Below, one piece after another: positions 1 to 64,000 of a stretch of DNA of 64,000 bases. Origin of the DNA: Erysipelotrichaceae bacterium. Its GTDB lineage: Bacteria; Bacillota_I; Bacilli_A; Erysipelotrichales; Erysipelotrichaceae. Position numbers and translations under genes: made by a program. The stretch lies in contig JAFRZA010000033.1 in NCBI GenBank assembly GCA_017442805.1, positions 1 to 64,000 of the forward strand, written 5' to 3'. The notes below the pieces were generated by a model. The model saw only the letters and a program-made list of their open reading frames with translations. It was not told the DNA's origin and made no database searches. Every line of letters starts with the position of its first letter. Positions within the stretch are counted from its first letter, which is position 1.

Positions 1-2
1 AC

Positions 3-857
3 GGCTATAGAGTCACCAGCGGCGACCCGATCCATGCCATGATGCCTTATCTGCTGGGAGAACGGGCTGACAACGAAGCCGTTCTCTACGACACCTTTGA
101 CATGTCGGAAGTAGATAAGTATCTGGAAAGAAAGAACGGCGAAAAGCCGGAACATAAGTATACCTATTTCCATGTCATCCTGGCCGCGCTGGCCAAGGTC
201 TGTTACATGAAGCCGAAAATGAATACCTTCATCATCGGTAACCGTTACTATCAGCGCGACAACATCTCCTTCACCTTCGTTGCCAAGAACAAGATGACCG
301 AAGGCGCTCCGGAATCGGTGCTGCTTCTGAAGGCTGATGACGACGATACTCCCATCTGCCCGCAGATCCACGACAAGATCTGCGCGGAAGTCTACAAGAT
401 CAAAAATGACGTTGCCGTTGACGACACCACCCAGCAGCTGCAGTGGATCACCAAGATCCCCAGGCCAATCCTGAAACTGTTCGTCAGGCTGCTGTTCTGG
501 CTCAACGCCAATGACAGGCTGCCCAAGGCGCTGGCTTCCGTTGACCCCTACTGCACGTCCTGCTTCGTTTCCAACCTGGGATCGATCAAGATGTCAGCCG
601 TCTATCATCACCTGATCAACTGGTCGACCAACTCCCTCTTCTGCCTGATCAACCAGGCCAAGAAGGTTCCCTTCTTCAACGACGACGGCAGCTATGAAAT
701 GCGCAACGCCATTTCCATGGGCTTCACCATCGACGAGCGCGTCGGCGACGGTTTCTATTTCGCCCGGGCTCTGGAATTGCTGAAGGACATCCTCCTGCAT
801 CCCGACATCCTCGATGAACCGCTTTCCGCCCCCTATACTCAATCTGACCTGCCGTAA
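3..857 (+). CDS. CoA-dependent acyltransferase-like protein (stand-alone E2-catalytic-domain fold), 5' partial
   Basis: The frame is open to the left edge; residues read before the first ATG (RVTSGDPIHAM) fit the family, so the true start lies outside the window. The protein resembles the chloramphenicol acetyltransferase-like catalytic domain of 2-oxo acid dehydrogenase E2 subunits, without lipoyl or peripheral-binding domains. The usual C-terminal active-site motif DHRxxDG appears here as DERVGDG, so the catalytic His is Glu. That suggests altered chemistry or a non-catalytic role. The stop codon abuts the ATG of the dipeptidase gene, so the two are probably cotranscribed and translationally coupled. 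The substrate cannot be told from sequence. Confidence 0.75.
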   Translation, partial: GYRVTSGDPIHAMMPYLLGERADNEAVLYDTFDMSEVDKYLERKNGEKPEHKYTYFHVILAALAKVCYMKPKMNTFIIGNRYYQRDNISFTFVAKNKMTEGAPESVLLLKADDDDTPICPQIHDKICAEVYKIKNDVAVDDTTQQLQWITKIPRPILKLFVRLLFWLNANDRLPKALASVDPYCTSCFVSNLGSIKMSAVYHHLINWSTNSLFCLINQAKKVPFFNDDGSYEMRNAISMGFTIDERVGDGFYFARALELLKDILLHPDILDEPLSAPYTQSDLP

Positions 858-1823
858 ATGAAAGCTCCGCACATCATCGACATGCATTGCGACACGATAA
901 CCGCCCTTTACCACAGCGGCAAGGACTTCGTGGACAATGACCTGCACATATCACTTAACCGACTGGAGAAAAGCGGCTACATGGCCCAGTGTTTTGCCAT
1001 GTTCGTCTACCTTGAAGGCAATGAACATCCCTTTGAAACCTGTAACCGCTACATCGACAGATACGATGAGATCATGAACTCCAACAGCGGCCGCATCCGC
1101 AGAGCCCTGAGCGCCGAAGACATTGAAAGAAACGCGCGGGAAGGTTTCATCAGTGCCGTTCTGACGACCGAAGAAGGCGGCGTTCTGGAAGGAAAGCTCG
1201 ACAACATCGACCGACTCTACGAAAGAGGCGTGCGGATGATGACGCTGACCTGGAACTTTGAAAACGAGCTCGCCTATCCCAACTACCTCAGTGAACAGCT
1301 GATCAAGGCTGACACGGAACGGGGACTGAAACCCTTCGGCTTTGAAGCCGTTAACCGGATGTGGGACAAAGGCATTATCGTCGACGTCTCCCATCTCAAT
1401 GACGCCGGCATCTATGATGTTCTGAAGATCGCCCGCAAGCCGATCGTGGCGAGTCACTCCAACTGCCGGGCCATTAAGGATTTCCCGAGAAACCTCAGCG
1501 ATGACATGATCCTGAAGCTCAGGGATAACGGCGGGATCATGGGGCTGAACTTCTGCCCGGACTTCATCAGCGATGACATTGAAAGCGATCAGATCGCCGA
1601 CATGGTTGCCCACATCAGACATGTCCGGGATCTGGCCGGCATTGAGACCATGGCGCTGGGCAGCGACTTCGACGGCATCGACACCCCGAAGGGTCTGAAC
1701 GACTGCGGAAAGATGCATCTTCTCTTTGACGCCCTGGTAAGGGAAGGCTTCTCGCAGCGGGAGATCGACTGTCTGTCCCACGAAAACTTCCTGAGGGTAT
1801 TCAGGGCCAACGAAAACAGCTGA
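858..1823 (+). CDS. Membrane dipeptidase family (peptidase M19)
   Basis: This 321-residue protein has the M19 renal-dipeptidase/amidohydrolase pattern: an N-terminal metal motif DMHCDT, the EGG segment (TEEGGVLEG), VDVSHL, the SHSNCRAI motif followed by RNLSD, and a late GSDFDGI. Family members are binuclear zinc enzymes that hydrolyse dipeptides. No signal peptide is visible, so it is probably cytoplasmic. Length is normal for bacterial members. The start directly follows the stop of the upstream acyltransferase-like gene, and a strong terminator follows, so the pair ends an operon. The substrate is unknown; recycling of peptides is an inference. Confidence 0.9.
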   Translation: MKAPHIIDMHCDTITALYHSGKDFVDNDLHISLNRLEKSGYMAQCFAMFVYLEGNEHPFETCNRYIDRYDEIMNSNSGRIRRALSAEDIERNAREGFISAVLTTEEGGVLEGKLDNIDRLYERGVRMMTLTWNFENELAYPNYLSEQLIKADTERGLKPFGFEAVNRMWDKGIIVDVSHLNDAGIYDVLKIARKPIVASHSNCRAIKDFPRNLSDDMILKLRDNGGIMGLNFCPDFISDDIESDQIADMVAHIRHVRDLAGIETMALGSDFDGIDTPKGLNDCGKMHLLFDALVREGFSQREIDCLSHENFLRVFRANENS

Positions 1824-1832
1824 TAAGCAGAG

Positions 1833-1858
1833 AAACGGAAACATGTTTCCGTTTTTTC
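1833..1858 (+). terminator. Rho-independent terminator after the dipeptidase gene
   Basis: A nine-pair stem (AAACGGAAA with TTTCCGTTT, loop CATG) runs directly into a T run, ten bases after the dipeptidase stop codon. Confidence 0.85.
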
Positions 1859-1863
1859 ATGAG

Positions 1864-1881
1864 AAAACCGCCGGTTGGCGG
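1864..1881 (-). terminator. Terminator of the hslO-dus operon
   Basis: Read on the minus strand, CCGCC-AACC-GGCGG is followed by TTTTC, immediately after the dus stop codon. It converges on the dipeptidase terminator. Confidence 0.75.
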
Positions 1882-2883
1882 TCAGTCCTCAAAATAGGTA
1901 TAGTCTTCGCTGGCCATGGCCTTCAGGTATTCGGACATGATCGTTCTGAGCTGGGCCATCGTCGACATGAAGTTTATCCTGGCCTTGACCCGGTTGGCCT
2001 TGGGCAGACCGTCGATGTACCAGCAGGCGTGTCCCCGCATCTCCTTGATGCCGGCTTTTTCGCCCTTGAGCTCACATAGCCTTTCGGCGTGCTGCAGGCA
2101 CTGTTCGATCCTTTCATCCGCCGACGGCGGATCGATCCGCGTTCCGCTTTCATCGTATTCCACCAGCTGCCTGATCAGCCAGGGATTGCCGAGGCAGCCC
2201 CGGGCGACCATGAAGCCGGCGCAGCCGGTCTGCTGCTCCATTCTGAGCATGTCGTCAAGACTGCGGATGTCGCCGTTGCCGATGACGGGGATCTTAACGG
2301 CTTCCACGACCTGCCTGATCAGATCCCAGTCGGCCTTGCCGCTGTAGAACTGCGTCCGGACACGGGGATGAATGGTCACGGCGTCGGCGCCGGCCTTCTC
2401 CATCAGCACCGCCATCTCCACGACATTGACGCTGTCGGCGTCCCAGCCGGCTCTCAGCTTGACGGTCAGCGGCTTTTCAATGCTTTCCTTGATGGCTCTG
2501 ACCAGTTCATAGGCGTGCTGCGGGTCCTTCATCAGGGCCGAACCGCCGTTGTTGCGGACGACCTTGCGGACCGGACAGCCCATGTTCAGATCGATGATGT
2601 CGCAGGAAGTCTGCCGGTCCATGTAGACGGCGCCTTCCACCATGGTATCGATGTCATAGCCGAACAGCTGCAGCGCCATCGGCCTTTCCTCTTCCAGGAC
2701 CTCGCACATCTTCAGGGTCTTCTTGTTCTTATAGTGGATGGCCTTGTCGGAGATCATTTCCGATACCGACAGCGCCGCGCCGAACTGCTTCATGATGCAG
2801 CGGAAAGACTGGTTGGAGATTCCAGCCATCGGTCCGACTATTATCCGGTTAGCCAGCTGCTTTCCGCCGATCTGCAGTTTCAT
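1882..2883 (-). CDS. dusB: tRNA-dihydrouridine synthase (DusB/NifR3 type)
   Basis: Reduces specific uridines in the tRNA D-loop to dihydrouridine using FMN and NADPH. The 333-residue protein opens with the Dus barrel motif (GPMAGISN), carries the catalytic NMGCPVRKV segment with Cys103, an FMN-site GNGDI, and MVARGCLGNPW. The open frame extends 63 codons upstream inside hslO, but that extension is unlike any Dus. The chosen ATG overlaps the hslO stop by four bases (ATGA), as expected for coupled translation. The same hslO-dus neighbourhood occurs near the origin in Bacillus. Confidence 0.93.
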   Translation of the reverse strand: MKLQIGGKQLANRIIVGPMAGISNQSFRCIMKQFGAALSVSEMISDKAIHYKNKKTLKMCEVLEEERPMALQLFGYDIDTMVEGAVYMDRQTSCDIIDLNMGCPVRKVVRNNGGSALMKDPQHAYELVRAIKESIEKPLTVKLRAGWDADSVNVVEMAVLMEKAGADAVTIHPRVRTQFYSGKADWDLIRQVVEAVKIPVIGNGDIRSLDDMLRMEQQTGCAGFMVARGCLGNPWLIRQLVEYDESGTRIDPPSADERIEQCLQHAERLCELKGEKAGIKEMRGHACWYIDGLPKANRVKARINFMSTMAQLRTIMSEYLKAMASEDYTYFED

Positions 2884-3770
2884 GACGCCTTCTTCTTCAG
2901 AGCCTGATGGGCGTTGACGTAGCCCTGCAGGGTTTCTTCGCTGAACTGATACTTCTTTCCGCAGAACTTGCAGGCGACCTCGCAGCCGTGATCCTCGTCG
3001 ATCATTTCCTGCAGGTCCTTTTCCGGCAGCTTGGAAAGCACGCGGGCAAAGCGGGCGCGGGAGCACTCGCACTTGAACTTCAGTTCTCTGGTCTCCAGTT
3101 CCTCGTAATCGCCGAAAATGGCCCTGGCGATCTCGCTGGGATCCTTCATCTCATCGATGATCTGACTGATCGGCTTCAGGTGGGTAACGATGTTTTCCAC
3201 GATCTGAATGTCGGTCTCCACGGCGCTGGGCATCATCTGGATGATCAGCGCTCCGGCCGACTTGATGGAACAGTCGGTATTGACCAGCACGCCGACACTG
3301 ACGGCGCTGTTGGTCTGCTCGCTTTCAGCGAAGTAGTAGGCGAAATCATCGCCGATCTCTCCGGACTGCAGCGGCACTTCGGAAATGAACGGTCTCTTCA
3401 TGCTCAGATCCTTGACGACTCGTAAGACGCCGTCGGTTCCGACGGCCTTTCCGACATTGAGCTTGTGGTTTTCCTTTTCAAGCTGAACGTGTGGGTTATC
3501 GACATATCCGCGGACGGTGCCGTCATAATAGCCGTCCGCGACGACCTGGCCGATCGGCCCGCTGCCGTCGATGACGATCTCCAGTTTTTCCTTTTCGTCC
3601 TTCAACATGCTGCCCATGATGCAGGCCACGGAAAGGGTGCGGCCTAAAGCGGCCGCCGCGGTGGGATACAGGTCATGCTTACTGGTGGCTTCCTGTACCA
3701 GATCGGTAGTATTGCAGCAGAAGATCCTGACGTTGCCGTTCAGAGCTGTTCCTCTTGATAATTTATCCAT
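2880..3770 (-). CDS. hslO: Redox-regulated chaperone Hsp33
   Basis: Hsp33 is a cytoplasmic holdase switched on by oxidation of a zinc-binding cysteine centre. This 296-residue protein has the full family layout with C-terminal CxC (Cys234, Cys236) and CxxC (Cys267, Cys270), so the redox switch is intact. A Shine-Dalgarno sequence (AGGAGG) lies just upstream of the ATG. It starts 40 bases after the ftsH stop, behind a terminator, and is coupled to dus through an ATGA overlap. One additional Cys (263) lies beside the switch. Confidence 0.95.
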   Translation of the reverse strand: MDKLSRGTALNGNVRIFCCNTTDLVQEATSKHDLYPTAAAALGRTLSVACIMGSMLKDEKEKLEIVIDGSGPIGQVVADGYYDGTVRGYVDNPHVQLEKENHKLNVGKAVGTDGVLRVVKDLSMKRPFISEVPLQSGEIGDDFAYYFAESEQTNSAVSVGVLVNTDCSIKSAGALIIQMMPSAVETDIQIVENIVTHLKPISQIIDEMKDPSEIARAIFGDYEELETRELKFKCECSRARFARVLSKLPEKDLQEMIDEDHGCEVACKFCGKKYQFSEETLQGYVNAHQALKKKAS

Positions 3771-3787
3771 ATTTACTTCCTCCTGGG

Positions 3788-3810
3788 AAAAACAGCACTT
3801 CCGTGCTGTT
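3788..3810 (-). terminator. Terminator of the tilS-hpt-ftsH operon
   Basis: On the minus strand AACAGCAC-GGAA-GTGCTGTT is followed by TTTTTCCC, directly after the ftsH stop codon and before the hslO ribosome binding site. Confidence 0.8.
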
Positions 3811-5664
3811 TTATTCGTTTTCCGCCTTTTCGGCCGGCGCGTTGACCGTGCCGTACTTGACGATGTTCTCCAGATCCTGCTTGGTCAGGGTTTCCTGTTC
3901 CTCCAGGGATCTGACGATGTTGTCGAGCGTATCGCGGTGTTCGCTGATGATCTTTTGAGCTCTCTTGTAGCTCTCATTGATGATCTTGCGGACTTCCTGG
4001 TCGATCTCATAGGCAACCTTGTCGGAATAGGTCTTGTTGGTTGTATAATCGCGGCCAAGGAAGACGTTGCCGTCCTGCTTGGAATACTGGACCGGCCCGA
4101 TGGAGCTCATTCCGTAGGCGTTGACCATGTCCTTGGCGATGTCAGTCGCTCTTTCGATGTCATTGCTGGCACCGGTGGAGATCTCACCCAGGACCATTTC
4201 CTCGGCAACGCGTCCGCCCAGCAGACCGACGATCTCGCTTTCCAGCTGGCTCTTGGTGTGCAGCATGTTGTCTTCCTTCGGGGTCATCAGGTTGTAGCCG
4301 CCGGCCATGCCGCGCGGGATGATGGTGACCTTCTGGACTTCATCAGCGTCTTCCAGGAACAGGCCGATGACGGCGTGTCCGGATTCGTGAACGGCAACCA
4401 TGTGCTTTTCCCGGTCGCTGTACTTGCGGGACTTCTTGGCCGGACCGCCGATGACGCGGTCAATGCCTTCGTCCAGGTCACTCATCTGGATCACGTCGTG
4501 GCTGTTTCTGACCGCCATGATGGCGGCTTCGTTCAGCACGTTCTCCAGGTCAGCTCCCGAGAAGCCCGGGGTGCGGGCAGCCAGATGCTCGAGGTTGATG
4601 TCGTCCGCGAATTTCTTGTTGCGGGCATGGACCTGCAGGATGGCCAGACGGCCCTTCTTGTCCGGCATGGAGACGGTGACCTGACGGTCGAAGCGTCCGG
4701 GTCTCAGCAATGCGGGGTCCAGAACGTCAGGACGGTTGGTCGCCGCGATGACGACGATGCCCTGATTATCCTCAATGCCGTCCAGTTCGACCAGCAGCTG
4801 GTTGAGGGTCTGTTCTCTTTCATCGTTGCCGCCGCCCAGACCGGCGCCTCTCTGGCGGCCGACCGCGTCAATCTCGTCGATGAAGATCATGCACGGTGCC
4901 GTCTTCTGCGCCGTCTTGAACATGTCTCTTACCCGGGAAGCGCCGACGCCGACGAACATTTCAACGAAATCGGAACCGGAAATGGAATAGAACGGGACAT
5001 CGGCTTCACCGGCTACCGCCTTGGCCAATAAGGTCTTGCCGGTACCGGGTGCGCCGACCATCAGAATGCCCTTGGGTATTCTGGCTCCCATCTTGGAGAA
5101 CTTGTCGGGATCGCGGAGGTAATCGATGATCTCCGCCATCTCTTCCTTTTCCTCATCGCAGCCGGCGACGTCATCGAAGGTGACCTTGATGTTGCCTTCC
5201 AGACGCGCTCTCGACTTGGAGAATTCAAAGGCCTTGGCATTGCTGCCGGCGTTCATCCGGCTGATCATGTAGATGCCGAAGCCGACCAGCAGGGTCAGCG
5301 GAATGAGTTCCGCCAGCGCCTGCATCAGATAGTTGGTCTGATACGGGTTCTTGATCGTGATGTTGGCGTCCTTGACCCGGGAATGCAGAAGTTCCATCAG
5401 TTCGCCGTTCTGCGCTTCCGTATTGGGCACGCTGGCGACGAAGATGTACTTGGCTTCATTTTCGGTATAGACGCCGGTGATGTCGATGACCGTGGTATAC
5501 ATGGTCAGCGTTACTTCGCTGATGTTCTTGGTCTGGACGATCTTCTCAAAGGAACCGTAATTCAGGGTCTTGGTCCGGCTGTACTTGGTATAGGAAAACA
5601 GAGCCGTGATCAGCAAGGCCGTTATGATATACGGTATGACTCCCATCAGTTTACTTTTCTTCAA
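3811..5664 (-). CDS. ftsH: ATP-dependent zinc metalloprotease FtsH
   Basis: A membrane-anchored AAA+ protease that degrades unassembled or damaged membrane and cytosolic proteins. Visible in order: transmembrane segment (about residues 8-25), extracytoplasmic domain, second transmembrane segment (about 117-134), Walker A GAPGTGKT (204-211), Walker B MIFIDEID, the SRH arginine region, and the zinc-binding HESGH (426-430). The 617 residues are typical of Gram-positive FtsH. It follows hpt by 15 bases, the conserved tilS-hpt-ftsH order of Bacillota. Confidence 0.97.
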
Positions 5665-5679
5665 CTGTATTCACACTCC

Positions 5680-6216
5680 TTAATACAACTCATCCTTCAG
5701 CACGCCGACATAGGGCAGATTGCGGTACTTCTGGTTGAAGTCCAGGCCGAAGCCGATGACAAATTCGTTGGGGATCTCAAAGCCCAGATAATCCGCCTGA
5801 ATGTCGTTGACTCTTCTTTCCTGCTTGTTGAGCAGGGCCGCGATCTTGACGTCATGCGCTCCCTTATGGTAAAGCAGGCTCTTGATCTCCTTGAGCGTCA
5901 GGCCGGTGTCGATGATGTCTTCCACCAGGATGATGTCACGGTCAACCACGGAGCAGTCCAGGTCCTTGATGATCTTGATGTCGCCCGATGACTCGGTACC
6001 GTCGTAGCTGCTGGCGGCAATGAAGTCATAGTAGACATCGATGTCAACATGCTTGATGAGTTCCGCAAAGAAAGGTATGGATCCCTTCAGAATTCCGACA
6101 AAGAGCAGGTCGTGCTGATTGTCTCTGTAGGCTTCGGAAATTTCCCTGCCCATCTCCCGGCACCTGTTTCTGATGTCTTCTTCACTGAACAGAATTTTCT
6201 TGACGTCCGGATGCAT
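5680..6216 (-). CDS. hpt: Hypoxanthine phosphoribosyltransferase
   Basis: Salvages hypoxanthine (and usually guanine) to IMP or GMP with PRPP. The 178-residue protein has the PRPP-binding motif VEDIIDTG (98-105) and the family N-terminal GILKGS loop. A strong ribosome binding site (AAGGAGG) precedes the ATG. It sits between tilS and ftsH, as in Bacillus, where TilS and HprT are known to interact and influence ftsH expression. Confidence 0.96.
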   Translation of the reverse strand: MHPDVKKILFSEEDIRNRCREMGREISEAYRDNQHDLLFVGILKGSIPFFAELIKHVDIDVYYDFIAASSYDGTESSGDIKIIKDLDCSVVDRDIILVEDIIDTGLTLKEIKSLLYHKGAHDVKIAALLNKQERRVNDIQADYLGFEIPNEFVIGFGLDFNQKYRNLPYVGVLKDELY

Positions 6217-6249
6217 AAGTTACCCCTCCTTTTTTGCGTTATAACATTT

Positions 6250-7470
6250 CTATTTTAGCATATACACATAATCAGTAGAACAGAAATGATTGCGCTCGCA
6301 GCCGATTGCCGGCACGAAAATGACCTCTCCCCGGCAGTTGAGAACCACCGGCCAGAGCCGTCTGCGTCCGTGGGGAATCTTGCGGTCAATGAAGAAGCGG
6401 CTGAGCTTCTTGGTGCCGTAACGCAGAAGGATGCTGTCAGAGTCTTCGGCGGGGCGGATGAGCAGCGGCCATTCGTCTTCATTGACGCCGATCCTTTCGA
6501 TGAGTTCGCCCTCTTCCGCGATCTCAAAGTAAGGTGTTTTCAGATGCTGGCCTTTCTGCAGCCAATATTGATATGTTTCCTTCATGTCGCACACGTAGAA
6601 CTCTCCGTAATCCAGATACAGGACGTAGCGTTCGGACAGACGTATGTGAATGTTTCTTCCGGCGCTGATCAGTGCCCGGTCGGTTTCCCTGATGAAGTCT
6701 TCGGAAGGACTGTCAGCCAGATAACGGCTTAACAGATGCCTCAGGATCAGATGCCGCGTTCCGGCATCTTCCTTCGCGTACTTTTCCAGGCTGACCGGCT
6801 CCTTGTGATAAGTCGATTCAATATAGTCGATTATTCCCTGCTGTTTCGCGTTGAACTCGCTGATCTGCCGGCACCACTGCTCGATCTGTTCATCGTCAGC
6901 CGTTTCCACCAGCTGATGGCGGACGCGGTTGCGGCTGTAACGGTCGGTAAAGTTCGTTTCATCGTCGCCGAAGGGAATCCCGTTAGCCAGACAGTATTCC
7001 CTGGTCTGCCGCTTTCTGACTTTCAGCAGCGGCCTGATGATCTTCATGCCGTGATGGAAGCTTTCCCGGCGGATACCGTAGTACCAGCTTCGGGAATGAC
7101 GCTCCAGCGCCATCAGATAGTTTTCCACGTTATCGTCCTTCTGATGACCCAGCAGCAGCGCCCGGCAGCCTTCCTTTTCATAGATTTTCTGATAGAAATC
7201 ATAGCGGACTTCCCTGGCCCAGTTCTGGAAGTTGCCCTTTTCTTTTTGGATGGGGTAATCGGTATAAACCCGGATTCCCTTTTCGCGGCAGAAGCCGGTG
7301 ACGATCTGTTCGTCACGGTCAGCGGTTTCCCTGAGGCGGTAATTCACGTGGGCAGCCACGACGTCATAACCCTGTTCAAGGCATAAAGAAAGAAGTGCCA
7401 TTGAGTCACTTCCTCCGGATACACCGATCAGATATCTGCCATTTCGATCAAGATTCAGCCTGACTTCCAT
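6250..7470 (-). CDS. tilS: tRNA(Ile)-lysidine synthase
   Basis: Converts the wobble cytidine of the tRNA-Ile CAU anticodon to lysidine using ATP, which makes it read AUA. The N-terminal PP-loop signature SGGSDS (18-23) is clear, followed by the N-type ATPase domain (AHVNYRLRE, LLGHQKDDNVENYLM) and a C-terminal substrate-recognition region ending near residue 406. No good Shine-Dalgarno sequence is visible before the ATG; an extended -10-like TGCTAAAAT lies about a dozen bases upstream. The gene starts the tilS-hpt-ftsH operon or is cotranscribed with the MazF-like gene 18 bases upstream. Confidence 0.93.
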   Translation of the reverse strand: MEVRLNLDRNGRYLIGVSGGSDSMALLSLCLEQGYDVVAAHVNYRLRETADRDEQIVTGFCREKGIRVYTDYPIQKEKGNFQNWAREVRYDFYQKIYEKEGCRALLLGHQKDDNVENYLMALERHSRSWYYGIRRESFHHGMKIIRPLLKVRKRQTREYCLANGIPFGDDETNFTDRYSRNRVRHQLVETADDEQIEQWCRQISEFNAKQQGIIDYIESTYHKEPVSLEKYAKEDAGTRHLILRHLLSRYLADSPSEDFIRETDRALISAGRNIHIRLSERYVLYLDYGEFYVCDMKETYQYWLQKGQHLKTPYFEIAEEGELIERIGVNEDEWPLLIRPAEDSDSILLRYGTKKLSRFFIDRKIPHGRRRLWPVVLNCRGEVIFVPAIGCERNHFCSTDYVYMLK

Positions 7471-7488
7471 GGCTTCATTTTAGCACAG

Positions 7489-8061
7489 TCAGTTCTCTTC
7501 TTGAATACAGGCGATGAAGCGTTCCCTGATCTGCTGAAACAGCCGGCTCTGGGTATCGAGATGCGCCTTGATGTCTATTATCCTGGCCGTGTTGATGAAC
7601 TTGCCGTCATTGAGAAACAGGATCGAGTACCTGTATAATCCCTCGATCTTTCCCAGTCTCATCAGATGCCGCACTCCTTCCGGATTGTAAAGGGGGTCAT
7701 AGGCCTTGCGGAAGGCGTTGAAACTGGAAGTCATCGGGATCACCAGCGCCTTGGCATCAAAGACGTTGAGCACCAGACCGAAATGCTGGTAACCGGCTTC
7801 CTGCTTGTAGGCCTTCCCGAAATCAATGTAACAGATGTCGCCCGGTCTGACGATGAAGCCGAAGCCCCGGCAGGATTTCAGCTGGCTGCGGTTCTGATAG
7901 TTCAGATCGCTCAGCAGGGTGTCCGCCGCCCGCTTGACCGTCATGTTTTCGTATTCGCTGCGCAGCGCCTCCAGATAGTCTTCCAGCGCGTCCATCAGTA
8001 TCGGCGATTCGCTTGCCAGGCCTTCCTGCTGCTTCTGCAGGTATAAATCTTCTATTTCCAT
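7489..8061 (-). CDS. MazF/PemK-like fold protein with N-terminal helical extension
   Basis: 190 residues. The first 70 or so look helical; the rest resembles the PemK/MazF barrel (RPGDICYIDFG, then HFGLVLNVFDAKALVIPMTSS). In MazF toxins the GDI/V loop and a later TSS region surround the RNA site. No antitoxin-like small gene is adjacent: the neighbours are tilS downstream and tagO upstream. This makes it look like a domesticated member rather than half of a toxin pair. An SD-like GGAGG precedes the ATG. Activity is not established from sequence. Confidence 0.55.
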   Translation of the reverse strand: MEIEDLYLQKQQEGLASESPILMDALEDYLEALRSEYENMTVKRAADTLLSDLNYQNRSQLKSCRGFGFIVRPGDICYIDFGKAYKQEAGYQHFGLVLNVFDAKALVIPMTSSFNAFRKAYDPLYNPEGVRHLMRLGKIEGLYRYSILFLNDGKFINTARIIDIKAHLDTQSRLFQQIRERFIACIQEEN

Positions 8062-8116
8062 TTTTCCTCCCAGTTAATAACTAGTCGGAAAAACCGGCAA
8101 ATCCTGAAAACCCGCG

Positions 8117-8142
8117 AAAAAAAGAGGCTTTATTCAGCCTCT
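8117..8142 (-). terminator. Terminator of tagO, overlapping its stop codon
   Basis: On the minus strand AGAGGCT-GAATAA-AGCCTCT runs into seven T. The tagO TAA is inside the loop. Confidence 0.85.
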
Positions 8143-9287
8143 GAGATTTCTTCTTCTGCTTTCTCCTTTTTCTGGCGGGCTTCCTGCAGCTGCTGCTCAG
8201 CCTGCAGTTCTTCCGCACTGTAGGTGTTTTCGCCGTTGAACTGCGCTCTGAACTTGTCCAGCAGGTTGAGGATCGGCCGGTACTTCGGTGAGATCATGCC
8301 CGTGTACTCGATGAACATGTCGAACAGGACCATGATGATCACCAGCACGCACAGCGCCACGCTCTGATTGATGACGTACAGATAGGCGGTGAAGCCGAAC
8401 AGCGCGGTAACGAAGTAGATTACCAGAACGGCGCCGACCTGACCGAGACGCATGTTGTTCATCAGCATGTGGTGCAGATGGCCCTTGTCCGGAGACGAGA
8501 TCTTCTGGCCTCTCAGCTTGCGGCGAATGATGGCCAGGAAGGTGTCGGAGATGGGGATGAACAGCAGCAGGATCGGGATGAACAGGGTAATGAAGGTCGT
8601 TCCCTTGAAGCCGGAAAGGGCAATGGAAGCGATCATGTAGCCCAACAGCTGCGATCCGCAGTCGCCCATGAAGATCTTGGCCGGATGGAAGTTATAGAAC
8701 AGAAATCCCATGGTGCTTCCTGCCAGGATCAGACAGATGGGGATCATCGTGGTCTGATCGACCTGATTGCCCAGCAGGCAGATGGTCAGCAGAACGATGA
8801 TGCTGAAGCCGCCGGCCAGACCGTCAAGACCGTCGATCAGGTTAACGGCATTGGTGATGCCGATGATCCACAGATAGGTAACAATGTAGCTGAGAATGTC
8901 AAAGTCCAGAACGATGCCGAAGGGCAGGTTGATGGTCGTCAGCGCTACCTTGCCGATGAAGATGACGGCGGTAGCGGCCAGAAACTGACCGACGACCTTC
9001 AGGATCGGCCTGAGGTCAAAGGCGTCATCCAGAAATCCGAAGATGAAGATGATGGTTGCTCCGATCAGAAGACCCTTGAAGTTGCTGACATCCTTCAGCA
9101 GAAACAGGGAACAGCCCATGAAGGCCAAAAAGATGGCTACGCCGCCGATCCTGGGGATATTGCCGTGGTGAACGGTCCGGTTGTTTTCCCTGGCGTAAAG
9201 GCCGAACTTAAAGGCGATCATCCGGACCGGAATGATCAGTATGGCGGAAACAACGGTTGGGAAAATGAAATACAGAATCTTACTCAT
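8130..9287 (-). CDS. tagO: Undecaprenyl-phosphate GlcNAc-1-phosphate transferase (TagO/WecA family)
   Basis: A polytopic membrane enzyme that transfers GlcNAc-1-phosphate from UDP-GlcNAc to undecaprenyl phosphate, the first step of wall teichoic acid or related glycopolymers. Family motifs are present: HGNIPRIGG (41-49), the DDAFDLRP aspartates (87-94), NLIDGLDGLAGG (149-160), MGDCGSQLLGY and the HLHHML loop. About ten transmembrane segments are visible, then a charged, Lys/Glu-rich tail of some 30 residues that is longer than usual. The gene is flanked by its own terminator and the DUF1146 gene. MraY is excluded by the HGNIPRIGG and HLHHML pattern. Confidence 0.9.
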   Translation of the reverse strand: MSKILYFIFPTVVSAILIIPVRMIAFKFGLYARENNRTVHHGNIPRIGGVAIFLAFMGCSLFLLKDVSNFKGLLIGATIIFIFGFLDDAFDLRPILKVVGQFLAATAVIFIGKVALTTINLPFGIVLDFDILSYIVTYLWIIGITNAVNLIDGLDGLAGGFSIIVLLTICLLGNQVDQTTMIPICLILAGSTMGFLFYNFHPAKIFMGDCGSQLLGYMIASIALSGFKGTTFITLFIPILLLFIPISDTFLAIIRRKLRGQKISSPDKGHLHHMLMNNMRLGQVGAVLVIYFVTALFGFTAYLYVINQSVALCVLVIIMVLFDMFIEYTGMISPKYRPILNLLDKFRAQFNGENTYSAEELQAEQQLQEARQKKEKAEEEISEAE

Positions 9288-9317
9288 GTTATCACCTTAA
9301 CTACTATATCATACTTT

Positions 9318-9530
9318 TCAGAACTGGTACAAAATGGCCAGAATGAACTGAGCGCTCAGATAGCCTAACGCCAGCGACATCAGGATCAGCAGCAGCTGCG
9401 CCTTGACGGTGCGGTTTTCCACCGGCAGGATCAGCTTTCCCAGATCCAGTGAACTCAGCGCGTAGAAGCTGAAGCCGAACATGGCAAAGTGCAGAAGTAT
9501 TCTGGCGATTTCGCTGATATTTATTCTCAT
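9318..9530 (-). CDS. DUF1146 (YwzB-like) small membrane protein
   Basis: 70 residues with two hydrophobic segments separated by a short charged stretch (LPVENRTVKAQLLLILMSLALGYLSAQF). This matches the DUF1146/YwzB family, usually found near ATP synthase or murA genes in Bacillota. Its function is unknown. It lies 30 bases upstream of tagO in the same orientation, with a TATAAT-like box (minus strand, 9558-9563) before it. Confidence 0.75.
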   Translation of the reverse strand: MRINISEIARILLHFAMFGFSFYALSSLDLGKLILPVENRTVKAQLLLILMSLALGYLSAQFILAILYQF

Positions 9531-9567
9531 ACGAGCCTCCCTTCAGTCCATAAGCCGATTATAACAG

Positions 9568-9595
9568 AAAAGCGGCCGTTTTGCCTGCCGCTTTT
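9568..9595 (-). terminator. Terminator of hsp20
   Basis: AAAAGCGGC pairs with GCCGCTTTT around a ten-base loop, about 20 bases after the hsp20 stop codon. The T run is part of the stem. Confidence 0.7.
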
Positions 9596-9616
9596 CCTTC
9601 TAGAAAGGAGGTACAA

Positions 9617-10036
9617 CTATTTAATGTCAATGTACTTCGTCTTGTCTTCTTCCGGCAGTTCGTCCTTCGGAACGCTGATCTCCAGAATTCCGTTGTTGAA
9701 GCTGGCCTTGATCTGAGTCTGATCTACGTTGCCTACATAGAAGCTTCTGGACATGGAACCGCGGTAGATTTCCCGGCTGATGTACTTGCCGTTGTCTTCC
9801 TTGTTCTCGGTGTTCTTGCTGGATTCAATCTTCAGATAGCCGTCTTCAAGGGAGATCTTGACATCATCCTTCGTATAGCCGGGCAGTTCGGTTTCGAGCA
9901 GGTACTCGTTTTCCTTTTCGGTAATGTCGGTATGCATTCCGGAGAAATTACCATGATAGAATGACGGAGCGAAGAAATCATCAAAGAAACTTCTTTCAGC
10001 GCTCTTTCTGGGGTTTAAATAATAATTCAACATCAT
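9617..10036 (-). CDS. Small heat-shock protein, Hsp20/alpha-crystallin family
   Basis: An ATP-independent holdase that binds unfolding proteins in large oligomers. The alpha-crystallin domain spans about residues 35-139 (ETELPGYTKDDVKISLEDGYLKI, then FNNGILEISVPKDE). The start is one of two adjacent ATGs at 10036 and 10033 behind AGGAGT; the second has the better spacing. Upstream extension of the frame runs into the CIRCE box and is rejected. Two CIRCE operators and a consensus promoter upstream show HrcA-controlled heat induction. It is transcribed alone. Confidence 0.95.
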   Translation of the reverse strand: MMLNYYLNPRKSAERSFFDDFFAPSFYHGNFSGMHTDITEKENEYLLETELPGYTKDDVKISLEDGYLKIESSKNTENKEDNGKYISREIYRGSMSRSFYVGNVDQTQIKASFNNGILEISVPKDELPEEDKTKYIDIK

Positions 10037-10059
10037 AATCACTCCTTTTCTTCTTTTGA

Positions 10060-10086
10060 TTAGCACTCTCTTTTCCTTAGTGCTAA
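10060..10086 (-). promoter_or_regulatory. CIRCE operator 1 (HrcA site) of hsp20
   Basis: TTAGCACTC, nine bases, TAGTGCTAA. The inverted repeat matches the CIRCE consensus except for one base in the right arm. It covers the expected transcription start. Confidence 0.92.
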
Positions 10087-10090
10087 CTAT

Positions 10091-10118
10091 ATTATAGCCA
10101 TCTTTTTAGCACTGTCAA
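10091..10118 (-). promoter_or_regulatory. SigA-type promoter of hsp20
   Basis: On the minus strand TTGACA (10118-10113), a 16-base spacer, and TATAAT (10096-10091). The -35 box lies inside CIRCE 2 and the start point falls at CIRCE 1, so HrcA should block both. Confidence 0.92.
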
Positions 10119-10132
10119 CACCTGAGTGCTAA
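10106..10132 (-). promoter_or_regulatory. CIRCE operator 2 (HrcA site) of hsp20
   Basis: TTAGCACTG, nine bases, GAGTGCTAA. There is one mismatch, in the left arm, which is complementary to the mismatch of operator 1. It is centred 46 bases from the first operator. Confidence 0.92.
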
Positions 10133-10151
10133 ATATTTTATTTTTCTTCTT

Positions 10152-10178
10152 TTGACAGAGTGCCCCTATGAGTATAAT
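10152..10178 (+). promoter_or_regulatory. Promoter of the ribU operon
   Basis: TTGACA, 15-base spacer, TATAAT, just upstream of the FMN riboswitch. Both hexamers are consensus, but the spacer is short. Confidence 0.75.
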
Positions 10179-10190
10179 ATGAGGTAGTAA

Positions 10191-10300
10191 ATCTTTGGGG
10201 CAGAGTGCAATTCTCTACCGGTGGTGACAGTCCACGAGCCATTTATGGCTGATCCCGTGCAATCCGGGAACCGACGGTAAAAGTCCGGATGGAAAAAGAT
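10191..10300 (+). ncRNA. FMN riboswitch (RFN element)
   Basis: Conserved RFN segments are all present: GGGGCAGAGTGCAATTC, ACCGGTGGT, AGTCCACGAGC, GATCCCGTGCAATCCGGG, ACCGACGGTAAAAGTCCGGATGG. The closing helix P1 is ATCTTT (10191-10196) with AAAGAT (10295-10300). With the terminator just downstream, it should stop ribU and riboflavin kinase transcription when FMN is abundant. Confidence 0.97.
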
Positions 10301-10316
10301 AACCGTTTTACTTCCT

Positions 10317-10344
10317 GTGCCCTGAGATTACGGAGCACTTTTTT
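10317..10344 (+). terminator. Riboswitch-controlled terminator
   Basis: GTGC (10317-10320) with GCAC (10335-10338), extended by inner C-G pairs, followed by six T and located 17 bases before the ribU ATG. This is the expected expression platform of the FMN riboswitch. Confidence 0.75.
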
Positions 10345-10360
10345 GTTCATGGAGGTTAAT

Positions 10361-10963
10361 ATGACAGAAAGAAATTCCCATCTCAGCAATACCCGTTACG
10401 TTACCGGCTGCTCGCTGCTGATCGCCCTGGCCGTGATCCTGCAGTACGTCGAGTTCGCCATTCCGCTGATGCCCTCGTTCATCAAGTTTGACTTCAGCGA
10501 CCTGCCGGCCCTGATCGGCGCCTATGCCTACGGCCCGCTGGCCGGCGTGGTGATCTCCCTTCTGAAAAACGTCATCCACATGCTGGCGTCGCAGAGCGGA
10601 TTCGTCGGTGAACTGTCCAACTTCATTCTCGGAGCCGTCTTCAGCGCTCTCGCCGGCTTTGTCTACAAGATCCATAAGAGCCGCCTGACGGCTCTGGCCG
10701 GAGGAATTCTCGGCGCTGTGGCCATGGCGGCCGTCAGCTACCCGTCCAACCTGTTTCTGATCTACCCGCTCTATTACAGCATCCTTCATTACCCACAGGA
10801 ACTGGTCCTCAAGGCCTATCAGGCCATCCTGCCTTCGGTCACCAGCATCTCCCAGTGCCTTTTGATCTTCAACGTTCCCTTCACCCTGATCAAGGGACTG
10901 ATCGACGTTGTCATCTGCATGCTGATCTACAAGCGCATCAGCCGCATCCTGAAGGGAAATTAG
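10361..10963 (+). CDS. ribU: Riboflavin ECF transporter substrate-binding subunit RibU
   Basis: The S component of an energy-coupling-factor transporter that captures riboflavin at the membrane. 200 residues with about six hydrophobic segments and the S-component hallmark region FSDLPALIGAYAYGPLAGVVISLLKN split across helices 2-3. The start follows GGAGG with a five-base spacing. The open frame extends upstream into the riboswitch and terminator, which cannot be coding. It needs shared EcfA/EcfT partners, which are not in the window. The FMN riboswitch supports flavin specificity. Confidence 0.93.
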   Translation: MTERNSHLSNTRYVTGCSLLIALAVILQYVEFAIPLMPSFIKFDFSDLPALIGAYAYGPLAGVVISLLKNVIHMLASQSGFVGELSNFILGAVFSALAGFVYKIHKSRLTALAGGILGAVAMAAVSYPSNLFLIYPLYYSILHYPQELVLKAYQAILPSVTSISQCLLIFNVPFTLIKGLIDVVICMLIYKRISRILKGN

Positions 10964-10964
10964 G

Positions 10965-11402
10965 ATGATCAGAAAGGACATCAAGAACGGGCGGGTCCGC
11001 CAGGTCAGCAACCAGCTGGGTCACGCCTATCAGATCACCGGCAAGGTGGTCAGAGGCCGGCAGCTCGGCCGTACCATCGGCTTTCCCACCATCAACGTCA
11101 GCTACGGCAGACAGCTTCTGCCCGCCGACGGCGTCTACAGCGTGCTGGTCTATCACGACGGTGCCTTCTATCCGGCCATGGCCAACGTCGGCACCAACCC
11201 GACCGTCTCTGACGGCAGCCGGCGCACCCTGGAGGCCCACATCTTCGATTTCGACGAAGATCTCTACGGTCAGCAGGTGGCGGTGAACTTCATCGACTTC
11301 ATCCGCAAAGACAGGAAGTTCGCCAGCGTCAGCGAGCTGACCGAACAGCTGAAAAAAGACCGTGAGGCCGCCCGGCAGACCCTGTCAGACAATCTCAGAT
11401 AA
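10965..11402 (+). CDS. Riboflavin kinase, flavokinase domain only (RibF C-terminal half)
   Basis: Phosphorylates riboflavin to FMN. The 145 residues align only with the C-terminal half of bifunctional RibF: GRQLGRTIGFPTIN (31-44), GVYSVLV, the MANVGTNPT strand, the catalytic-Glu region LEAHIFDFD and LYGQQVAVNFIDFIR. The protein begins at the linker helix (IRKDIKNGRVRQVSNQLG) that follows the SSTxIR motif of complete RibF, so the FAD synthetase domain is absent. It starts one base after the ribU stop codon, so there is no room for the missing domain. FAD must be made by another enzyme or gene copy. Confidence 0.9.
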   Translation: MIRKDIKNGRVRQVSNQLGHAYQITGKVVRGRQLGRTIGFPTINVSYGRQLLPADGVYSVLVYHDGAFYPAMANVGTNPTVSDGSRRTLEAHIFDFDEDLYGQQVAVNFIDFIRKDRKFASVSELTEQLKKDREAARQTLSDNLR

Positions 11403-11409
11403 TAAGACA

Positions 11410-11441
11410 AAAGGTTCTGAGCAACAACTCAGAACCTTTTA
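11410..11441. terminator. Bidirectional terminator between rfk and the glp-like cluster
   Basis: AAGGTTCTGAG, loop CAACAA, CTCAGAACCTT, with A before and T after, placed between convergent genes. Confidence 0.9.
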
Positions 11442-11443
11442 TT

Positions 11444-11788
11444 CTACATGTCTCTTGACGCCAGCATGTCCTGGCCGCTGCCGGCGATGTCCCTGACGAT
11501 TACCTCGCCCTTATGGACCGGGGAAGCGACCTCCACGTCCTTCAGCGCCTTGACGGCTTCCATCAGCAGGGCCTTTCTGATCGGACCGCTGCTCTTGACC
11601 GGCAGGCAGCTGTGGATCGCGCCGGTGATCCTGACCGTGCTGGTCAGAACCCGGGTGGGATTGGTCAGTTCGTTCCTTCCGTATTCGGCTCCGACCGGAC
11701 AGTTGTTGCCGCTGACCGCGTAACCGTTCTGCTCGTCAACTTTCAGGTGGCAGCCTCTCGGACAGCCGATACAAATCAGTTCGGTCAT
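11444..11788 (-). CDS. DUF1667 protein, Cys-rich partner of GlpA/GlpB-like oxidoreductases
   Basis: 114 residues with N-terminal cysteines 6, 9, 13 and 30 (CIGCPRGC, then NNCPVG), which look like an iron-sulfur or metal site. Family DUF1667 regularly follows FAD oxidoreductases of the glycerol-3-phosphate dehydrogenase type in anaerobes. It overlaps the upstream oxidoreductase by four bases. By analogy with the three-subunit anaerobic GlpABC it may pass electrons onward, but this is inference. It ends three bases from a bidirectional terminator. Confidence 0.85.
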   Translation of the reverse strand: MTELICIGCPRGCHLKVDEQNGYAVSGNNCPVGAEYGRNELTNPTRVLTSTVRITGAIHSCLPVKSSGPIRKALLMEAVKALKDVEVASPVHKGEVIVRDIAGSGQDMLASRDM

Positions 11789-13038
11789 TTCTGTTCCTCC
11801 GTGACCTTAACGGTCAGATATTCTTCCCTGCCCTCCAGAAGCTTGCCGGGAACGGCGATCTTCTGCAGTTCTCCCGGGGTGATGTATTCCCGCTTGAAGC
11901 GGCAGACGGCATTGCCGTCCTTATCGACAACTTCAACGGCGCACTGGCCGAAGACGCGGTTGGTGCGGAAGGAGATCTCCACCAGCTTGTCGGTGACCGG
12001 CAGATGGATCCGCTGCGGTACCGTATAGGTGACGTTGCCGGCGGTCTTCACCGTCAGCTCGCCGGTGTGCGGCTGATTGTCCTGCACATAGCGGGCCGCC
12101 GCCACCGCCGCCTTGCGGGCTTCGGCAGCCACGTTGTCCGCCAGGTCGTGGACCTGAACGACGTTGCCGCAGGCGAAGACGCCGTCAATCGAGGTTTCCA
12201 TGTTCTCCCAGACCAGCGGGCCCTTGGTGCGCGGATCGATGACGATGCCGGCCGCCCTGCTGAGCTCGTTTTCCGGGATCAGACCGATGGAGAGCAGCAC
12301 GGTGTCGCAGTCGAAGGTCATTTCCGTGCCCGGGATCGGACGGAACTTCTCATCGACCCTGGAGACGACTACCTGGCTGACCCGCGGATAGCCCTTGATG
12401 TCGGTAATGGTATGAGAGAGATAGAGGGGAATGTCAAAGTCTTCCAGGCATTGCTTGATGTTTCTCTGCAGGCCGGAAGAATAGGGATTGATCTCCACGC
12501 AGGCTAGCACCTTGGCGCCTTCCAGCGTCATGCGGCGGGCCATGATCAGGCCGATGTCGCCGCTGCCCAGAATGACAACGCGCTTGCCGACCAGATAACC
12601 GTCCATGTTGATATAGCGCTGCGCCGTGCCGGCGGTATAGACGCCGGATCCCCGGCTTCCCGGTATGGCGATGGCGCCTCTGGTGCGCTCCCGGCAGCCC
12701 ATAGCCAGAATGACGGCCTTGCCCTGTACCTTCTGGTAGCCGTGAGTATTGATGAGCGAGACTTCATGGTCGCCGTTGATGTCCAGTACCATGGTATCGC
12801 TCATGACTTCCACGTCGGTATCCTTTAACATTTCAATGAGCCTGCCCGCGAATTCCGGGCCGGTGAGTTCTTCCTTGAAGAGGTGCAGGCCGAAGCCGTT
12901 ATGGATGCACTGGTTGAGAATGCCGCCCAGTTCCCGGTCTCTTTCGATCAGCAGGATGCTCTTGAGGTCCGCCTGCCAGGCGGAGACGGCGGCTGACAGT
13001 CCGGCCGGACCGGCGCCGATGATTATCAGATCATACAT
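11785..13038 (-). CDS. NAD(P)/FAD-dependent oxidoreductase of the glp-type cluster
   Basis: A 417-residue flavoprotein with a dinucleotide fold at the N-terminus (GAGPAG, 8-13), a second NAD-binding motif (GSGDIG) in the middle and a conserved LNQCIHNGFG segment that could hold a redox-active Cys. The start at 13038 follows GGAGG and gives the canonical MYDLIIIGAGPAG; a longer frame overlaps the GlpA-like gene and is not protein-like. It overlaps that gene by eight bases. With the GlpA-like protein and DUF1667 it probably forms an electron-transfer complex oxidising glycerol-3-phosphate or a similar substrate. Confidence 0.88.
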   Translation of the reverse strand: MYDLIIIGAGPAGLSAAVSAWQADLKSILLIERDRELGGILNQCIHNGFGLHLFKEELTGPEFAGRLIEMLKDTDVEVMSDTMVLDINGDHEVSLINTHGYQKVQGKAVILAMGCRERTRGAIAIPGSRGSGVYTAGTAQRYINMDGYLVGKRVVILGSGDIGLIMARRMTLEGAKVLACVEINPYSSGLQRNIKQCLEDFDIPLYLSHTITDIKGYPRVSQVVVSRVDEKFRPIPGTEMTFDCDTVLLSIGLIPENELSRAAGIVIDPRTKGPLVWENMETSIDGVFACGNVVQVHDLADNVAAEARKAAVAAARYVQDNQPHTGELTVKTAGNVTYTVPQRIHLPVTDKLVEISFRTNRVFGQCAVEVVDKDGNAVCRFKREYITPGELQKIAVPGKLLEGREEYLTVKVTEEQK

Positions 13039-14473
13039 TTCCGTAATCCTCCTTCGCCTTCTTTTCCAGAACCACGGTTCCTTCGCGGTCCTGCAGGATC
13101 TCATCATAATCAAGACCGAGCTCTTCCTTCAGGATCATGGCAACTCTTTCACCGCAGAAGCCGCCCTGGCATCTGCCCATGCCGGCATTGGTGCGGCGCT
13201 TTACCGCGTCGATCGAACGCGGCGGGATCGGCGTTTTGAAGGTCGCCCTGATTTCTCCCTCGGTTACCGTTTCACAGCGGCAGATGATCCGGCCGTAGGC
13301 GGGATCTTCTTTTATTATCCGGTTCTTCTCTTCGTCGCTGAGCTGCTTGAATCTGATCTTGCGGCGGCTGTCGACGTAATCTTCCTTTTTCGGATACGGA
13401 TGCTTGGATAACACCCATTCTCTGGCGGCGATGCCGATGGCTGCCGCGGAGCTGAGCGCCGGGGAAGCCATGCCGGCCAGGTTGAAGAAGTCGGGAACGC
13501 TGTGGCTTTCCTCAATGATGAAGTCGCCGCGGTCGCTTCTCGCCCTTAAGCCGGAGAAGTTCCGGATGTTTTCCTGGTAGTCGATGTCCTTGATGGACAG
13601 CGAGGCGGTCTCACGTACATAGCTGAGAATGTCCGCCGTGGTATCCAGATCTTCGCCGTTTACTCTGGTGGCGTCCGGACCGACGATCAGGTTGCCATGT
13701 ACCGTCGGGGTAACGGCGACGCCCTTGCCCCTTTCACTGGGGCATTGGAACAGCGTATGTCTGGCCTTGGGGAACTGCGACTTGTCCAACAGGAAGTACT
13801 GTCCCCTTACCGGCGTGATGGTGAACTCCTTCTGACCGATCATCTCATGCACCTTGTCGGCATAGATGCCGGCGGCGTTGATGACGTAGCGGCCTTGGTA
13901 TTCGCCCTTTACGGTCGTTACCGTAAAGCTTCCGTCTTCGTTCTTTCTGATTCCCGTAACTTCGTTGGAAAGCTTCAGGTCCATGCCGTTGCGGACGGCG
14001 GTTTCCGCCAGCGCCAGGCAGTACTCCCAGGGGGAGATGACCGCTGAAGTTCCGGCGTAGAGCGAACCGTAGACATTTTCGGAAATGCCCGGTTCGATGT
14101 CCTTGGTTTCTTCATAGTTGAGCAGCTTGAGCTGCTCGACGCCGTTGGCGATGCCCCGGTCATAGAGCTCCTTCAGGGTCTCAAGATCTTCCGGGGAAAA
14201 AGCCAGAACCAGAGAGCCGTCATTTACATAGGGAACGTCCAGCTTCTTTGCCAGTTCCCTGGTCAGTTTTGAGCCTTCAACATTGTATTTGGCCATCAGG
14301 CTGCCCGGTTTGGGGTCATATCCGGCGTGAATGACGGCTGAGTTGGCTTTGGTGGTTCCGTCAGCGACATCGTTAAACGCCTCCAGCATCAGAAGCTTCA
14401 GATCATGCTGGGACAGATAATACGCTGCCGCGCTGCCTACGACACCGCCGCCGATAATTATTACATCGTACAT
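13031..14473 (-). CDS. GlpA-like FAD-dependent glycerol-3-phosphate dehydrogenase with BFD-type [2Fe-2S] domain
   Basis: 480 residues. The N-terminal DAO domain has the FAD motif GGGVVGSA, and the C-terminal bacterioferritin-associated-ferredoxin-like domain has CxC (398, 400) and C-x4-C (435, 440) for a [2Fe-2S] cluster. This layout matches anaerobic GlpA-type dehydrogenases of Clostridia. Family members oxidise glycerol-3-phosphate or other 2-hydroxyacids, so the substrate is not certain. It is first in a three-gene operon with no glycerol kinase or facilitator in the window. A TATAAT-like box (minus, 14503-14498) precedes it. Confidence 0.85.
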   Translation of the reverse strand: MYDVIIIGGGVVGSAAAYYLSQHDLKLLMLEAFNDVADGTTKANSAVIHAGYDPKPGSLMAKYNVEGSKLTRELAKKLDVPYVNDGSLVLAFSPEDLETLKELYDRGIANGVEQLKLLNYEETKDIEPGISENVYGSLYAGTSAVISPWEYCLALAETAVRNGMDLKLSNEVTGIRKNEDGSFTVTTVKGEYQGRYVINAAGIYADKVHEMIGQKEFTITPVRGQYFLLDKSQFPKARHTLFQCPSERGKGVAVTPTVHGNLIVGPDATRVNGEDLDTTADILSYVRETASLSIKDIDYQENIRNFSGLRARSDRGDFIIEESHSVPDFFNLAGMASPALSSAAAIGIAAREWVLSKHPYPKKEDYVDSRRKIRFKQLSDEEKNRIIKEDPAYGRIICRCETVTEGEIRATFKTPIPPRSIDAVKRRTNAGMGRCQGGFCGERVAMILKEELGLDYDEILQDREGTVVLEKKAKEDYGNV

Positions 14474-14497
14474 ATTCTCTCTCTTTTCCTTTATTTC

Positions 14498-14503
14498 ATT
14501 ATA
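14498..14503 (-). promoter_or_regulatory. -10 box of the glp-like operon
   Basis: TATAAT on the minus strand, 25 bases from the ATG. No convincing -35 box is seen, which may mean activator dependence. Confidence 0.45.
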
Positions 14504-14563
14504 ACTTCTTTCCGCTGTTTTCGGGCGCCATATTTCCGCAATTTTCCCTTTTGACGGCGGTTA

Positions 14564-14572
14564 TGCTACAAT
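14564..14572 (+). promoter_or_regulatory. Extended -10 promoter of the COG2426 gene
   Basis: TGCTACAAT, an extended -10 element, lies 37 bases before the ATG. The -35 region is weak. Confidence 0.5.
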
Positions 14573-14608
14573 AACTGAGCGGTATTTCCGCCTTGCAAGG
14601 AGACAATT

Positions 14609-15100
14609 ATGACTGAAGCCATATTCAATTTCTTTTCCGGACTGTCCAGGGAATTCGCCCTGTTCATGATCTCGCTCATCCCCCTGATCGAAGAGAGAGG
14701 GGCGCTGATCTATGCGGCCGCCACCGGCTTTGAGTGGTATAAGGCTCTGCCCATCTGCATCTTCGCCAACATGCTGCCGGTACCGCTGCTGCTGGTGTTC
14801 GGCATGAAGATCGTCCGCTGGCTGAAGACGACTAAGACCTTCGGCAGCTTCTTTACCCGCTATGAGGAAAAGCTGAACGCCAAGAGCGAAAAGGTCGCCA
14901 AGTACGGCTTCTTCGCCCTGACCATGTTTGTCGGCATTCCCGTTCCGGGAACCGGCGCCTGGAGCGGTTCGCTGGTCTCCACCATCCTGGGCTTTGAGCC
15001 GAAGAAGGGCTTTCTGTCCATTCTGCTGGGCGTCATCATGGCCGGCGTCATTCTGACCGTCGCCCTTTACGGCTTAAGCGCCATCATCACCATGCACTGA
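14609..15100 (+). CDS. COG2426/PF06695 small membrane protein (putative small multidrug export protein)
   Basis: 163 residues with four or five transmembrane segments and the family motifs PLIEERGALIYAA near the N-terminus and VGIPVPGTGAWSGSLV in the second half. The two motifs look like re-entrant halves of the DedA/VTT-like fold. The database name multidrug export is weakly founded and its substrate is unknown. GGAG precedes the ATG. It is a single gene with its own promoter and terminator. Confidence 0.82.
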   Translation: MTEAIFNFFSGLSREFALFMISLIPLIEERGALIYAAATGFEWYKALPICIFANMLPVPLLLVFGMKIVRWLKTTKTFGSFFTRYEEKLNAKSEKVAKYGFFALTMFVGIPVPGTGAWSGSLVSTILGFEPKKGFLSILLGVIMAGVILTVALYGLSAIITMH

Positions 15101-15121
15101 AAGATGCCGCGGCATCTTTTT
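15100..15121 (+). terminator. Terminator after the COG2426 gene
   Basis: AAGATGCC-GC-GGCATCTT followed by T, touching the stop codon. Confidence 0.85.
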
Positions 15122-15167
15122 CGGTCGGCGCAGGGCCGATGATATATAATTAAGACAGGTAATCAAC

Positions 15168-16133
15168 ATGGAAAATAAGAGAACACTGGGAAAATACATC
15201 AGCGAGACGCGCATCAGCCGCGGACTGGCCAAGGTCGAACTGGCTGAGAAGATCGGCGTCAGCGAAAATACCATTGACCGCTGGGAAAGCGGAAAGAGCC
15301 TTCCCGATCTTGCGCTGGCCATCAAGCTGGCAGACGTCCTCAACGTCAGCATCGGCGATCTGCTGGAAAACACCGAGCACGGACCGCTGCCTCAGAAGTC
15401 GGAAGACCTGACTTATGAGCAGCAGGCAGACAGAACGGAAAAGCGCCGCTTCGGTCTGCTTACCCTGCTTCTGCTGGTCGCCTACGGTATTCTTTATCTG
15501 CTCGCCACCCGGACCGACATTCTGGCCGGCATGTTCCCGGCGATGATCGCTTTGACCATCACCGTGATGATCGTCGGTCTCTACAACATGTTCAAGGCCT
15601 TCCACGGCAGCCTGTACGGCAAGATCGAGCCGCACCGCTATCTGCTGGCCGGTTTTTGCCTGCTGGTCGTTCCGCTGTCCTTCTTCGACTGGATGCATTA
15701 TCAGATTCAGCGGGAAAGCCAGGGAAAGACTAACGTCGAAGTCAACGTCGAGACCGTAGAAAGCTATGTCGAACTGGATCTCAGCAATGCCGAGGTGACC
15801 TTCAGCTACGAGAACACCGGGTGGTTCGGCAACGGTACGCGCGTTTATGTCTTTGCCGATCCTCAGGGATCCCTGGAAAAGCAGATCGAAAGCCGGGAAA
15901 ACTGGCAGCCTCTGCCGGCCGGCGCGGACTTCCTTAAACTGGTCAGTGAAAACATCGTCTACGGAGACAACATCGGGCTTCCCGAGGTTGCCGAAGGCTA
16001 TTACTACATCGCCTGCAACACCGGCGAACAGGTCATCTACATCGCCGACCCCGAAGCCGGCATCCGCGACTTCATCGCCGCCGTCTATGATTCCGTCAAC
16101 CGGATCCTCTACATCGCCCGCTATGCATCCTGA
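15168..16133 (+). CDS. Membrane-anchored XRE-family regulator with extracytoplasmic C-terminal domain
   Basis: 321 residues. An XRE/Cro helix-turn-helix fills residues 8-66 (LAEKIGVSENTIDRWESGKSLPDL). A short linker leads to three hydrophobic segments (about 94-113, 118-142, 157-175), and then a soluble beta-rich domain of some 140 residues with no recognised family. The layout suggests a one-component sensor that reads an envelope signal and acts on DNA from the membrane. With three crossings the C-terminal domain should lie outside. It is transcribed alone between the COG2426 gene and a convergent DUF2974 gene; its targets are unknown. Confidence 0.8.
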   Translation: MENKRTLGKYISETRISRGLAKVELAEKIGVSENTIDRWESGKSLPDLALAIKLADVLNVSIGDLLENTEHGPLPQKSEDLTYEQQADRTEKRRFGLLTLLLLVAYGILYLLATRTDILAGMFPAMIALTITVMIVGLYNMFKAFHGSLYGKIEPHRYLLAGFCLLVVPLSFFDWMHYQIQRESQGKTNVEVNVETVESYVELDLSNAEVTFSYENTGWFGNGTRVYVFADPQGSLEKQIESRENWQPLPAGADFLKLVSENIVYGDNIGLPEVAEGYYYIACNTGEQVIYIADPEAGIRDFIAAVYDSVNRILYIARYAS

Positions 16134-16137
16134 GCAC

Positions 16138-16166
16138 TAAAAAATCCCGGATCTCCGGGATTTATT
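16138..16166. terminator. Bidirectional terminator between XRE regulator and DUF2974 gene
   Basis: AATCCCGG-ATCT-CCGGGATT with an A run on the left and TTTATT on the right. It overlaps the stop codon of the minus-strand gene. Confidence 0.85.
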
Positions 16167-17313
16167 CTTCTTCGGTTTCTTCCTCCGGCTTTTCGTCTCT
16201 GTCGCCGGTCTGGGCGGCGTGATTGAGTCTGAACAGGAAGAAGGCGTTGACGAAGCTCATGCCTGAATTCTTGATCAGGCTGATCAGCGTCTGGGCCATC
16301 AGCCCCTTGGTGTCCCTGTCGTAATTCATGAACTTCCGTACCAGCCGGATCAGGAAATCGGCTTTTTTCTTTTCCAGATCGCGGATGGTGCTGCAGCCCA
16401 GTTCCACCATGGCGTCATAGGACGTGTTGATGAAGACGATTTTCTCCTCAAATGAGAGATCGCGGAACCAGCCGTTCATGCTGTCGTTGATGAACCGGCT
16501 GAAATCGCTGAAGTTCTCCGCCTTCACGAAGTGGCCGCCTTCGCTCTGCCAGCTCAGGAAATCGTGCTGCCTGACCGGCCCCTTACCTTCTGAGCTGACG
16601 ATCACCCGGTCGATCCCGCTGTTCATCAGCGTTCCGATCACCGAGCCGGAAGGCAGATAGGTGATCATGCGCTTCAGCATGGCCTGATACTGCGGCTTGG
16701 CGGTATAGCTTTCCGAAAAGCCCGGACCGTCGTTGTTGTAGACCCGCACGATTCGCTCGCTGCTCAGTTCCACCGCGGCGTAGACGGCCAGGTTGCCGCC
16801 CTTGGAGTGACCGCCGAGCAAAAAGTTTCCCTTTCTCTTCTTCAGCTGCCTGCTGACGTATTCCAGTGCCTGTTTCTGAGAAGGAACCGGCGTCATGTAA
16901 GCCATGTTGAAGTCTTCCTTCCAGCTGAACAGCATGTTGTCGGTGCCCTCAAAGGCAATGTAATACAGATTCTTGCCCAGCTGAACCGTTATGGCGCCGA
17001 ACTGCTTTTCATCAGTCCAGTCGTCATCGTTGACATAATCCATCACCAGCAGATCGCGGTAACGCCGGTTGTTGGCCATCAGCGAAAGCGCCAGCCGGTC
17101 GGAGGCCGAATCGCCCACCTTGGCAACGCCGCCTTCTTCGCCTCTCATGAAATACTTCTCCGCCGCCTCCTGAAGCCTCAGCGGCTTTTCGCCGACGATG
17201 TCCTGCCACTCAATGTAGGAAAGCTGACACATCAGGGTGTTGTCAACTTCGTTGAACGGCTTCTGCTCAAAGGTATAGATGCCGTTGTTCACAATGTAAT
17301 CAAGCGCGTTCAT
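16162..17313 (-). CDS. DUF2974 (Mbeg1-like) alpha/beta-hydrolase-fold protein
   Basis: 383 residues. The nucleophile elbow GGHSKGGNLAVYAA places the probable catalytic Ser at 170, with an upstream YIAFEGTDN segment typical of lipase-like DUF2974 proteins and a C-terminal helical tail. No signal peptide is evident, so it should be intracellular. The substrate is unknown; esters or lipids are plausible from the fold. It sits alone between two terminators and is not part of the neighbouring mfd-divIC operon. Confidence 0.8.
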   Translation of the reverse strand: MNALDYIVNNGIYTFEQKPFNEVDNTLMCQLSYIEWQDIVGEKPLRLQEAAEKYFMRGEEGGVAKVGDSASDRLALSLMANNRRYRDLLVMDYVNDDDWTDEKQFGAITVQLGKNLYYIAFEGTDNMLFSWKEDFNMAYMTPVPSQKQALEYVSRQLKKRKGNFLLGGHSKGGNLAVYAAVELSSERIVRVYNNDGPGFSESYTAKPQYQAMLKRMITYLPSGSVIGTLMNSGIDRVIVSSEGKGPVRQHDFLSWQSEGGHFVKAENFSDFSRFINDSMNGWFRDLSFEEKIVFINTSYDAMVELGCSTIRDLEKKKADFLIRLVRKFMNYDRDTKGLMAQTLISLIKNSGMSFVNAFFLFRLNHAAQTGDRDEKPEEETEEE

Positions 17314-17329
17314 TCTTACCCCTTTCTTT

Positions 17330-17351
17330 GAAAAAAGCGAGTTGCCTCGCT
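17330..17351 (-). terminator. Terminator of the nadK-to-divIC operon
   Basis: On the minus strand AGCGAG-GCAA-CTCGCT is followed by TTTTTTC; it includes the divIC stop codon. Confidence 0.85.
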
Positions 17352-17664
17352 AATCATCTAACGGAGGGAAATAGTAAATCTGTTCGTTATCCTTGGAGAA
17401 CAGATACTTGCCCCTCGCGACATTGGAAACGTAGTTTTCGTCCGTCAGCTTTTCCTTCTGATTTACCAGACTGTCCCTTTCGGCTTCCAGCGCCTTCAGT
17501 TGCTCCTCGTAAACCTTCAGGTCAGCTCTCAGGGAGAACGTGGTCCTGATTTCCCGGTTCGCGTTCATGACAAAGTATATGATTCCCGCTATCATGGCTG
17601 CGCAGATCACAAACAGGATGGTATAGCGCAGTGATTTCTTCAGTCTTTTTTTCTTTTTCGGCAT
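17350..17664 (-). CDS. divIC: Septum formation protein DivIC/FtsB family
   Basis: A bitopic division protein: basic N-terminus (MPKKKKRLKK), one transmembrane segment (about 12-33), an extracytoplasmic coiled coil (about 42-76), and the GKYLFSKDNEQIYYFP end typical of DivIC. The ATG at 17664 is preceded by AAAGGAG; a longer TTG start would swallow that site. The order pth-mfd-rqcP-divIC matches Bacillus. It would work with FtsL and DivIB at the septum, neither of which is in the window. 104 residues is a normal length. Confidence 0.9.
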   Translation of the reverse strand: MPKKKKRLKKSLRYTILFVICAAMIAGIIYFVMNANREIRTTFSLRADLKVYEEQLKALEAERDSLVNQKEKLTDENYVSNVARGKYLFSKDNEQIYYFPPLDD

Positions 17665-17710
17665 GATCCGTCTGCTCCTTTCATCAGGCAAATGATATTA
17701 TAGTAAACCT

Positions 17711-17992
17711 TCAGTCAAGATTCAAGCGGTCTTCTTCCGTCAGAAAATACTCGTCCAGCACTTCGTAAAGGCCGGCCGCCTCGCCTTTTTTCACGACCGG
17801 GCTGACGTCCAGAACGCGGACCTTCAGCACTCTTTCGCCGTAAATGACCTCGATGATGTCGCCGGCACTGATTTCCCTGGCCGGCTTGGCGATCCGGCCG
17901 TTAACCAGCACGCGCTGATTGGCAGCCAGCTGCTTGGAGATCGTTCTTCTCTTCAGGATCCTTGATACCTTTAAGAATTTGTCCAGTCTCAT
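17711..17992 (-). CDS. rqcP: S4-domain ribosome-quality-control factor RqcP (YabO/Hsp15-like)
   Basis: 93 residues with an S4 RNA-binding domain at the start ([33 protein letters not shown]). In Bacillus RqcP stabilises the 50S-peptidyl-tRNA complex so that RqcH can add C-terminal Ala tails to stalled chains. It overlaps mfd by four bases. The next gene is divIC, the same as the Bacillus yabO-divIC neighbourhood but without the intervening sporulation genes yabP and yabQ. Confidence 0.92.
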   Translation of the reverse strand: MRLDKFLKVSRILKRRTISKQLAANQRVLVNGRIAKPAREISAGDIIEVIYGERVLKVRVLDVSPVVKKGEAAGLYEVLDEYFLTEEDRLNLD

Positions 17993-20900
17993 AGTTTATC
18001 CACTTCCTTCAGTATTTCTTCCATTCTGGCGTGATAATTGCGGTTCTTGGGAATGGTTATCGTGATCTTTCCCTTGAGATACTTCAGCCTGATGTCCGGA
18101 GAGATCTCATACATCCGGCCGAAGAACTGAATGCCGTCGACCTTTCCTGAGGTTTCCGGAGTCAGCACGATGCCGTTTTCCTTCGCCAGTTCATAATAGT
18201 CTTCGATTTTATGGTTGTTAAGCAGCAGTTCGATCCTCTTCTTCACGAACAGGTTGTTGATGCTCACCGGCAGCTTTCCGTAGTAGTCCTGCTGCTGCCG
18301 GTGGAATTCTTCCAGTTCTTCCTGCGTGGTGATGGCGGCCAGTTGCTGGTAGATGCTGAGCTTTTCGTAGTCCCGGCTGACGAACTGATCCGGGATGTAG
18401 CCGTCGACGTCGTGGGTTCTGAACTGCGGTTCCTCGACGATCTCCTCAGCCAGGCCCTTGCGCCTTCTGATGGCGTCGTTCAGCATTTCCAGATACAGGC
18501 TCATGCCGATGGTATTGATGAAACCGGCCTGCCGTTCACCCAGCAGATCTCCGGCGCCTCTGATGGTCAGATCGCGCAGAGCGACCTTGTAGCCGGAGCC
18601 CAGCTCCGTGAATTCCTTGATCGCCTGCAGTCTCTTCGATGCCGTCTCGGAAAGCTGGCGGTTGTTGTCATACATCAGATAAGCATAGGCGATCCGGTCG
18701 CTGCGGCCGACCCGGCCTCTGATCTGATACAGCTGAGCCAGGCCGAAGTGCTCGGCGTTTTCGATCAGCACGGTATTGGCGTTGGGGATGTCGATGCCGG
18801 TCTCGATGATCGTGGTGCAGACCAGCACGTTGTAGCGGCCTTCAACGAAACGGTACATGACGTCTTCGATCTCTTCCCTGTTCATCTGACCGTGGCCGAT
18901 GGCGATGTCCGCCTGGGGAACCAGGGTCTTGATCTTGCGGGCCACATCATAGATGTCGGAAACGTTATTGTGGAGGTAAAACACCTGGCCGCCCCGGGCC
19001 AGTTCCCGCTGAATGGTTTCCCTTATCAGGCTGTCATTCTTTTCGACCACGTAGGTCTGAATGGCCATGCGGTTCTGCGGCGGAGTGTTCAGCTGGGAAA
19101 GCGACATGACGCCGACCAGCGACATCTGCATGGTCCGGGGAATCGGAGTAGCGCTGAGGGAAAGCACGTCGATCGTCTTCTTGAGTTCCTTGATCTTTTC
19201 CTTGGCCTGAACGCCGAAGCGCTGTTCCTCATCGATGATCAGCAAGCCCAGATCGGCGAACTGCACGTCCCTGCTTAGGAGCCGGTGGGTGCCGATCAGG
19301 ATGTCGATCTTGCCCTCTTTAAGCCTTTTCAGGATGTCCTTCTGCTCATAGTCCGGCACATAGCGGTTGATCAGCTCCACGCTGAAGGGGAAGTCCTTGA
19401 ATCTCTCCTTAAAGGTGTTGTAGTGCTGACGGGAAAGAATGGTGGTCGGGCAGAGATAGGCGACCTGCTTGAGGTCCTTGCAGGCCTTGAAGGCGGCGAT
19501 CATCGCCACTTCCGTCTTGCCGAAGCCGACATCGCCGCATAACAGCCGGTCCATCGGCTTGGGCTGTTCCATGTCGTATTTCACCTCGGCGATTGCCTTG
19601 ATCTGGTCGTCGGTCAGCACATAGGGGAAGTTTCTCTCAAACTGCCGGCTGTAGTCATCGTCCTTGCTGAAGGCGAAGCCGATGTTCTGCTCGCGGGCAG
19701 AGTAAAGGTCCATCAGCCTTTCGGCGATGTCATTGACTTCCTGGCTGATCTTTTCCTTGGTCCTGTTCCAGCGGTTGGAACCCAGTTTGTTGAGCCGGAT
19801 GCCGACCCCTTCAGCCGCCAGGAATTTCCGGACCAGCTTGAACTGTTCCAGCGGCACCAGCAGGGCGTCGTTGTCGCGGTAGCGGATCTGAAGGTAGTCC
19901 TGATGATGTCCGTTTATTTCCCGGGTAATAATTCCCTCGTATAAGCCGACACCGTACTTGCTGTGGACGACGTAATCGCCCTTCTTGAGGTCCTGGTAAC
20001 TGTCCAGCACTTCCGCTTCGCGGAACTTGCTGTCGAAGCGTCCCCGGATCTGCTTGATGCCGAAGAGTTCCTTGCCGCTGAGATACATTTCCTCGTGATA
20101 GATGAATCCCTCAGTAAGCTCTTCGGGGCAGACCTTCAGGTAATCGCTCATCTTCAGCTTGCGGACGCTGAAGTGATTTTCCAGCAGTTCCAGCTGTCCC
20201 TCGTTCAGGGAGACATGGATGTGATAGTTTTCCGAGAGCCGGATGATCTCATCCACCGCCTTATCCAGCGGCAGAAGCGGGAAATAGGAAAGCCGGATGT
20301 CCGATTTGATCGCGTTTCCGCTTTCAAAGACCCCGGAGATCCGGTAGGGACGGAAGCGGGAGACCTCTCTTTCAAAGTCGGCGAAGACGCTGTGATAGTT
20401 CAGTCCGCGGTTGTCCAGAAACAGCTCGGTCAGGTATTCGTCGTTTTCCCTGATGTTCATCTCCAGACTGCTTTCAACCGCCTCTTCGGGATTGATGATG
20501 ACATCGGGATCGTCGATGTAATCCAGCAGGGTAGCGCAGTTGCGGAAGAAGGCCTGGTAGCGGTAGAGGTATCTCTCGCTGATGTGGTTTTCCAGATAAT
20601 CCAGATCCCTTGCGACAGCTTCGCTGAGCAGTCCGGAATCCGAAGCCTTTTCCCGGTCCCTTTCCAGCTGGGCGGTAATCTTTTCCTTCAGATCGGAAAA
20701 GTCTTCATCATAGATGAGAGCGCTGGCCGGCACGATGCGGACTTCTTCAGCCTTTTCCACCGTGCGCTGAGAGGAGATGTCAAAATAGCGGATCGAATCG
20801 ATCTCCTCGTCGAAGAACTCGATCCTGACCGGTCGGTCGTTCTGAATGGAGAAGACGTCGATGACGCCGCCGCGCTGCGAGAAGGTCAGCGGCTGGTCGA

Positions 20901-21384
20901 CCCGGGCCGTCTGCCGGTATCCCGAAGCGATGAGTTTTTCCTTCAGCTGTTCCATGCCGAAGAGCTGACCCCGGCGCAGATCAAGGACGTGGTTCCTGAA
21001 GGTCTGGCGGGAAGGCAGGTAGCGGATCAGCGCCATGCCGTGGGTGACGATGACCATCGGTCTTTCTTCCAGGCACAGGGTCGTCAGCACGTTCATCTGG
21101 TTGGCGTAGTTGCTGGGAGAGGCAGCCACCGCCTCCACGCGCAGCGATTCCTCCACGCTGAAAAGCAGCACATCGTCTTTCAGCAGGGGGTATAGCCTGT
21201 TGTAAAGCTGCTGTGCCGTGTAGACGTTTTCCTTTACCGCTACGATTTTTCTCGGGTGCTGACGGAAGCTTTCCGCGATGATCAGGGTCTCCTCAACATC
21301 GCTCAGACAGTTCAGGCCCGGCTGGTGCCGGTTAAACGCCTGTACTGCCGGATCATCTGCCATCAGCCGGAACAGTTCATCCAT
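17989..21384 (-). CDS. mfd: Transcription-repair coupling factor
   Basis: Mfd removes RNA polymerase stalled at lesions and recruits UvrA. The 1131 residues show a UvrB-like N-terminal module, the RNA polymerase interacting domain around the [19 protein letters not shown] region, and RecG-type helicase motifs: [11 protein letters not shown] (Walker A), DEEQRFG (motif II), SATPIPRT and [11 protein letters not shown] (motif VI). The C-terminal TRCF domain is complete. It overlaps pth by eight bases and rqcP by four, so it is tightly inside the operon. Confidence 0.97.
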
Positions 21385-21952
21385 TTTTCTCCTTTACGTT
21401 ATAGATGTTCATCACCCTGTCAAAGGGGGTATCGATGAATTTGATGGCTGCCTCCGCCGCCTTGGCCAGAGCGGCTTCGTAAGCCGGCCGGTCCTCCTTG
21501 CGGACCTTGCCCAGTACGTAGTCTATGGTCTGAATGCGGGGGCTTTTGTCAATGCCGATGCGGATGCGGTTGAAGTTGCGGGTCCTCAGATGAGCGATGA
21601 TGCTCTTGAGCCCGTTATGGCCGCCGTCGGAACCGGTGGTACGCAGCCGGATGCTGCCGACGGGGAGATCAAGATCGTCATAGATGATCAGGATGTCCTT
21701 TTCCTTGTCGAGCTTGTAATAGGCCGCCGCCTTGCCGACGGCGCGGCCGGATTCGTTCATGTAGGTCTGCGGCTTCATCAGCACGACCGGTTCACCGTTG
21801 ACCGTTCCCTTGCCGATCAGCGCCTCAAAGGCGCGGCGGGTCACCGGAATGCCCAGCTGCCGGCTGATGATGTCCATGGTCAAAAACCCGGTGTTATGCC
21901 TGGTGTTTTCGTACTTCTCTCCGGGATTTCCCAAACCGACAATTAACTTCAT
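21377..21952 (-). CDS. pth: Peptidyl-tRNA hydrolase
   Basis: Frees tRNA from dropped-off peptidyl-tRNA. 191 residues with GLGNPG at the N-terminus, the catalytic His (His19 in RHNTGF), the MNESGRAV loop, and DDLDLPVGSIRLR with the partner Asp. The pth-mfd order is conserved in Bacillota; the small fin gene found between them in spore formers is absent. Confidence 0.96.
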   Translation of the reverse strand: MKLIVGLGNPGEKYENTRHNTGFLTMDIISRQLGIPVTRRAFEALIGKGTVNGEPVVLMKPQTYMNESGRAVGKAAAYYKLDKEKDILIIYDDLDLPVGSIRLRTTGSDGGHNGLKSIIAHLRTRNFNRIRIGIDKSPRIQTIDYVLGKVRKEDRPAYEAALAKAAEAAIKFIDTPFDRVMNIYNVKEKNG

Positions 21953-21979
21953 TTCCTGCCTCCGGACTTTTATTCTGCT

Positions 21980-22675
21980 CTAATTACTCTGCTTGTCAAT
22001 GATTCCGCTTACCACCCATTGGGCGCACAGAATGCCGGCGCCGGCGGGGACGAACATCATCGATCCCAGCACTTCGGAGCTTCTGTTCAGCGGCTGTTCG
22101 CCGCTGAAGACCACCGGCACCTTCAGGCTTAAGCCGTTCTTGCGGGCGATCTGCCTTAAGGCCTTGGCCATCGGGTCGTTTTCCGTCTTTTCCAACGTTG
22201 TTATCTTCAGCTTCGTGAGGTCCAGCTTCTTGGCTGTGCCCAGACAGCTGATTATCTCAATTTCATTTTCCTGACAGTACTTCCACAAAGCGACCTTGCT
22301 GGTGAGCGTATCGATGGCATCGACCACATAGTCAGGCTTTCTGACAAAGAAGCTTTCCAGATTATCCGCGGTCAGAAAACAGTCATAACAGATTACCTCG
22401 GCCTCGGGATTGATCTTCGCTGCCCGGCGGCGGAAGACGTCTGTCTTCTTCTGCCCCAGACTTTCTTCATCAGCCAGGATCTGCCGGTTGAAATTGGAGT
22501 ATTCCACCGCGTCATGGTCGATCACGATCAGCGTGCCGACGCCGCTGCGCACAAGCGCTTCTGCCGCGTAGCCGCCGACTCCGCCCAAACCGACAACCAT
22601 CACGGTTGCTTCTTTCAGTTCCCGCAGGTTCTGCTGACCTATCAGGGTCTCGGTACGGATGAATCGTTCATTCAT
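21980..22675 (-). CDS. tcdA: E1-like tRNA threonylcarbamoyladenosine dehydratase (TcdA/CsdL)
   Basis: A ThiF/MoeB-superfamily enzyme that uses ATP to cyclise t6A37 of ANN-decoding tRNAs to ct6A. 231 residues with the nucleotide-binding GLGGVGGYAAEAL (29-41), the R-Q catalytic region (NFNRQI), and the VDAIDTLTSK segment. It is closest to the TcdA branch rather than MoeB, because it lacks the CxxC zinc pairs. It overlaps miaA by eight bases; together with miaA and tilS it adds to the tRNA modification load of the window. Confidence 0.88.
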   Translation of the reverse strand: MNERFIRTETLIGQQNLRELKEATVMVVGLGGVGGYAAEALVRSGVGTLIVIDHDAVEYSNFNRQILADEESLGQKKTDVFRRRAAKINPEAEVICYDCFLTADNLESFFVRKPDYVVDAIDTLTSKVALWKYCQENEIEIISCLGTAKKLDLTKLKITTLEKTENDPMAKALRQIARKNGLSLKVPVVFSGEQPLNRSSEVLGSMMFVPAGAGILCAQWVVSGIIDKQSN

Positions 22676-23558
22676 GCAGAAAAGCCTCTATTCTTTCTTC
22701 AATCCTGTTTTCGAAATCGCTGTCTTCAATGTCAAACCAGTTCACGTCCATCTGATGGTTGAACCAGGTATACTGACGCTTGGCAAACTGCCTGGTATGC
22801 GTCTTGATGAGTTCCACGGTTTCCTGTAGCGTCTGAACGCCGGCAAAATACTCTTTGAATTCCTTATATCCGATGGCCGTGAAGCAATGCAGAGCAAATG
22901 AATACTTATCGTGAAGCCGTGTAACTTCCTCAGCCAGACCGTCCCGGATCATTCCGTCAACGCGATCAGAGATCCGCTGCTTCAGCTTTTCCCGGTTCAT
23001 GGTCAGACCGATGATCAGACCGTCATAAACGGGCTGATGCTGCTGAGCGGCTTCCAGCTGGCTCTTGCTGGTGCCGGAAGAAGCGATCTGCAGGGCCCTG
23101 ATCACCCGCTTGCGGTTATTGGGGTGGATCGCTTCAGCGCTGACAGGATCCTTTTCCTTCAGAATTTCGTGCAGTTCGGAATTACTGAAGGCGCTGTAAT
23201 CCGCCGTCTGCTCATTATCAGACGGCCTGAAGTCATAATCATAAAGCATGGCCTTGATGTAGAGCCCGGTGCCGCCGGTCACGATTGGCAGTTTCCCCCG
23301 GGATAAAACCTCGTCGATCGCCTGACGGCAGTCTTTCTGAAAGCGGGCCACGCTGTAATCTTCGCTGACCTCAACGTAATCCAGCAGATGATGGGGAATT
23401 CCCTTCTGTTCTGCAACGGTCGGCTTGGCGGAACCGATGTCCAGTTCCTTATAAACCGCGATGGAATCGCCGTTGATGATCTCGCCGCTGTATTTCTCCG
23501 CCAGTCTTACGGCCAGTGAACTCTTCCCTGAAGCCGTCGGGCCGGTGATGATCAGCAT
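22668..23558 (-). CDS. miaA: tRNA dimethylallyltransferase
   Basis: Adds a dimethylallyl group to A37 of UNN-reading tRNAs. The 296-residue protein starts MLIITGPTASGKS (P-loop, 6-13) and has the DSIAVYKELDIGSAKPT and family TGGTGLYIKAMLYDYD segments, and ends with the QYTWFNHQ region. The start chosen lies one base after the mutL stop; the longer open frame inside mutL is not protein-like. The mutS-mutL-miaA order is a common bacterial cluster. Confidence 0.95.
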   Translation of the reverse strand: MLIITGPTASGKSSLAVRLAEKYSGEIINGDSIAVYKELDIGSAKPTVAEQKGIPHHLLDYVEVSEDYSVARFQKDCRQAIDEVLSRGKLPIVTGGTGLYIKAMLYDYDFRPSDNEQTADYSAFSNSELHEILKEKDPVSAEAIHPNNRKRVIRALQIASSGTSKSQLEAAQQHQPVYDGLIIGLTMNREKLKQRISDRVDGMIRDGLAEEVTRLHDKYSFALHCFTAIGYKEFKEYFAGVQTLQETVELIKTHTRQFAKRQYTWFNHQMDVNWFDIEDSDFENRIEERIEAFLHE

Positions 23559-23559
23559 C

Positions 23560-25245
23560 TTAGACACGCTTGAACTCCCTGTCCAGCTGACGGTCGCTGA
23601 TCGCCAGCATGGTCGGCCGGCCGTGCGGGCAGTTAAAGGGCTGCGCGCACCTTGACAGCCGCTGCAGCAGGCGCCGGCTTTCCTCAACGGTGAGGAACGA
23701 ATTGAACTTCACGGAGGCGTGGCAGGCCATTGAGGCGATCTTTTCCTTGCGGATGTCCAGAACGCTCATTTCCCTGTCATTGGTTATCTGATCGATCAGT
23801 TCCCTGATGAACTTTTCCTCATCTCTCTCGATGAAGACCGGCAGTTCGTGAACGACTACGCTGTTCAGGGAGAACGGTTCCAGTTTCAGATTTATGCATT
23901 CCAGCATCTCATTTATCCGGTCCAGCTGATTCATCTGCGCCGGGGTTATCTCGATGACCAGGGGGATCAGCAGCGGCTGACAGTCGACCTTCTTTTCGGC
24001 GATCTGCTGCTGGATCTCCTCGTACATGCACCTCTCCATGGCGGCGTGCTGGTCGATGACGTAGATGTTCTCATCGTCATAGGCCACAATGTATCTGCCG
24101 TGATACTGCGCCAGGTAGTTGAAGCGCTGCAGGGTCTCTTCGGTTGTATAGGTCATCTGCTGCTCTTCAAAGCGCAGGTCCGCGGGTATTGAAAGTTCGG
24201 CCGCCGGCTGTGTCTCCGCCGTTTCACTGCGGCTGTATTCCAGCAGCGTATCTGCCGGCCGGGTCGCTTCCTTCAGCTTCTTTTCGATGTTTTCGCTCAG
24301 CAGGCTGTATAGGGCCTTTTCCTTGGAGATCCTGATCTCCCACTTGCTGGGATGGACGTTGACGTCAACCAGCTGAAAATCAGCCGTGATGTTCAGGACG
24401 ACGATCGGAAAGCGGTCGGACATCATGAACTGGCGGTAGCCTTCAATGACCGCCTTCTGCAGCGGCAGGCTGCGGATGATGCGGCCGTTCATGCTGACGT
24501 TGATGTACTGACGGTTGGAACGGGTGATCACCGGAGAAACCAGATAGCCGTCCACCCGGAAATCATAGTCGGAAAAGCTGATGGGAATGCTCTTGCGGGC
24601 CACTTCCAGACCGTAGACGGCCATGATGGCTTCCTGCAGGGAACCGGAGCCGTTGGTCTGAATCTTCAGCCTGTCGTCGCTGTAAAGCTCAAAGGCGATC
24701 TCCGGATGAGCCAGCGCCAGCTTCTGAACCAGATCAAGGATCATGTTGGCTTCCACGTTGGCGCTCTTGAGATGCTTGAGGCGGGCCGGAGTCTTGTAGA
24801 ACAGCCCCTCAACCAGAATGGCGGTGCCCTGATTGGCCGCGATCGGTCTGGCTTCCTTTATCTGGCCGTATTCAATGCGGACCAGGGTGGAATCGGTGCC
24901 GTCGCAGGTAATCATGCGGACCTTGCTGACGGAAGCGATGGAAGGCAGGGCTTCGCCGCGGAAGCCCATGGTCTGAATGCTCCAGAGGTCCCGGGTCTCG
25001 TGGATCTTACTGGTGGCATGGCGCTCGAAAGCCCTTGTGGCGTCGACCTTGTCCATGCCGCAGCCATCATCGCTTACTTCAATGCTGTCGAGTCCGCCGT
25101 TGACGATCCTGATCTCAATCTTGCCGGCTGAAGCGTCAATGCTGTTTTCCACCAGCTCCTTGACGACTCCCATCGGTCTTTCCACGACTTCGCCGGCCGC
25201 AATCATGTTGGTCAGATGCTCGTCGAGAATGCCGATCTTACTCAT
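23560..25245 (-). CDS. mutL: DNA mismatch repair protein MutL with endonuclease motif
   Basis: 561 residues. GHKL ATPase motifs are intact (ELVENSIDAS at 30-39, DDGCGM, GFRGEAL). The C-terminal half has the endonuclease metal motif DQHAAMERCMYEE (398-410), then ACHASVKFN and CPHGRPT, all present in nicking MutL proteins. This predicts methyl-independent mismatch repair, consistent with no mutH. The inter-domain linker is short, so the protein is smaller than Bacillus MutL. It overlaps mutS by eight bases. Confidence 0.96.
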   Translation of the reverse strand: MSKIGILDEHLTNMIAAGEVVERPMGVVKELVENSIDASAGKIEIRIVNGGLDSIEVSDDGCGMDKVDATRAFERHATSKIHETRDLWSIQTMGFRGEALPSIASVSKVRMITCDGTDSTLVRIEYGQIKEARPIAANQGTAILVEGLFYKTPARLKHLKSANVEANMILDLVQKLALAHPEIAFELYSDDRLKIQTNGSGSLQEAIMAVYGLEVARKSIPISFSDYDFRVDGYLVSPVITRSNRQYINVSMNGRIIRSLPLQKAVIEGYRQFMMSDRFPIVVLNITADFQLVDVNVHPSKWEIRISKEKALYSLLSENIEKKLKEATRPADTLLEYSRSETAETQPAAELSIPADLRFEEQQMTYTTEETLQRFNYLAQYHGRYIVAYDDENIYVIDQHAAMERCMYEEIQQQIAEKKVDCQPLLIPLVIEITPAQMNQLDRINEMLECINLKLEPFSLNSVVVHELPVFIERDEEKFIRELIDQITNDREMSVLDIRKEKIASMACHASVKFNSFLTVEESRRLLQRLSRCAQPFNCPHGRPTMLAISDRQLDREFKRV

Positions 25246-27766
25246 CTTTCAGCTTTCCTTTCAGCTGAGCAACCAGCTGCAGCGCCTCTATGGGCGTCAT
25301 GTTGTTGGGATCAGCGTTTTTCAGAACGTCCTTTATCTCCCTGACGTCGTTGGGAACGACTTCCATCACGACGATCTGGGACTGGTCGTTGTTATGCTTC
25401 CGTTTTTCCTCAAAGCCCTTCAGCAGGCTCTTGGCTCTTTCGATGACCGCTTCCGGCAGTTTGGCCAGGGCAGCGACATGAATGCCGTAGGAACGGTTGG
25501 CCTTACCATCCTTTACCTTGTAGAGGAAAGTGACCTTGCCGTCGCTTTCTTCCACGGCCACGTTCTTGTTGCGGACGTGTTCCATGTTGTTTTCCAGCGA
25601 GGTGAGTTCGTGGTAGTGGGTACTGAACATGATCTTGGCGCCGATGGCTCCGTCGATGTATTCCAGAATGGCCTGCGCCAGCGCCATGCCGTCATAGGTC
25701 GAAGTGCCTCTGCCTATTTCATCAAAGATGATCAGAGAGTCCTTCGTGGCGTTCTGCAGGGCGTAGTTGGCTTCCGTCATTTCCATCATGAAGGTGGACT
25801 GTCCGGCCAGGATGTCATCGTTGGATCCGATCCTGGTGAAGATCTGATCGAAGATGGGAATAATCGCCTTCTTGGCCGGCAGGAAACAGCCGATCTGGGC
25901 CATGATGGCCAGCAGCACGCACTGTCTCATGTAGGTGCTCTTGCCGCCCATGTTCGGGCCGGTGATGATCAGAGAGCTGATTTTTTTGTCCATGTAGATG
26001 TCGTTGGCGACATACTTGACGTCCTTGAAGGAATCCAGGATCGGGTGACGGCCGGCCCTGATGTCGATGACGCCTTCATGGGAATATTCAGGACGTACAT
26101 AACCGTGGCCGCTGCTGATCACCGCAAGGGCGTAGATGCTGTCGGTAACGGCCAGGGCGTCAGCCAGGATCTGCAGGCTGGCAATGCGCTGCTTCAGCTT
26201 ATCAACCAGCTGAGCAAACAGACTGCTTTCCAGCTTGACCGCTCTTTCCTGAGCGTGCAGGATGATGTCTTCCTGTTCCTTCAGCTGCTGGGTAATGTAG
26301 CGCTCGCAGGTCGTCAGGGTCTGTTTCCGGGTGTAGCCCCATTCCTCCTTTACCAGAGGAACCTGGCCCTTGGATACTTCAATGTAATAGCCGAAAACCC
26401 GGTTGTAGCCGATCTTCAGATTCTTGATGCCGGTCTTTTCCTTTTCCTGCTGTTCCAGGCCGGCGATCCAATTCTGCCCGTCGGAGGTTATCCGGTGATA
26501 TTCGTCCAGCTGTTCGTTGTAGCCTTCTCTGAAGACGCCGCCATCGCTTAATAACAGCGGCGGGTCTTCTACCAGGGCGTCCTGAAGTAGGGCGCAGACA
26601 TCCTGACAGCGGTCGATGCCGTCATATTCCGGATAGATCCCGCTTTCCCTGACGATGTCAAGGATGCCGTCCACGACTTCCAGGCTCTTTCTCAGTCTGA
26701 CGCAGTCCTTCGGATTGACGCTGCCGTAAGCAATACGGGCTGAGATCCTTTCAATATCGTAAAGCTCACTGAGCTTTTCCTTCAGTTCTTCTCTTTTAAT
26801 GAAATTGCGGTTCAGATACTCGATCATGTCCAGCCGCTGATTCAGCTTTTCCTCACTCCTTAACGGACGGCTGATCCAGCTCTTCAGCTTTCTTGATCCG
26901 ATCGCGCTTCTGGTCTTGTCCAAAAAGGAATACAGGGTAATGGCCCTGAGGTTGCTGCGGGAAGGCTGAATGAGTTCAAGGTTGGTGATGGTGGAGTAGT
27001 CCATGCCCAGATACTGGTCATTTTCGCTGTAGCGGAACTGCCGCAAATGCGACATGCTGCGCTTCTGGGTAGTCTGGAGATAGTTCAGCAGACGGCCGAT
27101 GGCCTGGCGCAGGTGAACTTCCTCGATCTGAGCGCATAAGGGCAGATACTGTTCGTCGATGTCCGTCTGGTCGCAGACGGAGACAGTGATGGTCGTTTCC
27201 TTCTCAATGTCCCTGACCAGTTGCTCATCGGCATTCTGATCAGTCACTAATTCCCGGACGCCGTTGCTGATGAGGGTCTGAATCAGCAGGGAAGGGTCAT
27301 GCTTGAGGCTGATGACCGCGGTCTCGCCGGTCGTCGTTTCGCAGATGGCCAGACCGTAGCCGTAGTTATAGTCGCTCAAGGCGGCCAGATAGACACTGGC
27401 TCTCTCATCGGTAAGTTCGTCCATGATGGTTCCCGGAGTAACGACCTTGATGACGTCTCTCTTGACCAGACCGACGGCGTCAGCCGGATCTTCCAGCTGT
27501 TCGACGATGGCGACCTTGTATCCCTTGTTGATCAGCCGCTGAATGTAGCCCGTCACCGCGTGGAAGGGAACGCCGCACATCGGCACCCGTTCTTCCGCTC
27601 CGGCGTTGCGGCCGGTCAGCACCAGATCGAGTTCGTGAGACGCCGTTTTGGCGTCCTCAAAGAACATTTCATAGAAGTCACCAAGCCGATAAAAAACCAA
27701 AGTATCTGGATACTTGGCTTTTATTTCTAAATAGTGCTGCATCATCGGGGTATACTGCTGAGTCAT
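25238..27766 (-). CDS. mutS: DNA mismatch recognition protein MutS
   Basis: 842 residues with the mismatch-binding Phe-x-Glu in GDFYEMF (29-35), the core and clamp domains, and the C-terminal ABC ATPase with Walker A GPNMGGKST (near residue 600) and DEIGRGTSTYDG. This is the MutS1 form, complete. It starts two bases after the PTS-EIIC-like gene ends and overlaps mutL, so translation is likely coupled. Confidence 0.97.
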   Translation of the reverse strand: MTQQYTPMMQHYLEIKAKYPDTLVFYRLGDFYEMFFEDAKTASHELDLVLTGRNAGAEERVPMCGVPFHAVTGYIQRLINKGYKVAIVEQLEDPADAVGLVKRDVIKVVTPGTIMDELTDERASVYLAALSDYNYGYGLAICETTTGETAVISLKHDPSLLIQTLISNGVRELVTDQNADEQLVRDIEKETTITVSVCDQTDIDEQYLPLCAQIEEVHLRQAIGRLLNYLQTTQKRSMSHLRQFRYSENDQYLGMDYSTITNLELIQPSRSNLRAITLYSFLDKTRSAIGSRKLKSWISRPLRSEEKLNQRLDMIEYLNRNFIKREELKEKLSELYDIERISARIAYGSVNPKDCVRLRKSLEVVDGILDIVRESGIYPEYDGIDRCQDVCALLQDALVEDPPLLLSDGGVFREGYNEQLDEYHRITSDGQNWIAGLEQQEKEKTGIKNLKIGYNRVFGYYIEVSKGQVPLVKEEWGYTRKQTLTTCERYITQQLKEQEDIILHAQERAVKLESSLFAQLVDKLKQRIASLQILADALAVTDSIYALAVISSGHGYVRPEYSHEGVIDIRAGRHPILDSFKDVKYVANDIYMDKKISSLIITGPNMGGKSTYMRQCVLLAIMAQIGCFLPAKKAIIPIFDQIFTRIGSNDDILAGQSTFMMEMTEANYALQNATKDSLIIFDEIGRGTSTYDGMALAQAILEYIDGAIGAKIMFSTHYHELTSLENNMEHVRNKNVAVEESDGKVTFLYKVKDGKANRSYGIHVAALAKLPEAVIERAKSLLKGFEEKRKHNNDQSQIVVMEVVPNDVREIKDVLKNADPNNMTPIEALQLVAQLKGKLKDE

Positions 27767-27768
27767 TC

Positions 27769-29286
27769 TTATGCCTCTCTGTGGTATTCCTTACACTCTG
27801 CTAATTCCTTTGCCTCTTTTTTGATCATCCGGCACAGTGCCGTGCTGCCCGGACCGTAATCGATGTGATAACCGAAGTACCGCTCCTTGACCAGATAGGC
27901 TCTGGTTTCCAGCAGCGCTTTCGGATCAAGTTTCTCATTGTCATGCAGAACGACGATCACGCTTACCGGTGAAGAGGTGATCATCTTGATGTTGTCGACG
28001 CCGCCCAGCGCTCTGACGAAATCCTTCATCTCATTCTTGCCCTCATCGCTTTCCAGGAAATCCTGGGACATGAAGCGGTAATACAGGAAGATGATGATCT
28101 GATAGACGACAAAGCTGATGGCTCCGACGATCAGGACCTTCAGGGCCACGGAATGGAGGGAAGCGGTCCGGAAATACCTGATGAAATCCAGCAGGGTTCC
28201 GGCGCTGGCATAGCCGCTCTGAGCGGACAGGGTAAAGCCAAGCTGAACGTTCATCATCGCCAGAGCCATGGAGGTCAGCGATGAAAGAATGACATGAACC
28301 ATCAGCAGTCCCGGAGCGATGAACGCCAGGGAAAGTTCCACCGGCAGGGCGCTGCCGGACAGAAGCGAACAGATCAGACCCAAAAGACAGGTCCCCCAGG
28401 CTTTTCTGAGTTCCATCTTGTCGCGGACATTAAGCAGGTAGCCCACCAGCAGTGAAGGTATCATGAACAGGTTAACGACATAGTAATTGGTGCAGAAGCG
28501 GCCTACGCCCTTGCCGAGGCTGTCTGCCGCCAGCTGCGCGTTCCAGATGTTGGCGTCGCCAATGAAACTGACGGCTTCGCTGTTGACCCAGCTGCCGCCG
28601 TATTCGCCGAACCAGAAGCCCTTTTCCACAATGCCGTGCAGTCCGGTAAGGCTCATGACCTTATCGTAGAGGCTGTAGAGGAACAGGCTGGCCGGATTGG
28701 TATTGTTGATGGCGACAAAGCGCATGCACTTGACCACAAAGCGGGCGATCGTGGGATACTGCCAGACGATCAGGGCTCCGACGATCAGGGTAAAGAAGAC
28801 GGCTTCGATGAAGAACCAGACATCATTACTGATGAAGGGGAGCATGCCGTAATTGTAACGCTTGCGGCTGGAACGGTAGGTGATGTTGATGATGAAAATG
28901 ACGATGACGGCGGCCAGTAGGCCCATGTTCAGCGGACGGTAAAGCGTGTCGGCGTCATAGCTGAAAGTGAAGAGATCGGTATAGAAATAGGAAGCCAGCG
29001 AACTGCGGCTGAAGAACATCGTCATGACGTTGAGAATCAGGTAACAGATGATTCCGACATTTACCGGCGCAGAATCCTCGTACTTGCGGCCGAAATAGGC
29101 GATGATCACGATCAAAGGAAACAGATCGACAATGACATAGCCGATGTATACCAGCGTCTGCAGCGCCGTGCTTATGATTTCGTTCTTTACGGTTATAACA
29201 TTCAGCCCCATCAGCAGATAGCCGACGAGAAGCACCGCCAGCGGTAACTTCATGCTGTCAAGCAGGGCATACCAGTTTTTCTTCAT
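27769..29286 (-). CDS. PTS EIIC-like membrane protein with degenerate EIIB-like domain
   Basis: 505 residues. The first 400 or so contain about ten hydrophobic segments resembling glucose-family PTS EIIC. The region matching the EIIC signature GITEPIEF reads GSALPVELSL, keeping only the second Glu. Residues about 414-495 resemble EIIB (ALGGVDNI, then HIDYGPGS), but the phosphorylated Cys and following TRLR are replaced (MITSSPVSVIV). It therefore cannot work as an ordinary phosphotransferase carrier. It lies between nadK (21 bases) and mutS (two bases) in the operon. Possible roles, all inferred, are facilitator, sugar sensor or structural membrane protein. Confidence 0.75.
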   Translation of the reverse strand: MKKNWYALLDSMKLPLAVLLVGYLLMGLNVITVKNEIISTALQTLVYIGYVIVDLFPLIVIIAYFGRKYEDSAPVNVGIICYLILNVMTMFFSRSSLASYFYTDLFTFSYDADTLYRPLNMGLLAAVIVIFIINITYRSSRKRYNYGMLPFISNDVWFFIEAVFFTLIVGALIVWQYPTIARFVVKCMRFVAINNTNPASLFLYSLYDKVMSLTGLHGIVEKGFWFGEYGGSWVNSEAVSFIGDANIWNAQLAADSLGKGVGRFCTNYYVVNLFMIPSLLVGYLLNVRDKMELRKAWGTCLLGLICSLLSGSALPVELSLAFIAPGLLMVHVILSSLTSMALAMMNVQLGFTLSAQSGYASAGTLLDFIRYFRTASLHSVALKVLIVGAISFVVYQIIIFLYYRFMSQDFLESDEGKNEMKDFVRALGGVDNIKMITSSPVSVIVVLHDNEKLDPKALLETRAYLVKERYFGYHIDYGPGSTALCRMIKKEAKELAECKEYHREA

Positions 29287-29307
29287 AGTTTTTCCCCCTG
29301 ACTGAAA

Positions 29308-30081
29308 CTAATACAGCTGTTCCAGGTGGCCGACCCAGTCCGGTTCATGGTAGTGGGCAAGCTGAACTTTGATATCGGATAACGAGCAGACAATGGTCTC
29401 GTTTCTGGGAAGCTGGATGGCGTAACGGTCAAATCCGAGAGTGGCTTCGCTGAAGTCTTCGGAAGTAAAGGTGACCGTGTTTTTCCCGGAAATGATCAGC
29501 GGATTTCCCAGTGAGCGGTAATGGCGATGGTGGATGCCGGCCAGTTCGCTCAGCTGCATGACCTCAAGACCGGGTTCAACGACGGCGCCGCCGATGGAAC
29601 GGTTATACGCGGTCGAACCGATCTGCGTCGAAAGCAATAAGCCGGTGCCGTGGAAGGTTTCGAGTTTCCGGTCGTTGATATAGACATCGATGTGCTGGGT
29701 ATGAGCCCGCTGAATGAGCAGTTCGTTTACGGCGTAGCAGTCCTTGTTGATTGAAGAAAGGTGGATCTTCAGAAGGGACCGGCTTTCGATCTGCGGAGTA
29801 CCGCTGACAATGTCGCTGACGAATTCATCCATCTGCTTTAAGGTGTAATCGGCAAAAAAGCCAAGCGTTCCGGTATGAAGACCAACGAAGACGATCTGGT
29901 TCAGGATGCTGATGTACTTGTGAATGGCTGACAGGAACGTTCCGTCTCCGCCAATCGTGCAGACAATGTCCGGCCGTTCCTCGCTGTATTCCATTCCCGC
30001 AGCCAGAAGCTGGTTCTGAATCGTTGCGGAAATCTTAACGGAAACGTCATCCTCGCGGGAAATGATTGCGAACTTCTTCAT
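29308..30081 (-). CDS. nadK: NAD kinase
   Basis: Phosphorylates NAD to NADP. 257 residues with the GGDGT motif (44-48) and the downstream GSTAYNRSIGG segment typical of the family. The ATG at 30081 follows AAAGGAAG at good spacing; a longer in-frame start lacks this. It is the first gene of the ten-gene operon that runs to divIC, divergent from the CYTH gene. Confidence 0.95.
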   Translation of the reverse strand: MKKFAIISREDDVSVKISATIQNQLLAAGMEYSEERPDIVCTIGGDGTFLSAIHKYISILNQIVFVGLHTGTLGFFADYTLKQMDEFVSDIVSGTPQIESRSLLKIHLSSINKDCYAVNELLIQRAHTQHIDVYINDRKLETFHGTGLLLSTQIGSTAYNRSIGGAVVEPGLEVMQLSELAGIHHRHYRSLGNPLIISGKNTVTFTSEDFSEATLGFDRYAIQLPRNETIVCSLSDIKVQLAHYHEPDWVGHLEQLY

Positions 30082-30138
30082 TGGCTTCTTCCTTTCTCTA
30101 ATAAAGTATTGTATCATATTCAGCGGTGATTATTCCAT

Positions 30139-30672
30139 ATGAAAGGTCAAGTTGAATTAGAACTGAAGACACTGGTAAGCCGGCAGAAATTTGAAAAACT
30201 GGCCGCTCATTACCAGCCGCTGACCTTCGTCAGACAGACTAACACTTACTTTGTAACCGGTGATCCTGACCATTACGCCTTCCGCATCAGAGAGCGTCTC
30301 GGCGAAAAGCTGTTTACGCTCAAGCAGCATCGTGACGGTCAGGTAATTGAATATGAGAAGCCCTTTTCCGGCAATTTCTTTGACGATCCGGAGATCCGGC
30401 AGACGCTTGCCGACTTCGGCATAACCCCGCCTTATCAGCTGCTTGGCTCACTGACAACCGACCGGGCAGTCCATTACGACGGACTCGCTGAACTGTGTTT
30501 TGACATCAACAGCTACAACGGCATCACCGATTACGAGATCGAATATGAAGTCAAGAAGGATCACGACCACGAAAAAGCCTTCCGGCAGATCCTGGACAGG
30601 GAAAACGTCAGCTATCAGAAAAGCTGGGGTTCAAAGTACAAGCGCTGTCTGAAAACGAAGAATCAGTACTGA
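30139..30672 (+). CDS. CYTH-domain protein (triphosphate tunnel metalloenzyme fold)
   Basis: 177 residues with the CYTH signature ExExK at the N-terminus (Glu6, Glu8, Lys10), RIRE and TLKQHRDGQVIEYEKPF, and a late YEIEYEVK pair of acidic residues. These line the triphosphate tunnel. In Bacillota such proteins (YjbK type) are often tripolyphosphatases or related to nucleotide stress metabolism; the substrate here is not known. No strong ribosome binding site is visible. It is monocistronic, divergent from nadK. Confidence 0.88.
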   Translation: MKGQVELELKTLVSRQKFEKLAAHYQPLTFVRQTNTYFVTGDPDHYAFRIRERLGEKLFTLKQHRDGQVIEYEKPFSGNFFDDPEIRQTLADFGITPPYQLLGSLTTDRAVHYDGLAELCFDINSYNGITDYEIEYEVKKDHDHEKAFRQILDRENVSYQKSWGSKYKRCLKTKNQY

Positions 30673-30695
30673 AGCAGAGTTATCTCTGCTTTTCT
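30672..30695 (+). terminator. Terminator of the CYTH gene
   Basis: AAGCAGAG-TTAT-CTCTGCTT followed by TTCTTT, overlapping the end of the stop codon. Confidence 0.8.
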
Positions 30696-30700
30696 TTACG

Positions 30701-30721
30701 AAAAAAGGCAGTCGGGCTGCC
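30701..30721 (-). terminator. Terminator of the LicD-family gene
   Basis: On the minus strand GGCAG-CCCGA-CTGCC runs into six T, immediately after the stop codon. Confidence 0.85.
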
Positions 30722-31549
30722 TTACTCATAATTGCTTTCGTCGATGTCCGTGATCTCAAACAGATGCAGACTCTGCCGCTTATCTTCCGGCGGCGGGGTC
30801 ATGTAGTCGCCGTACTGCGTCGTCAGGATCTGATCATAGCCGCAGGGGGCCATGAAGTGGTGCCCCTCAAATTCGACTTCCACAGCGTTTTTGTAACACT
30901 CAACCGGATTAGCTGACTGTCTGGCGCTGGAAGAGGCGTCAACCAGACAGCCGGCGATGCGGCTGGTTTCATCAGCGCTGCCGCTGACCGCCTTTTCAAT
31001 TCTCTCCGCCCACTTGCGGGCTCCGGCGATGCGGCCAATCGGCCGCAGGATCTTCTTCAGAGCGACGTGTCTTTCCTCGGAGGAGAAATAGCGGTGATTG
31101 GCGCTGGTCCTTAAGGCGTTCATCAGCGCCACTTTCCGGTGAACCAGTTCCCGCTGCTTTTCCGTTTCGGGGAGATAGTCGATGGGGAAGATGTCGACGA
31201 AGACGCCGATCTGACCGCCCTTTTCCAGGAAATCGTTTCCGCCTCTGGTCCGGCTGTTGTATACCCGGGCCCAGGGCATGACATAATCAGAGTCGTTCTG
31301 CAGGGAAGCGATCTTGAACTTGCTGGAGGTATCGGCATTGACGATCTCAATGAAGCGCTCATACTGACTTCTTTCCATCATGACATCGGCATCATCGTCC
31401 CAGGGAATGAAGCCCTTATGCCGTATGGCGCCTAAGAGCGTTCCGTAAGCCAGAAAGCCGTTAAGGCCGTTTTTGCGGCAGGTCTCATCAATGTATTCCA
31501 GCACTTCCAGCATTTTCAGCTGCAGTTCTCTCGTCGTGTACTTGGACAT
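30722..31549 (-). CDS. LicD-family phosphotransferase
   Basis: 275 residues with the LicD signature LLGAIRHKGFIPWDDDADVMM; the Asp cluster at 51-55 is the nucleotidyltransferase-like metal site. LicD proteins move phosphocholine or other phospho-substituents onto cell-wall or surface glycopolymers. Together with tagO in the window, it suggests decorated teichoic-acid-like polymers, but the donor is unknown. It is a single gene with GGAGG before its ATG and a terminator at its stop. Confidence 0.88.
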   Translation of the reverse strand: MSKYTTRELQLKMLEVLEYIDETCRKNGLNGFLAYGTLLGAIRHKGFIPWDDDADVMMERSQYERFIEIVNADTSSKFKIASLQNDSDYVMPWARVYNSRTRGGNDFLEKGGQIGVFVDIFPIDYLPETEKQRELVHRKVALMNALRTSANHRYFSSEERHVALKKILRPIGRIAGARKWAERIEKAVSGSADETSRIAGCLVDASSSARQSANPVECYKNAVEVEFEGHHFMAPCGYDQILTTQYGDYMTPPPEDKRQSLHLFEITDIDESNYE

Positions 31550-31603
31550 CTAATCACCTCCTCAATAATTATAACTTATCCCGTTTTCTTTTACATCTGG
31601 GCG

Positions 31604-31636
31604 AAAAAAAGAGTATCAGTAGACTCTCTGATACTC
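31604..31636 (-). terminator. Terminator of the tadA-dnaX-recR operon
   Basis: On the minus strand GAGTATCAG, loop AGAGTCTA, CTGATACTC, followed by seven T. It overlaps the last codons and stop of the unknown gene. Confidence 0.9.
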
Positions 31637-32527
31637 AACTTGATTATCATTCAAGCATTTTATCTGACGTTCGTTCATGTCCGTAAAGGACAGCACGATG
31701 ATCTGAATCTCTTCGTCAAAGCTCTGTCTAAAGCTTTCCCTGAGGAAGATCATCTCTCCCAGCAGTTTATAATAGTTTTCCTTTTCCGCCTTTGCCGTGC
31801 TGTCATAGAGGAAGTACAGGCGGTTGACGCGGTCCCTGATCAGGAAGCAGTTGCGCCGGCTGTTGATCCACATCGGCTGTTTTTCCTCGAAGACGGAGAA
31901 GATGTGTTCCGCCTTTTTCGGCGAGATTTCCCGTTCACTGTCCGTGCTCTGCAGGATCGTCGAGATCTGGTGCTTGACCAGCTGCTGCTGGAACAGCTCG
32001 TCGTTCATGTTCTCGTTCTCCATGGCGCTCCAGCTGTCCAGGCCGATTTCCCTGACCGCGTTGAGGATCTTCAGTGTCTGCTCGCCTTCGTCCCTGTCCA
32101 GATAGGTGAAACTTTCAAGATTGCTGGGAATCTGGTAGCCCAGGGCGGAGAGGTATACCGGACTCTGGAAGAAGACCACATTGTCGAGAATCAGGCAGCC
32201 GATCTTTTTAGGGATCTCCTCTGTCTTGCTGCTTTTCTCAATGGCTTCTCTCAGTTCCCTGCGGGTGTTGTACCCGGTCTGCCTGCCGTAGTTTTTCCAC
32301 ATCGTGTCAACTGACAGGCTGGTCTCGCTGACAAAGCAGCCGTATCCGGTCAGCCCTTTTTCCCGGCGCCGGTTGTTTTCGTCTCTTGCCAGGAAGAACA
32401 GCAGGTCGCCCGGCTTGAAGTCGGCAAATTTCTTGGTGGAAAGGCGCCAGAAAACGATGGTATGAGAACCGTTGAAGCGGTGATACTCCAGCATCTTTTC
32501 ATCTGATACGTAAGCGATCGCAGCCAT
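31616..32527 (-). CDS. Unknown protein with PUA/EVE-like N-terminal region
   Basis: I do not recognise this 303-residue protein as a named family. The N-terminal half (HTIVFWRLSTKKFADFKPGDLLFFLA, then GYGCFVSE and VVFFQSPVYLSALG) looks like a PUA/EVE-type fold that binds modified bases or RNA. The C-terminal half is alpha/beta with RRNCFLIRDRVNRLYFLYDSTAK and EIQIIVLSFTD strands, which could be a nuclease-like core, though this is speculative. No membrane segment or signal is present. It lies 21 bases after recR and ends the tadA-dnaX-recR operon, so a DNA repair or RNA role is suggested by context only. Confidence 0.6.
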   Translation of the reverse strand: MAAIAYVSDEKMLEYHRFNGSHTIVFWRLSTKKFADFKPGDLLFFLARDENNRRREKGLTGYGCFVSETSLSVDTMWKNYGRQTGYNTRRELREAIEKSSKTEEIPKKIGCLILDNVVFFQSPVYLSALGYQIPSNLESFTYLDRDEGEQTLKILNAVREIGLDSWSAMENENMNDELFQQQLVKHQISTILQSTDSEREISPKKAEHIFSVFEEKQPMWINSRRNCFLIRDRVNRLYFLYDSTAKAEKENYYKLLGEMIFLRESFRQSFDEEIQIIVLSFTDMNERQIKCLNDNQVEYQRVY

Positions 32528-32548
32528 GCCTTTCCCCTTTGTCAGTCC

Positions 32549-33142
32549 TTACTGTTTTATTCTTCCCGCCATTGCCCTTGACAGGGTTATCTCATCGGCG
32601 TAGTCCAGATTCCCGCCCATCGGCAGTCCGGTAGCCAGCCGGCTTACCGTCAGATGCGGATGGTCTTTCAGAAGTCTGGTTATGTACAGGGCGGTCGTGT
32701 CGCCCTCAACGGTTGAACTGGTGGCTATGATGACTTCCCTGGTGTTCTCGTCAATCCTGTCGAGCAGGGAAGCGATGTTCAGATCTTCCGGCAAAATGCC
32801 CTTCATGGGAGAAATGGCGCCGTTGAGCACGTGGTAAAGGCCCCTGTATTCGCCCATCTTTTCCATGGCAATGACATCCTTGGGCTGCTGAACAACACAG
32901 ATCATCGTCCGGTCGCGGCTTTCGTCGCGGCAGATCTCGCATCTGTCCTCCTCAGTCAGGTTGCCGCAGACAGAACATCTTCTGATCTTTCTGCGGACAA
33001 GCTGCAGCTGAGCGGCGAAACTCTCCACGTCTTCCGCCGGAATCTCCAGCATCTTCATGGCGTAGCGTTCCGCTGTCTTCTGTCCGACAGACGGCAGCAT
33101 TTTAAAATAATCGATCAGTTTTTCCAAAACAGGTGGATACAT
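32549..33142 (-). CDS. recR: Recombination mediator RecR
   Basis: 197 residues with a helix-hairpin-helix start (LPSVGQKTAERYA), a four-Cys zinc finger (Cys56, 59, 68, 71) and a Toprim domain (EGDTTALYI). With RecF and RecO it loads RecA at gaps. It starts one base after the dnaX stop. The ebfC/yaaK gene that lies between dnaX and recR in Bacillus is missing here. Confidence 0.97.
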   Translation of the reverse strand: MYPPVLEKLIDYFKMLPSVGQKTAERYAMKMLEIPAEDVESFAAQLQLVRRKIRRCSVCGNLTEEDRCEICRDESRDRTMICVVQQPKDVIAMEKMGEYRGLYHVLNGAISPMKGILPEDLNIASLLDRIDENTREVIIATSSTVEGDTTALYITRLLKDHPHLTVSRLATGLPMGGNLDYADEITLSRAMAGRIKQ

Positions 33143-33143
33143 G

Positions 33144-34790
33144 TTACTCCTCTACGATGTCAAATCCGTCTTTTCCGAACAGGCTTACCAGCTTTTCGTC
33201 GCTGCTCACCGGCTCCGGCTCCGTTTCGGCCGGGGCCGCTTCCGCCGGCTTTTCCGGCTGATTCTTATGAGCCTTGAAGTAGTTGATCATGTAAGCCTGC
33301 TGATCTCTGGTAATGGCGTAGAAGTCCTTCGGACTGCCGAAGCAGCCGGCGAACAGTTCTTCTGCCTTTTTCTTGTTGTTCTTTTCGTTAACGGTGTTGG
33401 CTTTCAGCCGGTCATCGACGACCAGGATGACGTTCTGCGGCGAGCTGGCCATGATGTCGGCCCCCTTGATCAGTTCCGCCAGCCGGCTTTCCTCAAACGG
33501 CAGATCGGCAAACATGACCGCCGCGATAGCCGCACGATCCTCTTCCTTGATGGCCTTGTTGGCCGCCTTCAGGATGTCATAGAGCCGCTCGTCGCTGTAT
33601 TCGACGTACTGCGGATCCCTGACCGGTTCTTCCGGCACTGATACCGGTGTCTCTTTCTCCGCCGGGGCCGTCTGCACGGTTGCTGTGCTGACAGGCTCCG
33701 GAACGGATTTGTTCTCTTCGCCGTCCATCATCCTGAGCAGCGCGACCTCAAAGTAATTCAGGGAATTACTGGCATCGCGGTATCTGCTCTGCGCATCAAC
33801 CAGACAGTCAATGAAGCTCAGCAGTCTGGCGGACGTAAATCTGACCGTCATGGTTTTGGCCTGTTCTTCGTTCAGCGTGCTTAGGGCCCCGCTGTCACGG
33901 CAGTAACTGTATATCAGGGCATCCTTGGCGATGTTCAGAAGATCCATGGTGAGTCTCTGGATGTCCAGGCCTCGTCCGGATATTTCGTTGACCTTGTCAA
34001 CAAGGCTGCGGGCATCCTGTTTTCCGATCAGATCAAACATTTCCAGTTTCTCGCTCAGAGACGCCACGCCGTAGACTTCGCCGACTTTTGCGGCGGTGAT
34101 GTCGTCACGGGCATAGGCAATGCACTGGTCCAGAATGCTCAGAGCGTCCCTCATGCCGCCATCAGCCAGTTCGGCAATCAGCCTGATTGCCTCTTCATCA
34201 CAGTTTATCTTTTCCCTGTCGCGGATCTCTCTCAGTCTTCCTTCGATGACCGCATGATCGATTTTCTTGAAATCGAAGCGCTGGCAGCGGGAAATGATAG
34301 TCGGCAGGACCTTATGCGGTTCCGTGGTTGCCAGAATGAAGATGCAGTATTCAGGAGGTTCCTCCAGGGTCTTCAGCAGCGCATTAAAGGCGCTGGAAGT
34401 CATCATGTGAACCTCGTCGATGATGTATACCTTATATTTCCCGTTAAGAGGAGCGTACTTTACCTTTTCGATTATCTCCCGGACTTCATCAACGCCATTG
34501 TTGGTGGCGGCGTCCAGTTCAATGACGTCGGGATAGGTTGATTCCTGGATCTCCCGGCAGTTCGCGCATTCACCGCACGGTCTCTTACCGTCAGACGTGC
34601 AGTTAATCGTCTTGGCAAGCAGTTTGGCGACCGTTGTCTTGCCGGTGCCCCGCGGCCCGCAGAACAGATAGGCATGGGCCAGCTTGTTATTTTCAACCGC
34701 GTTTAAAAGCGTTGTTACGACGCTCTTCTGTCCCACTACCTCATCGAAGGTGCCTGGGCGGTATTTTCTGTATAAAGCCTTATATGCCAT
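33144..34790 (-). CDS. dnaX: DNA polymerase III gamma/tau subunit
   Basis: The clamp-loader ATPase. 548 residues with Walker A GPRGTGKT (45-52), zinc-binding cysteines (64, 72, 75, 78), DEVHMM and SRC motifs, and a divergent, Pro/Glu/Ala-rich C-terminal tau-like region of about 180 residues. It lies just downstream of tadA; a TATAAT box at the tadA end (34801-34840) could give it a promoter of its own. Confidence 0.96.
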   Translation of the reverse strand: MAYKALYRKYRPGTFDEVVGQKSVVTTLLNAVENNKLAHAYLFCGPRGTGKTTVAKLLAKTINCTSDGKRPCGECANCREIQESTYPDVIELDAATNNGVDEVREIIEKVKYAPLNGKYKVYIIDEVHMMTSSAFNALLKTLEEPPEYCIFILATTEPHKVLPTIISRCQRFDFKKIDHAVIEGRLREIRDREKINCDEEAIRLIAELADGGMRDALSILDQCIAYARDDITAAKVGEVYGVASLSEKLEMFDLIGKQDARSLVDKVNEISGRGLDIQRLTMDLLNIAKDALIYSYCRDSGALSTLNEEQAKTMTVRFTSARLLSFIDCLVDAQSRYRDASNSLNYFEVALLRMMDGEENKSVPEPVSTATVQTAPAEKETPVSVPEEPVRDPQYVEYSDERLYDILKAANKAIKEEDRAAIAAVMFADLPFEESRLAELIKGADIMASSPQNVILVVDDRLKANTVNEKNNKKKAEELFAGCFGSPKDFYAITRDQQAYMINYFKAHKNQPEKPAEAAPAETEPEPVSSDEKLVSLFGKDGFDIVEE

Positions 34791-34814
34791 CTTATTGTCC
34801 TCTATATCATTATA

Positions 34815-35288
34815 CTATAATTCGTCAGTCCTTTTTCTTCTTTTATCGCGCATTTTCGCAAAGAAACTGTCCATTATATTCTTCGCCTCACGGGCCAGTA
34901 AACCCTGATGAATTATCGGATAACTGCTGAAGCCCTGCACAACCGAGAGGTCGAACACGCTTCCCAAAGCGCCGGCCTTAGGGTCTTCCGCCGCGAAATA
35001 CACATGGCTGATCCGCGCCTGCATGATCGTTCCGGCGCACATCGGGCAGGGTTCCAGGGTCACATAGATGGTGCAGTCGTCCAGCCGCCAGCTGTTCAGA
35101 AAGGCGCAGGCCTGGCTTATCGCCGTCATTTCCGCATGGGAGCTAACCTGCTGATCCCGCTGTCTGGAATTGTGCCCCCGGCCGATTATCGTGCCGTCTT
35201 TTACGACGACTGCGCCGACCGGAATTTCCCCCAGTTCATAGGCCTTCCGGGCTTCGATAAGCGCTTCTCTCATGTATTCTTCATCCAT
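34815..35288 (-). CDS. tadA: tRNA-specific adenosine deaminase TadA
   Basis: Converts A34 to inosine in tRNA-Arg (ACG). 157 residues with HAE (51-53) and PCPMC (80-84), the zinc-site residues and proton shuttle of the family. The ATG at 35288 follows GAGGAA; the frame continues upstream into the SRP RNA gene, which is not coding. The SRP RNA T run ends just before this ribosome binding site. Confidence 0.95.
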   Translation of the reverse strand: MDEEYMREALIEARKAYELGEIPVGAVVVKDGTIIGRGHNSRQRDQQVSSHAEMTAISQACAFLNSWRLDDCTIYVTLEPCPMCAGTIMQARISHVYFAAEDPKAGALGSVFDLSVVQGFSSYPIIHQGLLAREAKNIMDSFFAKMRDKRRKRTDEL

Positions 35289-35312
35289 AGCCTGTTCCTC
35301 ACAAAAAACAAA

Positions 35313-35385
35313 GGTACACACACGATTTGTTTACGTGGCTGCTACGTTCCCGTCCTGACCAAATTAAAACTCCTCATGTTGTACC
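35313..35385 (-). ncRNA. ffs: Signal recognition particle RNA (small bacterial 4.5S type)
   Basis: On the minus strand the helix-8 core is exact in form: GGTCAGG, ACG-GGAA-CGT tetraloop hairpin, AGCAGCC. An outer helix pairs GGTACA near the 5' end with TGTACC at the 3' end, giving about 73 nucleotides with no Alu domain. T residues follow (35312-35301). The gene is near tadA-dnaX as in Bacillus scr, although here it precedes tadA instead of following it. The 5' and 3' ends are inferred from the outer helix. Confidence 0.93.
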
Positions 35386-35391
35386 ATAGAT

Positions 35392-35420
35392 ATTTTATCA
35401 GTTATCCGCGTCCGTTTCAA
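35392..35420 (-). promoter_or_regulatory. Promoter of the SRP RNA gene
   Basis: On the minus strand TTGAAA (35420-35415), 17-base spacer, TAAAAT (35397-35392), seven bases before the predicted RNA 5' end. Confidence 0.88.
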
Positions 35421-35423
35421 CAT

Positions 35424-35439
35424 TGTTTCACGTGGAACA
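35424..35439. promoter_or_regulatory. parS site 1 (ParB/Spo0J binding)
   Basis: TGTTTCACGTGGAACA, one of the standard parS variants: a 16-base palindrome with a single mismatched pair. Confidence 0.92.
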
Positions 35440-35461
35440 TGGGCAGGGCTCTCTGCGACGT

Positions 35462-35477
35462 TGTTTCACGTGAAACA
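35462..35477. promoter_or_regulatory. parS site 2, perfect consensus
   Basis: TGTTTCACGTGAAACA, the perfect palindromic parS of Bacillus Spo0J. It is 38 bases from site 1. Confidence 0.95.
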
Positions 35478-35499
35478 AAACCCGCAGGCGTCTGCGGGT
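35476..35499 (-). terminator. Terminator of serS-vanY, sited between parS 2 and 3
   Basis: On the minus strand ACCCGCAG-ACGC-CTGCGGGT followed by TTTG. It lies about 33 bases after the VanY-like stop and runs into parS site 2. Confidence 0.8.
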
Positions 35500-35506
35500 C
35501 CGTTCA

Positions 35507-35522
35507 TGTTTCACGTGGAACA
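35507..35522. promoter_or_regulatory. parS site 3
   Basis: TGTTTCACGTGGAACA, identical to site 1. It is 45 bases from site 2 and ten bases from the end of the VanY-like gene. Confidence 0.92.
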
Positions 35523-35532
35523 ATCGTGCTGT

Positions 35533-36666
35533 TTACCTGCCTTCTATGAAGAAAGCGTAGTATTCGTCGAACGTGATGCCGGTCTCGTGAATATACTCGG
35601 CAGCCTGGGCTCCGACATAGCGGAAGTGCCAGCGCTCGTAGGTATAGCCGGTAATGTCGGTCTTGTCGTCCGGGTAACGGACGATGTAGCCGTATTTATA
35701 ACAGTTCTCTGCCAGCCAGCTGAAGCCCTTGGCCTTCTTGTCGACAGCCAGGTCAACGGCCAGGCCGGTCTGATGCTCACTGTAACCTGGCTGAGCGGCT
35801 CTCTTTTCGCCGTCTTCGCGGCCCAGCATCTTGCAGTAGTAGTCATACACCGTCTTCTGATAACTGTAGCTCCGATAGCCGTTGTCGCCGTTAATGGTGA
35901 CCTTGTAGCCGACCTTCTTCGCTGCGTCAGCCATGGCGACCAGATTCTCATAGGCTTCGGTGTTCATACGGGCTCCCTTGCTGGAGAAAGCCTTGTCAAC
36001 GTCAACCAGATTGTCCGGCACATAGGAGTCCGCGATATCGTAGTAGTTGTTTACCAGAACCAGGTATCCCTGGCTGGGATCGGCGTGGAAGTCGCCGTTC
36101 TTGGGAATCATGTCAAGGTTGCAGTTGACGCGCTCGACCAGCTGCCGGGCCGTCAGCTCTTCTCCGGCGTGTTCTGCGTCATACTCACAGTATCTTGTTA
36201 CCCTGTTCCAGAGGAAGTAGGGGTCGTCGAGAATTGCTATCAGTCTTTCGCCGTACTCGACATCGGTCTGGTCAATGTCGTGATTTACCAGTCCGACGAC
36301 GGTTTCCTCGTCGGCTCCGGTCTTATCGCTGTAGGCCAGATACCTCTGAACGGATTCTTTCTCATAGCCTTCCACGCTGAGGAAGCCGATCAGCCGGGGG
36401 TCATATCCCGTTTCCAGCTGATCAAGGTCGTTGTTTACCAGCGCCAGCAGTTCGGTGACGCTTACCTCGCTGTTACTGTCGTAATAAGCGATGTAACGCT
36501 CGTTCAGTTTGCTGTCATAACCCTGTTCCGCCGCAAAGGCCGCAACGATGCGGCTGCGTCTTTGATGCTCGGTTACGATCCGGTAGCCGATATAGGAACC
36601 GGCGAGAAGAACCAGGACCGCCAGAATGGCGACCATGATCTTCTTGATCTTAATGCTTTTGTTCAT
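35533..36666 (-). CDS. VanY-type D-Ala-D-Ala carboxypeptidase (M15B), membrane anchored
   Basis: 377 residues: an N-terminal transmembrane anchor (about 8-25), then a region of repeated units with the pattern (YDSKL/YDPRL/YGERL) followed by V-x-x-L-V-N-x-D-x-D (three copies across about residues 45-190), then the M15B peptidase domain with NGYRSYSYQ, PGYSEHQTGLAVDL and ERWHFRYV zinc and catalytic motifs. It trims the terminal D-Ala of stem peptides outside the membrane. It follows serS by 11 bases. The repeat region may bind wall material. It is not evidence for vancomycin resistance, since the rest of a van cluster is absent. Confidence 0.9.
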   Translation of the reverse strand: MNKSIKIKKIMVAILAVLVLLAGSYIGYRIVTEHQRRSRIVAAFAAEQGYDSKLNERYIAYYDSNSEVSVTELLALVNNDLDQLETGYDPRLIGFLSVEGYEKESVQRYLAYSDKTGADEETVVGLVNHDIDQTDVEYGERLIAILDDPYFLWNRVTRYCEYDAEHAGEELTARQLVERVNCNLDMIPKNGDFHADPSQGYLVLVNNYYDIADSYVPDNLVDVDKAFSSKGARMNTEAYENLVAMADAAKKVGYKVTINGDNGYRSYSYQKTVYDYYCKMLGREDGEKRAAQPGYSEHQTGLAVDLAVDKKAKGFSWLAENCYKYGYIVRYPDDKTDITGYTYERWHFRYVGAQAAEYIHETGITFDEYYAFFIEGR

Positions 36667-36677
36667 CTTTCAATGTC

Positions 36678-37964
36678 TTACTGCTTGGGAACAAGCTTTT
36701 CCTTGCCGCCCATGTAAGGCTGCAGAACTTTCGGAATGTTGACGGAACCGTCTTCGTTCAGGTTGTTTTCCAGGAATGCTATCAGCATTCTCGGCGGGGC
36801 AACGACGGTGTTGTTAAGCGTATGGGCAAAGTACTTGCCTTCCTCGCCCTGAACTCTGATGCCCAGTCTTCTGGCCTGAGCGTCGGTCAGGTTGGAACAT
36901 GAGCAAACTTCGAAATACTTCTGCTGTCTGGGGCTCCAGGCCTCGATGTCGCAGGAACGGTACTTGAGGTCTGCCAGGTCGCCGGAGCAGCAGACCAGCT
37001 TTCTGACCGGAATGTCAAGGCTTCTGAACAGTTCAACGGAGAAGTTCCACATTCTGTCATACCAGGCCTCGGAATCTTCCGGCTTACAGACGACGATCAT
37101 TTCCTGCTTTTCGAACTGGTGAATGCGGTAGACGCCCCTTTCCTCGATGCCGTGAGCGCCTACTTCCTTACGGAAGCAGGGAGAATAGGAGGTCATGGTT
37201 ATCGGTAGTTCGCTCTCCTTGAGGATCTGATCCTTGAACTTGGCGATCATTGAGTGCTCGGATGTGCCGATCAGATAGAGGTCTTCGCCCTCGATCTTGT
37301 ACATCATGTTTTCTTTTTCCGCAAAGGACATGACCCCGTCAACAGCCGCGCTTCTGATCATGAACGGTGGGATGCAGTAGGTGAACCCCTTGTCGATCAT
37401 GAAGTCGCGGGCATAAGCCAGGACAGCGGAGTGCAGACGGGCGATGTCACCCATCAGATAGTAGAAACCGTTGCCCGTTACCCGGCCGGCCGCGTCCTTG
37501 TCCAGCCCGTTGAAACGGGCCATGATGTCGGCGTGGTAGGGAATGTCAAAACTCTTGACTTCCGGTTCGCCGAAGCGCTGTTCCTCAACGTTGAAACTGT
37601 CGTCCTTTCCGATCGGCACGTCATCCGCGATGATGTTGGGAATCATCATCTGGATCTTGCGGGCCTTTTCAAACAGCTCGTCTTCCTTCTTTTCGTTTTC
37701 CTGAAGGGTCTCGTTGATCCGGCTTACCTCCGCCTTGGCCTGGTTAGCCTCGTCGATCCTCTTCTCCTTCATGAATCCGCCGATCTGCTTGGAGATGGCG
37801 TTTCTCTGAGCTCTCAGATCATCGTCCGTCGTCTTGTACTGACGGTACTGTCTGTCCAGCTCAATGAGCTCATCCACCAGCGGAAGCTTCTGATCCTGAA
37901 ACTTCTTTCTGATGTTCTCCTTTACCTTGTCAGGATTGTTTCTGATAAATCCCATGTCCAACAT
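36678..37964 (-). CDS. serS: Seryl-tRNA synthetase
   Basis: 428 residues: an N-terminal coiled-coil arm (about 30-105), then a class II synthetase core with motif 2 (SPCFRKEVGAHGIEERGVYRIHQFEKQE) and motif 3 (PPRMLIAFLEN). AGGAG precedes the ATG. Transcription is controlled by a T-box leader that senses uncharged tRNA-Ser. Confidence 0.97.
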   Translation of the reverse strand: MLDMGFIRNNPDKVKENIRKKFQDQKLPLVDELIELDRQYRQYKTTDDDLRAQRNAISKQIGGFMKEKRIDEANQAKAEVSRINETLQENEKKEDELFEKARKIQMMIPNIIADDVPIGKDDSFNVEEQRFGEPEVKSFDIPYHADIMARFNGLDKDAAGRVTGNGFYYLMGDIARLHSAVLAYARDFMIDKGFTYCIPPFMIRSAAVDGVMSFAEKENMMYKIEGEDLYLIGTSEHSMIAKFKDQILKESELPITMTSYSPCFRKEVGAHGIEERGVYRIHQFEKQEMIVVCKPEDSEAWYDRMWNFSVELFRSLDIPVRKLVCCSGDLADLKYRSCDIEAWSPRQQKYFEVCSCSNLTDAQARRLGIRVQGEEGKYFAHTLNNTVVAPPRMLIAFLENNLNEDGSVNIPKVLQPYMGGKEKLVPKQ

Positions 37965-37985
37965 AATATCACTGCTCCTTTTCCC

Positions 37986-38202
37986 TGAAAAATAAAAACA
38001 TCATCCGTAAAGGGACGATGTCTCGTGGTGCCACCCTTCTTATCCGGCCCAAAGCCGGCTTCTTAATTAGATAACGGTCTTACCCGGAAAGCTTTGCTTT
38101 CAGCTCCAAGGTGGATTCCGCAGATCTTCCATGACGCCTCGCACCGGCCGCCGCCTCTCTTGAATGGGACTGATCTGCCTACTTGTCCTCTTCACAGCTG
38201 TT
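37986..38202 (-). ncRNA. T-box leader of serS
   Basis: On the minus strand: stem I start (GAAGAGGACAAGTAG), a candidate specifier loop GAATCCACC (38118-38110) with Ser codon TCC, the near-invariant T-box AGGGTGGCACCACG, and a terminator ACATCGTCC/GGATGATGT (38021-37998) followed by TTTTTATTTTT. Binding of uncharged tRNA-Ser should favour the antiterminator and let serS be read. Confidence 0.95.
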
Positions 38203-38208
38203 AAACAA

Positions 38209-38237
38209 ATTATAATCTAACCGAAAATACAATTCAA
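38209..38237 (-). promoter_or_regulatory. Promoter of the serS T-box transcript
   Basis: On the minus strand TTGAAT (38237-38232), 17-base spacer, TATAAT (38214-38209). Confidence 0.85.
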
Positions 38238-38240
38238 CGG

Positions 38241-39665
38241 CTAGTTTCTGATTGAATGATGGAACACCGGTGAGCTGTACGTCATTGGCAGAAAGACATA
38301 GCCGTTAGCCAGTCCCCAGACGATGATCCGCTCAACGGCGTCAACGCTGTAACCCTTGATGTCGTGCTGAAGAACGATTGACTCATAGTGTCTTCTGATT
38401 CCCCTGATGACGTTTTCCGCCACCTTGGTGGGATCCTCGGTAGATCCGGCGTCTCCGCTGGAAACGTTCCAGTCGGTATAGCGGTAGCCGTTTTCGTTCA
38501 GCGAGTTGCAGATCTCGGTTATGATGCCGTTGGCGTATTTCCTGCTTACGGTGTTGGAACTGCCGCCCGGCAGTCTGACCAGATGCGAATAGGAACCGGT
38601 CAGTTCATAAATCATTTCATTGACCTTGTTCAGATCCTTCCAGTAATCCTCCAGCGACGTGTAGCATTTCGCGTAGCTGTGACTGTAGCTGTGCGCGGCA
38701 ACGGTATGTCCCCTTTTGGCGGCCTCCGTGATGCAGTAGCGGTAATCCTCGCGGTTACCGGTTACGAAGAAGGTAACCTTGACGTTGTATTTGTCGAGAA
38801 TGTCCAGAAGCTTCATCGTATAACAGCCCGGTCCGTCATCAAAGGTCAGATAGACGATGCCGCCGCTGGTGCTGACGTGTTCGCCGTTTTTCTCATAGAC
38901 GGAAACGACCCGCACCGCTGTCGCCAGGTTGCCGGCAGCGTCCGCTACCGAGTAGGTCAGCGCGTAGGTTCCTTTTTTTGCGCTATCTACCTCTCCGCTG
39001 ATGCTTACCGCTTCGCTCAGATCACCGTCATGACGGTCCGTTGCCGTATAGCCCGGTTCCTCATACTTTCCGCCCAGTTCAACGCTGATAACAGTCTCGC
39101 CATTGAGAACGATCTGGGGAGCGGAGATGTCCCGGTAGACGATTTCCCGGCTGACCGTGGCGCTGTTGCCACTGGAGTCGCTGACGGTATAGTTCACCGT
39201 CGTGCCGTCGCTTTCAACCTGTACCCTGTCCGTCAGATCGCCGTCATGGGCGTCATAAGCGCTGTACCCTTCTTCAGCATATTCTTCGCCGTAGTCGGTA
39301 TAGTGCTCGCCAGACTGCACCAGCGTGATGACCGGAGCCGTCGTGTCAACGATGTTGACCTTTATCGTCAGCTGTCCTTCCCGGTCTTCATATCCGGCCT
39401 TCCACTTCAGCTCATAGCTTCCCAGCTGTTCGCCGATTTCCCCTTTCTTTTCCGTAATGGGGATGTCTCTGGTAAAAAGGCCAAGCATCTTCTGATACTT
39501 AGCCTTTACTTCCGGCAGTTCGGCCTTTTGGCTGTATTCGAAAGTGAATTCCTGGTTATCTCTGACATTGAAGACGATCCTTCCACCGCCAAAGGCGAGC
39601 AGCCCTGTTACCAGCAGGGCTAAGGAACCGATCAGGAATGCTTTCAGATAGCCTTTATTCTTCAT
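38241..39665 (-). CDS. Membrane-anchored polysaccharide deacetylase with Ig-like repeats
   Basis: 474 residues: an N-terminal signal anchor (about 8-28), two DUF5011/Ig-like units of about 75 residues (each with D-x-x-A-P-x-I and the DxHDGDLT signature), then a NodB domain with TFDDGP, the HSYSHSY metal motif, LPGGSSN and a late IVLQHD. Such enzymes remove N-acetyl groups from peptidoglycan or another surface polymer. It overlaps the end of gyrA by 11 bases, so it ends the yaaA-recF-gyrB-gyrA operon. The exact polymer is not known. Confidence 0.9.
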
Positions 39666-42135
39666 CCTTCTTTTCTTCCTTTTCGCCTTCCTCGTCCTGT
39701 TCAGGAGCGATCACGGTGACCGTCGCTACCTTGGAATCGCCGACATTGATGAGTCTGACGCCCTGGGTATTACGTCCGTATAAGGCAACATCGGACAGCG
39801 AGATTCTGATGATCGTTCCCTCGTCAGTCATGACCAGAGCGTCTTCATCGCCGTTTACCGCCTTCATGCAGACGAGCTTACCGTTCTTTTCGGTGATGTT
39901 GATGGTCGTTACGCCCTTGCCGCCTCTCTGAGTCAGACGGTAGTCGCTCAGCGGAGTCTTCTTTCCGTAGCCCTTTTCGGTGATGGAGAGTACGTACTCG
40001 CCCTTGCGGTCGGTTGCTACGCCGATGACCTTGCCGCCATCAGTGTTGAAGCCCTTGACGCCGGCAGCGCTGCGGCCCATCGGCCGTACGTCCTGCTCAT
40101 TGAAGCGGATGGCCTTGCCGTTATCGCCGGCGATGATGATCTCGTCATTGCCGCTGGTCAGCTGCGTCGCAAACAGGGTGTCGTCTTCCCGTAAGAAGAT
40201 GGCAACCTTGCCGGACTGTCTGATGGAGAGGAATTCCGACATCGGTACTCTCTTGACCAGGCCGTTAGTGGTAACGAAGAACATGTATTCATGCTCCAGT
40301 TCAGGGTCAGCGGTCACGTCGATCATGGCCTTGACCTTTTCGTTCTTGCTGAGGTTAAGCAGATTGACGACCGGGATGCCCTTGGCAATGCGGCTGGCGT
40401 TGGGAACCTTGTAGCCTCTCATGCGGTAGACCTTCCCCAGGTCAGTGAACAGCAGCAGGTCGTCATGGGTCGACATGTTGATCATCTGGTCGATCATGTC
40501 GTCGCTGTTGACCGCCATGCCTCTGATGCCCTTGCCGCCGCGGTTCTGAACCTTATAGGTATCGATCGTAGTTCTCTTGATGTAGCCGTTGGTTGTGATG
40601 CAGACGGTGACGTCCTCAACCGGAATCAGCGACTCATCGTCGATGTCGCCTTCGTTGTCGTTGATCTCCGTCTTACGGTCATCGCCGTACTTGGCCTTGA
40701 TCTCATCGAGTTCGCTCTTGATGATGGCCAGAACACGCTCGTGGTGAGCCAGAATGTCGCGATAATCGGCGATCTGTTCTTCCAGAGCCTTGTATTCTTC
40801 TTCCAGCTTCAGCCGGTTCAGACCGGTCAGTCTTCGTAACTGCATGTCCAGAATGGCCTTGGCCTGGATCTCGGACAGGCTGAATCTGTTCATCAAACGG
40901 CTCATGGCTTCATCGTCGTTCTGCGAAGTTCTGATGATGCTGACGACTTCGTCGATGTTGTCAACGGCGATCAGCAGGCCTTCCAGGATGTGGGCTCTGT
41001 CGAGAGCCTTCTGCAGGTCATACTGCGTCCTTCTGGTGATGATGTCGATCTGATGGTCGATGTAGACCTGGATCAGCTTCTTCAGCGGCATGACCGTCGG
41101 CGTGTTATTGACCAGTGCCAGCATGTTGATGCCGTAGGAGATCTGCAGCTGGGTGCGGTGATAGAGCTGGTTCAGCAGAACTTCCGGCTGGATGTCCTTT
41201 CTGACTTCGATGATGATCTTGATGCCGTCCATGTTGGACTCATCAGCCATGTTGGTAACACCTTCGATCTCCTTGTCTCTGGCCAGGGAAACGATGTTGT
41301 TGTACATCGCCTTCTTGTTGACGCCATAGGGGATCTCGGTGATGATGATCTCATGCTTACCGCTGGGCAGCTCGTTGATCTCCGCTCTGGAGCGGACATA
41401 GATGGTTCCCTTGCCGGTCTCATAGGCTCTCTTGATGCCGCTGCGGCCCAGGATGATGCCGCCAGTCGGAAAGTCCGGTCCCTGGAGACAGGTATTCATG
41501 AGTTCGATTACTTCAATGTCGGGGTTGTCGATGACGGCCTTGATGGCGTCGATCGTCTCGCCGATGTTATGCGGCGGGATGTTGGTGGCCATGCCGACCG
41601 CAATGCCGGTAGAGCCGTTGATCAGCAGATTGGGGATGTGAGCCGGCAGAACGACCGGTTCCTTTTCCTCACCGTCGTAGTTGTCGATGAAATCGACGGT
41701 TTCCTTCTGAATGTCTCTCAGCATTTCCATTGATATCTTGGCCATGCGGGCTTCGGTGTATCGCTGGGCAGCGGCGCTGTCGCCGTCGATGTTTCCGAAG
41801 TTTCCGTGTCCTTCAACCAGCGGATAGCGGTAGGAGAAAGCCTGGGCCATTCTGACCATGGCCTCGTAGATGGAACTGTCGCCATGGGGGTGATATTTAC
41901 CCATGACTTCGCCGACGATACGGGCGCTCTTCTTGAACGGCGTATTGGCGTAGTTTCCCAGTTCGTTCATGCCGTAGAGGATCCTTCTCTGAACCGGCTT
42001 CATGCCGTCACGGGCATCAGGCAGGGCTCTCTGGACGATGACGCTCATGGCGTACTCCAGGAAGGAGTCCCTGATCTCTCCGGATATGTTGATGAATTTT
42101 ACCTTGTCATAACGGTTGTTATCGTATTCTTCCAT
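39655..42135 (-). CDS. gyrA: DNA gyrase subunit A
   Basis: 826 residues with the catalytic Tyr126 (AQRYTEAR), the quinolone region [12 protein letters not shown] (Ser87 and Glu91 at the usual resistance positions, wild-type in form), and the C-terminal GyrA-box QRGGKG that separates gyrase from topoisomerase IV. The acidic Glu/Asp/Lys-rich tail is normal. It is 13 bases after gyrB. Confidence 0.97.
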
Positions 42136-42148
42136 TAAAATTCACCTC

Positions 42149-44080
42149 CTAGACAATATCCAGATTGCGCACGAACTGGGCGTTTTCCATGATGTAGTTC
42201 TTACGGGGTTCGACCTCGTCGCCCATCAGCATGGAGAAATACTTGTCGGCTTCAATGGCGTTATCGATGTTGACCTGAAGCAGAGTCCGGTTGGTCGGGT
42301 TCATGGTCGTTTCCCACAGCTGGCTGGGGTCCATTTCACCAAGGCCCTTGTATCTCTGTAAGGAGAATCTTTCGCCGAACTCTCCCTTGATCTCCTCAAG
42401 CTGGTTGTCGGAATAGGCGTACTTGATGCTGTTGCCCTTCTGCACGCGGTACAGCGGCGGCTGGGCGACGTAGACATAACCGCCTTCGATGATTTCCCGG
42501 AAGAAGCGGTAGAAGAAAGTCAGCAGAAGAATTCTGATGTGAGCGCCGTCAACGTCAGCATCGGTCATGATGACGATCTTGTGATATCTCAGCTTGCTGA
42601 TGTCGAAGTTCTCGCCGATGCCGGTGCCGAAGGCAGTGATCATGCTCTTGATCTCGTTGTTGTCGAGGATCTGATGCAGTCTGGCCTTTTCGACATTGAG
42701 GATCTTGCCTCTTAACGGCAGGATGGCCTGGTGCTTGGGGTCACGGCAGTCCTTGGCGGAGCCGCCGGCGGAGTCACCCTCAACGATGTAGATCTCGTTG
42801 AGTTCCGGATCACGGCCTGAGCAGTCGGTCAGCTTGTCCGGCATGCTGGAGAATTCCAGTCCGTTCTTGCTGCGGACGGTCTCTCTGGCCTTCTTAGCCG
42901 CGATGCGGGCCTTGGAAGCGGTAATGCCCTTGTTGACGATGATCTTGGCAACGTCCGGGTTTTCCATAAGGTACCTTTCAAATTGCTCGGAGAAAATTGC
43001 GGACATGATCCTTCTGACTTCGCTGTTGCCCAGTTTGGTCTTGGTCTGGCCTTCATACTGCGGATCGGGGTGTCTGACGGAAATGATGGCGGTGATGCCT
43101 TCACGGACGTCATCGCCGGTCAGGACGTCTTCATCCTTCTTCAGCATGTTGTTGGCCTTGGCGTAGCTGTTGATGACCCTGGTCAGGGAGTTACGGAAAC
43201 CTTCTTCGTGAGTTCCGCCTTCAACGGTATTGACGTTGTTGCAGAATGAATAGACGTTGGCGGAATAGCCGTCGTTGTACTGCAGGGCTACTTCGCACTC
43301 AATATCTCCTTCGCTTCCCTTGACGTGGATCGGCTCCTCAAAGAGAACGGTCCTGTCCTTGTTCAGGAAAGTAACGTATTCGGAAATGCCGCCTTCATAC
43401 TCAAAGGTGACGGTCTTCGGATCGTCGTCTCTCTCGTCAGTCAGTTCAATGACCAGGAAAGGATTCAGGAAAGCCAGTTCCTGAATGCGGTCATGGATGG
43501 TGTTATAGTCATAGACCGTGGTCTCATCGAAGATCTTCGGGTCAGCCTTGAAGCGGACGGTGGTTCCGTGCTCGTGTTCGGAACAGGTTCCGATCTCCTT
43601 CAGTTTCTGATCAACCTTGCCGCCGTTGGCAAAACGGCAGAAATAGACCTTCTTATTGATTTTGACCTCTACCTCCATCCATTCGGACAGGGCATTGACG
43701 ACGGAAGCGCCGACACCGTGCAGACCGCCGGAAACCTTGTAGGCTCCTCCGCCGAACTTGCCGCCGGCATGAAGAACGGTAAAGATGGTCTCTACCGTTG
43801 AAATTCCGGTCTTCTCATGTATGCCTACCGGCATGCCGCGTCCGTTGTCGGTTACCTCAATGATGTCACCCTTAAGGATCTTGATGATGATCTTATCGCA
43901 GTAACCGGCCAGGGCTTCGTCGATGGCGTTATCGACGATTTCCCAGACCAGATGATGCAGGCCCTTGGAGGAAGTCGTCGCGATGTACATGCCCGGTCTT
44001 TTTCTGACCGCTTCCAGGCCTTCCAGTACCTGGATGTCCTTGGAGGTATAGGAATAGTTATCCCTATTCTCTTCTGCCAT
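42149..44080 (-). CDS. gyrB: DNA gyrase subunit B
   Basis: 643 residues: a GHKL ATPase domain ([25 protein letters not shown]), a transducer, then the Toprim motif ([23 protein letters not shown]) and DADVDGAHI. Its ATG overlaps the recF stop by one base (TAATG), which points to translational coupling. Confidence 0.97.
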
Positions 44081-45168
44081 TATCTCACTTCCTTCCCGAA
44101 GTTCAGAATGTTGGCATCTGATCTCTTTATGGTGTAGATCTCGCGCAGATCGGTCGTCGTGATGATGCTCTGAATGGAATTGGGCAGCAGGTTCAGCAGG
44201 CAGCTGCGGTGATTGCTGTCGAGTTCGGAGAAGACGTCATCAAGCAGCAGAATCGGGTATTCACGCTTGACCTGATAGATGATCTGCATGATGGAAAGCT
44301 TGATGGCCAGGATGACCATTCTCTTCTGACCCTGTGAACAGTACTTGGCAACGTTCCTGCCATCCAGGTAGAATTCATAGTCCTCCCGATGAATGCCGTT
44401 ATTGGTGGTCTTGAAGGCCAGGTCCTTGTCCAGAATGTTCTTATAGACAGCCTTCAGCTGCTTCTTCATTTCCTTTTCATCTTTCTTTTCCTTGATCATG
44501 GAACGGTAGACCATCATCAGCTGATGTCCTTCCTCACCATTGATCTGATTGAAGAAATATGACAGATAGGCATTCATGGAATTGATGAACTGATTTCTTT
44601 CCCTGATGATGTCAATCTGCGGTTCATACAGCATTTCCGTATAGGTATCCAGCAGAACCTTGTCATCGCCGGTCTTCAAAAAGGCGTTGCGCTGCTTCAG
44701 GGACTTCAGATACAGTGAAAGATTGTACATGTACTTCGGTGACAGTTTTCCCATTTCCATGTCGATGAGTTTTCTTCTGTCCTTTGGCGAGGAATCAAAG
44801 AGATTCATGTCGCTGGGTGAAAACAGCACGGCGTTGATCTTGCCGACGAATTCGGAATTCTTCTTGACCACGGCATTGTTGATCAGCAGGGTCTTGCCGT
44901 TTTTATGAAGAATGATGTCCAGGCGGTCTCTGCCATCCTTGGTGTTGACGGTACCTTCAACAGCCGCAAACTCCTCATTGAAGCTGATCATTTCCTTTTC
45001 ATCGTCATTGCGGTGGCTTCTGGTCGTCGAAAGGAGATAGATGGATTCCAGCAGATTTGTCTTGCCTACTCCGTTGGGACCAAGCAGGATGTTCATGCCG
45101 CTGGTGAAATTGATTGACTGATTCCGGTAATTGCGGAAATTCTTTAACTTAACATTGTCTAAATACAT
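44080..45168 (-). CDS. recF: DNA replication and repair protein RecF
   Basis: 362 residues with an SMC-like ATPase: Walker A GPNGVGKT (30-37), the [15 protein letters not shown] signature and Walker [12 protein letters not shown]. Works with RecO and RecR on gapped DNA. It overlaps yaaA by 10 bases and gyrB by one. Confidence 0.97.
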
Positions 45169-45371
45169 AACCTGACCTCATATTTCTTTCCATTTATCTC
45201 TACAGTATCGCCCGGGTAAATCTTCTTTCCACGGCGGTCTTCCTTCTCGCCGTTGAGCTTTATGTCATATCTCTTTACCGCAATCTTGGCTTCCCCGCCG
45301 GTGGAAATCCAGCCGGTAAGCTTCAATAATTGCTGCAGTTCGATATATTCGGTACTTATTTCAATTACCAT
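45159..45371 (-). CDS. yaaA: S4-domain RNA-binding protein YaaA
   Basis: 70 residues with an S4-like fold (LKLTGWISTGGEAKIAV, then GDTVEINGKKYEV). The start at 45371 gives the family N-terminus MVIEISTEYIEL; the longer frame reaches into the promoter. It is the standard small gene between dnaN and recF, thought to assist 50S subunit assembly. Confidence 0.9.
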   Translation of the reverse strand: MVIEISTEYIELQQLLKLTGWISTGGEAKIAVKRYDIKLNGEKEDRRGKKIYPGDTVEINGKKYEVRLCI

Positions 45372-45398
45372 AGGCGCATACTCTCCAATTTTACTAAC

Positions 45399-45407
45399 AT
45401 TATAGCA
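45399..45407 (-). promoter_or_regulatory. Extended -10 promoter of yaaA-recF-gyrBA
   Basis: TGCTATAAT on the minus strand, 28 bases upstream of the yaaA ATG. The -35 region overlaps the hairpin at 45410-45451 and is weak. Confidence 0.65.
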
Positions 45408-45409
45408 CA

Positions 45410-45451
45410 AAAAGGACTGTTTTCCTTATTTATTTGGCTTACAGTCCTTTT
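45410..45451. terminator. Hairpin between dnaN and yaaA, second terminator
   Basis: AAAAGGACTGT and ACAGTCCTTTT pair across a 20-base loop, with T runs on both strands. Read on the minus strand it would stop residual dnaN transcripts just before the yaaA -10 box. On the plus strand there is no gene for it to end. Confidence 0.6.
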
Positions 45452-45529
45452 TTTATCTTTTTAATATTAAAGTACCTTTTTCGCCTTTTGTCGCAGAGAC
45501 GGCCCTTAAACAGCCTTTAACGGCGCAAA

Positions 45530-45553
45530 AGAAAAGATGACCTCAGTCATCTT
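45530..45553 (-). terminator. Terminator of dnaN
   Basis: On the minus strand AAGATGAC-TGAG-GTCATCTT followed by TTC-TTTT, directly after the dnaN stop. Confidence 0.8.
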
Positions 45554-45559
45554 CATCTT

Positions 45560-46675
45560 TTAGGAATAGGTCTTGATGGGCAGTACCAGCTGCAGAACTT
45601 CATCATCATCTATTGATTTGATGATGAAAGGCTTCATGTTTCCACTGAAGGAAATCTTTACTTTCAGCGCGTTCAGAACCCTGATGGCATCATATACATA
45701 GTTTCCCTTATAGGAGATCGTCAGCGGCTCACCGGTATAGGAAACCGGCATTATTTTTTCCGCGGAAACTACTTCATTGCTGCGGGAAGTAATGTTGATT
45801 TCATTTTCGTTCAGTTCCATTCTGATGATGCAGACGCCTTCATTCTTAATGAAGCTGGCTCTGTCCAGAGCGTTGAGAATGTCTCTGGCATCGACAACCA
45901 GTTCATGAGCGAACTCGGAAGGAATCAGGCGGCTGGTTTCCGGATACAGACCTTCGATCAGCCTGGTCTGGATCATGACGCCGTCAGCGATGAACAGCGC
46001 CTTCTTTTCATTCAGAGCTACTCTGACATTTTCATCATCACCGACGATCTTGGCGATGTCATTCATGCTCTTGGTCGGAATGGTGACGTTGAAGTTATGG
46101 AAGGTATCAAGAACTATTTTCTTCTGAGCCAGGCGGTAGGAATCGGTTGCCACGCAGGTCATGGTATTACCTTCACAGTTCAGATTAAGGCCGGTCAGAA
46201 CCGGTTTGGTCTCCTTATCGCTGGCCGCGAAGCAGGTCTGGAAAACCAGATTCTTCAGAGCGGCGGAATTGATGACGAAGGAATCCTCCGGTTCGGAAAA
46301 ATCAATTAAGGGATAGGTGTCGGATCTTATGCCGTTAAGTTCGAAATTAACGGAAAGACCTCTTATGCTGGTATAGGTACCGTCAACGACTTCAACTTCG
46401 ACAAAGTCGCTGTCGATTTTCCTGATCATGTCGCCGATGTACTTGCCGTCCAGAAGGATGCTGCCTTCATTGATGATCTGCAGACCGTTTTCTTCATCGG
46501 AGAGAATGGTCGCTTCAATGGAAATATCGGAATCAGAAGCAGTCAGCTGAAGAATGTTGCCTCTGGTTGCCAGCTTGATGTTGTGAAGAACCGGCAGCGG
46601 AGAAGTCAGACTGACGGCACGGGAAACGATGTTGATCTTATCCAGAAAATCCTTCTTGTTGATTTTAAAGTACAT
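45560..46675 (-). CDS. dnaN: DNA polymerase III sliding clamp (beta)
   Basis: 371 residues, three-domain clamp of normal length, with the conserved SRAVS start region, GIRSDTYPLIDF and the C-terminal LVLPIKTYS (usual PMR-type end varied). An AAGGAGG ribosome binding site precedes the ATG. It is 151 bases downstream of dnaA with no terminator seen between them. Confidence 0.97.
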   Translation of the reverse strand: MYFKINKKDFLDKINIVSRAVSLTSPLPVLHNIKLATRGNILQLTASDSDISIEATILSDEENGLQIINEGSILLDGKYIGDMIRKIDSDFVEVEVVDGTYTSIRGLSVNFELNGIRSDTYPLIDFSEPEDSFVINSAALKNLVFQTCFAASDKETKPVLTGLNLNCEGNTMTCVATDSYRLAQKKIVLDTFHNFNVTIPTKSMNDIAKIVGDDENVRVALNEKKALFIADGVMIQTRLIEGLYPETSRLIPSEFAHELVVDARDILNALDRASFIKNEGVCIIRMELNENEINITSRSNEVVSAEKIMPVSYTGEPLTISYKGNYVYDAIRVLNALKVKISFSGNMKPFIIKSIDDDEVLQLVLPIKTYS

Positions 46676-46826
46676 GCGGGCCTCCTTGCGCTATATATTT
46701 TCTTTTTCTTTTTTGGTTATTACTATTATTAAGCCTGTTGATATGGGTGAAAAGTACTGAAAACCCTTTGTATATCATTATTTTAACAGAGTTTTCCTCT
46801 GTTGTTAATTCAGGGGAAGAGGGGAA
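46676..46826 (-). other. dnaA-dnaN intergenic region
   Basis: AT-rich. It holds a short dyad AACAGAG/CTCTGTT (about 46794-46812) without a following T run, and a weak candidate dnaN promoter (TTCACC, 17 bases, TAATAG on the minus strand). I see no clear DnaA box TTATCCACA here. Confidence 0.5.
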
Positions 46827-48191
46827 TTAATGAAGTTTTGCTTCGATTTCCCTGACTGCCCGGCGGTAGGATTCATTGGTCTTGAGACTGTTTTCAATCT
46901 TCTCAAAAGCCGATGATACGGTGGAATGATCCCTGTTTCCGAATTCCTTGCCGATCTGCAGATAGGAAAGATCCAGATGCTTGCGGCAGAGATACATGGA
47001 AATGTGACGGGCATTGGCAATGTTCTTGGTACGGGACTTGCTCTTGAGCTGCTTTTCCGTCAGTCCGTAGTATTCGGAAACGGTCTTGATGATGTCTCTT
47101 ACCTCCAGGGAATCCTTATTTGATTCACTGACGCTCTTATTGTCCTTGAAGGCCTCCATGGCCATGTTGAGGTCAATGACGTCAGACTTGGAGAAGTTGA
47201 TGGAATAGAACAGCAGCCGGTTGAGTGCTCCTTCCAGATTACGGACATCGGAAGAAAAATTCTTGGCGATGTAGGAAAGAACTTCCGGTCTGATTTCAAT
47301 GGCAGCCTGATCCTTCAGCTTCGTCTGCTGAATCTTCTGTTCAAGGATCTTATAGGCCGTCTGTTCCTCAAGGGACTGAATCGTTACGGAAAGACCCTGG
47401 GTAAAGCGCGTTCTCAGTCTTTCCTCAATGTCCTTGATTTCATAGGGCGGACGGTCGGAAGTCAGAACGATCTGCTTATGATTATTGTATAATTCGTTGT
47501 ATATTTCAAAGAAGACATCATTGGTCTTCGGTTTGTTTGAAAGATTCTGAATGTCGTCAAAAAGCAGGACATCCAGGGAGTTCAGCTGATTCTTGTATTC
47601 GTCGATGCGCTGTTCGCGAATCGAAGTGGTTACTTCCTTAACCAGGTCGGTTGAGGATATGTATAATATTTTCTTATCCTGGTCGTTTTCCTTGATGTAG
47701 TTGCCGATGGCGGAAAGCAGATGAGTCTTTCCCAGACCGGATGACCCGTAGATCACCAGGGGGTTGAGTGAACTTATGCCGGGATTTCGGGCTACCGAAA
47801 AGGCCGCGGTCTTTGCCTCGATGTTGCTGGGTCCCTCTACGAAATTATCGAAGGTGAGACCCTCAATGACATTATCGTTAAGAACCTTCTCTATTTCCGT
47901 TTCGATGGAGACCTTCTGAACCTTCTGATAGTCATCGCAGGTCTGAACGGAAACAGTGATTGGCTTCTTAAGCAGGCTCTGGAAACAGGAATTGATGATG
48001 CTGCTGTTTTCGGCGAGGTTGAGGACGATGCTGTTAAACATGAAAGGAGTGGTAACAACAGCTTTGTTTTCATCCAGTTCAACCAACTCAGTATTCTCGA
48101 AATAAACGGCAAGGGATTCGTTTTTGTTTTCCGCGAGGATCGCGTCGATTCTCTCCAAAACCTGTTCCCAAATGAAACTCAATCCAGACAT
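46827..48191 (-). CDS. dnaA: Chromosomal replication initiator DnaA
   Basis: 454 residues: N-terminal domain I, linker, AAA+ domain with Walker A GSSGLGKT (149-156) and LFDDIQNL, and a C-terminal DnaA-box binding helix-turn-helix with the signature DHSTVSSAFEKI. It binds DnaA boxes and opens the origin, most probably the region just upstream. Confidence 0.97.
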   Translation of the reverse strand: MSGLSFIWEQVLERIDAILAENKNESLAVYFENTELVELDENKAVVTTPFMFNSIVLNLAENSSIINSCFQSLLKKPITVSVQTCDDYQKVQKVSIETEIEKVLNDNVIEGLTFDNFVEGPSNIEAKTAAFSVARNPGISSLNPLVIYGSSGLGKTHLLSAIGNYIKENDQDKKILYISSTDLVKEVTTSIREQRIDEYKNQLNSLDVLLFDDIQNLSNKPKTNDVFFEIYNELYNNHKQIVLTSDRPPYEIKDIEERLRTRFTQGLSVTIQSLEEQTAYKILEQKIQQTKLKDQAAIEIRPEVLSYIAKNFSSDVRNLEGALNRLLFYSINFSKSDVIDLNMAMEAFKDNKSVSESNKDSLEVRDIIKTVSEYYGLTEKQLKSKSRTKNIANARHISMYLCRKHLDLSYLQIGKEFGNRDHSTVSSAFEKIENSLKTNESYRRAVREIEAKLH

Positions 48192-48600
48192 AAAATCACT
48201 CTTTCGTAAGATAATAATAATCTCCGCACAGGTGAAAATCTATATGAAAATTTGTTTCAAAAAGTTATTAACAGAACCTTGAAATCATAAAGCTTTTAAT
48301 ATAAACGTGTTTTTGAGTTTTCCCCCGTTTTCCACAATTTTTGATGTGGAAAACTTTGGGGATAACTTCTTTCCACATTGGGGAAAATGGGGGAAAAGGG
48401 GAAAAAACAGCGCTTTCCAAGGAGTTTTCCCCATAAAAAAGCGCAGAAATACCTTTATATGAAACAAAAAAAGAAATTTATGCCAATAATCCCATCCTGC
48501 TGAAAAGGCGGTTTTCCCCAGGTGGATAACCGAAAAAAGCCGATAGCCGGAATACCTGCGGCGGAAGAGAAAAAGTCATCCTCAGGGCTATGTGCTATAA
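48192..48600. other. oriC: Probable replication origin (oriC)
   Basis: No gene lies here, and transcription diverges from it. From dnaA outward: a triplet run GATAATAATAATC (48210-48222, possibly DnaA-trio-like), an AT-rich stretch (about 48232-48310), then DnaA-box-like sites TTTTCCACA (48328-48336), TGTGGAAAA (48345-48353), CTTTCCACA (48369-48377) and GGTGGATAA (48521-48529). A second AT-rich patch lies at about 48433-48482. The boxes are variants; no perfect TTATCCACA was seen. The dnaA neighbourhood and gene-strand switch support the call. Confidence 0.85.
48327..48354. repeat. Perfect inverted repeat of two DnaA-box-like sites
   Basis: GTTTTCCACA, an eight-base spacer, TGTGGAAAAC: ten-base arms that are exact inverses, each containing a TTTTCCACA box. 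A head-to-head DnaA pair inside oriC. Confidence 0.8.
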
Positions 48601-48623
48601 TCAATTAAGATGGAGGAGTATCG

Positions 48624-50381
48624 ATGTTCAGAAGATTCATTCAGATCCTGACGGCTGCCGTCATCATCCTGACCGCTCTGACAGTCAGAACTTCAGCTCA
48701 GCAGAAGGCTCAGCTGATGGTTTTGAACGCGGGCATCGAAATGAAGCTCGAACCATCGGAAAACAGCGAACCGCTGAAGATCGACAATGTGGTTCAGTAC
48801 TTCGTCCGGGAAGGAATCTATGACATCAGCCGGGAAATAAACGTCAGTGAAACGGAAAAGTGGTACGGCGTTCTTTTCGGTGATGAGGAACAGAGCGTTG
48901 AAGTCTACATCAACGCGGTCAATGTTGAACTGCTGGACATGGAATTCGAAAAGAAAATGAAGGACGAAGCCTTTCCGGAAGACTACGTGATCCTGCTGAG
49001 GAAACTCCACAAGCTTCACCCTTCCTGGGTTTTCAGCGCCTTCCATACCAACATCAAGTGGGACACCATGGTCGAGAAGGAGAGCGTTCTGCGCAAGAAC
49101 CTGGTTTCCGGGTCCAATGTCAATCTGCGCAGCACACAGGAAGGAGCTTACGATCCGGTTACCGGACAGTTCATTCCCCTTGACGGAAACAGCTGGTATC
49201 AGGCCAACAGCGAGACCATTGCCTATTACATGGATCCCCGCAACTTCCTCAACGAAACCAACATCCTCATGTTCCTGCATCTGGCTTTCAATTCCAGCGA
49301 AGGAGAAGCGCTTGTTCAGCAGGTTCTGAACAACACCTTCATGTCCGGAAAGGACCCAATCGACAAAATCAATTATTCCCAGATCTTCTATGACGCCGGA
49401 GAAAACGCCGGAGCCTCTCCCATTTATCTGGCCACCCTGGCAAAGCAGGAATCGGGAGTAAACGGCAGCAGCGCTACCAGCGGAGCGGCGTTTACCTATA
49501 ACGGAAAGACCTATTCCGGACTTTATAACTTCTTCAACATCGGCGCCTCTTCAGGAACCGATAACTGGAAAAAGGGACTGATCTTCGCCAACGGCGGCGA
49601 AGACGGCTCAGCCACTACCTATGAAAGACCGTGGACCAGCCCGGTAAAGGCCATTCGCGGCGGCGCGCTGTGGATCGTCAAGGGCTACATCAACAAGGGA
49701 CAGGATACGATGTATCTGCAGAAGTTCAACTGCACCTCATACTCGACGTATTCACACCAGTACATGACCAATGTCATGGCCGCTTATTCCCAAAGCAGGA
49801 TCATGTACAACACCTATAAGAACAACGCGGCACTGGATCTGGATCTGAATTTCCGCATACCGGTGTATCTGGAAATGCCGGAAGAAACGGCTCTGCCGAC
49901 CTCCATAACCTATCCGCCCTCACCGAATGATCCCGATCCCAGCGAGGTCTATACCGGCGACATGATCGTTGACCTGGATTTGTCAAACAACGACGGGTAC
50001 CTCAGCGGTTTCCAGCTGTCGATGACGTATGAAGAATTCAAGAACAAGATCAGACTGATCAACAGCGCTGCCACGGCCAGGATCGAAGCCGGCGGCAGGG
50101 AAATAACCGATGAGACGCTGCTGTCCAGCGGACAGATCCTGAACTACACGACGGAAGAAGGGACCAGTACCTATACGATCGTCATCAGGGGAGATCTGGA
50201 CGGCGATGGCCGGATCAACACCAGAGACTATGTGATATACCGCAAGGTCCTGCTGGGAGTCAGTGAAATCAAAGGCGCTTATCTGAAAGCCGCCCTGCTG
50301 GATGGTGAAAGCAAGCCGACAACCAGGAGCTTCATCATCATGAGAAAACACCTGCTTGATATTTCTCATATAACGCAGTAA
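48624..50381 (+). CDS. Secreted N-acetylglucosaminidase-like autolysin with C-terminal dockerin-like domain
   Basis: 585 residues. Signal peptide (about 1-25, ending TSAQ), an N-terminal beta region, then a glucosaminidase-like domain (about 190-420) with the probable catalytic Glu in LAKQESG and conserved YNFFNIGA and RGGALWIVKGYI. A Pro-rich linker (YPPSPNDPDPSE) leads to a beta domain and, at the end, a dockerin-like module: the first calcium loop DLDGDGRINTRDY is intact while the second (LLDGESKPTTRSF) is degenerate. The gene starts just right of oriC with GGAGG and a TATAAT box (48595-48600). The next gene encodes a cohesin-like protein, its probable partner. Confidence 0.82.
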   Translation: MFRRFIQILTAAVIILTALTVRTSAQQKAQLMVLNAGIEMKLEPSENSEPLKIDNVVQYFVREGIYDISREINVSETEKWYGVLFGDEEQSVEVYINAVNVELLDMEFEKKMKDEAFPEDYVILLRKLHKLHPSWVFSAFHTNIKWDTMVEKESVLRKNLVSGSNVNLRSTQEGAYDPVTGQFIPLDGNSWYQANSETIAYYMDPRNFLNETNILMFLHLAFNSSEGEALVQQVLNNTFMSGKDPIDKINYSQIFYDAGENAGASPIYLATLAKQESGVNGSSATSGAAFTYNGKTYSGLYNFFNIGASSGTDNWKKGLIFANGGEDGSATTYERPWTSPVKAIRGGALWIVKGYINKGQDTMYLQKFNCTSYSTYSHQYMTNVMAAYSQSRIMYNTYKNNAALDLDLNFRIPVYLEMPEETALPTSITYPPSPNDPDPSEVYTGDMIVDLDLSNNDGYLSGFQLSMTYEEFKNKIRLINSAATARIEAGGREITDETLLSSGQILNYTTEEGTSTYTIVIRGDLDGDGRINTRDYVIYRKVLLGVSEIKGAYLKAALLDGESKPTTRSFIIMRKHLLDISHITQ

Positions 50382-50395
50382 GGAGGGAAGAGGAA

Positions 50396-51706
50396 ATGAA
50401 AAGAAAGATACTCATCATCATGACAAGTCTGCTGGTCACCCTTTCCGCTCTTACCTGCGTAAAGGCAGCCAGCGGAAGCGCCAGCGTTTCCGTCAGCAAT
50501 TCTTCGCCGGTCGTCGGCAACAAGATAACGCTGACGATCAAGCTGTCCTGTAATGACGGCGTCGGTGCAGCCATGGTCTACATCGACTACAACAGCAGTT
50601 ACCTCAGCAATCTGTCCGTCAAGAACAGCTCTTCAGTCTACGCCAACGGCAACAAGATCATCGTAGATGGCGCCGACAGCAAGTCCGTCACCATAACCGC
50701 GACCCTGACAACCAAGAAGATCGGCAACACTTCCATACAGGTGACCGTTGACGACTGGTGCAGCTTCGCTTCGGAGGAATACATATCTGACAAGTCGATC
50801 ACCAAGAAGATCAGCATCGTCGCCAAGAGCGGCAACAACCCTTCACCGACCGACCTGTCCAAGGACGCTTCGCTGGCCTCCCTGGAGATCGAGGGTCTGG
50901 TGCTGGAAACCGAATTCGAAAGCGATGTCTTTGAATATACCGTCTATGCCCCCGCCAACACGGCCGTCGTTAAGGTCAACGCCAAGGCCAGCAGCGCCAA
51001 GGCCAGAATTGAAAAGACGGAATTCCCCGTTCAGGAAGGCTGGAACAGGCTTGATGTCATCTGCACGGCGGAAAACGGCGACAAGAAGACGTACACCCTC
51101 AATGTCTATGTTGAGGAAAAACCAACCGTATACTTTAATGAAAATACCCTGGGCGTGGTAAAGAACCTTGAACGGCTCACCGTTCCCGAAGGCTTTGAGG
51201 AAAGAAAGCTGACCGTTCAGGATGAAGAAATCAGCGTCTTCACCCGGGAAAAACTGAATCTGATTTATCTGGTTGATGAAGCCGGACAGGCAGATTTCTA
51301 TGTCTATGACGAAGAAAGGGAAACCGTCATCAGACGGTATGATCCGGTGGAGATCGACGGCCACAGCTACCTGCTGGTCAACAGTGATTACCAGCAGCAT
51401 CAGGAGATGGAAGAAGACTTCGTTCACTACAAGGTCTACATCGGCGAAACCGGCATCGACGGCTGGAAGTACCGGAACCAGAGCCTGTATGAATACGCCG
51501 TCATCGAGCTGATGGACGAAAACGGCAACAGCCGGCTGTACAGCTATGATCTGATCGAAAGGACCGTGCAGAGGTTTACGCTTCGGCAACCGGAAAAGAA
51601 GGAAAGTCCGTTAGGCAGCTATCTCAGCTACTCCGCGGCCGTGGCCGGCTTTGCGGCCTTTATCGCCGCTCTGGTTCTGGCGACCAGGAAAAAGACATCA
51701 GCGTAA
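50396..51706 (+). CDS. Membrane-anchored surface protein with cohesin-like and cadherin-like domains
   Basis: 436 residues. Signal peptide (about 1-24), a cohesin-like beta domain (about 26-145, SVSVSNSSPVVGNKITLTIKL and VYIDYNSSYLSNL), a cadherin-like beta-sandwich domain (about 158-245, LASLEIEGLVLETEFESDVFEYTVYAP), an unassigned 140-residue region, and a C-terminal transmembrane anchor (about 405-430) with basic tail. It lies 14 bases after the dockerin-bearing gene behind AAGGAGG. This predicts a two-protein system in which the anchor holds the autolysin at the cell surface. Pairing is inferred from domains and adjacency. Confidence 0.78.
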   Translation: MKRKILIIMTSLLVTLSALTCVKAASGSASVSVSNSSPVVGNKITLTIKLSCNDGVGAAMVYIDYNSSYLSNLSVKNSSSVYANGNKIIVDGADSKSVTITATLTTKKIGNTSIQVTVDDWCSFASEEYISDKSITKKISIVAKSGNNPSPTDLSKDASLASLEIEGLVLETEFESDVFEYTVYAPANTAVVKVNAKASSAKARIEKTEFPVQEGWNRLDVICTAENGDKKTYTLNVYVEEKPTVYFNENTLGVVKNLERLTVPEGFEERKLTVQDEEISVFTREKLNLIYLVDEAGQADFYVYDEERETVIRRYDPVEIDGHSYLLVNSDYQQHQEMEEDFVHYKVYIGETGIDGWKYRNQSLYEYAVIELMDENGNSRLYSYDLIERTVQRFTLRQPEKKESPLGSYLSYSAAVAGFAAFIAALVLATRKKTSA

Positions 51707-51775
51707 TTTCAATTTGCCTTCATCAAACCGACACATTCGGGAAGTATGATAATGAAGCAAAGGAGAGTCAGATTT

Positions 51776-52969
51776 ATGGATGAATACTTTGATATTGAGG
51801 AAAAGAAAAACGAAGAGGAAATAAAAGAGCAGCAAGAGGAACAGGTAGATGTCCGTCAGGAAACCTACCCCCTCGAAAGGGAAAAGAGCAGCGGCGTGAA
51901 AGCCGGCTGGCTGATCCTTGCCGTGGCTGGTTCCCTGCTGCTTTCCGTCATCAGCTCGGTGGTGACCGCCGGCATCGTCGCCAAGAAGGCCGTCAGCACC
52001 GTGGTCGTCTATGAAGGAAAGGAAAAGGAAGAAACCAGAGTCATTCAGCAGACCGATTACACGGAGCTGGTTGAAGAAGTAAAGAATACCGTTGTGGAAG
52101 TATACACCGAACAGGTTTCCTATAACAGCTATTTCGGCAACTACGTCACCGAAGGAGCCGGCAGCGGCGTCATCTATTCGGCTGACGGCTACATCATCAC
52201 CAACAACCACGTCATCGATGGCGCCAGCAGCATCTTCGTCACCCTGGCCAACGGCGAGAAGTACAACGCCGAACTGGTAGCCACTGACGTCAAGAGCGAT
52301 CTGGCAGTCATCAGGATCGAAGCCGAAGGACTGCAGCCGGCCGTACTGGGCAACAGTGAAAAGATCGCGGTCGGTCAGATCTGCATCGCCATCGGCAACC
52401 CGATGGGTACGCTGGGCGGAACGGTTACCGCCGGCATCGTCAGCGGTCTGTCCCGCGATGTCACCATTGAGAACGTTCCGATGACCCTGATGCAGATCAA
52501 CGTGGCCATTTCCCCGGGCAACTCCGGCGGCGGTCTGTTCAGCAGCAACGGCGAGCTGATCGGCATCGTCAACGCCAAGAGCGTCAGCGAAAACGTCGAA
52601 GGCATCGGCTTTGCCATTCCGATCGATGTCGTCAAAGAGGTGGTCGAACAGCTGATCACCCAGGGCTATGTCACCGGCAGAGCTCAGCTGGGCATCAAGT
52701 GCGTCAGCATCGACAGCGTTCAGAAAGCCTGGAACTACAATGTTACCAGCTACGGCGTTCTGGTCATGGAAGCCGTTGAGGAAAACGCCAAGGCAGCAGG
52801 CCTGCAGGAAAACGACCTGATCGTCGCCGTTGACGGCACCAAGGTTGAAAGCCTGGCGGCGGTGCAGAAACTGCTGTACGGTTACCAGGCCGGTCAGAAG
52901 GTGACCCTGACTGTCCTGAGAGAAGGTCAGCAGATCAGCGTTGATCTGGTCCTCAGTCAGAAGAAATAA
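51776..52969 (+). CDS. htrA: HtrA/DegP-family membrane-anchored serine protease
   Basis: 397 residues: an acidic cytoplasmic N-terminus, one transmembrane segment (about 45-68), a trypsin-like domain with His145 (NNHVID), Asp175 (KSDLAVI) and Ser250 (SPGNSGGG), and a C-terminal PDZ domain (about 300-395). The ATG at 51776 follows AAAGGAG; an upstream in-frame ATG lies before that site. It degrades or refolds proteins outside the membrane. It may process the two surface proteins encoded upstream, but this is only context. The gene occurs near the origin in many Bacillota. Confidence 0.95.
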   Translation: MDEYFDIEEKKNEEEIKEQQEEQVDVRQETYPLEREKSSGVKAGWLILAVAGSLLLSVISSVVTAGIVAKKAVSTVVVYEGKEKEETRVIQQTDYTELVEEVKNTVVEVYTEQVSYNSYFGNYVTEGAGSGVIYSADGYIITNNHVIDGASSIFVTLANGEKYNAELVATDVKSDLAVIRIEAEGLQPAVLGNSEKIAVGQICIAIGNPMGTLGGTVTAGIVSGLSRDVTIENVPMTLMQINVAISPGNSGGGLFSSNGELIGIVNAKSVSENVEGIGFAIPIDVVKEVVEQLITQGYVTGRAQLGIKCVSIDSVQKAWNYNVTSYGVLVMEAVEENAKAAGLQENDLIVAVDGTKVESLAAVQKLLYGYQAGQKVTLTVLREGQQISVDLVLSQKK

Positions 52970-52975
52970 GCGAAG

Positions 52976-53003
52976 AAAAGATTTGCCTAAGCAAATCTTT
53001 TTT
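52976..53003. terminator. Bidirectional terminator between htrA and sbcC
   Basis: AAAGATTTGC-CTAA-GCAAATCTTT with T following, between convergent genes. Confidence 0.9.
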
Positions 53004-53014
53004 CTTTACGGAAA

Positions 53015-56000
53015 TCAGTACCCGGGATCGACTCTTACGGTACTGCCTTTTTCGTCGTCGGGAATGACGTAGATCTTCCTGTCGATCTGCTCGATCAGTT
53101 CCTCGCGGTGTGAGATGAGACCGACAAGCTTGTTGTTTCCGGCCAGTTTCTTCAGCATACCGACAGCGTTGTTGAGGGAATCCCCGTCCAATGAGCCGAA
53201 GCCCTCATCGATGAACAGGGTGTCGATGCTGATGCCGCCGGCACTGCTGGAGACGGAATCACTTAAGCCCAGAGCCAGCGAAAGGGCGGCTTTGAACGCT
53301 TCTCCTCCGGAAATGGAGGAGATTGCCCTGACCTTACCGGTATAGTTATCCATGATGTCAATGTCCAGGAAACGGGTGCCGCCGGTATCGCCGGAAATGT
53401 CGTGACGTCTCATTTCATACTGATTATTGGAAATCATCATCAATCTGATGTTTGCGGCCTGCAGAATGGTGTCAAAGCCGTAAGCCTGGACAAACTGTTC
53501 AAACGAAACCCTCGCGCCGTTCAGTTTACCGGCGAAGCTCTGATAAAGGGTAAGCTTAAGCTGATAATCCCTGAGTTCGGAAAGGTACTGCTGATGCGTG
53601 CTGCGGATGCTGTCAAGGAGAGCGACATTGTTTGTCAGCAACGTCTGCAGTTCGCCGATCTGCCTGCGGCAGTCATTCTGTTTTCCGGTAAGCTCATCTG
53701 CCCTGCCGTTAAGGACGGACAGATCGGCATACACAAGGCCTTCCGCCTTTTTGGCGGCCTGCTGGGCAAGCGAGGAAACGGAAGCCAGTTCAGAAGCATA
53801 GGCGGTCAGTTTTTCTTCGTTTTCCCTGATCGTCTTTTCTTCCGCAAGGTTGGCCCTGAAGGTTTCTTCGTTCAGACTGTTATCCCTTAAGGCCTTCAGG
53901 AAATCATCCTGCGCTTTTTCGAGGGCGGCCGTCTGCGAAGCGTCCTGCTGCCTGAGATTCTGCAGCATGCCGTTTAGTTCGCTGATCCTCTTCCCGGCGT
54001 TTTCCAGAGCTTCCCTATGCTTTTGGACTTCTTCCCGGAAAGCAGCGGCAGCTTCCTGCTTTTGCGAGATGGCGGTAAGGGCTGCGGCATGATCGGCGTA
54101 GGGAAGGGAGGAGAGAGAACGTAGCTGCCCTTCCACGGAGCTCAGCTCGTTCTGCTTTTCCGCAATTTCCTGCTTTATGTTTTCAACTTCCTTTTCATAA
54201 CCGTTCTGGTTTTCCAGGGCTGCCGGCAGCAGCGATTCCACGATGTTTTTGAATTCATCGTTCTGTTCAATGAGAACGGCTTCCGCCTTCTTGCCTTCAG
54301 TCAGCAGCTTTTCAAGGTCGTTTTTCTGTCTGAGCAGACTCTGCTTAAGCTGATCATCGGTCAGAGCGTCGGAAAGATACAGAGTCTCATAATCGCCGGA
54401 TTCATTCAGGGTCATGATGATCTTCTTTTTCTCATCATCAAACAGTCTCAGGCATGATTCATAGGAGGCCTTGGCCTCTGCTGCCCTGGCATTCAATTCG
54501 TTTTTCTTATCGTCCTTTTCTTTTCGCTCTCTTGCGGCTTCTTCAAAGGCGCTTTCCGAAATGGCCTCTTCGGGAACGGCAGCAGGGGAAGGGTGGTCAA
54601 GCGACCCACAGACCGGACAGGGCTCGTTATCCCGGAGATTCCTGGCGAGCAGACCCGCGCGGTTGAACTGCAGAGCCTGTTCCAGATTCCGGGCTTTTTC
54701 ATCCGCTGTCCGGAATTGCGCGAAGGCAGCCAGGAAATCCTGCTGGGCTTTTCTGAAGGCGGCTTCCTTTTCTTCCAGTTCCGGAAGGCGGGTTTCCAGC
54801 AGCTGAACGATGGAAGTGCGGAGACTCTGACGGCGGTTATTGATCGTCTGCTGCCGGATCAGTTCGGCGTCGCTGTCTCCCAGGGCAAGCTGTCTCTGAC
54901 GCAGGGTCTCAATGTTGCGCTTTTCCTCGTCCGCTTTTTCCCGGAGAGAAGCAAGCGAACCGCTGAGAGTGTCTGTGTTCTGAATGAGTTCCTGCTTCTG
55001 CTTCCGGAGACGGTCTCTGGTCAGATATCCGTCAAGATTATTCCTGATGTCGGCAACTTCCAGCGTCAGATCGCTCTGCGCCTTCTCCTTTGCGTCAATT
55101 TCCGCTGATTTCGCCGAAAGAGCATTCAGTTCATCCTGTTTTTTAGCGAAGGCTTCTTCCGTTTCTTCCTTTGCTTTCCGCGTCTGATTTCTGACGGAAA
55201 GAGCGCTGTCAAAAGCGGCGGATAGAGGCTTGACGGTATGGTTGACCAGCTTCTGCAGGTCAACGGTTTTTCTCAGGGATTCAAATTCATCCCTTCTGTT
55301 CTCCAGTTCCGTCAGTTTGTTCCGGAATCTGTCCCTTTCCTCCAGCAAAGCGTTGTTGGCTGTTGCCAGAGCGATCTTCCGCCCGGTCTCTGCCAGCTGT
55401 TTCTGTAAGCTGCTGTCCTCCTTTTCGAGTTTTTCCTTTTCCCTGCCGTCTTCCTCAATGATGTCTTCCAGCAGTTTCAGGGAGTCGTCAAGAAGCAGCG
55501 GAGCGTTTTCTTCGTTTGTCTTTTTCCGGATTTCTTCCAGGGTCGCCAGCAGACTGCTGTTCTGACGGCAGCTGATGCCGGAAAGCTGCTGGGCGAGAAC
55601 GATTCTGAAGCGGGTTACGTTATCTTCGGCATCATCCATGGACCTCTTCAGGTTGGCCTGCATCAGGTTGTATTTATCCGTCATCATTATCCTGCGCAGG
55701 ATCTCGCTCCGGTCACCGGTCTTGGTATTTATCATGTCCTGGAATTCTCCCTGTGCCAGCATGGAGATCTGCTTGAACTGATCAAACTGTACTTTCAGCA
55801 GGTCGACGACGGCATCGGTAACCGCGGTCGCTCCGCTGATTGGGGGTTCCGGTTCACGGTACAGAGTCGCGGCAGCTTTCTTTTCAGTCAGCCCGGCGCC
55901 CCTCTTTTTGGCAATGGTTTGGGCAGGTGACCGTTCAACGGTGTAACGGCGGCCCTGATGCTCAAAGGTGAAGGAAACGGATGTTTCAACATCGTCGTTG

Positions 56001-56212
56001 GCGAAGTCGCTGCGGAGGTCGTCAACCTGACGCCTGTCGCCGCTGCATTTGCCGAACAGAGCAAAGGAAATACCGTCAAAAATGCTGGTCTTGCCTGAGC
56101 CGGTCTTGCCGGTGATCAGGAAAAGGCCGCTGCTGCCGAAGCCGGTAAAATCAACTTCAATCGTATTGGCGTAAGGACCGAAGGCGGTCATTTTCAACAG
56201 TATCGGCTTCAT
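53015..56212 (-). CDS. sbcC: SbcC/Rad50-type nuclease ATPase subunit
   Basis: 1065 residues: Walker A GKTGSGKTSIFDG near the start, two long coiled coils, a central zinc hook CPVCG, a C-terminal ISGGEAFKAALSLALGLSD signature and Walker B FIDEGFGSLD. With SbcD it cleaves hairpins, palindromes and blocked ends. It overlaps sbcD by four bases. Confidence 0.96.
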   Translation of the reverse strand: MKPILLKMTAFGPYANTIEVDFTGFGSSGLFLITGKTGSGKTSIFDGISFALFGKCSGDRRQVDDLRSDFANDDVETSVSFTFEHQGRRYTVERSPAQTIAKKRGAGLTEKKAAATLYREPEPPISGATAVTDAVVDLLKVQFDQFKQISMLAQGEFQDMINTKTGDRSEILRRIMMTDKYNLMQANLKRSMDDAEDNVTRFRIVLAQQLSGISCRQNSSLLATLEEIRKKTNEENAPLLLDDSLKLLEDIIEEDGREKEKLEKEDSSLQKQLAETGRKIALATANNALLEERDRFRNKLTELENRRDEFESLRKTVDLQKLVNHTVKPLSAAFDSALSVRNQTRKAKEETEEAFAKKQDELNALSAKSAEIDAKEKAQSDLTLEVADIRNNLDGYLTRDRLRKQKQELIQNTDTLSGSLASLREKADEEKRNIETLRQRQLALGDSDAELIRQQTINNRRQSLRTSIVQLLETRLPELEEKEAAFRKAQQDFLAAFAQFRTADEKARNLEQALQFNRAGLLARNLRDNEPCPVCGSLDHPSPAAVPEEAISESAFEEAARERKEKDDKKNELNARAAEAKASYESCLRLFDDEKKKIIMTLNESGDYETLYLSDALTDDQLKQSLLRQKNDLEKLLTEGKKAEAVLIEQNDEFKNIVESLLPAALENQNGYEKEVENIKQEIAEKQNELSSVEGQLRSLSSLPYADHAAALTAISQKQEAAAAFREEVQKHREALENAGKRISELNGMLQNLRQQDASQTAALEKAQDDFLKALRDNSLNEETFRANLAEEKTIRENEEKLTAYASELASVSSLAQQAAKKAEGLVYADLSVLNGRADELTGKQNDCRRQIGELQTLLTNNVALLDSIRSTHQQYLSELRDYQLKLTLYQSFAGKLNGARVSFEQFVQAYGFDTILQAANIRLMMISNNQYEMRRHDISGDTGGTRFLDIDIMDNYTGKVRAISSISGGEAFKAALSLALGLSDSVSSSAGGISIDTLFIDEGFGSLDGDSLNNAVGMLKKLAGNNKLVGLISHREELIEQIDRKIYVIPDDEKGSTVRVDPGY

Positions 56213-57357
56213 TCGATGATCCCTGCCTCTCTGGCTGCTTCCATGAGCAGTTCACTTTCTCTTTCGGAAATGTCCCGTCCGGTTGAAAGCCGGTAAAACT
56301 CCTCAGCCATTTCCGCAAAACTGCGGTCCCGGGTGGCGGCAGCGGCGGAAATGTCGGTGCTCCGGTCTTCCTGGAACCGGTAATCCAGTTTCATGGCGTT
56401 AGGGTAGAAGAAACGGACGCGGTCCATGGCGTTGGGAATGATGTGATCATCCAGGAGAGTGACCCGCAGATAATCGTCGGGATCAATGATGTTTTCCTTT
56501 CTCAGCAGATCATCGATCAGGCCCTTGATATGACGCATGTTCCTTTTGGGCTGCAGTTCCAGCAATTCGATTTCCAGGTTTCCCTTTTCCCTGAGGGTGA
56601 TCAGCGGCAGAGACTTGACGCTGTCGATCTCGTTAAGGGAATACTTAAGAGGAGAACCGCTGTAGCGGATGTTGGGCTGACCAACCTGCTGAGGAGAGTG
56701 CAGATGACCCAGAGCCGTATAATCAAAGTTTTCGAAAACTCTTTTGGAAATGATTTCCACGTTTCCGACGTTTTCCGCGCCGTTGCTTTCAGAGCCGGAA
56801 AACTGTGAAGCGAAGAAGCGGCTGTCGGAACTGACAAACTGATGCGCCAGGATGACGTTTCTTTCGTCGTAGTTGATGTCGGCAGATGCGATGACGGCCT
56901 GAACGGCCTGTTCGTAATCATCGAACTTCCGGTCAAGATAATGGGAAACATGGGAAGCCTTGACGAAAGGAAGCAAGTAGAAATTAACCGGCCCGAATTC
57001 ATCATTAAAGGTCTCTTTGGCAAGGGTGCCTTCGTATTTTCCGCAGATGAAGATGTTCTGTTCGCGGAAGATACGGCTGCCGAAGTTAAGCCGGTCATCG
57101 GAATCATGGTTGCCGGAAATGGCCAGCAGTTTCATGCCGGATCGATGGACGGTATTGATGAAGCGGTCAAAGAGATTGACGGCGTCTTCCGTCGGATCCT
57201 TCCGGTCATAGATGTCGCCTGCCAGCAGAATGGCGTCGACCTTTTTTTTCCTGGCAGTCTCAATGATTTTTTCCAGGATGAACTGCTGGTCATCAAGCAT
57301 GGAAAAACCGTTCTCGTTTTTGCCGATGTGCAGATCGGCCAGATGGAGCAGCTTCAA
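56209..57357 (-). CDS. sbcD: SbcD/Mre11-type exonuclease subunit
   Basis: 382 residues with metallophosphoesterase motifs HLADLHIGK, LAGDIYDRKDP, SGNHDSDDR and HLHSPQ. I place the start at a TTG codon (57357), because AAGGAAG lies eight bases before it and the sequence then begins LKLLHLADLHIG as in the family; the ATG 37 codons upstream gives a non-homologous leader. It is translated with sbcC. Confidence 0.92.
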   Translation of the reverse strand: MKLLHLADLHIGKNENGFSMLDDQQFILEKIIETARKKKVDAILLAGDIYDRKDPTEDAVNLFDRFINTVHRSGMKLLAISGNHDSDDRLNFGSRIFREQNIFICGKYEGTLAKETFNDEFGPVNFYLLPFVKASHVSHYLDRKFDDYEQAVQAVIASADINYDERNVILAHQFVSSDSRFFASQFSGSESNGAENVGNVEIISKRVFENFDYTALGHLHSPQQVGQPNIRYSGSPLKYSLNEIDSVKSLPLITLREKGNLEIELLELQPKRNMRHIKGLIDDLLRKENIIDPDDYLRVTLLDDHIIPNAMDRVRFFYPNAMKLDYRFQEDRSTDISAAAATRDRSFAEMAEEFYRLSTGRDISERESELLMEAAREAGIIE

Positions 57358-57430
57358 TTGAATCACTTCCTTAATTACCTGTATTTTACCATCCGGCTGA
57401 CCGGCCGGTAAACTTTGAACGTGGGCTGAA

Positions 57431-57459
57431 TTGAAAAAACCGACAGCGTCGGTTATAAT
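57431..57459 (+). promoter_or_regulatory. Promoter of the methyltransferase gene
   Basis: TTGAAA (57431-57436), 17-base spacer, TATAAT (57454-57459). The spacer contains an ACCGAC/GTCGGT dyad, a possible operator. Confidence 0.85.
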
Positions 57460-57497
57460 TAAAGCCACATGTTAATTAGGAAATGAGGTATGCATTC

Positions 57498-58163
57498 ATG
57501 GCAAAATACTATCAGGTTTACGAAAAGAGATATCAGCAGGTCCACGCGCACAACATCAGCTGGTACAGCGACAATCCGACGCCGCTGGTTTTGGAAACGA
57601 TCACGGACTACCATCTCAACCAGTGGGACAAGATGCTGGAGATCGGCTGCGGCGAAGGCCGCGACGCCCGCTATCTGTTACAGAAGGGCTATGACCTGAT
57701 TGCCACCGACGTCTCCGACGAAGCCGTCGGCTACTGCGTCAGAAGAGACGAGAAGAACCGGGACGCCTATAAGGTCATGGACGTTCTCGATAACAACGAC
57801 CGCAATAAATACGACTTCATTTATACGGTTGCCGTTCTGCAGATGATGGTTCTTGATGAAGACCGCAAGGGCTTCTATGACTACATCAGAAAGCATCTCA
57901 ACGACAAGGGCATGGCCCTGATCCTGAGCAAGGGCGACGGCACGGAAGCCTACGATACCGGCATTGACGTAGCCTGGCAGGATGAAGACCGCATCCACCG
58001 CAGCGGTGAAGCGATGAGCGTTGCCCGGGCAGCCAGCCGCGTAGTCAACTTCGATGAGTTTTTGAAGGAACTGGAGGCCAACAGGCTGGAAGTCATTTCC
58101 CACGGCCTGACCAATTCGGAGCCTGACTATCCGAAAATCATGTTTGCTCTGGTAAGGAAATAG
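57498..58163 (+). CDS. Class I SAM-dependent methyltransferase
   Basis: 221 residues with the SAM-binding EIGCGEGRDARYL (48-60), ATDVSDEAV and a FIYTVAVLQMM motif IV region. Closest in form to TehB-like and Methyltransf_11-type small-molecule methyltransferases; the substrate is unknown. The ATG at 57498 has GAGG eight or nine bases before it; the ATG 15 bases upstream is too close to its own ribosome site. It is monocistronic, with its own promoter and terminator. Confidence 0.8.
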   Translation: MAKYYQVYEKRYQQVHAHNISWYSDNPTPLVLETITDYHLNQWDKMLEIGCGEGRDARYLLQKGYDLIATDVSDEAVGYCVRRDEKNRDAYKVMDVLDNNDRNKYDFIYTVAVLQMMVLDEDRKGFYDYIRKHLNDKGMALILSKGDGTEAYDTGIDVAWQDEDRIHRSGEAMSVARAASRVVNFDEFLKELEANRLEVISHGLTNSEPDYPKIMFALVRK

Positions 58164-58170
58164 AAGAAAC

Positions 58171-58191
58171 GATCCGCTGACGCGGATTTTT
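58171..58191 (+). terminator. Terminator of the methyltransferase gene
   Basis: ATCCGC-TGAC-GCGGAT followed by TTTTTC. Confidence 0.8.
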
Positions 58192-58214
58192 CTTTGCGGA
58201 CGGTCATTTTCCGG

Positions 58215-58243
58215 TTGACTAATTCTGGCTAATTAGGTATTAT
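58215..58243 (+). promoter_or_regulatory. Promoter of rpmH-rnpA
   Basis: TTGACT (58215-58220), 17-base spacer, TATTAT (58238-58243), upstream of a short rpmH leader. Confidence 0.85.
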
Positions 58244-58246
58244 TTA

Positions 58247-58260
58247 TGAGCAATTGCTCA
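58247..58260. repeat. 14-base palindrome in the rpmH leader
   Basis: TGAGCAATTGCTCA, a perfect palindrome at or just downstream of the expected transcription start, with no matching known operator that I recognise. Confidence 0.6.
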
Positions 58261-58286
58261 ATTTGGAAAATCGGGAGGTGCCTACA

Positions 58287-58421
58287 ATGAAGAGAACATA
58301 TCAACCGAGCAAAAGAAAACACTCAAGAGTTTGCGGCTTCAGAGCTAGAATGAAAACTGTTGGTGGACGTGCCGTCCTGGCCCGCAGACGTGCCAAGGGT
58401 AGAAAAGTCTTATCTGCATAA
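58287..58421 (+). CDS. rpmH: Ribosomal protein bL34
   Basis: 44 residues beginning [20 protein letters not shown] and ending [12 protein letters not shown], the nearly invariant bL34 sequence and length. GGGAGGTG lies six bases before the ATG. Cys17 replaces the usual His or other residue at this site. It is first in the conserved rpmH-rnpA-yidC-jag block. Confidence 0.98.
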
Positions 58422-58426
58422 GAGAA

Positions 58427-58451
58427 GTTGCCGTCACAGGCAGCTTTTTTT
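58427..58451 (+). terminator. Terminator-like hairpin between rpmH and rnpA
   Basis: GTTGCC-GTCACA-GGCAGC (six pairs, one G-T) directly followed by seven T. It starts six bases after the rpmH stop and ends five bases before the rnpA ATG, so it could attenuate rnpA relative to the abundant L34 message. Confidence 0.65.
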
Positions 58452-58455
58452 ACCT

Positions 58456-58797
58456 ATGAAGAAACAGTACCGCGTAAAGAAGAACGAAGAATTCGAAAAG
58501 ATCATCACTGACGGAGAGAAGGCGGTCAGCCGCCGGTTTGTCCTCTATCACCTTCCGGCAGCTTTTGACTATGACCGTATCGGCATCTCCGCCGGCCGGA
58601 AACTGGGAAACGCCGTGGACCGAGTCAGGATCAGAAGACAGGTCCGGATGATGATCCAGGAGATTTTTGACTTCCACAGCGGTAACGACTACATCCTGAT
58701 TGTCAGGCCGGGCTACCTTTCCGGCAGCTTCGCCGACAACAAAAATGATTTGTCAGTTCTGTACAAATCAGTTTATAATAGTAAACGGACCAACTAG
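58456..58797 (+). CDS. rnpA: RNase P protein component
   Basis: 113 residues: KKQYRVKKNEEFEKII opens the protein, and the RNA-binding helix region is RIGISAGRKLGNAVDRVRIRRQVR, with the usual RNxxKR box relaxed to RVRIRR. It forms RNase P with RnpB RNA to mature tRNA 5' ends. No Shine-Dalgarno sequence is visible before the ATG; the T run of a hairpin sits there instead. The frame extends upstream inside rpmH, but homology begins at this ATG. Confidence 0.93.
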   Translation: MKKQYRVKKNEEFEKIITDGEKAVSRRFVLYHLPAAFDYDRIGISAGRKLGNAVDRVRIRRQVRMMIQEIFDFHSGNDYILIVRPGYLSGSFADNKNDLSVLYKSVYNSKRTN

Positions 58798-58817
58798 ATT
58801 AAGGAGACTTTTGAATA

Positions 58818-59699
58818 ATGAAAAAGCTGAACAAAAAGAAACTGCTGGTATTACTGCTTCTCATCGGGCTGGCAGTGCTGACCGGATGTCAGAGAAACGT
58901 CGACACAAACGGAGTCACTTTACCGGAAAAGGTAATTTATCTTGATACACCGTGGAAAGCCATGATGAACGAAGGCTTCATCAGCGCCCTTCTGGTCTGG
59001 CCGCTGGCTCAGGCCATCAACCTGGTCAATTCCTGGACCGGCAGCGCCATCCTGTCCGTTGCCATCGTCACCCTGCTGTTCAACATCATCACCCTGCCGT
59101 TCACCATCAAGTCAACGGTGCAGATGCAGAAGATGCAGGAACTCAACCCCAAGCTTCAGGAGATCCAGGCCAAGTATGAAGGCCGCACTGATGACCAGTC
59201 CCGTCTGGCTCAGGCTCAGGAAATGCAGCAGCTGTACAACAAGTACGATCTGAACCCGCTGGGTTCCATCGTCACCCCGCTGCTTCAGTTCCCCATCCTG
59301 ATCGCCATGTACTATGCCGTTCAGAGAGCTGACGCCGTCGTCAGCGGAACCGCCTTCGGCATGCCGCTGTCAACGACACCCAGGACTGCCGCTGCCAACA
59401 TGTCGCAGGGCTGGCCGCTGGTCCTCATCTTCGCGCTGATGATCATTTCCCAGTTCCTGTCTTCAAAGATTTCCATGTGGCTGGCTGAGAAGAAGCGCAA
59501 GAGTTCCCGCAGCTACAAGGCCTATGCCGACAAGGGAAACAGACAGGCTTCTCAGCAGAACGTCATGACCATCAGCCTGCTCGCCATGGTCGGTGTATTG
59601 GGATTCGGATGGCCGATTGCCATGAGTGTTTACTGGCTGATCAACTCAGTCATTAACATTCTCAAGACCGTTTATGTGCAGAAGAGGTATGTAGAGTAA
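58818..59699 (+). CDS. yidC: Membrane protein insertase YidC (lipoprotein form)
   Basis: 293 residues: a lipoprotein signal peptide with lipobox LTGC (Cys24), five transmembrane segments, and the 60KD_IMP domain (about 55-285) with the family hydrophilic-groove Arg region TIKSTVQMQKMQEL. It inserts small membrane proteins. AAGGAGA precedes its ATG. It overlaps jag by one base (TAATG). Confidence 0.95.
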   Translation: MKKLNKKKLLVLLLLIGLAVLTGCQRNVDTNGVTLPEKVIYLDTPWKAMMNEGFISALLVWPLAQAINLVNSWTGSAILSVAIVTLLFNIITLPFTIKSTVQMQKMQELNPKLQEIQAKYEGRTDDQSRLAQAQEMQQLYNKYDLNPLGSIVTPLLQFPILIAMYYAVQRADAVVSGTAFGMPLSTTPRTAAANMSQGWPLVLIFALMIISQFLSSKISMWLAEKKRKSSRSYKAYADKGNRQASQQNVMTISLLAMVGVLGFGWPIAMSVYWLINSVINILKTVYVQKRYVE

Positions 59700-60316
59700 T
59701 GAACAGATACGAAGGAAAGAATCTGGAAGAAGCCATTGCCGTTGCCTGCAGGGACAAGGGCGTGGAAAGCAGCGAACTGGTTTACTACGTTGTTGAGGAA
59801 AAGGCCGGCGGCCTGTTCGGACTTGGTTCCAAAGCTGTCATCGAAGCCTTTGTCCAGAAGGACGTTGAGGACTTCATCGTTTCCTACCTGGAACAGTATT
59901 TCAACAACATCAACATGGACTGCGACATCATGATCAAGAAGGAAGACGATTGCTACAGCGTCAAGCTGGATGCCCGGAACAACGCTGTTCTGATTGGCAA
60001 GGCCGGCCAGACCCTGCAGTCGATCACCAATGTCACCAAGGCTGCCGCCAGCGCGGAGTTCAGAAGACATGTTAACCTGCTGATCGATGTCAACAACTAC
60101 AAGGAAGAAAGATACGAAAAGCTCAAGGCCATGGTCAAGAAGATTGCCAAGACCGTTGAGAAGACCAAGGTATCAGCCCGTCTGGGTCAGATGACCAACG
60201 ACGAAAGAAAGGTCGTTCATCAGTATCTGTCGACCTTCCCGCACATCCGTACCGAATCGGAAGGCGAAGGAAACAACAGAAGGCTGAAGATCATCTACAC
60301 CGACAAGGCCGAATAA
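59699..60316 (+). CDS. jag: RNA-binding protein Jag/KhpB (EloR)
   Basis: 205 residues: Jag_N (about 1-50, MNRYEGKNLEEAI and GGLFGLGSK), KH domain (about 75-140, VLIGKAGQTLQSI) and R3H domain (about 145-203, NDERKVVHQYLSTFPHIRTESEGEGNNR). It pairs with KhpA in other Bacillota to control cell elongation. It ends the rpmH-rnpA-yidC-jag operon, with a terminator 8 bases later. mnmE, the usual next gene, is not here. Confidence 0.95.
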   Translation: MNRYEGKNLEEAIAVACRDKGVESSELVYYVVEEKAGGLFGLGSKAVIEAFVQKDVEDFIVSYLEQYFNNINMDCDIMIKKEDDCYSVKLDARNNAVLIGKAGQTLQSITNVTKAAASAEFRRHVNLLIDVNNYKEERYEKLKAMVKKIAKTVEKTKVSARLGQMTNDERKVVHQYLSTFPHIRTESEGEGNNRRLKIIYTDKAE

Positions 60317-60323
60317 GCCGGAA

Positions 60324-60349
60324 GAAAACGCAGGAGATCCTGCGTTTTT
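60324..60349. terminator. Terminator after jag, also usable for the ABC exporter operon
   Basis: AACGCAGGA/TCCTGCGTT with A before and T after, between convergent genes. Confidence 0.85.
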
Positions 60350-60361
60350 GTGTGGCTTTCA

Positions 60362-62443
60362 TCAGCTGTTGGAATACAGCTGAAGCTCATACAGTTTCTT
60401 GTAGATGCCGTCCTTGGCCAGAAGCTGCTGGTGGGTGCCGCTTTCCCGCAGCTTTCCCTTGTGGATGACCATGATGTTGTCGGCATGCTGAATGGTGGAC
60501 AGACGGTGGGCGACCATGATGGTCGTTCGCCCTTTCATCATGGTTTCCAGAGCCTGCTGGATCAGCTGTTCGGTTTCGGTATCGATGTTGGCGGTCGCTT
60601 CGTCCATGACCAGGATGGCCGGATTAATGGACAGCGTCCGGGCGAAGCTGAGGAGCTGACGCTGGCCGGCTGAGAGAGTAGAGCCTCTTTCAGTGACCGG
60701 ATCGTCATATTTTTTCGGCAGCGAATCGATGAAATGGTCGGCGTTGACGGCCTTGGCCGCCACGGCGATCTGCTCATCGCTGATCTCATCGTTCAGCAGC
60801 CGGATGTTGGACTTGATGTCGCCGGTGAAGATGAAGACATCCTGCTGTACCTGGCCGATGGCGCTGCGCAGCTGCTTAAGCGACAGATCCCTGATGTTGA
60901 TGTCGTCGATCAGGATCTCGCCCTTCTGAATGTCGTAGTAGCGGCCGATCAGGTTGAGGATCGAAGACTTGCCGGCGCCGGTAGCGCCGACGAAGGCGAC
61001 CTTTTCACCGGGATTGATGACGAACGAGACGTCGCGCAGTACATAGTCTTCCTCTTCATAGGCGAACCAGACGTTGCGGAATTCGATCTTGCCCTTGAAT
61101 CTTTCCACGGAAACGAAGTCCGGTTTTTCTTCGATGGTGTTCTTTTCGTCCATCAGGGTGAAGATCTTTTCCGCGGAAGCCAGGGCGTTCTGCAGGGTGC
61201 TGAACTGCTCGGTCAGATGCTGGATCGGTTCAAAGAGAGCCTGAACGTAGTCGACGAAGATGTAAATGATGCCGATGGTGAGAACGCCTTCCAGCACGAA
61301 ATCAGTGCCGTGATAAAGGACCAGAACGACGGACAGGGTGTAAAGCAGTGAGACCAGCGGGCGGTAGACGGCATAGCACATCAGTTCCTGCATCCGGGAA
61401 CGGTAGAGGTCAGCGGTCGTCGCCTTCAGCTGTTCATACTTGTAGTCTTCCCTGGCAAAGAGCTGGATCAGCTTCATGCCGGAAATGTGCTCGCTCAGGA
61501 AGGTGTTCAGCGCCGAAACCTTGGTACGGATCAGGCGGTAGATCTTCCGGAAGACGACCTGGAAGACGGCGGTAACGACAGCAACCACCGGCACCAGGAT
61601 CAGTGAGCGCAATGACAGTCTGACGCTGATGCAGAACAGAACCACCAGATAGCCGATGATCCTGAGCACGTTGGCCGCCACGCTTACCAGCACGTCGGAG
61701 AACAGCCGGCTCAGCGATTCAATGTCGTTGGTGATCCGGGTAACGGTCTGGCCGACCGGGTGGGTGTCGAAGAAACGCAGCGGCAGGGAATGAACATGGG
61801 CAAACAGTTCGTTGCGGATGTCATAGATGATGGACTGTCCGCTTTTCTGCAGGAGGTAGACCTGAAGGATGTTGCACAGGGCATAGGCAGCCAGGGTCAG
61901 GCCGTAGATCAGCCCGATTTTCAGGATGCCGTCGATGTCGTTCTGTCTCAGCAGCACCAGCTCATCGCTGCTCAGCAGCTTTCCTTCTTGGACGCCGCCG
62001 CTCATAAGCAGTTTCAGGGAATCTCCGGACGGACTGAGCTGAGCGGAGGCGAAGAGGCTGTCGGTATTATCGCGGACAAAGATGACCTCATCGCGCTGCA
62101 GACCGGTGAAGTAATAGTAGTGTTCGCCATAGTAGACGATCTGGCAGTAGCTGCCGTAATCCGCAGTCTCGATGTCGAAATCCCGGGTAAGCCAGGTGCC
62201 CTGATACTGCATCTGGGCTTCCTCTTCGCTGACAACGGCGTAGGGATGGCCGTAGTTTTCAATGTGGTCATCGATGGCCCTGGCAATCAGGGTCGGATGA
62301 TAGAGGTTCAGGGCCGTTACAGCCAGCACCAGCAGAAAGGCCATGACGAAACTGCCGGCATACGGTCTGGCATAACCCAGAAGCCGGCGGAAGAGCCTGC
62401 CCTTATAGGAGGTAATGACCTGTTCTTTTTCTATCTTTGCCAT
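60362..62443 (-). CDS. ABC exporter, catalytic-site half of a heterodimer (BmrD/YheH-like)
   Basis: 693 residues: six transmembrane segments with a roughly 100-residue insert after the first, as in BmrD/YheH proteins, then an ATPase domain with GATGAGKSS, LSAGQRQLLSF and Walker B ILVMDEATANID. The catalytic Glu is present here. It lies two bases after its partner gene, which has a degenerate Walker B, so the pair should make one asymmetric exporter. The substrate, drug or lipid-like, is not known. Confidence 0.9.
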   Translation of the reverse strand: MAKIEKEQVITSYKGRLFRRLLGYARPYAGSFVMAFLLVLAVTALNLYHPTLIARAIDDHIENYGHPYAVVSEEEAQMQYQGTWLTRDFDIETADYGSYCQIVYYGEHYYYFTGLQRDEVIFVRDNTDSLFASAQLSPSGDSLKLLMSGGVQEGKLLSSDELVLLRQNDIDGILKIGLIYGLTLAAYALCNILQVYLLQKSGQSIIYDIRNELFAHVHSLPLRFFDTHPVGQTVTRITNDIESLSRLFSDVLVSVAANVLRIIGYLVVLFCISVRLSLRSLILVPVVAVVTAVFQVVFRKIYRLIRTKVSALNTFLSEHISGMKLIQLFAREDYKYEQLKATTADLYRSRMQELMCYAVYRPLVSLLYTLSVVLVLYHGTDFVLEGVLTIGIIYIFVDYVQALFEPIQHLTEQFSTLQNALASAEKIFTLMDEKNTIEEKPDFVSVERFKGKIEFRNVWFAYEEEDYVLRDVSFVINPGEKVAFVGATGAGKSSILNLIGRYYDIQKGEILIDDINIRDLSLKQLRSAIGQVQQDVFIFTGDIKSNIRLLNDEISDEQIAVAAKAVNADHFIDSLPKKYDDPVTERGSTLSAGQRQLLSFARTLSINPAILVMDEATANIDTETEQLIQQALETMMKGRTTIMVAHRLSTIQHADNIMVIHKGKLRESGTHQQLLAKDGIYKKLYELQLYSNS

Positions 62444-62445
62444 GA

Positions 62446-64000
62446 TCAGTCCTCCTGATTTGAAGCCAGCTGCTTTTCCAGCTGCTGCTTGCGCTGCAGA
62501 CGGGCAAACTGTCCGTCGAGCGCCATCAGCTCGTCGTAGCTACCCAGTTCGGCGACTTTTCCTTCATCGAGGAAAAGAATGTGATCGGCGTTCTGCACCG
62601 TGGATACCCGGTGGGCAATGATGATGGTGGTCTTGCCCCGGCGCAGGGAACGCAGATTGTTCAGTATGTTGTCCTCGGTGTCGGTATCAACGGCACTGAG
62701 GGAATCGTCCATGATCAGGATCGGGCTGTCCTTAAGCAGGGCCCGGGCGATGGAAATGCGCTGTTTCTGGCCGCCGGAAAGGGTTACGCCTCTTTCGCCG
62801 ACCATGGTCTCGTATTTTTCCGGGAAGTCACTGATGTTGCCGTCAACGTCAGCCATCCGGCAGGCTTCGATGATCTCCTCCATGGTGGCGTCCAGCTTGC
62901 CGAAGGAAAGGTTCTGCCTGATGGTTTCCGAGAACAGGAAGTTATCCTGGGGTACGTAGGCAATGTTCTGGCGTAAGACAGCCAGCGGGATCTTCCGGAT
63001 GTCGTGGCCGTCAAAGCTGATGGTTCCCCCGCTGACATCAAAGAGCCTGGTCATCAGGTTGACCATGGTGGTCTTGCCGGCACCGGTGCGTCCCATGATC
63101 GCGAAGGTCTCGCCCTTGGCGATCTCAACATTGATGTCGCTCAGAACTTCCGGCAGATCGCTGCCGTAGCGGAAGTGGACGTGGTCAAAGCGGATCCCGC
63201 CTTCCAGCGCACTGACATCATCGGGATGCTCATCGTCCGTGATCTCCGCCTTTTCATTGAAGACCCTGTTGATCCTCTTCATGGCGGCTACGCCCTGGGT
63301 AAAATAGGTCAGACAGTCGCCGAAGGCCAGCATCGGCCAGACCAGGGTTCCCAGATAGCTGGCGAACATGATGAAACGGCCCAGGGTGATCCGGTTGGTG
63401 ATGGTGTAATAGCCGCCAACCAGAACGGTGATCATGTAGGAAACGCCGATGAGCACTTCCATGACCGGCCAGGCGAAGGCCCGCAGTCTGACGAGCTTCA
63501 TGTTGACATCGTAGTTGCTGCGGTTGACGGTCTTGAAGAACTTCAGTTGCTTTTCTTCCTGGGTAAAGGCCTTGATGACTCTTTCCGCGGTGATGCTTTC
63601 CTGCACGACATCCGTCAGCTTGGCAAAGGACTCCTGCTTGGCGGTGAAGTTGCGCTCGAAGGCCTGAATGATGAAATAGCCGAAAACGCCAATTCCGCCC
63701 ATCGGAATCAGGATGTACAGGGTCAGGGAAACCGAGATCCGGGTCATCATCCTGTAGAGAGTCATCAGACTCAGGACAAAGGCGTCCACCGCTGAGATGA
63801 TGGACCAGCCCAGCGCTTCGCGCAGGGCTTCCAGGTCGTTGGTGAAGTAGGCCATCAGGTCTCCGGTCTTGTTTTCGTTGAAGAAGCGCTGCGACAGCGT
63901 CTCCAGCTTGCGGAAGATGTCGTTCTGCAGAGCTCTTTCGATCCGTCTGGCCGTGCCGATGATGAAATAGCGGAAGCCCAGCCGCCCGGCGGAAATGAGC
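62446..64000 (-). CDS. ABC exporter, degenerate-site half of a heterodimer (BmrC/YheI-like), 5' partial
   Basis: The frame is open to the right edge (LISAGRLGFRYFIIGTARRIERALQND precedes the first internal Met), so the N-terminus is outside. Visible: later membrane segments, then GRTGAGKTT, LSGGQKQRIS and Walker B ILIMDDSLSAVD, where Asp replaces the catalytic Glu. This is the usual non-consensus site of heterodimeric exporters such as BmrCD and TM287/288. It starts the two-gene unit with the 693-residue partner. Confidence 0.9.
   Translation of the reverse strand, partial: LISAGRLGFRYFIIGTARRIERALQNDIFRKLETLSQRFFNENKTGDLMAYFTNDLEALREALGWSIISAVDAFVLSLMTLYRMMTRISVSLTLYILIPMGGIGVFGYFIIQAFERNFTAKQESFAKLTDVVQESITAERVIKAFTQEEKQLKFFKTVNRSNYDVNMKLVRLRAFAWPVMEVLIGVSYMITVLVGGYYTITNRITLGRFIMFASYLGTLVWPMLAFGDCLTYFTQGVAAMKRINRVFNEKAEITDDEHPDDVSALEGGIRFDHVHFRYGSDLPEVLSDINVEIAKGETFAIMGRTGAGKTTMVNLMTRLFDVSGGTISFDGHDIRKIPLAVLRQNIAYVPQDNFLFSETIRQNLSFGKLDATMEEIIEACRMADVDGNISDFPEKYETMVGERGVTLSGGQKQRISIARALLKDSPILIMDDSLSAVDTDTEDNILNNLRSLRRGKTTIIIAHRVSTVQNADHILFLDEGKVAELGSYDELMALDGQFARLQRKQQLEKQLASNQED

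What the first reader, a model, noticed from the sequence alone, without database searches (positions are those of the whole stretch)
48624..51706. Cohesin-dockerin pair tethering a wall hydrolase beside oriC
Seen: a glucosaminidase-like protein ending in a dockerin-like module (one intact calcium loop, one degenerate) is followed 14 bases later by a membrane-anchored protein with a cohesin-like domain. Known: cohesin-dockerin pairs build cellulosomes and, in some clostridia, complexes of surface glycosidases. Inference: a minimal one-to-one, non-cellulosomal system attaches an autolysin to the membrane, possibly tuned by HtrA encoded next. The half-degenerate dockerin suggests single-mode binding.
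Basis: partly seen in the sequence, partly recalled or inferred. Interest (0 to 1): 0.65.

Follow-up and report, generated by a model that had tools for sequence, protein, structure and literature searches.

The report
Cohesin–dockerin tether for a wall hydrolase
Two adjacent genes, repeated in many gut Bacillota, appear to encode a secreted enzyme that cuts the bacterium's own wall and a membrane protein that holds it by the plug-and-socket (dockerin–cohesin) joint best known from cellulose-degrading complexes; if confirmed, it shows that joint placing a wall enzyme at the membrane instead of digesting food.

Summary
P0001 is a secreted SagB-like glucosaminidase ending in an X-like module and a dockerin with one intact calcium loop; P0002, 14 nt downstream, is signal peptide, cohesin, Cadherin-like domain, C-domain, transmembrane helix. 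Pfam Cohesin misses P0002 (13.6 bits), but the genus profile hits only cohesins in the PDB at E<0.01 (best 3e-5), and model residues 24-146 match Clostridium perfringens non-cellulosomal cohesins best (Z 13). In 145 family genomes, 33 of 33 full-length anchors have a dockerin gene just upstream; the arrangement recurs across Bacillota. AlphaFold2 of a natural read-through dockerin–cohesin stretch from a relative gives pTM 0.86, against 0.54 for multidomain P0002. Best reading: a dedicated, non-cellulosomal cohesin–dockerin tether holding a wall glucosaminidase at the membrane, functionally like SagB–SpdC. Not shown: binding, activity, any role of HtrA. Complications: the genome has two other cohesin-matching proteins, and many Lachnospiraceae keep the enzyme and cohesin-anchor genes without a dockerin (13 of 17 checked genomes have none), so the pair may be older than, or independent of, the dockerin. 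New variant of a known kind.

The parts
48624..50381 (+). P0001: secreted SagB-like N-acetylglucosaminidase with C-terminal X-like module and dockerin
48624..48698 (+). signal peptide of P0001 (residues 1-25, ...TSA|QQ)
   Evidence: sequence; inference
49092..49823 (+). glucosaminidase catalytic region (residues 157-400); E276 (codon 49449-49451) aligns with the conserved Glu of AtlE/Atl/SagB and is invariant in A2
49956..50183 (+). X-like module (residues 445-520) preceding the dockerin, conserved with it
50190..50378 (+). dockerin (residues 523-585); intact Ca loop 50193-50228 (DLDGDGRINTRD), degenerate loop 50295-50330 (LLDGESKPTTRS)
50382..50395 (+). 14-nt gap with Shine-Dalgarno-like GGAGG; overlap of 4 nt to about 16 nt gap in near relatives
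50396..51706 (+). P0002: membrane-anchored cohesin receptor
50396..50467 (+). signal peptide of P0002 (residues 1-24)
   Evidence: inference
50468..50830 (+). cohesin domain (about residues 25-145)
50876..51109 (+). Cadherin-like beta-sandwich domain PF12733 (residues 161-238)
   Evidence: E=1.8e-9
51122..51580 (+). conserved beta-rich C-domain (residues 243-395), no Pfam family; W357, Y382, Q392 invariant in A1
51611..51700 (+). C-terminal transmembrane helix and short basic tail (residues about 406-435)
   Evidence: sequence
51776..52969 (+). HtrA-like serine protease; third gene in the genus and sister-genus loci, not in other lineages (associated, not part of the core pair)
48328..48529 (.). 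four near-consensus DnaA boxes in the dnaA/P0001 intergenic region (oriC-like)

Best explanation
P0001 and P0002 form a dedicated two-component, non-cellulosomal cohesin-dockerin complex. P0001 is exported, its dockerin (with the X-like module) plugs into the N-terminal cohesin of P0002, and P0002's transmembrane helix keeps the SagB-like glucosaminidase at the outer face of the membrane, at the base of the wall. There it probably shortens or releases nascent glycan strands during wall growth or division, as SagB-SpdC does in Staphylococcus aureus. Shown here: gene anatomy, domain assignments, near-obligatory linkage in the family, a confident AF2 packing of the two modules in a close relative. 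Inferred: binding in the cell, glucosaminidase activity, membrane-proximal placement, the physiological role.
For: Dockerin and glucosaminidase matches for P0001. Cohesin for P0002: profile to PDB hits only cohesins at E<0.01; homologous anchors pass the Pfam Cohesin cut-off; model residues 24-146 match C. perfringens cohesins at Z 13.0-13.6, then cellulosomal cohesins at about Z 10-11, mixed with unrelated beta-sandwich proteins. Linkage: 33 of 33 full-length anchors in 145 family genomes have a Pfam dockerin just upstream, in unrelated gene neighbourhoods. Across Bacillota 42 of 48 dockerin-bearing relatives have the anchor next door, median gap 11 nt. AF2 of the natural read-through X-dockerin/cohesin stretch of relative L089: pLDDT 92.7, pTM 0.86, linker 66-71; a simple block-PAE estimate gives about 0.5 if the two modules were not placed on each other, and P0002's loosely linked domains give pTM 0.54 at pLDDT 90. 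Cohesin and dockerin divergence correlate over 46 pairs (rho 0.53, largest of 1000 permutations 0.22). P0001 carries the genome's only dockerin match over Pfam's cut-off.
Against: P0002 by itself is below the Pfam cohesin cut-off. Two other cohesin-matching proteins could compete. In many Lachnospiraceae the enzyme/anchor pair exists without a dockerin, and 13 of 17 such genomes have none anywhere, so the cohesin is not always a dockerin receptor. The fused AF2 model has no non-cognate control, its coordinates were not seen, and it is of a relative 41-46% identical, not of the window pair. The co-divergence is confounded by species phylogeny. No wet evidence of activity or localisation.
Confidence: 0.8

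Rival explanations
1. The dockerin is a shared tag: P0001 binds one of the other cohesin proteins in the cell (C12 353-aa TM protein or C18 subtilase) as well as or instead of P0002.
For: Both exist and pass Pfam Cohesin in the genome scan (C12 also in hmmscan); a C12-like protein is found in the genus and sister genus; a few relatives have the dockerin enzyme without an adjacent anchor.
Against: Only P0002 is gene-linked to the dockerin, 33 of 33 in the family; the short gaps suggest translational coupling; C12 is unlinked.
Confidence: 0.12
2. The core unit is a glucosaminidase plus a membrane regulatory partner that touch through other domains (Cadherin-like or C-domain); cohesin-dockerin contact is an optional reinforcement gained or lost by lineage.
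For: 24 of 32 dockerin-less relatives still have the anchor next door, in genomes mostly without any dockerin, and their N-domain is still a cohesin by profile (2e-7 to PDB cohesins). The anchor C-domain is conserved. SagB-SpdC precedent (PMC12272431).
Against: Where the dockerin is present the spacing is tighter (median 11 vs 36.5 nt), and AF2 gives a confident dockerin-cohesin packing.
Confidence: 0.3
3. A small cellulosome-like or foraging complex acting on food or foreign walls.
For: Dockerin-bearing wall hydrolases occur inside cellulosomes (PMC6403190).
Against: A single cohesin on a membrane protein, a single over-cut-off dockerin in the genome, no multi-cohesin scaffoldin found, neighbours dnaA/htrA or ftsA/ftsZ.
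Confidence: 0.05
4. Chance resemblance: the domains are generic Ig-like sandwich and EF-hand-like repeats with no mutual binding.
For: Single-sequence scores are weak.
Against: Profile and fold hits rank cohesins first; near-complete linkage; AF2 packing.
Confidence: 0.05

Closest known systems
C. thermocellum OlpA/OlpC single-cohesin surface proteins with directly docked enzymes (3ul4, 4dh2)
   Same: A cohesin on a surface protein recruits an enzyme directly, outside the cellulosome; single-mode dockerin (PMC5429695)
   Different: There the host is a cellulosome producer and the anchoring, from memory, is by SLH modules; here a transmembrane helix, a wall glucosaminidase, a bicistron, and no cellulosome seen
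Clostridium perfringens non-cellulosomal cohesin-dockerin pairs (GH84C, GH33; 2w1n, 2jh2, 2vo8)
   Same: Closest folds (Z 13); few-component complexes of secreted glycosidases
   Different: There the cohesin lies on the glycosidase itself; here it lies on a membrane protein and the dockerin on the wall enzyme
S. aureus SagB-SpdC peptidoglycan-release complex
   Same: Glucosaminidase plus integral membrane partner (PMC12272431); P0001 catalytic region is SagB-like
   Different: SpdC is a CAAX-protease-family integral membrane protein; no cohesin or dockerin described there
Dockerin-bearing cell-wall hydrolases of ruminococcal cellulosomes
   Same: Wall hydrolase with dockerin (PMC6403190)
   Different: Those join multi-enzyme scaffoldins; this is a dedicated pair
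Limousia mucinolysome
   Same: Non-cellulose cohesin-dockerin complex of gut bacteria (PMC12997984)
   Different: Many enzymes and scaffoldins, host-mucin degradation

Membership tests
Dockerin type I (PF00404) | profile match over curated cut-off | tested here: met
   23.4 bits vs 22.9 in the genome scan, but 19.6 for the whole protein in hmmscan, so marginal; homologue L089 26.3 bits
Dockerin type I (PF00404) | two calcium-binding loops | tested here: not met
   loop 1 intact, loop 2 degenerate in the genus and sister genus; two loops in most other lineages. So: a half-degenerate dockerin
Cohesin (PF00963) | single-sequence match over curated cut-off | tested here: not met
   P0002 13.6 bits vs 24.1; related anchors pass with 34.2, 27.9, 28.7
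Cohesin (PF00963) | homology by profile to solved cohesins | tested here: met
   2y3n 3.3e-5, 1tyj 2.1e-4, 5g5d 6.1e-3; the only hits below E 0.01
Cohesin (PF00963) | cohesin jelly-roll fold | tested here: met
   Z 13.0-13.3, 2.4-2.5 A over 118-119 residues to 2vo8/2jh2
Cohesin (PF00963) | binds a dockerin | tested here: inconclusive
   AF2 fused model of a relative, pTM 0.86; no binding data, no non-cognate control
GH73 / SagB-like glucosaminidase | catalytic-domain homology with conserved Glu | tested here: met
   (E276); not over the NCBIfam SagB cut-off, so SagB-like, not SagB
GH73 / SagB-like glucosaminidase | glucosaminidase activity on peptidoglycan | not testable with these tools
   needs an enzyme assay
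Cellulosome | multi-cohesin scaffoldin and many dockerin enzymes | tested here: not met
   one dockerin over the cut-off and two other single Pfam-cohesin places in the genome
SagB-SpdC complex | SpdC (CAAX-protease family) partner | tested here: not met
   P0002 is a single-TM beta-domain protein, no such Pfam hit

The most novel reading that the evidence does not exclude
The conserved unit across Bacillota is a SagB-like glucosaminidase with a cohesin-bearing membrane partner that places or paces wall hydrolysis at the membrane. The dockerin is one lineage-dependent way of docking; in dockerin-free Lachnospiraceae the cohesin recognises a non-dockerin ligand (another part of the glucosaminidase, or the wall), a binding mode I do not know of for cohesins.
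Probability: 0.3. Interest if true: 0.8.

Novelty: new variant of a known kind. Interest (0 to 1): 0.62.

Why it matters
Cohesin–dockerin joints are known chiefly as the glue of cellulosomes. A widespread two-gene system in which the joint holds a wall glucosaminidase at the membrane would put it into basic wall growth of many gut Bacillota, offer a SagB–SpdC analogue in lineages where none was found described, and give small, calcium-dependent pairs for engineering. The dockerin-free relatives with an intact cohesin offer a natural test of what else cohesins bind. Cultured species with the pair exist (Vescimonas fastidiosa KI236_RS09680/RS09685; Pseudoflavonifractor sp. An44, L150).

Tried and rejected
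Direct Pfam Cohesin on P0002: below cut-off, so profile and fold were used. Alignment A5 (cohesin-only rows of distant relatives) misaligned onto the dockerin half and was dropped. Mirror-tree correlation is positive but confounded by phylogeny; the within-genome paralogue comparison was inconclusive. Tree of catalytic domains: dockerin presence needs about 4 changes, and gain cannot be told from loss because the tree is unrooted. The VIA list covers only the cohesin part of both models; the C-domain fold (243-395) remains untested. Plasmid collection: one hit, V. fastidiosa. Literature (9 searches of an open-licence library) gave no description of this pair; most subscription papers are not covered.

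Full report
WHAT IS THERE. Two ORFs on the + strand, 14 nt apart, divergent from dnaA and followed by an HtrA-like gene. P0001 has a signal peptide, an N-terminal part where relatives have SH3_3, a SagB/Atl-like glucosaminidase region (residues 157-400) with an invariant Glu276, an X-like module and a dockerin. P0002 has a signal peptide, an N-terminal beta-domain, a Cadherin-like domain, a conserved beta-rich C-domain without a Pfam name, and a C-terminal transmembrane helix.

IS THE N-DOMAIN OF P0002 A COHESIN? P0002 alone scores below Pfam's cut-off (13.6 vs 24.1 bits). A profile of 13 genus/sister-genus sequences hits only cellulosomal cohesins in the PDB at E<0.01 (2y3n 3.3e-5, 1tyj 2.1e-4, 5g5d 6.1e-3). 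Anchors of the same architecture in other Bacillota, also next to a dockerin-glucosaminidase, pass the Pfam cut-off (L154 34.2 bits; L166 27.9 and L114 28.7). The AF2 model of P0002 (pLDDT 89.9) aligns over residues 24-146 with the C. perfringens cohesins 2w1n, 2jh2 and 2vo8 at Z 13.0-13.6 and with cellulosomal cohesins at about Z 10-11; unrelated beta-sandwiches (transglutaminase, complement, pilins) appear in that lower range too. I take it as a cohesin.

IS THE DOCKERIN REAL? It is at the Pfam threshold (19.6 bits in hmmscan, 23.4 in the genome scan) because its second loop is degenerate in the genus and sister genus; homologue L089 scores 26.3, and most other lineages have two good loops. 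Repeat identity is 0.42-0.50 in four of five near relatives (0.18 in L090) against mostly 0.75-0.92 elsewhere. Positions 10-11 of the loops are the same in both P0001 repeats (TR/TR), so single-mode binding is likely by analogy with other non-cellulosomal dockerins (PMC5429695) but not proven.

LINKAGE. In 145 genomes of the family, every full-length anchor (at least 400 bits, 33 of 33) has a Pfam dockerin just upstream on the same strand; 60 of 124 dockerin places are so linked, in 50 genomes. The neighbourhood differs by lineage: dnaA and htrA here, ftsA/ftsZ in others, unrelated genes in yet others, so the pair is conserved, not the region. The nearest named relatives are Erysipelotrichia/Erysipelotrichaceae MAGs (L088-L090) and an uncultured Firmicutes (L087). 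A cultured human gut species, Vescimonas fastidiosa, has the pair 10 nt apart, annotated only as 'dockerin type I domain-containing' and 'cadherin-like beta sandwich domain-containing' (its cohesin position is not confirmed by the profiles used). At class level 34 of 198 genomes match the anchor profile at E<=1e-15, some of them through the Cadherin-like part only.

DO THE TWO BIND? No binding data. In relative L089 the two genes are in one frame, so the natural DNA read through its stop gives X-dockerin, linker, cohesin. AF2 on this (30-row alignment) gives pLDDT 92.7 and pTM 0.86, with a loose linker of 66-71. With two modules of about 120-145 residues, a simple block estimate gives pTM near 0.5 if their mutual placement were unknown and above 0.8 only with a placement error of about 2-3 A. 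P0002's own loosely linked domains give 0.54 at pLDDT 90. This supports a defined interface. Limits: no non-cognate control, coordinates not seen, and the pair is a relative's (41-46% identical). Co-divergence of the two modules over 46 pairs (rho 0.53) fits but is confounded by phylogeny.

HOW IT PROBABLY WORKS. P0001 is exported; its dockerin binds the cohesin of P0002; the TM helix holds the glucosaminidase at the membrane face, where it can cut nascent glycan strands. The closest functional precedent is SagB–SpdC, a glucosaminidase with a membrane partner that releases nascent peptidoglycan (PMC12272431). Placement beside ftsAZ in some genera fits a growth/division role but proves nothing.

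COMPLICATIONS. (a) The genome has two more cohesin matches: a 353-aa protein on C12 (cohesin by Pfam, with a cadherin-like stretch by the anchor profile and a TM judged from sequence) and a C18 subtilase of about 2000 aa. (b) Dockerin-less glucosaminidases keep the cohesin anchor in many Lachnospiraceae; 13 of 17 such genomes checked have no Pfam dockerin, yet their N-domains are cohesins by profile (2e-7 to PDB cohesins; 10 of 13 match Pfam Cohesin at E<=0.1). So the enzyme/anchor unit is older than, or separable from, the dockerin contact; the tree needs about four changes of state and cannot say gain or loss. (c) HtrA follows the pair only in the genus and sister genus.

COMPARISON AND NOVELTY. 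Non-cellulosomal cohesin–dockerin pairs are known (C. perfringens toxin complexes, PMC12997984; single enzymes docked on the C. thermocellum surface, PMC5429695), and dockerin-bearing wall hydrolases are known inside cellulosomes (PMC6403190). A dedicated bicistronic, membrane-anchored cohesin receptor for a SagB-like wall enzyme, spread over Bacillota, was not found in the papers searched. I class it as a new variant of a known kind.

Noticed in passing
G000:C12 (L063:2467-3528): A second cohesin-like protein (353 aa) with a cadherin-like stretch and C-terminal TM, no dockerin gene beside it, similar proteins in the genus and sister genus; partner unknown.
   Followed up: partly
G000:C18 (L064:1429-7500): About 2000-aa cell-wall subtilase (Peptidase_S8, PA, Big_2, LPXTG-like end) with a cohesin match and a weak dockerin-like match in the same ORF.
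   Followed up: partly
L119, L123, L127, L130, L132, L144, L145, L164, L093, L122, L128, L142, L147: Lachnospiraceae-type genomes with a cohesin-bearing anchor beside a dockerin-less SagB-like glucosaminidase and no Pfam dockerin anywhere: orphan cohesins with unknown ligand.
   Followed up: partly
L079, L080, L081, L056, L061: In several genera of the family the pair sits directly beside ftsA (and ftsZ), hinting at a role in division.
   Followed up: no
window 51122-51580 (P0002 residues 243-395): Conserved beta-rich domain between the Cadherin-like domain and the TM helix with invariant W357, Y382, Q392 and no Pfam family; possible interaction or regulatory domain.
   Followed up: no
L133 (Ruminococcus bicirculans), L101, L143, L149, L160: Dockerin-bearing SagB-like glucosaminidases without an adjacent anchor; they may dock elsewhere.
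   Followed up: no
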